Shown here: positions 1-32,491 of the stretch, in pieces
Layout of the letters: every line of letters starts with the position of its first letter
Numbering within the stretch: position 1 is the first letter of the stretch
Assembly (NCBI GenBank): GCA_903916085.1
Contig: CAIWVL010000360.1
Span: 1 to 32,491, forward strand
Source: an uncultured Spartobacteria bacterium
GTDB taxonomy: Bacteria > Verrucomicrobiota > Verrucomicrobiia > Chthoniobacterales > Chthoniobacteraceae
Reading direction: 5' to 3'
Length of the DNA: 32,491 bases
The notes under the pieces: generated by a model
What the model was told of the DNA's origin: nothing
The model's input: the letters and a program-made list of their open reading frames with translations, nothing else
Database searches by the model: none
Made by a program: the position numbers and the translations under genes

Positions 1-641
1 ACCATGATGTTCTGGGCCGTTTCTTTGCCTAGATAATGGTCAATGCGGTACGTGTCTTCCTCGGCAAAGACATGACTGACCTTGTCATTAAGAGCGTGCG
101 CGGTCGCACGATCGTGACCGAAGGGTTTTTCTACAATCACCCGTGCCCAAGAACCGTCCTTGGCCTTGTTCAGGCCGTACTCTGCGAGCTTGCCGAGAAT
201 TCCCTCAAATTCGCTGGGGCCAACGCTTAGATAAAAAAGCCGATTGCCCGCAGTGCCGTTCTCGACGTCAAAACGATCCAACTTTTCAGCAAGCGCACGG
301 TACCCTTCGCCATTGCCGAACTCGCTCTGGTGATAGTGCACACGACCGGAAAAATCTTCCCACACGTCTTCCACACGTCCTGAACGGGAGAATTTTGCCA
401 AGGCCTCGCCCAATTCCTGACGAAAGGCTTCGTCGGTTTTCGGCCGACGCGCAAAGCCTGTGATGTGCGTGGTTGCGGGCAAGTCGCCGTCGGCTTCAAT
501 GTTGTAGAGCGCCGGGATGAGTTTGCGGTAAGTCAGATCTCCGGAGGCACCGAAGATGACGACATTACAGGGGCGAGGCAGAGGACGGCTGGAGAGCCCT
601 TCCTTGAGAGGATTGGATGACGGCGAGTGAGAGTCGTTCAC
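1..641 (-). CDS. zwf: Glucose-6-phosphate 1-dehydrogenase, 5' part (cut by window edge)
   Basis: Oxidises glucose 6-phosphate to 6-phosphogluconolactone with NAD(P)+, the entry step of the oxidative pentose phosphate pathway in the cytoplasm. About 213 codons are present; the C-terminal half lies beyond position 1. The dinucleotide-binding motif GASGDLT is at residues 31-37, and the family signature RIDHYLGKE, which carries the substrate-binding His and Lys, lies close to the window edge near residue 200. The start is GTG at 641: an in-frame stop lies five codons upstream and no in-frame ATG precedes the nucleotide motif. No Shine-Dalgarno is visible. The next gene upstream on the same strand ends 127 bp away, so co-transcription is possible but not shown. 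The assignment is secure; the gene is incomplete only because the window ends. Confidence 0.95.
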   Translation of the reverse strand, partial: MNDSHSPSSNPLKEGLSSRPLPRPCNVVIFGASGDLTYRKLIPALYNIEADGDLPATTHITGFARRPKTDEAFRQELGEALAKFSRSGRVEDVWEDFSGRVHYHQSEFGNGEGYRALAEKLDRFDVENGTAGNRLFYLSVGPSEFEGILGKLAEYGLNKAKDGSWARVIVEKPFGHDRATAHALNDKVSHVFAEEDTYRIDHYLGKETAQNIM

Positions 642-713
642 GGGAAATAAAAGTTATCGGGGCGTTCCTGGGAGGGCAACGGGAAATGACGCACAAAGGA
701 CTACGCGCCTTCC

Positions 714-772
714 CTAAGCTGCCTCGGGGTGGCTTGGCAGCAAAAGGAGGGGCAGCGTATGCCTCAGCTTAG
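714..772 (-). other. Nested inverted repeats between the GlyA fusion and zwf
   Basis: CTAAGCTG at 714-721 is the exact reverse complement of CAGCTTAG at 765-772, which spans the stop codon of the fusion gene. Inside it a second stem pairs GCTGCC (718-723) with GGCAGC (736-741), sharing bases with the outer arm, so the two stems are mutually exclusive. On the minus strand no U-run follows, so this is not a standard intrinsic terminator. It may be a Rho-linked or RNA-processing structure, or chance. Confidence 0.3.
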
Positions 773-2973
773 CCTGGAAGCGGGAAGCTGCGGGTGAGTT
801 GACGTACGGAATGTTTGACGGCCTCCAAGGCGCTCGGGTCGTTGATTTGGGAAAGGGCCTGATGGATGAGGTCCGCGATTTGCATCATTTCCTCTTCCTT
901 CATGCCGCGTGTTGTTACGGCTGGCGTGCCAATGCGGATACCGCCACCGAGGGTGATTTTCTCGGTGTCGAAGGGGATCCCGTTTTTATTGACGGTGATG
1001 CCAGCGTGATCGAGGGCTTCCTGAGCCTGTTTGCCGTTGAGTTGTTTGGGACGCAAATCGAGAAGCATGACGTGGTTGTCGGTGCCACCGGAGACGATGC
1101 GATACCCGTGGTGGGAGAGTTGCGCTGCGAGAGCTTTGGCGTTGTTGACGACATGAGCGGAGTAGGCTTTGAAGCTGGGCTGGAGAGCTTCGAGGAAGCA
1201 CACGGCCTTGGCGGCGATGACGTGTTCCAGCGGACCGCCTTGACAGCCTGGAAATACCTGGGAATCAACGGCCTTAGCGTACTTGGCTTTGCACAAAATA
1301 AGGCCGCTCCGGGGTCCTCGGAGGCTCTTGTGCGTGGTGGTTGTCACGAAATCCGCCATGGGTACGGGGGAGGGATGCACGCCGCCTGCGACGAGGCCCG
1401 CGATGTGGGCCATGTCGACAAAGAGATAAGCGCCAACGGAATCGGCAATGGCGCGCATACGTTCAAAATCAATGATGCGTGGGTATGCGCTGGCACCGGC
1501 GGTGATCATCTTTGGACGCACTTCCAGGGCGGTCTTGGCGAGGGCGTCGTAGTCGATACGCTCGTCCTCTGGGGACACGCCGTAGTGCACGATGTCAAAC
1601 AGGCGACCGGAGAAGTTGGCCTTATTACCATGCGTGAGATGGCCCCCGTGATTGAGATCCATCGTCAAAAGACGATCTCCCGTTTGGAGTACCGAAAAAT
1701 AAACAGCCATGTTGGCCTGCGAACCGGAGTGCGGCTGGACGTTGGCGTGTTCGGCCCCGAAAAGTTCCTTGGCGCGGTCGATGGCCAGTTGTTCGATGAC
1801 ATCGACGTTTTCGCAACCGCCGTACCAGCGACGCCCGGGATAGCCCTCGGCGTACTTGTTGGTGAGACAAGAACCCTGCGCTTCCATGACTGCACGAGAG
1901 GTGAAGTTTTCGGATGCGATGAGCTCAATGTTTTCGAACTGCCGCGCAGCTTCCAGTTGAATGGAGGCGAAAATTTGCGGGTCGGATTCCGCTAGGGAGG
2001 CGTTGGCAGAGGCACCGGCACCGAGGTGCTCGAGTTTTTCAACGCGGCGTTCGTGGCGACCGCCTTCAAAGGCGGTGGTTAAAAAGGCGTCCACGATGCG
2101 GGCAGCGGCGGCGGGATCGACGTGGTTGGCACCGAGGCACAAGACGTTGGCGTCGTTGTGACGGCGGGAGAGGCGGGCATCGTCCGCGTTGGCCACGAGG
2201 GCGGCGCGCACGTGCGGGAAGCGGTTGGCGGCGATGCTCATACCGATGCCGCTGGTGCACATGAGAACGCCGAAGTCTGCGTCTTCTGCCGCGACAGACT
2301 TACCCACGGCCTGGGCAAAGTCGGGGTAATCCACACTTTCGGTGCCGGTAGTACCAAAGTCGGTAACGGCATGACCGCGGCGAGAAAGCTGTTCGTGAAC
2401 GGCTTTTTTAAGTTCCAGGGCGCCGTGATCCGAACCGATGGCGATACGGAGCGTACGGGATTGGAGGGAGGCAGCGGAGGGCGAGGTCGGGGTGGAGGAA
2501 TCGCTCATGGGTTTGGAATCGATGAAACGCAGAAGGGAAGGAATGGCCTTGCGCAAAGTGTCTCGGGTTTGGATGTATCTGGGAAGGTCTTGGCCGAAGG
2601 GGTCGGGCACCTGAGTTGGCAGGGAGGAGTCGAACTCGCACACGAGGTGAGCTTTGCGAGCAGCCTCTGGAAATGAGTCCTCCAAGAAGTCTTGGTGGCC
2701 GGGGGTCATGCAGAAGATGTGAGTTGCCCATTGAACCAGAGCATCGGTGAGCTGCCGGGACCGGTGGTTGGAGAGATCCACGTGTAACTGCTTGCATGCG
2801 GCTACAGAATGGCGACTGGCCGGTTGTGCAGATGTGGCAGATACACCGGCGGACGCCACCTCGATGTCAGTGCGCGTTTCTAAGGCATGCCGCATGAGCG
2901 CCTCTGCCATGGGGCTTCGGCAAGTGTTTCCGGTGCAGACGAAGAGGATGCGTTTTGCCGGCTGAGGGCTCAT
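769..2973 (-). CDS. Three-domain fusion: low-MW phosphatase - RpiB - serine hydroxymethyltransferase
   Basis: One uninterrupted frame of 734 aa joins three complete enzymes. Residues about 6-152 are a low-molecular-weight protein-tyrosine/arginine phosphatase: the CX5R loop is C13-R19 and the general-acid Asp is D124 in a VPDP context. A Ser/Thr/Pro-rich linker (about 156-174) follows. Residues 175-317 are ribose-5-phosphate isomerase B, with GSDHG at 180-184 and the catalytic-type Cys239 before SGIG. Residues about 328-734 are GlyA, which interconverts serine and glycine with tetrahydrofolate: Asp520 sits in the PLP-ring position and Lys549 in TTTTHKS is the PLP Schiff-base lysine. Each part has its family's usual length. 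ATG 2973 is preferred to an in-frame GTG at 2988. Internal Met156 (codon 2508-2506) lies exactly at the linker and could give a separate RpiB-GlyA product. In Bacillus ywlE, rpiB (ywlF) and glyA are neighbours, so the fusion may fix an old operon order. Confidence 0.95.
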
Positions 2974-3123
2974 GAGTAAAAATGGCACTCTAACGGGGCT
3001 GCTGAAGGAAAGTCAACGCATGGTGGTTTGCCTAAGACCGCCGCCTGTGGGCTCGAAAGCCGGAAGCCGCGACTTGCCAACTGGCTTCCCTGTGAGCGTG
3101 AGTTTGGTAAGCTGTGGGTCACC

Positions 3124-3561
3124 ATGAAATTCTCCTACCCTGTTCTTGCGATGGCTCTGCTTGCGATGTGCGGCGGAGGCTGCGTTTCTCCAAGGTTCGA
3201 TCGAGCTTGGCAGGCGGCTGAAACTCGGGGAACGCCTCAACGCTGGGTGGGCCGTTGGGATAGCCAAGGAGGTGGTGCCGGGGGACGGTTGCGGGCGCTC
3301 ATTAGCGTGCCGGTAGGGGGATTCGTGGATGCGATGTTTGAGGCTCGCTGGCACGGGTTTACGACGGCATACCCAGTCAAATTAGAAGCGACCCTGCATG
3401 GCGACTCGTTTGAAATTAACGGCCAGCACGTGCTCAAATCCTGTATCGGCGGCGGCACTTACACTTACAAGGGCACCCTCGCTAGGGACGCCTTCTCCGC
3501 CAAGTACTCGTCCAAGTACGACAACGGAACATTTCAACTGGCCCCGCTCGCACCGCAGTAA
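3124..3561 (+). CDS. Putative lipoprotein of unknown function
   Basis: A 145-aa protein with a lipoprotein-type signal: a charged start (MKF), a hydrophobic stretch, then GGGC with the likely lipidated Cys at residue 20 (C16 is a weaker alternative). I start at ATG 3124 because the longer frame from 3028 would put an unlikely 32-residue basic stretch before the signal. The mature part is rich in Gly, Trp and aromatic residues (for example WVGRWDSQGGG and a GGTYTYKGTL motif near the C-terminus) and looks like a small beta-rich domain, possibly a family common in Verrucomicrobiota; I do not know its function. It is divergent from the zwf/glyA side and stands alone; the next gene converges on it. 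Confidence 0.7.
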   Translation: MKFSYPVLAMALLAMCGGGCVSPRFDRAWQAAETRGTPQRWVGRWDSQGGGAGGRLRALISVPVGGFVDAMFEARWHGFTTAYPVKLEATLHGDSFEINGQHVLKSCIGGGTYTYKGTLARDAFSAKYSSKYDNGTFQLAPLAPQ

Positions 3562-3708
3562 ACGGGAAGATCTTTGCGAAGTCAGCGAAGGCGCACAAAA
3601 TCCGGGTGGCTAACCCTGCGGCTGAAAATTCCGGCGCGGGACGGGGAGATGCCAGAAGGCTGTGGCCGAGAATGAGCCGACCCGGAAGTGTGCGAAGAGA
3701 CGGTTGGC

Positions 3709-3894
3709 TTAGTTCGAGCCAGCGGGGGCAGCAGGGGCCGGTGCAGCAGGGGCAGGGGCAGGGGCAGCAGGGGCTGGCGCAGCGGGGGCTGGTGCCGCAG
3801 GAGCAGGAGCAGCAGCCGACTCAGCGGGTTTTTGGGGCTCGCAGCCGACGAGGAAAGAGGCAGCAACAAGGGGAAGGATGAGATGTTTGTTCAT
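3709..3894 (-). CDS. Small Ala-Pro-repeat lipoprotein
   Basis: A 61-aa protein: signal MNKHLILPLVAASFLVGC with lipobox LVGC (Cys18), then almost entirely Ala-Pro repeats (residues about 26-58) ending in AGSN. Such Ala-Pro rods are typical of extended, flexible spacers, so the protein is probably anchored in a membrane and reaches into the periplasm; no binding or catalytic part is present. A GGAG about 10 nt before the ATG serves as ribosome binding site, one of the clearer ones in this window. The plus strand through the same DNA also reads open as Gly/Gln/Ser-rich frames, but these lack a signal or start context. The function is unknown. Confidence 0.7.
   Translation of the reverse strand: MNKHLILPLVAASFLVGCEPQKPAESAAAPAPAAPAPAAPAPAAPAPAPAAPAPAAPAGSN
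3721..3819. repeat. Low-complexity GC-rich repeat encoding the Ala-Pro rod
   Basis: Imperfect tandem units of GGGGCAGCA, GGGGCTGGC and related sequence (plus-strand reading) fill this stretch, which encodes the Ala-Pro repeats of the lipoprotein. The repeat is suited to strand slippage, so length variation between strains is expected. Confidence 0.75.
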
Positions 3895-3984
3895 AGGTTA
3901 ATTTCTCCGGAGGCCCTCTCCAAGTTGGGGAGCGGGTCCTTCAGGCCATGCGTTTGACCCAAACGTAGGTAGAACCTTAGGGGC

Positions 3985-4260
3985 TCAAATCTCTTTTTTT
4001 TCGTTTTCGGTGCGCCCCTTCTGAAGCGTGCGCAGTAGACCGTCGGCGAGCAACCCGATGCCAGTACCGATAGCGAGGCCGAATGGACCGAAAAGCAGGG
4101 CCATGGCAGCGATGCGTAGGGCGATCGCAGTGCCCGGAATGTCGATCCCTTTGAGCCTCGGGCTGGCCACGGTAAAGACCATGTACACCTCGGCCAGAAT
4201 CATGCCTGAAATCGCAAACTTTTTAACCAACGAAGGGTGCCTTTGTTCCACGCCATCCAT
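3985..4260 (-). CDS. Small membrane protein of unknown function
   Basis: A 91-aa protein with two likely membrane segments, one around residues 14-32 (KFAISGMILAEVYMVFTVA) and one Gly-rich segment around 47-75 (LRIAAMALLFGPFGLAIGT onward), then a highly charged tail KGRTENEKKEI. I start at ATG 4260 rather than 4335, because the extra N-terminal residues would run into the region upstream of the divergent TPR lipoprotein gene at 4351. The stop is followed in transcription by the promoter side of the Ala-Pro lipoprotein about 90 bp on. No family was recognised. Confidence 0.6.
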   Translation of the reverse strand: MDGVEQRHPSLVKKFAISGMILAEVYMVFTVASPRLKGIDIPGTAIALRIAAMALLFGPFGLAIGTGIGLLADGLLRTLQKGRTENEKKEI

Positions 4261-4350
4261 TTTTCTACGCCCCAAAACAATTGTCGAGCGGTCGGCGTAG
4301 AATTGGGGTTGAGAAATTACGAGAAACCGGTTCAAGTTATCTCAGCCCCG

Positions 4351-4839
4351 ATGAAACTCCGAATTTCACTCCTTCTCGCCACAGCGCTCCTCACCGGGGC
4401 CTGTCAGCCCACGCGCTTGTCGCCCACCGTTTTGCAGCCACCGAGTCCCACTCCCACCTCTGCGGCACCCACGAAACAGGTGAAGCCTGTCTCGATTTCC
4501 TCGAAATCTGGGGCAACCGGCGGCGAGAAGACGGTTTCGAAGGTTTCCAAAACAGATAAATTGGCGGAGGCCGCGCGTTTAGCGGCCAAGCGTAAGCGTA
4601 TCGCTGCCGCCCGTCGTGCCCAGGCGAGGAAGCTCGCCGCTGCTTCCTTGGAGGCCGGTCGGCAGTTATTGCGGGAGGAACAAAACCAACCAGCGCTCAA
4701 GGCCTTCCGTGAAGCGGTACGTCTGAACAGCAATTCCGCTGAAGCATGGATGGGAATTGCCTTTCTTCAGGAGCGTGCAGGCAACACTAAGGACGCAGTG
4801 GAGGCTTTCAAAGAAGCTAAGAAGCTCTGGGGAATGTAA
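4351..4839 (+). CDS. TPR-repeat lipoprotein
   Basis: A 162-aa protein with a lipoprotein signal (MKLRISLLLATALLTGAC; lipid Cys18), a Pro/Ser/Thr-rich spacer (about 20-60), a basic Ala/Lys/Arg helical stretch (KLAEAARLAAKRKRIAAARR, about 72-95), then two TPR-like helix pairs: AGRQLLREEQNQPALKAFRE and AEAWMGIAFLQERAGNTKDA, up to the C-terminus. TPRs bind proteins, so a periplasmic adaptor role is plausible. ATG 4351 puts the signal at the N-terminus; the longer frame from 4237 would bury it. It diverges from the small membrane protein gene, leaving 90 bp for both promoters. A hairpin at 4890 probably ends the transcript. Confidence 0.75.
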   Translation: MKLRISLLLATALLTGACQPTRLSPTVLQPPSPTPTSAAPTKQVKPVSISSKSGATGGEKTVSKVSKTDKLAEAARLAAKRKRIAAARRAQARKLAAASLEAGRQLLREEQNQPALKAFREAVRLNSNSAEAWMGIAFLQERAGNTKDAVEAFKEAKKLWGM

Positions 4840-4889
4840 TTCGTGAGGCTCGAACCTCCACTTCCAGGTCGGTTTGTGGAGGCAGGGAC

Positions 4890-4916
4890 GCAGCATGAAT
4901 TGCTGCAACATTTTTG
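4890..4916 (+). terminator. Likely intrinsic terminator after the TPR lipoprotein
   Basis: GCAGCA (4890-4895) pairs with TGCTGC (4901-4906) around the loop TGAAT, followed by AACA and a run of five T. It sits between the TPR gene and the RelE-like gene. A second stem upstream, CCTCCAC with GTGGAGG, precedes it. The hairpin ends only a few bases before the next ATG at 4921, so the RelE-like gene would need either read-through or a promoter inside this 80-bp gap. Confidence 0.5.
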
Positions 4917-4920
4917 ATTC

Positions 4921-5286
4921 ATGTTTCAAGTGGTGTTTAATGCGATTAGCGCCGCTGAAATGGCAGCGCTTCCTACTGAACTACAGCTCGATTTGCTTTC
5001 CGACTTCGAGGCGCTTCCCGAGGGACTCGAGCAAGCTGATCCTGAACGCTTTGGCGCGATGGATCGAGCCGGTTTGAAGCTTTATCGATATCGAGTTAAG
5101 GATTATCGGATATACTTCGAGCGGGTCCCAGAAGGCATCACCGTCCATCGCGTTCTCCACCGCAACACGTTCCGTGACTTCCTCTTTCGTGCGGCGCTTC
5201 CTATGCCGTCAGAGGATGTGGAATTAGCCGGTCAACGCAAGTTCTGGGAACTCATTGATGCTGGGCGCGCCGCTCGCAAAGCCTAG
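4921..5286 (+). CDS. Solitary RelE/ParE-superfamily protein
   Basis: A 121-aa protein. Residues 1-85 resemble the RelE/ParE toxin fold: an N-terminal beta strand (FQVVFN), a helical part with ALPTELQ, and the strand pair LKLYRYRVKDYRIYFE then ITVHRVLHRNTFRDFL, which matches the 'R-x-G-D-Y-R-I-x-Y' type core of RelE relatives and ends with a basic His/Arg-rich strand. RelE proteins cleave mRNA on the ribosome; ParE relatives inhibit gyrase. A C-terminal extension (about 88-121, QRKFWELIDAGRAARKA) is beyond the usual length of about 90 aa. No small antitoxin gene is next to it: upstream is a terminator and the TPR lipoprotein, downstream an aminotransferase starting 18 bp after the stop. It may therefore have a housekeeping or regulatory role instead of acting as a classical toxin. 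The fold assignment is by eye. Confidence 0.65.
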   Translation: MFQVVFNAISAAEMAALPTELQLDLLSDFEALPEGLEQADPERFGAMDRAGLKLYRYRVKDYRIYFERVPEGITVHRVLHRNTFRDFLFRAALPMPSEDVELAGQRKFWELIDAGRAARKA

Positions 5287-5304
5287 GCCTTCTTTCTTGA
5301 GTCG

Positions 5305-6468
5305 ATGCGCTCTTTTGACGATGAAACCGCCCGAGTGCGGGCCTTTCCAGTGTGTGAACAGAAGATTTTTCTGGCACACGGCGCCGTAACGGTCCTCCCA
5401 CGGGTGGTGGCTCAAACGATGGCCGACTACGCGATGCAGTCGGCGACGATGCCGCAGGAGTTTGCGGATGTGCTGCGCGATTTTCGTAAGACGCGTGAGC
5501 TTGCGGCTGAATTGATTGGAGCGAAGTGGCAGGAGATTGCGCTGCTCGGGCCGACCTCTTTGGGGCTGAGTCTTTTTGCCAATGGGATTGATTGGAAGGC
5601 TGGAGACGAAGTCGTCTGTTACGCCGATGATTACCCAGCGAATGTGTATCCGTGGTTGGAGTTAGAGCGGCGTGGCGTGGTCGTGCGGCGACTGCAAACG
5701 ATCGCCCCCGGTGCAGTCACCCCCGAGTGTGTGGAGTCAGCGCTGAATGCACGGACGCGGCTTGTGGCGCTTGCGAGTTGCCATTTTTTTAGCGGGTATC
5801 GTTTGGATGTGGAGACGATTGGGCGACTTTTGCGGGGAAGAGGAATCCTGTTTGCGCTAGATGCAATTCAAACTCTGGGAGCATTTCCGCTGGATGTATG
5901 TCGGGCGCATGTAGATATGCTTAGCGCCGATGCGCACAAGTGGCTCTTGGGGCCCATGGCGATGGGCATCGTGTATGTCGCCGAACAGCATTTTGAGACC
6001 GTGCGCCCAACACTCCTGGGAGCATGGAACGTAAACAGCCCTAGATTTTTAACGCAGGATCACATTGAGTTTGTGCCCACCGCCCAGAGATACGAGCCTG
6101 GCGTGTTGAATGCGACCGGAGTTTACGGGCTGAAGGCAGCTCTAGAACTGCTTCTGGCCGAGGGAATTTCAAACGTAGCGGAGCGTCTGCTCGCGCTAAA
6201 GGCGAGTTTGCTGGCACTTTTGCGTCCGCTAGGCTTTCAAGTGCTGGGGCCCGAGACTGGCCGAAACGCGAGTGGAATCACGACGGTGTGGCATCCGCAA
6301 GTATCTGCGAGTGTATTGTTCAAGGCACTGGAACAGGCAGATGTCGTGGCTTCGCTTCGGCACGATCGTGCTGGGCAAGATTATCTGCGATTTAGCCCAC
6401 ACTTCTACAACACAGAGGCTGAGCTACAGCGAGTCGCAGAGGTTTTGCGGCGGGCGCTCGGGTGCTAG
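5305..6468 (+). CDS. PLP-dependent aminotransferase class V (cysteine desulfurase-like)
   Basis: A 387-aa fold-type I PLP enzyme of the class V family, which includes cysteine desulfurases, kynureninase and isopenicillin-N epimerase-like proteins. The PLP lysine is K212 in SADAHKWLLGP, and the Asp that contacts the pyridine ring is D186 in FALDAIQTLG; both are in the normal spacing. The HKWLLGPMAMGIVYV pattern favours the isopenicillin-N-epimerase/selenocysteine-lyase-like branch over IscS, and no active-site Cys loop of IscS type is evident, so a role in Fe-S assembly is not supported. The substrate cannot be told. It starts 18 bp after the RelE-like stop and probably shares its transcript. 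It faces a convergent Nudix gene. Confidence 0.85.
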   Translation: MRSFDDETARVRAFPVCEQKIFLAHGAVTVLPRVVAQTMADYAMQSATMPQEFADVLRDFRKTRELAAELIGAKWQEIALLGPTSLGLSLFANGIDWKAGDEVVCYADDYPANVYPWLELERRGVVVRRLQTIAPGAVTPECVESALNARTRLVALASCHFFSGYRLDVETIGRLLRGRGILFALDAIQTLGAFPLDVCRAHVDMLSADAHKWLLGPMAMGIVYVAEQHFETVRPTLLGAWNVNSPRFLTQDHIEFVPTAQRYEPGVLNATGVYGLKAALELLLAEGISNVAERLLALKASLLALLRPLGFQVLGPETGRNASGITTVWHPQVSASVLFKALEQADVVASLRHDRAGQDYLRFSPHFYNTEAELQRVAEVLRRALGC

Positions 6469-6512
6469 AGGAAAGTCCGGTTCGCCCGCCAAGGCCTCAG
6501 CCCAAGCTGGCT

Positions 6513-6544
6513 ATGGGAATCAAGGGGAGGAAAGGGGATTCCAT
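6513..6544. terminator. Candidate hairpin between convergent genes
   Basis: ATGGGAATC (6513-6521) pairs with GATTCCAT (6537-6544) with one bulged G and a purine-rich 15-nt loop. ATGGGAAT also matches ATTCCCAT at 6578-6585 exactly, giving an alternative longer fold. It lies in the 135-bp gap between the converging aminotransferase and Nudix genes. No T-run follows on the plus strand, so the terminator role is uncertain. Confidence 0.3.
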
Positions 6545-6603
6545 GGAAGCGGGCAAGAGACGCTCGCTGCATGGCGCATTCCCATGGGAGCCCACATCAC
6601 CGG

Positions 6604-7212
6604 TCACCCGAGCAACACAGCGAGTGAGTCCACGCAGATCTGCGACCACGTCTCCAGACGCTCTCTTTCGGCCAGGAGCGCCTCTTTTTCCCAAAATGCC
6701 AGTTCGGCTATCGCGGCCTCGCCACACGCGATTGCATCGCTCTCACACTCAAACACGTGCACGACGCCCATGTGCACTTGCCCCACCTCAGACGAGTCAT
6801 CATTGAGGAGCGCGACGGCCCGTTGCCTGTAAGAAGTATGAATGCACAACTCTTCCGCGATTTCGCGCTGCAAAGCCCGATGATAAGCCTCCAAATCAAA
6901 GGCTTCACCTGCCGCATCCACGTCATTCATGTGGCCCCCGATGCCAATCGAACGCTTTGCTGCCAACCGCTTTTCGCCCCCTTTACCGCCACGTACGTAG
7001 CTCAAAATTTTGCCGGCGTGCGTGAAAATCGCGTAAGGGATGATCTGCTTGAAATTCGGATCGGTTTCGGCCGCCGCACGGGCCATAAACCGAGGAATGG
7101 GAGGGGTAAGCAGGGCGCTCAGATAGCGGTCTACTTCGAAGTGCAGTCCCTGGAAGGAGCCAAGTCGATCGAACTCGGCGCGCGGGACAACCAAAATCAT
7201 TTCATCAGACAT
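6604..7212 (-). CDS. Nudix-family protein
   Basis: A 202-aa protein with a Nudix-like core: GIGGHMND (around residue 93) followed, after a longer than usual loop, by ALQREIAEEL, which supplies the RE-x-x-EE signature of the Nudix helix that binds the metal ion. The gap between the Gly and the RExxEE part is longer than in the standard GX5EX7REUXEE box. The N-terminal part (ILVVPRAEFDRLGSFQGLHF) and the LLNDDSSEVGQVHMGVVHVFE block appear typical of a family of Nudix-domain proteins often labelled phosphoesterase; I recall this from memory only. Nudix enzymes cleave nucleoside diphosphates linked to another group; the substrate here is unknown. ATG 7212 is preferred to GTG 7227. Confidence 0.8.
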   Translation of the reverse strand: MSDEMILVVPRAEFDRLGSFQGLHFEVDRYLSALLTPPIPRFMARAAAETDPNFKQIIPYAIFTHAGKILSYVRGGKGGEKRLAAKRSIGIGGHMNDVDAAGEAFDLEAYHRALQREIAEELCIHTSYRQRAVALLNDDSSEVGQVHMGVVHVFECESDAIACGEAAIAELAFWEKEALLAERERLETWSQICVDSLAVLLG

Positions 7213-7325
7213 CGGACTGTTTTTCACAGGGAGACACGGAGGTGTCCAGCCTAGGCATGCTTAGTGCACTCTCGTTTGCTTAGAAACTGGTATGCGAGCT
7301 GCAAAGCCCCTTAGGATCGGCTCTC

Positions 7326-9050
7326 ATGGAATTGTCACCCGAACACAAAATGGCTGGTATTTTGGCACCGCTGTTTGCCTTGCGCGGAGTCAACGACTTG
7401 GGAATCGGGGATGTGGGGGCGTTGCGCGAGCTTGTGGACTGGTCGGCGAGTGTGGGTCTGCGCGTGGTCCAACTTTTGCCCGTGAATGAAACAGGCAACG
7501 ACAACTCGCCTTACAACGCTATTTCTTCGGTCGCGCTGGATCCGCTCACCATCGAGCTAACCCCTGAGGTCCTTCCTGAACTGACTTCTGAAATTATTCT
7601 GGAGGAAAAAGACCGTTTCTACCTGCGCAGCATGTACGAGGGCCCAGTCTTGTACAAGATGGTCAAACCGCTTAAATACGCCATTTTACAACGCGCTTTT
7701 CAACACTTCACCACCGGCGCATGGAACAACCAGACCCCTCGGGCGCAACAGTTCCAACAGTGGCTTTCCGAGCAAGACTCTTGGCTTCCGGGTTTTGCCT
7801 TGTTCCGAGTGCTCATGGACGAGCATAACACAGAGCGCTGGGAGTCCTGGCCCCAAGAACAGCGCACCTTTGCCAGCGCACAGGTCTGGCTAGAATCGCA
7901 GCCAGTCCAGGTCCGTGCGGAGTGGGAAAGTCGGCAGCGTGAGGTAATGTACGTCCAGTGGATCGCCTGGACGCAATGGGCGACTCTCAAGAAATACGCC
8001 GACAGTAAGGGCGTTGCCCTCATGGGCGACATTCCCTTCGGGGTGAGCCTTTACAGCGCCGACTTTTTCTGTGAACCCGAAATTTTTGATCCCCGTTGGA
8101 GTGGTGGTGCGCCCCCTGAACCGACCTTTCAAGGGGACTTGTTCACGGCGCGTTGGGGGCAGAACTGGGGCGTTCCGTTGTACCGCTGGGAGGTCTTGGC
8201 AAAAAATCACCTCCAGTGGTGGAGACAGCGTGTACGCAAAGTGCGTGAGGTGTTCCACGTCTTCCGCATCGACCACGTCCTCGGCTTTTACAGGGTGTAC
8301 GGCTTTCCCTGGCGCCCTGAACGGAATGCGGAATTTGCCCCTCTGGAGCAGGAGGTTGCACGGACGGAGGCAGGGGGCGATTTACCCCGGTTTCATCCAA
8401 ATCCAGACGACACCGAAGTGCAAAAACTCGCCAATCGTGCGCACGGGGAAGCGTTGCTTGCCGCGCTGGTCGAGGAAACGGGCCGTTACAGGCTGATCGG
8501 TGAGGATCTTGGAACGGTGCCTGATTATGTACGACCCAGTCTGGAGTCGCTTCACATCGCAGGATTCAAGGTGCCGATGTGGGAGAAGGCCTGGGACACT
8601 CGCCTCATTCCTGGAGCGGATTACTGTCGGCTGTCTGTGGCCACCTATGCCACCCATGATCACGAGCCGTTGCGGGTGATGTGGGAACGCTGGATGCAAA
8701 TCATTGCCCACGGGGAGTCGGGTCGCCCAGAAGATGCCGAGGCGCGCAATGCGGCATGGTGGGAAGTGCGCCGTCTGGCCGCTTGGGCCGGATTTGAAGT
8801 CCCTCGTATTCTTGAGTTTGAACAGGTCCACGAACCGCTATTGCGCGGCCTGCTGGCTTGTAACTCCTGGCTCGCGATTTTCATGGTCACCGATCTGTTC
8901 GGAACCGCCCAGCGCTTCAATGTTCCGGGAGCCGTGGCCGACTCGAATTGGAGTGAACGCATTGAGCGTCCGATTGCGGAGTGGCCACGGGACCAGCAAC
9001 TAAGCGCCTTGCTGGAACGCCTTGGGTCGCAATTTGCTAGAAATCCATAG
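7326..9050 (+). CDS. malQ: 4-alpha-glucanotransferase (amylomaltase)
   Basis: A 574-aa GH77 enzyme that transfers alpha-1,4-glucan segments between chains in the cytoplasm and releases glucose, used in maltodextrin and glycogen turnover. The catalytic residues are visible: nucleophile D316 in FRIDHVLGFYR, acid/base E393 in IGEDLGTV, and the stabilising D445 in YATHDHEP (the family more often has THDN). The N-terminal GVNDLGIGD and LLPVNETG blocks are typical of the family. Start ATG 7326; Met9 is a second possible start. The glycogen phosphorylase gene follows 91 bp downstream on the same strand, and the two enzymes act in the same pathway: MalQ lengthens short dextrins so that the phosphorylase can shorten them. 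Confidence 0.95.
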   Translation: MELSPEHKMAGILAPLFALRGVNDLGIGDVGALRELVDWSASVGLRVVQLLPVNETGNDNSPYNAISSVALDPLTIELTPEVLPELTSEIILEEKDRFYLRSMYEGPVLYKMVKPLKYAILQRAFQHFTTGAWNNQTPRAQQFQQWLSEQDSWLPGFALFRVLMDEHNTERWESWPQEQRTFASAQVWLESQPVQVRAEWESRQREVMYVQWIAWTQWATLKKYADSKGVALMGDIPFGVSLYSADFFCEPEIFDPRWSGGAPPEPTFQGDLFTARWGQNWGVPLYRWEVLAKNHLQWWRQRVRKVREVFHVFRIDHVLGFYRVYGFPWRPERNAEFAPLEQEVARTEAGGDLPRFHPNPDDTEVQKLANRAHGEALLAALVEETGRYRLIGEDLGTVPDYVRPSLESLHIAGFKVPMWEKAWDTRLIPGADYCRLSVATYATHDHEPLRVMWERWMQIIAHGESGRPEDAEARNAAWWEVRRLAAWAGFEVPRILEFEQVHEPLLRGLLACNSWLAIFMVTDLFGTAQRFNVPGAVADSNWSERIERPIAEWPRDQQLSALLERLGSQFARNP

Positions 9051-9141
9051 TGCTTGCAGTTTTATCCTCTTGAGTGAAAGTCGGCAGTGGCTACTCTTCG
9101 GCGTCCTCCCTGGTGCGCCCCTGTAGCCGAATAGAAAACGC

Positions 9142-11709
9142 ATGCAGCCAATCCATACCTTCAATGTCGTCCCGAAGCTTCCGGAGGTTCTAGAACCGCT
9201 CCGCGAAATCGCTCTTAACCTTTGGTGGACTTGGCAACCGGACGCCCGGAAGCTGTTTCGCCACTTAGATCCGGTTCTCTGGCACCGGACGAACCACAGT
9301 CCTCTGAGGATGTTGCAGTTGTGCCGTCAGGCCCGACTCCAGGAGGTGGCTGGAGATGAGGATTTCAAACGCGAGATGCGCTCGGTCTACGTTAGGCTCC
9401 AAGCTTACATGAGTCGCCCGGATACGTGGGGGAAGCTTCGCGCCGGGGCTTCGCCTCTCAAAGGGCCGGTGGCCTATTTTTCAGCCGAATTTGGCTTCCA
9501 TGAGTCGGTGCCGAATTACTCAGGCGGCCTAGGGATTTTGTCTGGAGATCACTGCAAATCAGCGAGCGATCTTGACGTGCCTTTCATCGCGTTCACGTTG
9601 TTGTACCGGCACGGTTATTTCCGCCAGCAAATCAACAAGGACGGGTGGCAGGAGAGTGTTCAGCTCAACCAGAACTTCTCGCACTTGCCCTTGCTGGAAG
9701 CGTATGACGCTGAGGGTAAACCGCTCTTTATTCATGTCTCGATCCTGGGGCAGTCGGTGCGCGTAAAAGTGTGGCGACTACAAATTGGCCGGATCACGCT
9801 GTACCTCATGGACACGGATCTTCCAGAGAACACGGAAGAGCACCGTCTCATCACGGCCCAGTTGTATGGTGGAGACTTGGAGATGCGTATTCGCCAAGAA
9901 ATTGTGCTGGGTATTGGTGGCGTCCACGCATTGCACGCCATGCAGATCGTGCCCTCAGTGTTCCACATGAACGAAGGGCACTCTGCCTTTTTGTCGCTGG
10001 AACTGGTGCGGCGGCAGGTGGTGGATCACGGATTGGATTTCTACGCGGCGATTCAAATCGTGGCGGCGGGAAACATTTTTACGACCCACACGCCTGTGCC
10101 TGCGGGTAACGATGCCTTCCCCTTGGCTCTGATGGAGAAGTACTTCGGAGATTATCCTTCCAAGGTGGGAATTGACTTTGAGAAGTTTGTGGGCTTCGGG
10201 CAAACCCGCAAGACGCCGGACGAACCGTTTTCCATGACGATCCTAGCCCTGCGTACCAGTCGCCACGCCAATGGGGTGAGCGCTTTGCACGGGCTTGTTT
10301 CCCAGGGACTGTGGAAGGACGTGTGGGCCGGAGTCCCTCAGCAGGAGGTGCCCATTACGAGCATCACCAACGGCGTACATACCCGCACGTGGATGGCCCC
10401 GGAGTTTGCCGCTCTTTATGACCGCTACATGCCTGATTGGGAGGAATATCTGGTGGATGTAGATTTCTGGCGTGGCGTGTACGACATTCCTGACGAAGAG
10501 CTGTGGGAGACCCACCAGACCCTTAAAAAGCGCTTAATCGGGTTTGTGCACGAGCGCGTCGGTTCGCAGCGACTGCGCCTCGGAGAGTCGCCCGAGAAAC
10601 TCAGAGCCGCCAACCGGTTGCTCAATCCAGAGGTGCTCACCATCGGGTTTGCGCGTCGTTTTGCCACCTACAAACGCGCAACCTTACTCTTCTCCGACCC
10701 CGAAAGGCTGGTGCGGCTGATGAACAACGCCGAGCGTCCCGTGCAGTTTGTGTTCGCTGGTAAGGCGCATCCCAAGGACGAACCTGGCAAGCGCTTCATT
10801 CAGGAGGTGTACAAATTCAGCCGGATGCCGGAGTTTGAGAACCGGATTGTTTTCTTGGAAGATTACGACACGTATGTCGGACGTCGCATGTACCAAGGAG
10901 TGGATCTTTGGCTCAATAACCCGCTGCGGCCCCTGGAAGCAAGCGGCACAAGCGGCATGAAATTGCCGCCCAATGGTGGGTTGAATCTTTCCGTTTTGGA
11001 TGGCTGGTGGTGCGAAGCGTACGCTCAAAATCGCAAGACCGGCTGGGCCATTGGTGAGGAAATTCTCGATGGAGCTGTGGAGTTTCAAAACGAGGTGGAT
11101 GTCGCCAGCCTGTTTCACATTCTGGAAACTCAGGTGGTTCCCCTGTATTACGCGAAACCTGATGGCCGCTTGCCGCTGGCCTGGCTACAACTGATGCGCG
11201 AGTCCATCCGGTCCATCACACCTGTGTTCAATACCCACCGCATGGTGGCCGAATACACGGAGCGTCTCTACGAACCAGCAGCCCGAGGGTACGCCATTCT
11301 CTCCGCCGATTCCGGACGCAAGGCGCGTGCGCTTTCGGCTTGGAAAGACTTGATCCGCGCGGCCTGGCCCACGGTACGCGTGGAAACGGTCGAGGTCGAT
11401 AAGCCCGGAACCAATGTTCAGGTCGGCGATCGTATTCCAGTCCGTGCGACTGTGCATTTGGGGAAATTGGCCCCCGAGAATGTCACGGTGCAGGCGTATT
11501 ATGGGGAAGAGTTTAATACTGAAATTCTCTCACCAGTTACCACCGACATGCAGTTAGCGGCCAAGCTGGATGGTGGAGCTTACCTGTATAAGGGCGCCAT
11601 CGCAGCGGCGGAAAGCGGATCTTACGGCTTGAGTGTTCGGATGATTCCCACACACCCGAACCTCATTCAGGCGCACGAACTACGCCTCATCAGCTGGGCG
11701 CGCTCTTAA
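9142..11709 (+). CDS. glgP: Alpha-glucan (glycogen/maltodextrin) phosphorylase
   Basis: An 855-aa GT35 phosphorylase that releases glucose 1-phosphate from the non-reducing end of alpha-1,4-glucans, using PLP. It belongs to the bacterial branch with an N-terminal DUF3417-like domain (residues about 1-110; EIALNLWWTWQPDARKLF), not the shorter-headed E. coli GlgP type. Other landmarks: AYFSAEFGFHESVPNYSGGL near 112-135, HMNEGHSAF, TTHTPVPAGND, ITNGVHTRTWM, and the PLP lysine K607 in SGTSGMKLPPNGG. The last 120 residues form an extra domain seen in this branch. The start at ATG 9142 gives the typical N-terminus. It follows malQ by 91 bp and is probably co-transcribed with it. Confidence 0.95.
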   Translation: MQPIHTFNVVPKLPEVLEPLREIALNLWWTWQPDARKLFRHLDPVLWHRTNHSPLRMLQLCRQARLQEVAGDEDFKREMRSVYVRLQAYMSRPDTWGKLRAGASPLKGPVAYFSAEFGFHESVPNYSGGLGILSGDHCKSASDLDVPFIAFTLLYRHGYFRQQINKDGWQESVQLNQNFSHLPLLEAYDAEGKPLFIHVSILGQSVRVKVWRLQIGRITLYLMDTDLPENTEEHRLITAQLYGGDLEMRIRQEIVLGIGGVHALHAMQIVPSVFHMNEGHSAFLSLELVRRQVVDHGLDFYAAIQIVAAGNIFTTHTPVPAGNDAFPLALMEKYFGDYPSKVGIDFEKFVGFGQTRKTPDEPFSMTILALRTSRHANGVSALHGLVSQGLWKDVWAGVPQQEVPITSITNGVHTRTWMAPEFAALYDRYMPDWEEYLVDVDFWRGVYDIPDEELWETHQTLKKRLIGFVHERVGSQRLRLGESPEKLRAANRLLNPEVLTIGFARRFATYKRATLLFSDPERLVRLMNNAERPVQFVFAGKAHPKDEPGKRFIQEVYKFSRMPEFENRIVFLEDYDTYVGRRMYQGVDLWLNNPLRPLEASGTSGMKLPPNGGLNLSVLDGWWCEAYAQNRKTGWAIGEEILDGAVEFQNEVDVASLFHILETQVVPLYYAKPDGRLPLAWLQLMRESIRSITPVFNTHRMVAEYTERLYEPAARGYAILSADSGRKARALSAWKDLIRAAWPTVRVETVEVDKPGTNVQVGDRIPVRATVHLGKLAPENVTVQAYYGEEFNTEILSPVTTDMQLAAKLDGGAYLYKGAIAAAESGSYGLSVRMIPTHPNLIQAHELRLISWARS

Positions 11710-11841
11710 CCTCACACGGGAGAGCTGGCTAATCAGGTTGCACACTCGAAAAAATTGCGCTGTACGGCGGATTTTGTGTGAATCCCGCTTGCTCCAGCCG
11801 TGCATTCCACCCATACATGAAATCTGTTTTTGTTATCGTTT

Positions 11842-12432
11842 ATGAAACTTAACCGTATCGTCCCCCTCTTGGCCTTCATCATTGGCAGCGCTTCTTTCTC
11901 CGCTTCAACTCAGGCGGCTGATCTCAAAGTCGGCACCATTGACATGAAGCTCGTTTTCGATAGCTATTCCAAGACCAAGGAAGCTGAAGGCAAAATCAAC
12001 GAAGCCCGTGAACAAGCCAAGAAAGAGCTCGATGAGCGCCTCGGCGTTTTTAACAAGGCTCAGGAAGAAGCGCGTAAGCTCAATGACGAAGCCAACAAGC
12101 CCGAGTTGACTGAAAAAGCCAAAGCCGAAAAAGCCAAGGTCCTGAACGAAAAACTTCAGGCCCTCGGCACCTTGCAGCGTGAAATCCAGGAGTTCCAGCA
12201 AACCCGCGAACGCCAACTCTCCGAGCAGTCCGTCCGTTCCCGCAATACTCTCCTCGAAGACATCAACAAGGTCATCACCGACAAGGTGAAGTCCAGCGGC
12301 TACGATCTCGTGATCGACAAGTCCGGCCAGTCCCTCAACGCAGTGGGCGTGGTTGTTTACAGCAAGGATTCGTTTGACTTCACAGCAGACATCATTGCTG
12401 AAATCAACAAAGGTAAGTCCTCGAAGAAGTAA
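11842..12432 (+). CDS. Periplasmic chaperone of the Skp/OmpH family
   Basis: A 196-aa exported protein with a Sec signal peptide (MKLNRIVPLLAFIIGSASFS..., cleavage likely after TQA) followed by LKVGTIDMKLVFDSYSKTKE, the conserved first strand of the OmpH/Skp family, and then a long charged coiled coil (about 50-150), closing with the family's C-terminal strand (YDLVIDKSG, VVVYSKDSFDFT). Skp holds unfolded outer-membrane proteins in the periplasm, which implies a diderm envelope. I use ATG 11842; a TTG at 11830 is in frame but less likely. In Proteobacteria skp sits with bamA; here neither bamA nor lpxD is adjacent. A strong terminator follows. Confidence 0.9.
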   Translation: MKLNRIVPLLAFIIGSASFSASTQAADLKVGTIDMKLVFDSYSKTKEAEGKINEAREQAKKELDERLGVFNKAQEEARKLNDEANKPELTEKAKAEKAKVLNEKLQALGTLQREIQEFQQTRERQLSEQSVRSRNTLLEDINKVITDKVKSSGYDLVIDKSGQSLNAVGVVVYSKDSFDFTADIIAEINKGKSSKK

Positions 12433-12465
12433 CCCTCTCCACGATCTTACTTCTAAATCCTCTTC

Positions 12466-12500
12466 AAACGACCGCTCTTCACGAGCGGTCGTTTTTTTTT
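12466..12500 (+). terminator. Strong intrinsic terminator after the Skp-like gene
   Basis: Perfect 9-bp stem CGACCGCTC (12469-12477) with GAGCGGTCG (12483-12491), loop TTCAC, extended by A-T pairs, and followed by nine T. This is a classic Rho-independent terminator in the plus direction. Confidence 0.95.
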
Positions 12501-12624
12501 CTTTTCGCGTGGTAGAAGCAGACAGCGCGGCGCACCTGACAAACCGACACATCTCCCCGCTTTTCTTTCCCAAGGTCGCGCCCTATCTTTACACCTTTGA
12601 AAGTTTGGCCAAGGCACTGACGCT

Positions 12625-13014
12625 ATGCACTCATCTTCGCCCAATGATCCTCCCAAAAAGCCGGAAGCGAAGGAAGTCCCATTGACTTTTGTGGATCAGA
12701 TTCCAGGCGAGGGGACTGCATCAGATGCGTCGCCCGGCTCGCCGCCGAGTTCGGGCGGGCGGGGGAATACGATGCGGTTTGTGCTCACCTTAGGTGTGGC
12801 TGCGCTGGCCGATGGGCTGGAAGTGCTTTTCCCGATCGCGTGGATTCCCATTGATTTGGTGACTGTGGGCGTGTTTTTCCTGCTGTGGGGCTTTCGCTGG
12901 GAGGTCGCACTGGTGCTAGTGCCGGAGCTGATCCCTGGGGTGAATGTGTTCCCCTCGTGGGTGTTGCTAGCTCTTTACATGGGTCAGCAGCAACAAAACC
13001 AGCCGAAACCCTGA
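12625..13014 (+). CDS. Small membrane protein of unknown function
   Basis: A 129-aa protein: a Pro/Ser/Gly-rich soluble N-terminal part (1-48) and about three membrane segments (roughly 50-68, 72-91 and 92-122; TLGVAALADGLEVLFPIAW, IDLVTVGVFFLLWGFRWEV, ALVLVPELIPGVNVFPSW), ending in a Gln-rich tail. No family or catalytic motif was recognised. It starts about 120 bp after the strong terminator, so it has its own promoter somewhere in 12501-12624. Confidence 0.65.
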   Translation: MHSSSPNDPPKKPEAKEVPLTFVDQIPGEGTASDASPGSPPSSGGRGNTMRFVLTLGVAALADGLEVLFPIAWIPIDLVTVGVFFLLWGFRWEVALVLVPELIPGVNVFPSWVLLALYMGQQQQNQPKP

Positions 13015-13048
13015 TTGAGTCCTCGGCTTCGTCTGCTAGGGTTTAAGT

Positions 13049-13315
13049 GTGCCAAACTTCGTTTTGTACTACCAAGCTACCGGTCCCACCTTGCTCGATC
13101 CTACTCCAATCGTCTTGTGCGTGGGCACTCATGAAAAATGCGAGCAAGCCCGCGCGACACTCAAGGCAGACCCACAATTTACGTCGCTCATGGCTCGTGA
13201 AGGACACGGTGCCCTCCAAATTGTAGCCGCCGCAAACGCCCCGCACGCCGTCGTCCACCGAGCGCACCAATACAATAGCCGGGTCTCCGAGTTGGGTGGA
13301 GTTCGTCCTATTTAG
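13049..13315 (+). CDS. Small hypothetical protein
   Basis: An 88-aa frame that opens with GTG (no in-frame ATG near the start). It begins MPNFVLYYQATGPTLLDP, has VVHRAHQYNSRVSELGG near the end and two cysteines in the middle. Codon third positions look GC-rich as in neighbouring genes, there is no overlap with another real gene, and a hairpin with a T-run follows the stop by about 50 bp; these support it being translated. No function can be suggested. It could be the second gene of a transcript with the membrane protein that ends 34 bp upstream. Confidence 0.5.
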   Translation: MPNFVLYYQATGPTLLDPTPIVLCVGTHEKCEQARATLKADPQFTSLMAREGHGALQIVAAANAPHAVVHRAHQYNSRVSELGGVRPI

Positions 13316-13364
13316 GCTGGCAGCGAAGACGGCACCAGCACTTCAGTGGGGGAAACAGCCCGGG

Positions 13365-13400
13365 AAAAAACGCTCAAGGAAAACAACTGGGCGCTTTTTT
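13365..13400 (+). terminator. Likely intrinsic terminator before bioB
   Basis: AAAAAACGC (13365-13373) pairs with GCG-C-TTTTTT (13391-13400), with one bulged C, around a 17-nt loop; the descending arm itself is the T-run. It would end the transcript of the two small genes upstream and isolate bioB. Confidence 0.55.
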
Positions 13401-13439
13401 GCTTTCTGCATTTTTGCTTAAGTCTAGTCTTTAGAAACC

Positions 13440-14402
13440 ATGCAGCTCTCGGACATTCAGGAGATTTACGCCACACCGTTTTTTGAACTCATCAGCCGCT
13501 CTCGCCAAGTTTACTTGGAGCACTGGTCAGGCAACGAGGTGCAGTTATGCACTCTACTGTCGATTAAAACGGGAGGCTGCTCTGAGGACTGTGGTTATTG
13601 TGCACAAAGCTCCCGCTACACCACGGGAGTGAAGGCCGAGCGACTCATGCCAACAGAGGAGGTTCTCGAAGTGGCCCGTCGCGCCCACGAAAACGGGTCC
13701 ACCCGCTTTTGCATGGGAGCCGCATGGAAGGGCGTGCGAGAAGGGGATCCGCGGTTTGAACAGGTGCTTACCACCATCCGCGAGGTGAGCAAACTGGGCA
13801 TGGAAGTATGCGTAACGCTCGGGCAACTTTCGGAACCCGAGGCGCGTCAGCTTAAGGAAGCTGGGGTGAAGGCTTACAATCACAACATCGACACCTCGCC
13901 TGAGCACTACGAAAACATCGTCACCACGCACACTTTTACCGATCGCTTGAACACCATCCGAGCCGTGCAATCCGCAGGAATGGACGTTTGCTGCGGCGGC
14001 ATTATTGGACTTGGGGAAAGCGTGCTGGACCGTCTCAAAATGCTTGAAGTGCTCACAAACTTCGATCCGGCACCTGAGAGCGTGCCTATCAACTGCCTGA
14101 TGCCCATGCCCGGCACTCCCATGGAAGACCAGGCGCCCGTGGATGTTTTCGAGCTCGTTCGCCTCATCGCCACCACTCGCATCGCTCTGCCCAAGGCCAA
14201 AGTTCGCCTCAGTGCAGGCCGTACCCGTCTCTCGCGTGAAGGGCAGGCACTCGCATTCTTTGCAGGCGCAAACTCCATCTTTTTTGGCGACAAACTCCTC
14301 ACCGCCCAAAACCCCGGCACCGATGCCGATCTGGATCTCTTTAAAGAACTAGATTTGGTGCCCCAAAAGCCGCACTGCGCCACCGCGGAATGCGCGCACT
14401 AG
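13440..14402 (+). CDS. bioB: Biotin synthase
   Basis: A 320-aa radical SAM enzyme that inserts sulphur into dethiobiotin to make biotin, using a [4Fe-4S] and a [2Fe-2S] cluster. The SAM cluster motif is C47-X3-C51-X2-C54 in GGCSEDCGYCAQSS. Other family blocks: RFCMGAAWKGVREGD, YNHNIDTSPEHYENIV, CCGGIIGLGES, and RLSAGRTRLSRE near the end, with the conserved Arg of the [2Fe-2S] site. The length is normal. No other bio gene is adjacent; the gene stands alone between a terminator upstream and an attenuator-like structure downstream. Confidence 0.97.
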   Translation: MQLSDIQEIYATPFFELISRSRQVYLEHWSGNEVQLCTLLSIKTGGCSEDCGYCAQSSRYTTGVKAERLMPTEEVLEVARRAHENGSTRFCMGAAWKGVREGDPRFEQVLTTIREVSKLGMEVCVTLGQLSEPEARQLKEAGVKAYNHNIDTSPEHYENIVTTHTFTDRLNTIRAVQSAGMDVCCGGIIGLGESVLDRLKMLEVLTNFDPAPESVPINCLMPMPGTPMEDQAPVDVFELVRLIATTRIALPKAKVRLSAGRTRLSREGQALAFFAGANSIFFGDKLLTAQNPGTDADLDLFKELDLVPQKPHCATAECAH

Positions 14403-14479
14403 GAAGCAGTACGACGAAATTTTACGAATCGTTCGCGTTTCGAACCTGCAGCCCTCCGGTCCCTCTGCTCTCTTCTGTT

Positions 14480-14518
14480 CGTCCGTCGCAGACAGAACTG
14501 GATGTCAGAGTGCGGACG
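14480..14518 (+). promoter_or_regulatory. Attenuator-like hairpin competing with a terminator
   Basis: CGTCCGT (14480-14486) can pair with GCGGACG (14512-14518) and encloses a second small stem GACA/TGTC (14491-14494 with 14503-14506). The descending arm CGGAC (14513-14517) is also the ascending arm of the terminator at 14513-14543, so the two folds exclude each other. This is the layout of an attenuator or riboswitch platform, but no known ligand domain was recognised. It lies after bioB and before the oxidoreductase. Confidence 0.35.
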
Positions 14519-14543
14519 GCGCTCCTCTTGGGAGTCCGTTTTT
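14513..14543 (+). terminator. Intrinsic terminator between bioB and the Tat oxidoreductase gene
   Basis: CGGAC (14513-14517) with GTCCG (14534-14538) and inner TCC with GGA around the loop TCTTG, followed by TTTTT. It probably ends the bioB transcript; the alternative fold upstream could regulate it. A further weak stem CCTGAG (14581-14586) with CTCAGG (14614-14619) lies in the remaining leader up to the ATG at 14662. Confidence 0.65.
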
Positions 14544-14661
14544 AACAAAGACACACGGAGAGGCGCCTAAAAAGTGTACGCCTGAGTCATTCGGCAGCTA
14601 ATCTTGCCCACGGCTCAGGGTATCACTGATTGGTAACGACTCAATTTAGCCCCTCACCTCT

Positions 14662-16068
14662 ATGGAATCCCAAGAATCATTTTTTAATAGGCGCGACTTT
14701 ATCAAAACCACTGGGCAGGTTGCCGCAGTGTCCGCCCTCGCTGGAATGAGCCTCCCGCAGGTGCACGCTGCCGATAGCCAAGAAATTCGCGTGGCCTTAG
14801 TCGGTTGCGGCGGTCGCGGCACTGGCGCCGCCATGGACGCGCTTGTGCAAGGCACCCAAATCAAGCTCGTCGCGATTGCTGACGTCTTTGAAAATAAGAT
14901 GAACAGCAGCTTCGGCAACCTCAGCCGGAAGTTTCCCGAGCAGGTTAATGTTCCCGAAGATCGCCGATTCATCGGGGTTGACGCCTATAAACATGCAATC
15001 GATTCCCTGCGTCCCGGGGACATTGTGATCCTTGCTACTCCGCCCGCCTTCCGTTGGGTGCACTTCAAATACGCCATCGAGAAGGGCGTAAACGTGTTCA
15101 TGGAAAAACCCATCTGCGTCGATGTGCAGACCGGCCTACGCATGATTGAACTCGGGGAGCAGGCCAAAAAGAAAAACCTGAAAGTTGGCGTTGGGCTAAT
15201 GGTGCGCCATTGCCGTGGCCGTCAGGCGCTGTACGATCAAATCCGCTCAGGCGCGATCGGCGACATCATCGCTCTACGTGCTTACCGCATGCATCCTCCG
15301 GTGGGTTCCGCGTTCACAAGCCCCAAAATGCGCGAAGATTTCCTCGCCACCGGCAAGAGTGACCTGCTTTTTCAGGTCTCCAGGTTTCACAGCTTCCTGT
15401 GGCTCTCGGGCGGTTTGTTCAGTGACTTTTACATCCATCAGATTGATGAATGCTGCTGGATGAAAGACAAGTGGCCCGTCAAATGCCATGCCGTGGGCGG
15501 TCGTCATTACCGCGAAGGAAACATCGACCAGAACTTCGACGTGTACCATGTCGAATACACGTTCGACGACGGCACCAAGTTCTTCATGTACGGCCGGACC
15601 ATGGCTGGAGTGAAAGACGAGTTCTCCAGCACAGCCCATGGCACCAAGGGGGCCGCTTCCATCACCCTGGGCGGTCATCATTTGGGCAAAGCAGGCCGTA
15701 TCTATAAGGGGCAAATCATTAAGCCCTCTGAAGAAACCTGGGCCGCTTTCCCAGATGCCAAGGCACCGGATCCCTACAAAATGGAGTGGACCGACCTGAT
15801 CCAAGCTATTCAAAAGGACGAGCCTTACAACGAGGTGAAGCGGGGTGCCGAAGCCAGCATGGTGACGACCATGGGCCGTTTCGCAGCGCATACCGGCCAG
15901 GAAATTACTTGGGATGATTACATCAAGTTGAACCAGGAACTCGCCCCAGGCTTGGATCAGTTAACAGATAAGTCCGCCGCACCTCTTCACGCTGATAAAG
16001 ATGGCAAGTATCCTGTGCCTCAGCCCGGCTTATTGCGCGACCGCGAATATCAGCCTTTCGAGGCTTAG
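14662..16068 (+). CDS. Tat-exported Gfo/Idh/MocA-family oxidoreductase
   Basis: A 468-aa protein with a twin-arginine signal (R10-R11 in NRRDFIKTTGQ, hydrophobic stretch, then PQVHA, a likely cleavage site near 36). It is followed by a Rossmann NAD(P)-binding motif VALVGCGGRGTGA (about 44-56) and the EKP motif at 148-150 (FMEKPICVD), whose Lys takes part in catalysis in this family. The middle and C-terminal part form the usual beta-sheet substrate domain. These enzymes oxidise or reduce sugars, inositols and related compounds; a Tat signal means export with the cofactor already bound. This subgroup seems common in Planctomycetota and Verrucomicrobiota, where it is linked to polysaccharide use, but the substrate is unknown. 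The stop codon lies in the left arm of a 12-bp inverted repeat. Confidence 0.9.
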   Translation: MESQESFFNRRDFIKTTGQVAAVSALAGMSLPQVHAADSQEIRVALVGCGGRGTGAAMDALVQGTQIKLVAIADVFENKMNSSFGNLSRKFPEQVNVPEDRRFIGVDAYKHAIDSLRPGDIVILATPPAFRWVHFKYAIEKGVNVFMEKPICVDVQTGLRMIELGEQAKKKNLKVGVGLMVRHCRGRQALYDQIRSGAIGDIIALRAYRMHPPVGSAFTSPKMREDFLATGKSDLLFQVSRFHSFLWLSGGLFSDFYIHQIDECCWMKDKWPVKCHAVGGRHYREGNIDQNFDVYHVEYTFDDGTKFFMYGRTMAGVKDEFSSTAHGTKGAASITLGGHHLGKAGRIYKGQIIKPSEETWAAFPDAKAPDPYKMEWTDLIQAIQKDEPYNEVKRGAEASMVTTMGRFAAHTGQEITWDDYIKLNQELAPGLDQLTDKSAAPLHADKDGKYPVPQPGLLRDREYQPFEA

Positions 16069-16212
16069 AACGCCTAAATTAACTCAAAAAGGAGGGCTCT
16101 GCGGAGCCGCTAAGAGCGCGAAAAAATGACAGAATAACCTTTAACATGAGGTTTTCATCAAAGCTCCGCGTTCTCCGCATCTCCGCTTGAGGATGCCTTT
16201 TTTAGGCGTTCT
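16067..16212. repeat. 12-bp inverted repeat enclosing a 122-bp insert (possible miniature element)
   Basis: AGAACGCCTAAA (16067-16078) is the exact reverse complement of TTTAGGCGTTCT (16201-16212). Inside is a small palindrome GCTCTGCGGAGC (16095-16106) and the minus strand of the right half reads GCGGAGATGCGGAGAACGCGG (shown as part of 16168-16188), a type of purine-rich repeat scattered between genes in many environmental bacteria. The whole could be a MITE/REP-like element or a very long terminator stem. The left arm overlaps the last codon and stop of the oxidoreductase gene. No target-site duplication was evident. Confidence 0.4.
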
Positions 16213-16419
16213 CAATCTCAAGGGCTCGCTTCACGCCTTTGTGTCTCAATCATCCTTCACCCAAGGCTCGCGCCAGCCTTTCCTTTGCAAGCAAAAGCGA
16301 AAAGGAAGGGTGGGTGGAGTTTGGGGACACTTTACTTGTGGTTCCGCAAAGCGCCTTGAGAATGAGCAAGTCCATGCTGGTCGTTGTGTCTGGTCGGTTA
16401 ACGTGGTAGACCATTCGCC
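16213..16419. other. Non-coding stretch before the MBL-like gene
   Basis: With 16069-16212 this makes a 351-bp gap. A purine/pyrimidine-rich fold is possible around 16276-16312 (GCCTTTCCTTTGC against GCAAAAGCGAAAAGG). Nothing else was recognised; the promoter of the gene at 16420 should be in the last 100 bp, but no convincing -35/-10 pair was seen. Confidence 0.3.
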
Positions 16420-17034
16420 ATGGAGAAGGCCGCTTCACTTGAGTTGATTGCAGAGGGTGTGTGGATTTGGCACGCCTATGACGAGTCTGTGCGCACTGAA
16501 TTGTTCAGTACAGCCATCATGGCAGATGATGGGCTCGTGGTCATGGATCCCATCGACCTTGCGCCAGGTGCCATGGCACGCTTGGGAGCGCTCGGACCGG
16601 TAGCCGCTATCGTTCTAACCAATGGCAATCACTCGCGGGCAGCTACCCGCTTCCGCTCACGCTTCGGTGCCCCGGTGCTCGCGCACCCGGACGCACTCGG
16701 CGAATTAACCTCGACGGTAGATGGCAGCCTACACGTGGGCCGTCGGGTGGGAGGTAGCTTGGAGCTCATCGAACTGCCAGGAGCTGGACTCGGCGAAGTT
16801 GCGCTCCTGCACGAAAACCGGTCACTGCATCTGGGGGATGCCCTAGTCAACCTAGACTCCACCGGGCTAGCCGTTCTCCCAGATAAATACTGCTCAAACC
16901 ACGCACAGCTTGCCCAAAGCCTGCGTCAACTGCGCTCACGTCGTGTGGAATCGGTCACCTTTGCGCATGGACAGCCGCTTGTTGTCGATGCCGATACAAG
17001 GCTTCAGGATTTTTTGGAAAACCTAACCCCGTAA
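16420..17034 (+). CDS. Metallo-beta-lactamase-fold protein with an altered metal motif
   Basis: A 204-aa protein whose order of strands and motifs matches a small MBL fold: GVWIWHA, then VVMDPIDLAPGAM, then AIVLTNGNHSRAATRF where the family has THxHxDHxGG, then LHLGDALVNL (the conserved Asp) and VTFAHGQPL (the last His). The first metal-ligand pair reads Asn-Gly-Asn and only the following His is kept, so at least one metal site is changed; the protein may bind one metal ion, or none. It may be a degenerate hydrolase or a binding protein. It ends 15 bp before the next gene, on the same transcript. Confidence 0.65.
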   Translation: MEKAASLELIAEGVWIWHAYDESVRTELFSTAIMADDGLVVMDPIDLAPGAMARLGALGPVAAIVLTNGNHSRAATRFRSRFGAPVLAHPDALGELTSTVDGSLHVGRRVGGSLELIELPGAGLGEVALLHENRSLHLGDALVNLDSTGLAVLPDKYCSNHAQLAQSLRQLRSRRVESVTFAHGQPLVVDADTRLQDFLENLTP

Positions 17035-17049
17035 CCTCACCCCAAGAAA

Positions 17050-17421
17050 ATGGCAGACGCACCCTCAATCGAATGGCTTCCAGATGTCGAAGAACACGAT
17101 TATCCAGCCGCTGAATCTTACCTCACCTTGTGCTATCCCAAAAGCCAAGTGACACCCCTCGTCGATAAACTCAGGAAAGCTAAACTCACTGAGTTTAAGG
17201 CGAAGGACATTTTTCGCGCCTCGCAGTTGTCGCTTCTTGGAGTGAGCAACTACCACGTTGAACGAGACCGTAAGAAAATCAAAAAGGGGACACCTTTATC
17301 ACCGATCCTACTGGTCCGGGACCCTAAGCACAGTCGACTCATTATAGCGGATGGCTATCATCGATTGTGTGCTATTTATTCTTTTGACGAAAACGTCCTT
17401 GTTCGCTGTAAAATCGTATGA
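17050..17421 (+). CDS. Small ParB/Srx-like protein of unknown function
   Basis: A 123-aa protein. The end LSPILLVRDPKHSRLIIADG then YHRLCAIYSFDE resembles the ParB/sulfiredoxin-like core, in which a strand with 'P-I-x-V' leads to 'I-x-D-G-x-H-R-x-x-A'. ParB-type domains bind and hydrolyse CTP or nucleotides; sulfiredoxins act on oxidised proteins. No DNA-binding domain or ParA partner is present, so a role in chromosome partition is not supported. It starts 15 bp after the MBL-like gene, which implies they are co-transcribed and perhaps functionally linked. The function is unknown. Confidence 0.6.
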   Translation: MADAPSIEWLPDVEEHDYPAAESYLTLCYPKSQVTPLVDKLRKAKLTEFKAKDIFRASQLSLLGVSNYHVERDRKKIKKGTPLSPILLVRDPKHSRLIIADGYHRLCAIYSFDENVLVRCKIV

Positions 17422-17484
17422 TCTAACACCTAATTCGGGTGTGTCATGTTCCTAGAGCCAGACCGAAAGCAAGGACGCCGATCG

Positions 17485-17516
17485 CCCGGGGTGAAGCGCT
17501 TCGCAGAACCCCGGGG
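17485..17516. terminator. GC-rich palindrome between convergent genes
   Basis: CCCGGGGT (17485-17492) pairs with ACCCCGGG (17508-17515), and the loop contains the self-complementary GAAGCGCTTC (17493-17502). It lies between two convergent genes and could stop transcription from both sides; there is no T-run. Confidence 0.45.
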
Positions 17517-17573
17517 AATCCATTCACCACGCCATTCCGTCCATAGATTCGACGGTGGTCCTGATTCAGCTCA

Positions 17574-18974
17574 TTAGTCGTGCATGAAAAGCTGCTTGCT
17601 TTCTACTGCCTCAATAACCTCCGGCGGCACCATCGTTTTCCACTTCGGATCATGGCTACATAGCAGCTTGAGCACTTCCTTGGGGTAGATCGAAAGCAGA
17701 GAGCGATCCTGGTTTTCCAAACTCATGAACGAACCGCGCTCCACCAAGTAGTCGTACAACTTCTGGAGACCTCCCGGCACCTGAAGACTCTCCATGGTGG
17801 TAATCTCACCGGTGACCTTATCTAGGGCAGGGTAAACCAATAGCTTGAGGTTATTCTTCAGAAGCCTTCCGAAGGACTCTAAAATGCCACCAGGTAGCGC
17901 CGTATAGAAACTCTCATCAAACAAATTCAGAAGCCGCGTCACCCCCAAGGCGATGCCGATGGGCTCGTGCGTCATCCTCGATAGGAAGGCGCCCAAACGG
18001 TAGTACTCCGAGAAGTCGGAAACCAAAACGGGTAGTCCGCAAGCCGCAAGCACATCGGCACGGTCTAGGAAATCCTGGGGATCCACTGCCTTTTGATCTG
18101 AAAGCAGATTACGCATTGTGAGCTCCATGACCTCCATCACGGGCTTATCTTTCACTTCAGGAAGCGAGCGGAACTTTTCCGAGGCGCGTTGAAGCATGTC
18201 CATGTGCACTTTCGTGACCGGATGAAATGCCCCGCGTTCGACGAGAATCGCCTTTCGATAGAAAACCTCTGAGGGCTGGAGAACCTCTCCCGAGGGCCCG
18301 AACATGGCCGCTCCAGAAAGCCCAAGTTGGACGAGATTCAGGCTCATTAAGCGGTTGTCCACCTTTGCGAAGGCCGCTCCCGTGAACTCGATCATGTCGA
18401 TTTCAATGCGGCCTACCGTCAGTTGGTCTAAAAGGGAGCGCAGCAATGCCTCTGGATCCTGATGTAGAAAACCCGCCCCATACACGAGATTCACGCCAAC
18501 AATCCCAAGGGCCTCAGCCTGCGCTGCGTTTTCCACGTCGAGCATTCTGACGTGAATGAGAATCCGGCTTTGAGGAGCCCTCGGCGCGTGTTGAAACGTG
18601 ATTCCCATCCAGCCGTGACACTCGGAGCCGCCACGGAACGACCTCGCCGCCACGGTATCGGCAAATGCGAAAAAGCAGGTGCGATCTCCACGCTGCACAT
18701 CCAGACGCTCGACGTTCAGCTCGAACTCGTGAGAAAGCATGGCTTCGAGCCGTTTCCGAGAAACATAACGGTCGCTTGGGCCGTAAATCGCGTCCGAAAC
18801 GGTCATGTCATAGGCCGACATACTCTTGGCCACGGTACCTGCGGCGCCGCCCACACGGAAGAACCAGCGCACGACCTCCTGGCCGGCTCCAATCTCCGCA
18901 AAGGTCCCATACAGTCGGGGATCTAAGTTGATCTGAAGGGCTTTTTGACGGGTATCTAGGGCAGTGTCGGCCAT
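17574..18974 (-). CDS. Conserved protein of unknown function
   Basis: A 466-aa soluble protein with no signal peptide or membrane segment. It begins with a strongly conserved-looking block: LQINLDPRLYGTFAEIGAGQ, VVRWFFRVGGAAGTVAKSMSAYDM, then YGPSDRYVSRKRLEAML. I recall this family from many bacteria, where it is sometimes labelled nicotinate-nucleotide adenylyltransferase; no HxGH nucleotidyltransferase motif is present, so that label looks wrong. Other blocks are GWMGITFQHAPRAPQSRILIHVRMLD and LPVLVSDFSEYYRLGAFLSR. It is a stand-alone gene: 152 bp from a convergent neighbour, with a 734-bp gap upstream. The function is not known to me. Confidence 0.8.
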   Translation of the reverse strand: MADTALDTRQKALQINLDPRLYGTFAEIGAGQEVVRWFFRVGGAAGTVAKSMSAYDMTVSDAIYGPSDRYVSRKRLEAMLSHEFELNVERLDVQRGDRTCFFAFADTVAARSFRGGSECHGWMGITFQHAPRAPQSRILIHVRMLDVENAAQAEALGIVGVNLVYGAGFLHQDPEALLRSLLDQLTVGRIEIDMIEFTGAAFAKVDNRLMSLNLVQLGLSGAAMFGPSGEVLQPSEVFYRKAILVERGAFHPVTKVHMDMLQRASEKFRSLPEVKDKPVMEVMELTMRNLLSDQKAVDPQDFLDRADVLAACGLPVLVSDFSEYYRLGAFLSRMTHEPIGIALGVTRLLNLFDESFYTALPGGILESFGRLLKNNLKLLVYPALDKVTGEITTMESLQVPGGLQKLYDYLVERGSFMSLENQDRSLLSIYPKEVLKLLCSHDPKWKTMVPPEVIEAVESKQLFMHD

Positions 18975-19371
18975 AAGTGGGATGGATTGGGTTGCGTAAC
19001 TTGTTGGAGCGTCGAGAGCGAGAACTGCTGGGTGGGAAAGCTTGGGGAGTGGCCGTTAGAGGTCACAGCTGAATCTCACTGAATGCAGTTACCTCAGGCA
19101 TGAGCACAAATCTAGCGTTCAATCCGTCTACGTGAAAAGGACAGGTTTTTAACATGCGCCAAGGTTCGGCAAATTTCCGGACATGAACGGGCTTTAGGTG
19201 CGCAGGTGTCGCTATTGACGAGATCCAGAAACGGTTGCGGAGGGCCGCGCAGGTTGGGAACGCAGTTTCAACCGTGCACGCCAGCGCGCAGGGAAATGTG
19301 AGCGATGGCGGTGCATAGCACGCGCATGAGCGGCATTGAGGAGCTGTATGTGGGAGGGGTTTGGGGGTGAA

Positions 19372-19395
19372 AAGTTATTCCACAAGTTATTCACA
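19372..19395 (+). promoter_or_regulatory. Tandem AAGTTATTC(C/A)AC sites, one a DnaA-box match
   Basis: Two 12-bp copies, the second containing TTATTCACA at 19387-19395, which fits the degenerate consensus TTWTNCACA. The first copy has an extra C relative to the box. One box does not make an origin; this could be a local DnaA or other regulator site. Confidence 0.3.
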
Positions 19396-19648
19396 GGCCA
19401 GCAAGAACCTCGCGTAGAGGAGTCAATCAATAACGCAATACAATGTATGTCATATGGAGTTGCTCTAGGTAATCAAGCGTCCGCTCGTGCTCTTGCGCCC
19501 AGAAATCCCACGCGCACGCCCGCTCATGCGGCAAGGTTTTCAGCCTCAGCAAACCCGCGCCAAAGGCTCGCTCAATCCAACCAGCGCCTCCCACTGATTC
19601 TTATTGAGTCCGATTGGTTCCCACAAATCCACAGACCCGCAACCCAAA

Positions 19649-19673
19649 CGTGTCACACAAGCGTGTCACACAA
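19649..19673 (+). repeat. Exact 12-bp tandem repeat CGTGTCACACAA
   Basis: Copies at 19649-19660 and 19662-19673 separated by a single G (13-bp period). It lies just past the 3' end of mqnA. It may be an iteron-like or regulator site, or chance. Confidence 0.6.
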
Positions 19674-19708
19674 CCCTTGCTCACACCACGATCCCCATCG
19701 ACGCCAAC

Positions 19709-20506
19709 CTAGACTACGTCCAGCCTAGGGCGGCCTGCCGCCACGAGACCCATCTTTTCCAGCTCAGAACTAAACCGCGCCAAACCCGAGTGTTCCGCAG
19801 CCCCCAGCTCAAACCGGATCTGCTCGCTCAAATACCGCAGCGCCAGCTCTGCGCCAAATTCCGTTTCCGCTCGCGCAATCTCTCCTATGGCGGCCTTGCC
19901 CGCGTGCGCCACCTCACGAAAAGCATCCGCCACGGCGTTCACGCCAGCCAAGTCGCGGCGCAGCACCCACACGGCGTACACAAACGGCAACCCGCTCCAA
20001 CGCGTCCAAGCCTCGCCCAAATCCCAAAACATCTCACCCGCAGATTCCTGACGAAGCCTGTGAGCGATGGCTTGGTTTCCAATCAGCAAACGACCTTTCG
20101 TCAAATCTTCAACACCCCCAAACTGCTCGCCCTCATTCACCAAAGGCAGCTCGCGCTTCAGCGCTCCCGCCGCCAGTACCTTGAATAAGTGTACGGACGT
20201 AAGTGACGCCGGATCCGCCGTCACCGCCGTCAATTCTTCCAACGGTCGCCGATGTGCCACGTACACGCTGTACACCGGGCCGTCGCTCGAAATTGCAACA
20301 CCATCCACAACGCGATAGTCTCCGGGTGCCCGTAGCAGCTCAAATACCGGCACAAGCGCCGCATCAATTCGGCCCGCGCGCAGTTGAGCGGCGAGTTCTC
20401 TGGGATGCGCCAGGAACACATCCTCAAGACCATGAATCAGCGGTCGACTGTTGAGATATTGCACGCAACCAATGCGAACCTCTCGTAAAGCATCGGGACG
20501 ACTCAT
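19709..20506 (-). CDS. mqnA: Chorismate dehydratase of the futalosine menaquinone pathway
   Basis: A 265-aa protein of the MqnA family (periplasmic-binding-protein fold, cytoplasmic). It dehydrates chorismate to 3-[(1-carboxyvinyl)oxy]benzoate, the first step of menaquinone synthesis through futalosine. The start RIGCVQYLNSRPLIHGL is the hallmark N-terminus; SDGPVYSVYV, SLTSVHLFKVL, LLIGNQAIAH and WTRWSGLPFVYAVWVLRRD follow in family order. Its ATG overlaps the stop of mqnE by 4 bp (20503-20506), so translational coupling is likely. MqnE uses the MqnA product, so the pair makes the aminodeoxyfutalosine step complete. Confidence 0.95.
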   Translation of the reverse strand: MSRPDALREVRIGCVQYLNSRPLIHGLEDVFLAHPRELAAQLRAGRIDAALVPVFELLRAPGDYRVVDGVAISSDGPVYSVYVAHRRPLEELTAVTADPASLTSVHLFKVLAAGALKRELPLVNEGEQFGGVEDLTKGRLLIGNQAIAHRLRQESAGEMFWDLGEAWTRWSGLPFVYAVWVLRRDLAGVNAVADAFREVAHAGKAAIGEIARAETEFGAELALRYLSEQIRFELGAAEHSGLARFSSELEKMGLVAAGRPRLDVV

Positions 20507-21642
20507 GCGGACACCACAGAACCCGAGGCAACGGGTGCAAGTTTTCTATAATAAGTGTCTCGCGGCACAGGCAATCGACCGGCTTCGCGAATCGCCTTTT
20601 CAAAGGCTGCCTGACTTTGGGCGATCGGGGTTTTGGCTCCAGCCATGTGAAAAATCTTTTCCTCCATGATGGTGCCGTGGAGGTCATCTACGCCGTAATT
20701 CAGGGCGAGCGATGCCAAAGGCAGTCCGAAGCTGATCCAGTAGGCAGTAATGTGCTCAAAATTGTCCAGGTAAATCCGGCTTACCGCGAGGGTGCGCAGC
20801 TCGTCCGCCGCAGTCGTCGGTGGAATGTGCGCTAGGTCTGTTGTCTCCGGGACGAAGGCGAATGGAATAAATGCGGTGAACCCACCCGTGCGATCTTGAA
20901 GGTCGCGAAGTCGACGCAAGTGATCGACGCGCTGTTCCAGCGTTTCCACATGCCCAAAAAGCATCGTTGCCGTGCTGCGCATGCCCATGCCATGCCAGAT
21001 TTCATGCACCTCCGCCCATTCCTCCGCAGTTTCCTTCCCACGACAAATACGATCCCGCACCTCCGGATCAAAAATCTCAGCACCTCCCCCAGTAATTGCG
21101 CCGAGTCCGGCGTCTCGAAGCAAGCCGAGCGTTTCTGCAACTGATTTTTTGAAGATGCGCTCCGCCAGATGACGGATTTCCACGGCGGTGAAGGCCTTGA
21201 GGAAAAGATCGGGGCTCAGCGCACGGAGGGTCTCGAGCAACTCAATGTACCAACTGCCAGGCAGCGTTGGATGTAGACCGCCCACCATGTGCACCTCAGT
21301 GATTCCCTGCCCGAGCCCGACCTTCACTTTGTCGGCAATCTGCTCAATGCTCAGCTCGAAGGCATGAGGATCCCTCTTCTTCGCGCTGAAGGCACAAAAC
21401 TGACAGGATAGAATACACAAATTCGAGTAGTTAACGTACAGATTGCGAATGTACGTCGCCATGTTGCCGTTCTTGCGATTGCGGATGACATTTGCAATGA
21501 GTCCCAGCGCGTTTAAGTCGTTGTGCCGAAACAATAACAACGCCTCCCTCTCCGTCACGCGCTCTTGAGCCAATACCTTGTCGTAAATCAACCGCAGATC
21601 CGAAGGCAAAAGGCGTGCTGCATGGGGTGAGGACGGGTCCAT
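20503..21642 (-). CDS. mqnE: Aminodeoxyfutalosine synthase (radical SAM)
   Basis: A 379-aa radical SAM enzyme that joins the MqnA product to the nucleoside part of S-adenosylmethionine to make aminodeoxyfutalosine. The [4Fe-4S] motif C-X3-C-X2-C reads NLCILSCQFCAFS. MqnE rather than MqnC is indicated by TGGGAEIFDPEVRDRICRGKE and by GMRSTATMLFGHVET in the second half. I use ATG 21642; a GTG two codons upstream (21648) is also possible. It leads a two-gene operon with mqnA, overlapping by 4 bp. Other menaquinone genes (mqnB, mqnC, mqnD) are not in the window. Confidence 0.93.
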   Translation of the reverse strand: MDPSSPHAARLLPSDLRLIYDKVLAQERVTEREALLLFRHNDLNALGLIANVIRNRKNGNMATYIRNLYVNYSNLCILSCQFCAFSAKKRDPHAFELSIEQIADKVKVGLGQGITEVHMVGGLHPTLPGSWYIELLETLRALSPDLFLKAFTAVEIRHLAERIFKKSVAETLGLLRDAGLGAITGGGAEIFDPEVRDRICRGKETAEEWAEVHEIWHGMGMRSTATMLFGHVETLEQRVDHLRRLRDLQDRTGGFTAFIPFAFVPETTDLAHIPPTTAADELRTLAVSRIYLDNFEHITAYWISFGLPLASLALNYGVDDLHGTIMEEKIFHMAGAKTPIAQSQAAFEKAIREAGRLPVPRDTYYRKLAPVASGSVVSA

Positions 21643-21945
21643 CCTCACAACCTAAACCGCGTCTCACAGAATTTCAACCGCCGCGCTCAGTGCTGGCACG
21701 GGAAAACGGAGCTGTTGAAAGCGTGAGCGTAAGCGGGGGGCTGTGACCTGAAACGACATCGTATGAAAGCCCCCCCGAATGGAGGCTAAAACAAGCCCGT
21801 CGTGATAGGAACGGATAGACTGGCCCCGCTCGGGAGAGCTCGCAGTACCCTGCCCTCCATAAATAACGAAATTTTTTCACGCAAGCGACGCCTGAGGAAT
21901 GCCAACTCCTTCGAGTTCGCCCCCTCTGGCACCGCGCCATAGCTT
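21643..21945 (-). other. 303-bp leader between the ABC-F gene and mqnE
   Basis: The main structure is a GC-rich stem described separately at 21734-21777. An 88-codon open frame on the minus strand in this stretch is Arg/Ser-rich and not credible. The gap must hold the end of the ABC-F transcript and the promoter of mqnE-mqnA, but no clear terminator with a T-run was seen. Confidence 0.4.
21734..21777 (-). promoter_or_regulatory. GC-rich stem-loop in the mqnE leader
   Basis: CGGGGGGCT (21734-21742) pairs with AGCCCCCCCG (21768-21777) with one bulged C, and encloses a 25-nt loop. It lies about 92 bp upstream of the mqnE start. It could be a terminator of the ABC-F transcript lacking a T-run, or a regulatory leader; no known riboswitch class was recognised. 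Confidence 0.35.
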
Positions 21946-23556
21946 CTAAGAGGCGGTCAACGCCGCACGCTCGTTACCAAATCCACCCGTCTTTTCGAGG
22001 AAATAGTCGTACCCACCAGGATACGCTGTCACCGCCCCGTTGTGCACATGTAACACCTTAGTCGCGAGCTTGCGAATGAAGTGCACGTCGTGAGAAATAA
22101 ACACGAGGGTGCCTTCGTAATGCTGGAGGGCCAAAATCAAGGACTCCACCGTGTGAATGTCCAAGTGCGTCGTCGGCTCATCCATGAGTAGAAAGTTTGG
22201 CGGATCGACCAAAAACTTGATCAAATTCAGCCGCGTCTTCTCCCCACCGCTAAGCACTGAGGTCTTCTTGTAAATGTCGTCTTTGCGAAATAAGAAACTC
22301 CCTAAGATGCCGCGCGCCTCGTTCTCCGCAAGAGTCGGAGCCGCGTCCATAACCTCCTGAAGAACGCTTTTATCGGGATCCAATGTGGCCGCTCGATGCT
22401 GACTGAAGTAGCCAATTTTGACATTCAGCCCAAGCTTCCGTTCGCCCTTCTGAAACTCCAGAACACCTGCGAGAATTTTTAAAAGCGTACTCTTACCCGA
22501 ACCGTTAGGGCCGACTAAAACCGTGCGTTCATCGCGCTCGATGTCTAAGCTTAATCCCTTGTACACTGGGTACTCACCATAGGCCATGTGCAGGTTCTCA
22601 AGCGCCACAACCTTCGCACCACTGCGCACCGGTTGCGGAATAATGAACCGGAAGGGCTTGCGGGGCGGTATCGGTTTTTCCACAAGCTCCATGCGCTCAA
22701 TCTGCTTGAGCTTACTCATGGCCTGCGAGGCCTTGGATGCCACCTGCCGAAACCGGTCGTAAAACTCGCGCAACGCCGAAATCTCTTTCTGCTGGTTTTT
22801 GTAAGAGGCGTTCTGACGTTCGTACGCTTCTTCCCGCTGCTCCAGGTAAGCGGTGTAGTTGCCCTTCCACTCCAGGAGTCGTTTCTCAGAAATCTCGAAA
22901 ACGTTCTCGATAATTTCATCCATGAACTGCCTGTCATGGGAGATGAGTAGGACCGCCCCTGAGTAGTCCTTGAGGTAAGCCTGGAGCCAGATAAGGGACA
23001 CCAAATCAAGATGGTTGGTTGGCTCGTCCAACATCAGCAAGTCCGGTTCCATCACCAGAAGCCGAGCCAAATGAGCGCGCATCACCCAGCCTCCGCTCAT
23101 CGTGCGCGCAGGGCGTCCATAGTCCCCCTCACGGTAGCCGAGCCCAGCAAGCATCTTCTTCGCCTTCGCATCCACCTTGGGATTGGTAAGAGCTTCATGC
23201 TTGGCTGAGGCCTCCATGTACTCGGCCCCCTCGACGTCACCGGCCTGCTCTAGTTCCCGTAAACGCTTCTCCAAAAGTGGCACCTCGGAAGCCCGGCCCG
23301 TTGCGATGTCCAACACAGTTTCATCACCAACCGCCTCAGCTTCCTGCGGCAAAAAGCCCACCATCGTCCAGGGATCGCGCTCAACGGTGCCAGAATCAGG
23401 TTCGTCTCGATTCAGGATGATCGAAAACAGCGTGCTCTTCCCTGCTCCATTTGGACCAACCAAGGCGACTTTCTCGCCATAGTTGACTTGCATAGAAGCG
23501 TTTTCAAACAGCGTGTTGCCCCCGTGGGACTTCTTCAGATTGCGAATGGTAAGCAT
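21946..23556 (-). CDS. ABC-F family ATPase (ribosome-associated)
   Basis: A 536-aa soluble protein with two ABC ATPase domains and no membrane segment, the ABC-F layout. These proteins bind in or near the ribosomal E site and affect translation. Domain 1: Walker A GPNGAGKST (34-42), signature TMSGGWVMR (about 152-160), Walker B LLMLDEPTNHLD. The linker between the domains (about 230-310) is the charged helical ABC-F 'P-site tip' region with KASQAMSKLKQIERME. Domain 2: Walker A GPNGSGKST (349-357), signature LSGGEKTRL, Walker B LLMDEPTTHLD. I start at ATG 23556 (MLTIRNLKKSHGG); the longer frame to 23670 reads unlike a protein. It may be Uup/YheS-like; the exact subfamily cannot be told by eye. 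Confidence 0.93.
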   Translation of the reverse strand: MLTIRNLKKSHGGNTLFENASMQVNYGEKVALVGPNGAGKSTLFSIILNRDEPDSGTVERDPWTMVGFLPQEAEAVGDETVLDIATGRASEVPLLEKRLRELEQAGDVEGAEYMEASAKHEALTNPKVDAKAKKMLAGLGYREGDYGRPARTMSGGWVMRAHLARLLVMEPDLLMLDEPTNHLDLVSLIWLQAYLKDYSGAVLLISHDRQFMDEIIENVFEISEKRLLEWKGNYTAYLEQREEAYERQNASYKNQQKEISALREFYDRFRQVASKASQAMSKLKQIERMELVEKPIPPRKPFRFIIPQPVRSGAKVVALENLHMAYGEYPVYKGLSLDIERDERTVLVGPNGSGKSTLLKILAGVLEFQKGERKLGLNVKIGYFSQHRAATLDPDKSVLQEVMDAAPTLAENEARGILGSFLFRKDDIYKKTSVLSGGEKTRLNLIKFLVDPPNFLLMDEPTTHLDIHTVESLILALQHYEGTLVFISHDVHFIRKLATKVLHVHNGAVTAYPGGYDYFLEKTGGFGNERAALTAS

Positions 23557-23756
23557 GGCAGAGGAGCGGCTCGAGATTATCGACGGGCAACCGCTCGTGA
23601 AGCAATGGGAATCCTCACAAGCAGCAACATCTCCCCGCCTTTTCGCCGCGCCTCGCGAATGACCTCGCAAAACAAAACCTCCGCCGCCTCCAAAGGCCTA
23701 GTAGGCAGTCACGCTGTACCTCGATAATCGGTAGAACACAAGCGGCCCCCCCCTTC

Positions 23757-25721
23757 TCACTCCTGCGGAATCGCTTCAATCACTACCAGCCAGTTCATCT
23801 GATGCACTGGCGGCAGATTCGCCGGACTGGCTAAAGGCGTCAACTCCGCCGCAACCCCGCTTTGCACCGCATCATCGCTCCCCGACTTCCAATCCATGGG
23901 TTTCCAAGGAACAGCCCCTCCCGATGCCAGGGTGCTCACTTGTCCATGAAAATCAAACGGTCGAACAGCCGCCGTTGTGCCGACACGCAATTCCCCCGCA
24001 AAAATAGATAGCGCCGGATAAAACACGCTCCCAGACACCAGCCCCGCTCCGACCGGCGTTGCCGATGCTGCCGTCACGTTTAAGTTATCACCCAAGTACA
24101 CACGATGCGGCGACACGATCGACAGACCTGCCGTAAAAGCCGTCAAGTCTTGCCCCTCACGTATGATTATTGCCATGTCCTCAGGTGCCGGCACATCAGC
24201 AGCCTGCCGCACCGTCAATGGATTCCCCGAGGCATCAGTCCGAAAGTGAATGCCGCAATTCACACGCACCGATGCCGCCCCCTGCGCAAGCAACCAGGCA
24301 TTGAGTCGCTCCGGATAAAACGTCAAACACGCGCGATTGGAGGCGGTAAATTCCGTTTGGAACGGGACAAGGTCACCGCCAGATTGAAGAGGCGTCGGCC
24401 AATTAGCACCCCGTTTTAGGCTGATTTCGGCAAAGTTTCCATCGGCCAACGCGTACCGTACTCTGAGCTCTATGGGCGTCTGGTCGGAAAGGCTCACCAT
24501 GGAAGTTATCGCCACACTAATGGCGCATTGCTCAGCACCTTGACTGTAGGCATCCCAGGCATTGGTGGATGCTACGTCAGCTGTACGCTGAAGAAACTGG
24601 TGCCCCCGTTGGATCGGTATAAAGGCAAGTCGCCCCGAGTTGGCGGATAGTGCCACCGGAAGTGTTTCATGATTTGAGACGGCTTGCAGGCCCTCTCGAA
24701 CCCCAGGCGCATCAAAGTCGTTGCCCACCAAAGTGCCGCCGATCAACATGGCCTTAGCGAAACTGACAGATTGCTTGGCTGTCACCCGCGAGGCCCCAAA
24801 CGTATCGTTCAAAGCGAGTTGACCCGCATATACACCTCCCGAAATCGTGATTTGCGACGCATCCCAGGTCGTCCCATCTTGGTGCGTTCCAATTTGAGCG
24901 AAACTTGCCGCCTCGATCGGTAATTGGGACGGTATTTCGTACAGCGATAGCACGTAGTATTTTGTGATGGACTGAAACTGTGATGCGGATCCGTCAGCAA
25001 CCCCTCCGAAGGTCACCGCAAAGGCCCACCAGTTGCGTTTGGCGACGATCGGTTGACCGGGGGCGGCGTACCCAAAGCGGATGTTTGGATAAGGAATGAA
25101 ATTGTAGATCGAGTAATTGCTGACGCTCGCGAGCAGTTCTGCCGATTGTACAGCGTACTTCTTTCCCAGCGACACGATGGGACGCACGGCGTCCACTCCC
25201 TGAAGGTTGCCAGGCACCTCCAGAAAGGGCGGTGTTTTACCCGCAAATCGCGCATCCCCGAAAACCGCTGCGTACTCCGTAGTTCCCGGCGTGACAGCCC
25301 CCACCACACCAGTTAGCGACTGGATCGACATTCGCAAGGCCACTTCAGCCGAACCACCTGGATTGCCGTTGCGCGAATTTTGCAGTCCCAAGGCGGTCAA
25401 GACTTCGGCCCCTAAAACCGTAGATGTCCCGGCCATTGACTGAGCGTCGGCAAAAAGCGTGGGCCATGAATAAACGTCAGACGTTGCATAATTGCCCTTC
25501 ATGCAGGCAATCACCTTTTGCGGAAAAACGGCCACGATAGCGCGCATTAAAGCTTCTTCGCGTTGGTGATAATCGATTCGGAGTTGGGCCTTAGACGCTT
25601 GATCACGATTCATCATTCCCCCCCGCAGCAACATCAATAAAGACAGCGAAAAGATCAGTGCCATCGCTGAGACCAATGGCAGGGCGGCAAATCCATGTTG
25701 TAACCATCGCCCATGCCTCAT
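23757..25721 (-). CDS. Large GspK/PilX-like minor pseudopilin
   Basis: A 654-aa protein with a pseudopilin-type N-terminus: GRWLQHGFAALPLVSAMALIFSLSLLML. The likely prepilin-peptidase cut is after the Gly before FAALP. Position +5 is Pro where other pilins have Glu; loss of Glu5 is a hallmark of GspK and PilX proteins, which cap the pseudopilus. The rest is a large export-type ectodomain rich in Ser/Thr/Ala/Gly. Its N-terminal ATG (25721) overlaps the preceding gene by 4 bp, and a GGAGGGG lies 5-6 nt upstream. It is the last gene of the minus operon, as gspK is in type II secretion. A Verru_Chthon cassette-type protein is an alternative family name. The size is about twice that of typical GspK. 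Confidence 0.75.
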   Translation of the reverse strand: MRHGRWLQHGFAALPLVSAMALIFSLSLLMLLRGGMMNRDQASKAQLRIDYHQREEALMRAIVAVFPQKVIACMKGNYATSDVYSWPTLFADAQSMAGTSTVLGAEVLTALGLQNSRNGNPGGSAEVALRMSIQSLTGVVGAVTPGTTEYAAVFGDARFAGKTPPFLEVPGNLQGVDAVRPIVSLGKKYAVQSAELLASVSNYSIYNFIPYPNIRFGYAAPGQPIVAKRNWWAFAVTFGGVADGSASQFQSITKYYVLSLYEIPSQLPIEAASFAQIGTHQDGTTWDASQITISGGVYAGQLALNDTFGASRVTAKQSVSFAKAMLIGGTLVGNDFDAPGVREGLQAVSNHETLPVALSANSGRLAFIPIQRGHQFLQRTADVASTNAWDAYSQGAEQCAISVAITSMVSLSDQTPIELRVRYALADGNFAEISLKRGANWPTPLQSGGDLVPFQTEFTASNRACLTFYPERLNAWLLAQGAASVRVNCGIHFRTDASGNPLTVRQAADVPAPEDMAIIIREGQDLTAFTAGLSIVSPHRVYLGDNLNVTAASATPVGAGLVSGSVFYPALSIFAGELRVGTTAAVRPFDFHGQVSTLASGGAVPWKPMDWKSGSDDAVQSGVAAELTPLASPANLPPVHQMNWLVVIEAIPQE

Positions 25722-26254
25722 CGGGCCCCTCCACTGTAGGTGATCAGCTCTCCATTCGGGCCATGAAGCGTGACGGCTAGAATCCCATCCGCATTGAAAA
25801 ATTCGGCTGAAGCGACCTTGCCTGAGACCGTCCATGCGGTTGCAGTGCCTCCGTTTTGTGGCGTGTAACACCTAAGGGCCGGCCCAGAGCTTGTTAATTC
25901 CACTGAAAGCACACACGACGAAAAGGTTTGAGTGGCTGAATTGAAAAACAGCTTTACCGCCGAGCCTCCACCTAAAATCGGCACGCCATTCCCGAGAGCC
26001 GCAGCTTTATCCGCATAAATAAAATAGTGGTCTGCGCCATTCATTATTCGAATAAGCAGGTTGCCGATTTTCGGGGCTTCGGAGGTCAGAAACGATTGTC
26101 GCTGACTCAACTGCATCAATAGAACATGCTGTTGCAACATGGCCAAAAGTGCGCTCGAAAGAATCATAAGCACAGCCATTGCCGAGGACATTTCCAGAAG
26201 CGTAAAGCCGCTCAAAATGCAAGTTTTCGTTAACAAACGTGCGCCTAACTTCAT
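25718..26254 (-). CDS. GspJ/PilW-like minor pseudopilin
   Basis: A 178-aa protein with a class III signal: a basic leader (MKLGARLLTKTCILSG), cut after Gly, then FTLLEMSSAMAVLMILSSALLAML with Glu at +5, a full N-terminal helix of a type IV pilin. The ectodomain (about 50-178) is beta-rich and ends with VTLHGPNGELITYSG. It overlaps both neighbours by 4 bp (ATGA), so the three pilin-like genes are translationally coupled. The position matches gspJ. Sequence alone cannot separate GspJ from PilW. Confidence 0.8.
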   Translation of the reverse strand: MKLGARLLTKTCILSGFTLLEMSSAMAVLMILSSALLAMLQQHVLLMQLSQRQSFLTSEAPKIGNLLIRIMNGADHYFIYADKAAALGNGVPILGGGSAVKLFFNSATQTFSSCVLSVELTSSGPALRCYTPQNGGTATAWTVSGKVASAEFFNADGILAVTLHGPNGELITYSGGAR

Positions 26255-26718
26255 TGCGTGCGAATTGTGGACCGACTTTTCACGTATTGCTGCTCCCCAA
26301 CTGAGTAGCTGAGCACCGAATGCAGGCACCAGACCGTGACATTGGTTTCGGAATTGTCCAATGGCGTCTCATTGACGCGAAATCGGATCAGTTGCGCAAC
26401 CACCGGGCTACCTCCTGGAAGTGCGCCGAGACTCACCGTTTGGTTCATAGTCGGCGGGACATCAAGCGCCGAGTCTGGCCAGGCAGACGGGTGCGTCGTC
26501 AAATCCGCCACGGGGACACGGTTGGAAAGAGCCGTTTCACGGGTCAAATAAGCGTCCGTTAGCGTCTGCATAACGGTCCATTGGTTGCCAGAAATGGCCA
26601 GCAAGAAACCCTTCATGACCATCAAAGCCAGAAAAACGGCAAGCCCCAGAGCAACGGTTGCCTCCATCAGTACAATGCCCGCTTGGCGCGCACCGATCGC
26701 CAATGATGCGCGTCTCAT
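26251..26718 (-). CDS. GspI/PilV-like minor pseudopilin
   Basis: A 155-aa protein with leader MRRASLAIGARQAG and the pilin segment IVLMEATVALGLAVFLALMVMKGF; Glu at +5 after the cut site Gly. The shape matches GspI/PilV. The mature domain carries a single Cys (VWCLHSVLSYSVG) and ends on SRSTIRTQ. I start at ATG 26718, as the longer frame would place a basic, non-conserved stretch before the leader. It precedes the J-like gene with a 4-bp overlap and follows an unknown exported protein by 37 bp. Confidence 0.78.
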   Translation of the reverse strand: MRRASLAIGARQAGIVLMEATVALGLAVFLALMVMKGFLLAISGNQWTVMQTLTDAYLTRETALSNRVPVADLTTHPSAWPDSALDVPPTMNQTVSLGALPGGSPVVAQLIRFRVNETPLDNSETNVTVWCLHSVLSYSVGEQQYVKSRSTIRTQ

Positions 26719-26755
26719 GAAATGTGGATTAAGAAGCACATGTCTTAATTTACTT

Positions 26756-27841
26756 CTAAGGTGCTTCGGCAGAACCAAAAGCGCCACGGCTCGAAATCGC
26801 CCTCTGCACTTCAAACGACACACTAAGGAGCCGTTCCCCAGTACGTTTAAAAAAAGGTGTCTCAGAAATTACCTCTAACGTATAGGTGCCAGACGCAGAG
26901 GCGTACCCCGAGAGGTTATCGATTGTCATGGAAACGTCTTGGGGCACATTGGTCGCCGAGGCACCCTGCCCTACATTATAATACGATCCGTACCGCCGTT
27001 CCGTCCCCGTGATCACAGTTCCCGCCTTGCCAAGAACAGATCCACCAGAGTAAATTTGAACATACAACCTAGAATCTGGATAGGCATGTTTCACATTAAT
27101 ATTAACACTTGGAATGCGGTCGCTGAAAATTTGATTTGCCGCAAAATTTGTTATTGTACAAGTCGTAACCGGCCACACTTGAAGCGTAGGCTGTGCTAAA
27201 ATTGTATCGGGCACTTGATCTGCTGCGTAACGCACAAAGGTGTACGTCTGTTGACCACAACCATTCATTAGAAGTGGGGAATGAAGTTCGTGGTAAACTG
27301 GGCCCCATACTAAAGAGCCATTACCCAGGTTATAATGTTGCAGCGGATAAACAGACTGATTTAGTGAAGAATAACTCACTGGATCGTAATCCATCCCATC
27401 TACGCTATAGTAAACAGATGTCTCTGCCGCACTGGCTCCGCTTGCTGTGACCAGTCCAGACACATTTGTTGTGACAGTAAAAGGCCGATCAGCGCGACTC
27501 CGCTTCACATACGTGCCGCTGAACGGATCGCCAGACACGTAATTATCTTCAGATACAATCGTAATGGTCGCAGCCGGGGCGTAGGCGTAAATGAGCTTAG
27601 TATCTAAAAGATAAATGTTGCAGTCCCAGGCCGTGCCACGCGCGTAAAGTTCAAACTTAGCTCCGAGATCACTCACGGGGAGTGGCGCGGCAAAAGCTCC
27701 ACCGGGTGTCGTCATTGGCATGTCATAAACTTGTCCCGTGGCTAAGTCTGTTTGACGCACAAAAGCATCCGTCGTGCTCCCGAAAACTGAGACGGCTCCG
27801 ATCAGACCGAACCACAAAGTAGATTGGAAGGCGTGTTTCAT
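26756..27841 (-). CDS. Exported protein of unknown function
   Basis: A 361-aa protein with a Sec signal (MKHAFQSTLWFGLIGAVSVFGS, cleavage near 22-25) and a mature part rich in Tyr, Ser, Thr and Val, suggesting beta-sandwich structure, with strand pairs such as ITIVSEDNYVSGDPFSGTYV and TYTLEVISETPFFK. No catalytic motif was recognised. A GGAG six bases before ATG 27841 fits a ribosome binding site. It sits directly before the pseudopilin genes (37 bp) and 16 bp after the previous exported protein, so it belongs to the same operon and may be a substrate, surface or tip-associated component of the machine. The base composition is more AT-rich than the metabolic genes. Confidence 0.7.
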   Translation of the reverse strand: MKHAFQSTLWFGLIGAVSVFGSTTDAFVRQTDLATGQVYDMPMTTPGGAFAAPLPVSDLGAKFELYARGTAWDCNIYLLDTKLIYAYAPAATITIVSEDNYVSGDPFSGTYVKRSRADRPFTVTTNVSGLVTASGASAAETSVYYSVDGMDYDPVSYSSLNQSVYPLQHYNLGNGSLVWGPVYHELHSPLLMNGCGQQTYTFVRYAADQVPDTILAQPTLQVWPVTTCTITNFAANQIFSDRIPSVNINVKHAYPDSRLYVQIYSGGSVLGKAGTVITGTERRYGSYYNVGQGASATNVPQDVSMTIDNLSGYASASGTYTLEVISETPFFKRTGERLLSVSFEVQRAISSRGAFGSAEAP

Positions 27842-27857
27842 TTTGGACTCCAGGAAC

Positions 27858-28457
27858 TTACTCCGACTTAGCTCCACTACGGGGCGGCACGGGTTCCAAA
27901 ATCGTGATGGGGCACCCCCGATACACCGCCACAAACATACGGCCATCAGCGGCCAGATCATGCATGACCACAGCAGCCGCCTTCACATCTCCCCTAGACA
28001 TCGCCAGGCTCACCTCTTTCGTCCCCAGCCAATCGCTGTTTCGTGCCAGAAAGTCGGGCCACAACAAAAGCACGCCCTCAGGCTTGGTCACGACGCGCGC
28101 TCGGAGCTTTCCCGGTAAACTGAGCACTGAGCCAATCGGGATAATGGTGTAAAACTTCTCATCAATTATAAAAATCGACGCCATCCCCAAAGATCCCTCC
28201 GTCGAAGGTACCCGCTCTAAAAGCGGCACTGATTGCGAAGCTACCCGTTCTTGCAGTTTGGCGGCATCTCGTGCCAGTTGCCGTAAAGCCTTCTCCTCAA
28301 TCACATCCCGGATCGGCCCTTTTCTGACCTCAGCTTTGGTAATTTCTGAAAACTCCTCGCAAAGTCCAGAAAGAGAGCTGATACACAAGCAAGACACCGC
28401 TAAAACAATTAATTTTACGCATTCGCAAAAAAAGGTCCTTTTATTTATTTTTTCCAT
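27858..28457 (-). CDS. Exported protein of unknown function
   Basis: A 199-aa protein with a signal peptide that holds several Cys (CECVKLIVLAVSCLCISSLSGLC, cleavage near residue 33) and a mature part with a charged helical stretch (about 35-85), then a beta-type block FIIDEKFYTIIPIGSVLSLP and ends with PITILEPVPP. No family was recognised. It lies between the two other exported proteins of the operon, 16 bp before the next. Confidence 0.65.
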   Translation of the reverse strand: MEKINKRTFFCECVKLIVLAVSCLCISSLSGLCEEFSEITKAEVRKGPIRDVIEEKALRQLARDAAKLQERVASQSVPLLERVPSTEGSLGMASIFIIDEKFYTIIPIGSVLSLPGKLRARVVTKPEGVLLLWPDFLARNSDWLGTKEVSLAMSRGDVKAAAVVMHDLAADGRMFVAVYRGCPITILEPVPPRSGAKSE

Positions 28458-28486
28458 ATCTTAATGATGTAAAATTATTTGAATTA

Positions 28487-29089
28487 TTAATTCCGAATAA
28501 TAGTAGCCGTGCCACTAGGGAATGAATTCGCAGAGTTGCTTTTAAGTTCCCACATTCCATTGGGAAAATATAAGGTTCCAGTAGGCGGAGGCGGGTCTTT
28601 TTGAACTTCACCTAAAATGTTGAAAAAACCGTTGGGCTGTTTCCCACTCCCGTCACCTTGCCATACTAGATCAACGTCTATTGGAACTGTTGTCGCAGTA
28701 AATACCGCCGCCGGACAAAGAAGTAGAGTTTGGAGCGGACTGGAGTTGAATGTCGCGACGTCGACGAATGTCAACTGGATCGCTTGCGCAGGCGGAGTGC
28801 TGCTGTTTTTTGACGAGACGAAAGCTTTGTAATTTATCACCCCCCCGTTGCCCTTGCTGCCAAGTGAATTTTGCCCCCCAACAGTTGAGCCTTTGGCTTC
28901 CGTTCCTAAGAAGATAAATTTGTAGCAGCCGAGAAGCGTGCTCGTATTGCGAAATGGCACAAACGTCGCAGACTGGCTCCCAAGGGCGATGCCAGGGGCA
29001 TTCAATGCGAGATTGCCGCGTGCAGAATCAGTCACCGACTGAAGGCACAACAACCCGAAATAAAGCAAAGCGAACGAACGGATTCTCAT
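28487..29089 (-). CDS. Exported protein of unknown function, first gene of the operon
   Basis: A 200-aa protein starting at ATG 29089 with a signal peptide (MRIRSFALLYFGLLCLQSVTDSARG), then a Ser/Thr/Asn/Gly-rich mature part, with two Cys (LLGCYKF, LLLCPAAVF) that could form a disulfide, and a Pro-rich turn DPPPPTG near the end. No function can be suggested. It is the first gene of the minus operon; the next gene begins 30 bp on. It diverges from the major pseudopilin gene across 312 bp. Confidence 0.6.
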   Translation of the reverse strand: MRIRSFALLYFGLLCLQSVTDSARGNLALNAPGIALGSQSATFVPFRNTSTLLGCYKFIFLGTEAKGSTVGGQNSLGSKGNGGVINYKAFVSSKNSSTPPAQAIQLTFVDVATFNSSPLQTLLLCPAAVFTATTVPIDVDLVWQGDGSGKQPNGFFNILGEVQKDPPPPTGTLYFPNGMWELKSNSANSFPSGTATIIRN

Positions 29090-29401
29090 AGCGTCAAAGA
29101 ATTGAGTGACCGCCCCAGAATCGTGGATGCGGGTCTTCCTGGCTGTTCGGCACGAAAAATTCGGTTCCCTCAACTTTTTTGCGGCCACCAAAGCGCAGCG
29201 GGACGATTCACCGGTGCATTCATGAGCCGGGGTTGTACTTCAAACTCCAGTATCTAGGCCGTTGATAAGAGATAAAAGCACTAGATTACATTCAGAGAGA
29301 GATGGCCGTGAGTCATTTCCCGAAATCCGAGACACCAAAAATAGATATCTGCTAATAGCGTTACTTCTATTTTTTAAATTATATTGAAATTAGTTTCAGT
29401 T
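29090..29401. other. 312-bp divergent promoter region of the pseudopilin operons
   Basis: An AT-rich stretch lies close to the plus gene (29240-29401), and holds candidate promoter elements such as TTGATA (29262-29267) but with poor spacing to a -10. No operator palindrome or riboswitch was recognised. Both operons are probably controlled from here. Confidence 0.5.
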
Positions 29402-29827
29402 ATGAAAATAAATAAACAAACAACTCGTCGAATCCACTTGTCCGGCATGACGCTCATCGAAGTTAGCCTTGTGATCGCATTGATGCTTGGCCTCATCTCC
29501 GTTGCCTTCTTGGGAATCGGTGCCTATCGGAAGGGCGCGAACAAGGCGCGATGCCGCATGCAGTTGGCAGCTGTTCAAAAAGCAGTTCGCGCACAGGCTA
29601 ACTTTTCAAACCTGAACATCGGAGCAGCGTTCACAAGCACCGACGCTTTCGGAACCGGCAAGGCGCTGGAAACCGCCCCAGCCTGCCCCTCCGGAGGGAC
29701 CTACACTTGGGGAACCAAAATTCCCACGTTGCACAATCCTTTTGGCTCTTGCGACTACCAAGACACAGACGGCGTAACCACACATGCATTAGTTGCAGGC
29801 ATCGCCGGTGACACCCGAGATTGGTAG
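29402..29827 (+). CDS. Major-type pseudopilin (GspG/PilA-like)
   Basis: A 141-aa prepilin. The leader MKINKQTTRRIHLSG is cut after Gly, then MTLIEVSLVIALMLGLISVAFLG; Glu at +5, and the N-terminal residue is Met, an N-methylated position. The C-terminal region has Cys residues in CPSGGTYTWG and GSCDYQD, likely a disulfide-bonded loop; I recall this CPSGGTYT pattern in pilin-like proteins of Verrucomicrobiota and relatives. ATG 29402 is used; a TTG at 29384 is in frame. It leads the plus operon and is followed, after 33 bp, by the GspL-like gene. Confidence 0.85.
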   Translation: MKINKQTTRRIHLSGMTLIEVSLVIALMLGLISVAFLGIGAYRKGANKARCRMQLAAVQKAVRAQANFSNLNIGAAFTSTDAFGTGKALETAPACPSGGTYTWGTKIPTLHNPFGSCDYQDTDGVTTHALVAGIAGDTRDW

Positions 29828-29860
29828 GCCAACAAATTCCAAAGCCCCATAGGTTCTCCC

Positions 29861-31729
29861 ATGACTTCCATCGTAGATCCTATCACATTAAAGCCTGCCG
29901 ATGTTTATCGGCAGGCTTGCGTTGTTAACGCAAAAACAAGCAGAGGCCATGACCGCGGCTGGAGTCAGGATCCCGTGGATCTCAATTTCCAGTGGCACCT
30001 TTGGTTTGACGGTGGCAGCGAAGTTGTCTCGGCTACATTCTCTCGCGTAGATAGCCGCTGGAAAAAAGGCCCGCCCCTTCCTTTATCAATCTTAACCTCT
30101 GGTCAAGGCGTGGAAGATATTTTGAGCCGACTGCTCGATCCCGCGCATTTCGGACAGCGTCCCAACGCACTCGGAGTGATTTTACACGTTGCCGATGAGT
30201 TTGCCCTATCAGAAGTTGCTCACAAAGGAAACGTAGCGGGCGCTACCGATCAGGATTTTGCCATTCTCCACTTCAACCTTATCGATGATCCACAGGAATT
30301 TCTTGTAGATCGTGAAGGGGCTGTCGAAGCAACTTCCTGGCGGCTTCTGCCGTTTTGGGGAGCAGGTACCGAAGAAGAGCCTTGCACCGCCATTTCTTTG
30401 TCCCGATCGCGGGAGGTATTTTTGCGGAATCTTCTCCAGCTTGGCGAACAGTGGCGCACCCCGATTCGGGTCAGTGTGACGGCAGCGCCTTTGGAAGCTT
30501 TTGCTGCCTTGCCTCTTCTCAGTCCGGCGCTTGCCGGAGGCCGACTGATCGCCGTGACTTATTTGAAGTTCACCACGGTGTTTGCCCTTACTCAGTTGGG
30601 CGAATTACGCAGTATGCGCACCTTGTTGCATCGGGGAAACGCACCCACTCCAGCGGGATTCGGAGACGTCCTCTGGAACATGGCACTTAGCGCAGAGTTG
30701 ACAAACCCAGGGAGGACACGTGGAGAACCTCCCAAAGTGCTGCTTCTAGCTGCCAATCCGGTTGCCCTACAGGCCGCCCGAAAAGACCTCGAAGCCTATT
30801 CGTACACCAGAAATCCGATTCGTCTGGAACTCCTGGATCTTACTAAGCAATCCCTGCTCCAAGAAATTCCCCACTTTCGTCCAGAGTTTCTGGTGTATGA
30901 CAATACTCTAATAAAGCAGGGATTATCAGGAACGAGTGCACTCGCGAAGTCGCGAACTTTCACCACGCTGTGGAACGCGTGGCTGCGTGGATTTAATTTT
31001 TTTAACTTTGCAAAGCTGGATTTAAATTATCCTACGCTTCAGGATCTACGCCTTCTTAAAGCAGCTAAATGGATTGTGCGGGGCGCTGTAATTTTACTAT
31101 TAGGAGCGTCCATTCATTGCGCGCTCCTAATTATTGAAACAATTAGAAATCCAGCATGGACCCTAACAGAACAGGAGCTCAATCAATCGGTAGATGCGCA
31201 AACTGCGATCCAAACTGAACGCAACAAAATTAACGTAACGAATACGTTAATGCAATCTCGTTCCCGCGGATGGGTTGCGCTTGAATTCCTATTGCAATTA
31301 TTTCCAGAGAATTCAGCTATTATACTGGAAACATTCCAATATAGCGTAGAAACGACGCAACCGACTACTCCGACGCCTGATGGGCAGGCAGTGCCATCCG
31401 CTGGCATGGTCCGGACTTGGATTATTAAAGGCGTGGGTATGCCAAAATCGCTTGAATGCTTGAACAAATTAAGCACTTCCCGTGGGGTGACTGCCTTTTT
31501 TAAGAACATCGCTATTTCAACCGGCGATTATAGCTACAACCCAGACAATTCCCGACAAATTACCGCAACCCAAAATCAAGGTAGAAACCCAAAGTTTAAT
31601 GCTAATGCTGGAGTGTTCGAACTAACCCACGACATCTCTGTATCTTTTCCAATTCATTTTGAAGCTACGATCACACAAATAATTTCGGAAAAAGATACAC
31701 TGGCGTTTCCTACTAAAACTCCACTCTGA
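29861..31729 (+). CDS. GspL/PilM-PilN-like inner membrane assembly protein
   Basis: A 622-aa protein with a cytoplasmic domain of about 400 residues, one membrane segment (about 404-426; IVRGAVILLLGASIHCALLII) and a periplasmic domain of about 195 residues. This arrangement matches GspL, which joins a PilM-like actin fold to a PilN-like stem. The segment FNFFNFAKLDLNYPTLQDL before the membrane helix resembles the 'N-L-L' peptide that links PilN to PilM. I see no clear ATP-binding motif in the cytoplasmic domain. The start is ATG 29861, but a strong hairpin covers codons 11-20, and GTG at 29975 (residue 39) is an alternative start. It directly abuts the GspM-like gene. Confidence 0.65.
   Translation: MTSIVDPITLKPADVYRQACVVNAKTSRGHDRGWSQDPVDLNFQWHLWFDGGSEVVSATFSRVDSRWKKGPPLPLSILTSGQGVEDILSRLLDPAHFGQRPNALGVILHVADEFALSEVAHKGNVAGATDQDFAILHFNLIDDPQEFLVDREGAVEATSWRLLPFWGAGTEEEPCTAISLSRSREVFLRNLLQLGEQWRTPIRVSVTAAPLEAFAALPLLSPALAGGRLIAVTYLKFTTVFALTQLGELRSMRTLLHRGNAPTPAGFGDVLWNMALSAELTNPGRTRGEPPKVLLLAANPVALQAARKDLEAYSYTRNPIRLELLDLTKQSLLQEIPHFRPEFLVYDNTLIKQGLSGTSALAKSRTFTTLWNAWLRGFNFFNFAKLDLNYPTLQDLRLLKAAKWIVRGAVILLLGASIHCALLIIETIRNPAWTLTEQELNQSVDAQTAIQTERNKINVTNTLMQSRSRGWVALEFLLQLFPENSAIILETFQYSVETTQPTTPTPDGQAVPSAGMVRTWIIKGVGMPKSLECLNKLSTSRGVTAFFKNIAISTGDYSYNPDNSRQITATQNQGRNPKFNANAGVFELTHDISVSFPIHFEATITQIISEKDTLAFPTKTPL
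29891..29918 (+). promoter_or_regulatory. Perfect 12-bp hairpin in the first codons of the GspL-like gene
   Basis: AAGCCTGCCGAT (29891-29902), loop GTTT, ATCGGCAGGCTT (29907-29918): a perfect 12-bp stem with a tetraloop, then the smaller palindrome GCGTTGTTAACGC (29919-29931). It lies 64 bp after the pseudopilin stop. It has the shape of an intrinsic terminator with a weak T-tract, so partial termination or RNA processing after the pilin gene is plausible. Confidence 0.65.
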
Positions 31730-32290
31730 ATGAGTAATTACACGATCCCAATCATTCGTTATGGGCTCATTGCTCCCCTTTTAGCATTTGGTATATCCAC
31801 TGCTATTTTGTTTATCATAGAAACCCGCGTCCAACGAGTCCATCAGCAAAAGCAAATACGCTATAATGAACAGATGACGCGTCTTGATTCCATCCGAAAG
31901 ATCGAAGACGAAATCAGACCAAAAAGGCATCTTTTCCAGGAACAAAACCGTTTGCTTCAGTTGGACCCCACGCCATTATTTGCACAACTTTCAGATGCAA
32001 CGGTCGCCAAATACCAACCACTGGCGCTTGAGCGTACGGGAATGCTCTACGTGACGGAGCGCGGACGTTTTGCACGCTACATAGAAGGCAGTCCAGCTCG
32101 AATCAAAGCTAGCTTCGAAGGTGGATTCGGACCAATGCAAGAAACCCTATTGCAAGTCGAGTCGTTAATACCGCACGTCATTCTTGAGGAACTTAAAATT
32201 TCTCGTAAAGTAACGTCCCTTCCCAATTCAAATTCTCTCATTTTTGAGCTGAGCTACATTTTCCCAAAAATAGCAGGAGACAAGCCATGA
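31730..32290 (+). CDS. GspM/PilO-like inner membrane protein
   Basis: A 186-aa protein with one N-terminal membrane segment (about 9-31; LIAPLLAFGISTAILFII), a coiled-coil region (about 32-75), and a periplasmic domain that ends in a beta-type stretch (SNSLIFELSYIFPKI). This is the PilO/GspM layout, and the place after a PilN/GspL-like gene fits. It begins immediately after the preceding stop codon and overlaps the next gene by 4 bp (32287-32290), so the three are coupled. Confidence 0.65.
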   Translation: MSNYTIPIIRYGLIAPLLAFGISTAILFIIETRVQRVHQQKQIRYNEQMTRLDSIRKIEDEIRPKRHLFQEQNRLLQLDPTPLFAQLSDATVAKYQPLALERTGMLYVTERGRFARYIEGSPARIKASFEGGFGPMQETLLQVESLIPHVILEELKISRKVTSLPNSNSLIFELSYIFPKIAGDKP

Positions 32291-32491
32291 AAAAAATTTA
32301 CATACTCATTGTAATGGTTTGCTTCATTTCCATTTCTCCCCATGCTCTAGCTCAAATAGAAAAAATAAATCAAAGATTTTTCGGGCGTGAAAAAGTAATT
32401 AGTCTAGCGACTGGTTCGCTTTTACCAACCGCGAACGACGTTGAAGAACTTGCTCAAAAACTAAGCTCTCGAAAACGCCACATGAGCCCCT
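32287..32491 (+). CDS. Exported protein, 5' part (cut by window edge)
   Basis: Sixty-eight codons are present. The start MKKIYILIVMVCFISISPHALA is a Sec signal with a cleavage site after ALA, followed by QIEKINQRFFGREKV. The position after GspM/PilO-like suggests a component such as PilP, GspC or a secretin, but the visible part is too short to tell. ATG 32287 overlaps the stop of the previous gene by 4 bp. Confidence 0.7.
   Translation, partial: MKKIYILIVMVCFISISPHALAQIEKINQRFFGREKVISLATGSLLPTANDVEELAQKLSSRKRHMSP

Follow-up and report, generated by a model that had tools for sequence, protein, structure and literature searches.

A divergent type IV filament locus of Verrucomicrobiota that probably encodes a retractable type IVa-like pilus

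Half of a complete type IV filament machine, its left part, is encoded at the right-hand end of a 32,491-nucleotide stretch of DNA from an uncultured Spartobacteria bacterium (hereafter the window), and the other half lies on another contig. We read the machine with moderate confidence as a retractable type IVa-like pilus. The gene set and its recurrence in relatives point to a specialised fibre that can retract and carries tip proteins of its own, more than to a standard secretion system. The window is the whole of contig C359; the assembly (G000) comprises 379 contigs and is 97% complete. The machine consists of about 20 genes and is carried by roughly one in three genomes sampled from one order, yet most of its proteins are left unnamed by curated models. 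We found no description of it among open-access papers, and Verrucomicrobia are not mentioned in the main text of a 2019 survey of the superfamily.

Gene content of the locus

The open reading frames confirm the two divergent operons described in an earlier, sequence-only reading of this DNA. Six minus-strand genes follow each other in the order F-E-D-C-B-A (5' to 3'), with ATGA overlaps at the C/B and B/A junctions, and the plus strand encodes G, L, M and then a gene that is interrupted at the contig end (Table 1). That reading had also assigned I-, J- and K-like genes and three unknown exported proteins to the minus operon, and G-, L- and M-like genes and another exported protein to the plus operon. 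These genes correspond to C, B and A with D, E and F on one strand and, on the other, to G, L, M and the truncated gene at the GspC/PilP position.

Table 1. Genes of the filament locus in the window (f1, the window's family; f5, f15 and f18, families of relatives)
Gene	Assignment	Position	Strand	Basis
A	K-type minor pilin (putative cap), ~650 aa	23757-25721	-	prepilin-like N-terminus without Glu5; kept in f1, f5, f15, f18
B	J-like (PilW/GspJ) minor pilin	25718-26254	-	Glu5 present; weak HMM matches, N-terminal profile alignment
C	I-like (PilV/GspI) minor pilin	26251-~26718	-	Glu5 present; profile alignment (weak)
D	exported non-pilin, candidate tip protein	26756-~27841	-	no Pfam/NCBIfam/PDB match
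E	exported non-pilin	27858-28457	-	linkage in f1 and f18, and in a single f15 genome
F	exported non-pilin	28487-29089	-	f1 and f18 only
G	small type IV pilin, candidate major pilin	29384-29827	+	Glu5; paired Cys in most homologues
L	GspL-position protein	29861-31729	+	one TM segment ~2/3 along; GspL E 0.027, HofN E 0.013 (weak)
M	GspM/PilO-position protein	31730-32290	+	N-terminal TM segment; XpsM E 0.008; otherwise position
	GspC/PilP-position exported protein, N-terminal part	32314-32491	+	in-frame remainder at G000:C125 (L027:1-399)

The likeness of these proteins to I, J, K, G, L and M is weak by HMM and is supported by prepilin signals, gene order and profile alignment of the pilin N-termini. 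With single-sequence HMMs, B matched ComGE, N_methyl and GspJ (E 0.002-0.13), G matched GspH (E 0.004) and M matched XpsM; C, A and L gave no match in Pfam or NCBIfam. Type III (prepilin) signals with a Glu at mature position 5 are present in B, C and G. Protein A keeps the shape of this signal and lacks Glu5, with FAALP in the window; in the homologues read, this position is occupied by P or L. In known systems a Glu5-less subunit caps the tip complex, which is the role of the K subunit (PMC10191384). Since Glu5 is missing in all members read, as in the K subunit, we interpret A as a tip-capping minor pilin. E. coli GspK is half as long as A, and past the N-terminus the two cannot be aligned.

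L, M and the gene at the C position were assigned mainly from order and topology. The hhalign alignments of L to GspL and HofN are weak and lie around the TM segment; L is possibly a fusion of PilM and PilN. By the same method, M and the GspC/PilP-position protein gave nothing against single E. coli Gsp/Hof sequences, and profile alignment of the cluster proteins revealed no significant match to GspK or GspC. D, E and F resemble Sec-exported non-pilins by eye and matched no Pfam or NCBIfam family, and PilY1 was not found by Pfam or NCBIfam among the exported proteins of the cluster. Profile searches of the PDB with L, A and D returned no real match, and AlphaFold models of A and D reached a pLDDT of ~43, the alignment depth being too low.

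Continuation on a second contig

The earlier statement that the secretin, ATPase and platform genes are absent holds for the contig only. A family search of the contigs found six T2SSE-family ATPases and three secretins in the host genome. One contig, C125, carries one of these secretins and one of the ATPases, and it starts inside the gene that is interrupted at the window end. The contig end thus explains the absence. Residues 48-85 of a 216-aa reference protein are encoded at window 32377-32490 and residues 85-216 at C125:1-396, in compatible frames. The two contig ends share at most 4 bases, and the join is consistent with these sequences though not proven by overlap.

After the split gene, C125 encodes a secretin, a protein that we call x203, a PilB/GspE-like ATPase, a platform protein, a short exported protein, a second pilin (G2), and then an ABC ATPase, a permease and a third protein of ~295 aa. 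The contig extension proposed in the sequence-only reading therefore recovered the secretin, a PilB-like ATPase and the platform protein. The Walker A, Walker B and His-box motifs of the motor ATPases are intact. The x203 gene (L027:2128-2739) is conserved between secretin and ATPase; its product has no TM segment evident by eye, matched no Pfam or NCBIfam model, and is a new cytoplasmic component. A PilT orthologue of the cluster type was not found in the window's own genome, and the two PilTs present there are canonical.

Conservation in relatives

Whole-gene homologues in conserved synteny occur in four families (f1, f18, f15 and f5), which is more than chance would produce. In two genomes of the window's genus (G001, G005) all genes lie on one contig, the two operons are convergent, and a PilT-like gene follows A. 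In the window an ABC-F ATPase gene (21946-23670, minus strand) lies directly after A, at this same site. A locus from a Prosthecobacter metagenome-assembled genome (L009) contains the same gene set and ends at the PilT gene, and the same set is present in four f18 genomes (G395, G398, G407, G425) and, in different order, in f15. Family f5, from the same order as the window, has a divergent form of the cluster. In the relatives from f1 and f18 the gene of the PilT-family ATPase follows A, and in f15 and f5 it is next to G-L. A prepilin peptidase gene (PF06750/PF01478) adjoins F in G005 and G013.

D is present in f1, f18 and f15, and an iterated profile gave a remote match in f5 (63-82 bits); E and F are distributed as listed in Table 1. 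The neighbourhood check thus confirmed that the exported proteins are linked with pilins in relatives (f1, f18, f15), and no close characterised homologue was found. Apart from PilT, the genes of the window strain are open and full length, with ~42-78% identity to those of relatives.

Some relatives carry additional copies. In G009 (L045:1397-4199) a second F-E-D set and the last quarter of a PilT gene precede F-E-D-C-B-A, an arrangement that looks like a duplicated operon with a lost middle. In G524, a B-A set and a C-B-A set stand in tandem at a distance of ~11 kb from the machine (L089:1-5971); the minor-pilin module can therefore be multiplied. In the divergent f5 version the gene of the small pilin G is present twice, in tandem (L016:8980-9780).

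Relation to known filament systems

The machine contains PF00437 and PF00482 proteins and pilin N-termini, with the peptidase seen in relatives, and so belongs to the type IV filament superfamily. All scores against curated families fall below cut-off. The extension ATPase scores 320 bits with M. xanthus PilB, in an alignment that spans almost the whole protein, and 286 bits with GspE over the catalytic part; against NCBIfam it scores 286 bits for PilB (cut-off 676) and 282 for GspE (cut-off 630). The secretin scores 136 bits for SctC, 130 for GspD (cut-off 351) and 122 for PilQ (cut-off 284), so that both proteins give near ties. The platform protein scores best with GspF (128 bits, cut-off 424); its score for PilC is 103 bits (cut-off 700). 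The retraction-type ATPase of the relatives belongs to the PilT family (TIGR01420, 246 bits, cut-off 319), and its best PDB matches are PilT. PilB, PilC and PilQ above their curated cut-offs, by which a type IVa pilus would be recognised, are not found. The same is true of the marks of a type II secretion system (T2SS), namely GspD, GspE and GspF above cut-off, recognisable GspC, GspK and GspL, and a cluster free of PilT: the clusters of f1, f18, f15 and f5 all include a PilT-like gene.

In the ATPase tree the family is monophyletic with full support and sits on a long, deep branch of its own. Three other ATPases of the host genome, as well as E. coli GspE and HofB, fall outside it. The host genome also encodes a GspD/GspE pair on C334 and an Amuc_1098-type secretin on C155. 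Since GspD/GspE-type and Amuc_1098-type machines are encoded separately, the system in the window is a third machine. Like the Amuc_1098-type pilus of Akkermansia, it is a type IV filament machine from Verrucomicrobiota that includes a secretin. Identity with that pilus was rejected, as the secretin scores 53 bits against NF042912 (cut-off 750) and the C155 secretin scores 710. The Verru_Chthon cassettes of Verrucomicrobia consist of one large and three prepilin-like proteins. This identity was rejected as well, since no Verru_Chthon model of NCBIfam matches A, B or C at E<=1.

The M. xanthus type IVa pilus shares with this machine the extension ATPase and, as found in most clusters of relatives, the retraction ATPase, the platform and the secretin, an MNOP-like block order, a minor-pilin cap, exported non-pilin partners and an ABC-transporter trio, which we liken to PilG/H/I by analogy. 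In contrast to M. xanthus, the window's L is a single protein of PilM-plus-PilN length, no PilY1 is recognisable in the cluster, x203 is an extra conserved cytoplasmic protein, and the scores lie far under the PilB, PilQ, PilC and PilT cut-offs. The T2SS (GspC-M) is similar in its L-M-C-D-E-F plus G-I-J-K content and in the minor pilin order I-J-K, but differs from this system, which has the ABC trio, two small pilins and, in most clusters, a dedicated PilT.

Proposed pilus and alternatives

The reading as a retractable pilus is based on the dedicated PilT, the affinity of the extension ATPase to PilB, and the ABC trio. In M. xanthus, PilG/H/I are essential for the translocation of pilin across the inner membrane (PMC3724824). 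By this precedent, the ATPase, permease and third protein encoded on C125 may help to insert or export the prepilins. The prepilin peptidase found beside F in relatives would cleave pilins G and G2 and the minor pilins A, B and C, after which C, B and the Glu5-less A could initiate the complex at the tip. Extension of the filament through the secretin would be driven by the PilB-like ATPase with the platform protein, both docked on L-M-C, and the dedicated PilT-like ATPase would retract it. In the window strain, where the cluster lacks the PilT-like gene, either a canonical PilT acts in trans or retraction has been lost. D, E and F, once exported, may serve as adhesins or effectors located at the tip or close to it. 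Gene content, linkage, motor motifs and pilin signals are direct observations, from which we infer filament formation, retraction, the tip position of D, E and F and the role of the ABC trio.

Since the platform protein leans to GspF, a secretion system also has to be considered. The locus would then encode a divergent T2SS, in which a short pseudopilus drives periplasmic substrates, perhaps D, E and F, through the secretin. The minor pilin order I-J-K is that of gsp operons (the E. coli operon was compared), M shows GspM-type hints, and the exported partners are co-encoded, F-E-D even being duplicated in G009. Nevertheless, most clusters have a dedicated PilT-type ATPase, which T2SS lack, the extension ATPase is nearer to PilB over its full length, the ABC trio is known from pilus assembly in M. 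xanthus, and a better GspD/GspE match exists elsewhere in the same genome. We consider a T2SS unlikely on this balance. The same machine could serve as a competence pilus with D, E and F as DNA-binding tip proteins, a function with which a retraction ATPase and a minor-pilin cap are compatible. This seems improbable, as we noticed no recognised competence gene beside the clusters and D, E and F carry no pointers to DNA binding. Decay in the window strain of a system that is intact in relatives would account for the absence of PilT from the window operon and has a parallel in the PilT remnant after the partly deleted duplicate of G009, but is very improbable given that the remaining genes are all open, full length and similar to those of relatives.

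Returning to the retractable pilus, we can offer a more far-reaching proposal only tentatively: the machine may represent a separate class of type IV filament, restricted to one class of Verrucomicrobiota and defined by ABC-assisted pilin export, an oversized K-type cap, a cytoplasmic subunit between secretin and motor, and exported D-E(-F) proteins as a novel, non-PilY1 tip. The gene set, together with that of the Prosthecobacter relatives, provides a test bed for filaments, ABC-assisted pilin export and a non-PilY1 tip.

Distribution and origin

L was found in 7 of 97 relatives (for the window's family the count is 5 of 40), and A in 8 of the 213 genomes of the window's order, including all 7 with L. 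Among the 97 shared genomes, L occurs in 7, A in 8 and both in 7 (hypergeometric 6e-10, to be read with the caveat that linked genes are not independent); within the order, A and L co-occur even when they are on separate contigs. D is present in 5 of the 213 genomes, exactly the f1 genomes with the machine. In the sister order (that of G395), 133 of 387 genomes have the ATPase at E<=1e-150; the figure is 110 of 269 for genomes of high quality and 20 of 50 for genera. The ATPase is absent from genus g47 of f15 (genomes of 2.4-3.2 Mb). Across a phylum-wide sample, strong ATPase matches are confined to the class. With the linkage conserved and no close characterised homologue found, the earlier suggestion that the set may be a secretion or fibre system particular to Verrucomicrobiota, and not yet described as one, is supported.

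From the placement of L009, f18 would be the Prosthecobacter family, and the window appears to belong to another order. The ATPase tree puts f1 inside f18 (98/92 with G712) and has f5, which shares its order with f1, branching deepest. Topology tests on the ATPase disfavoured f18 held together without f1 (p-AU 0.018) and f1 with f5 (0.034). A quick tree of seven concatenated genes placed f1 beside f18 with full support and not nested within it. The presence of the machine in f1 is patchy, and the G+C content of the locus is 50.6%, compared with 56.2% for the rest of the window. Considering the ATPase tree, the patchy presence and the lower G+C content, horizontal transfer, with the Prosthecobacter family as donor, is the likely origin of the machine in the window's family.

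Other genes in the window

Two further features lie on the minus strand of the window. A 739-aa open reading frame (769-2988) fuses a low-molecular-weight phosphatase, ribose-5-phosphate isomerase B and serine hydroxymethyltransferase, an unusual triple fusion. At 19709-21648, VitK2_biosynth and CofH/MqnC radical-SAM genes adjoin each other, as in futalosine-type menaquinone synthesis.
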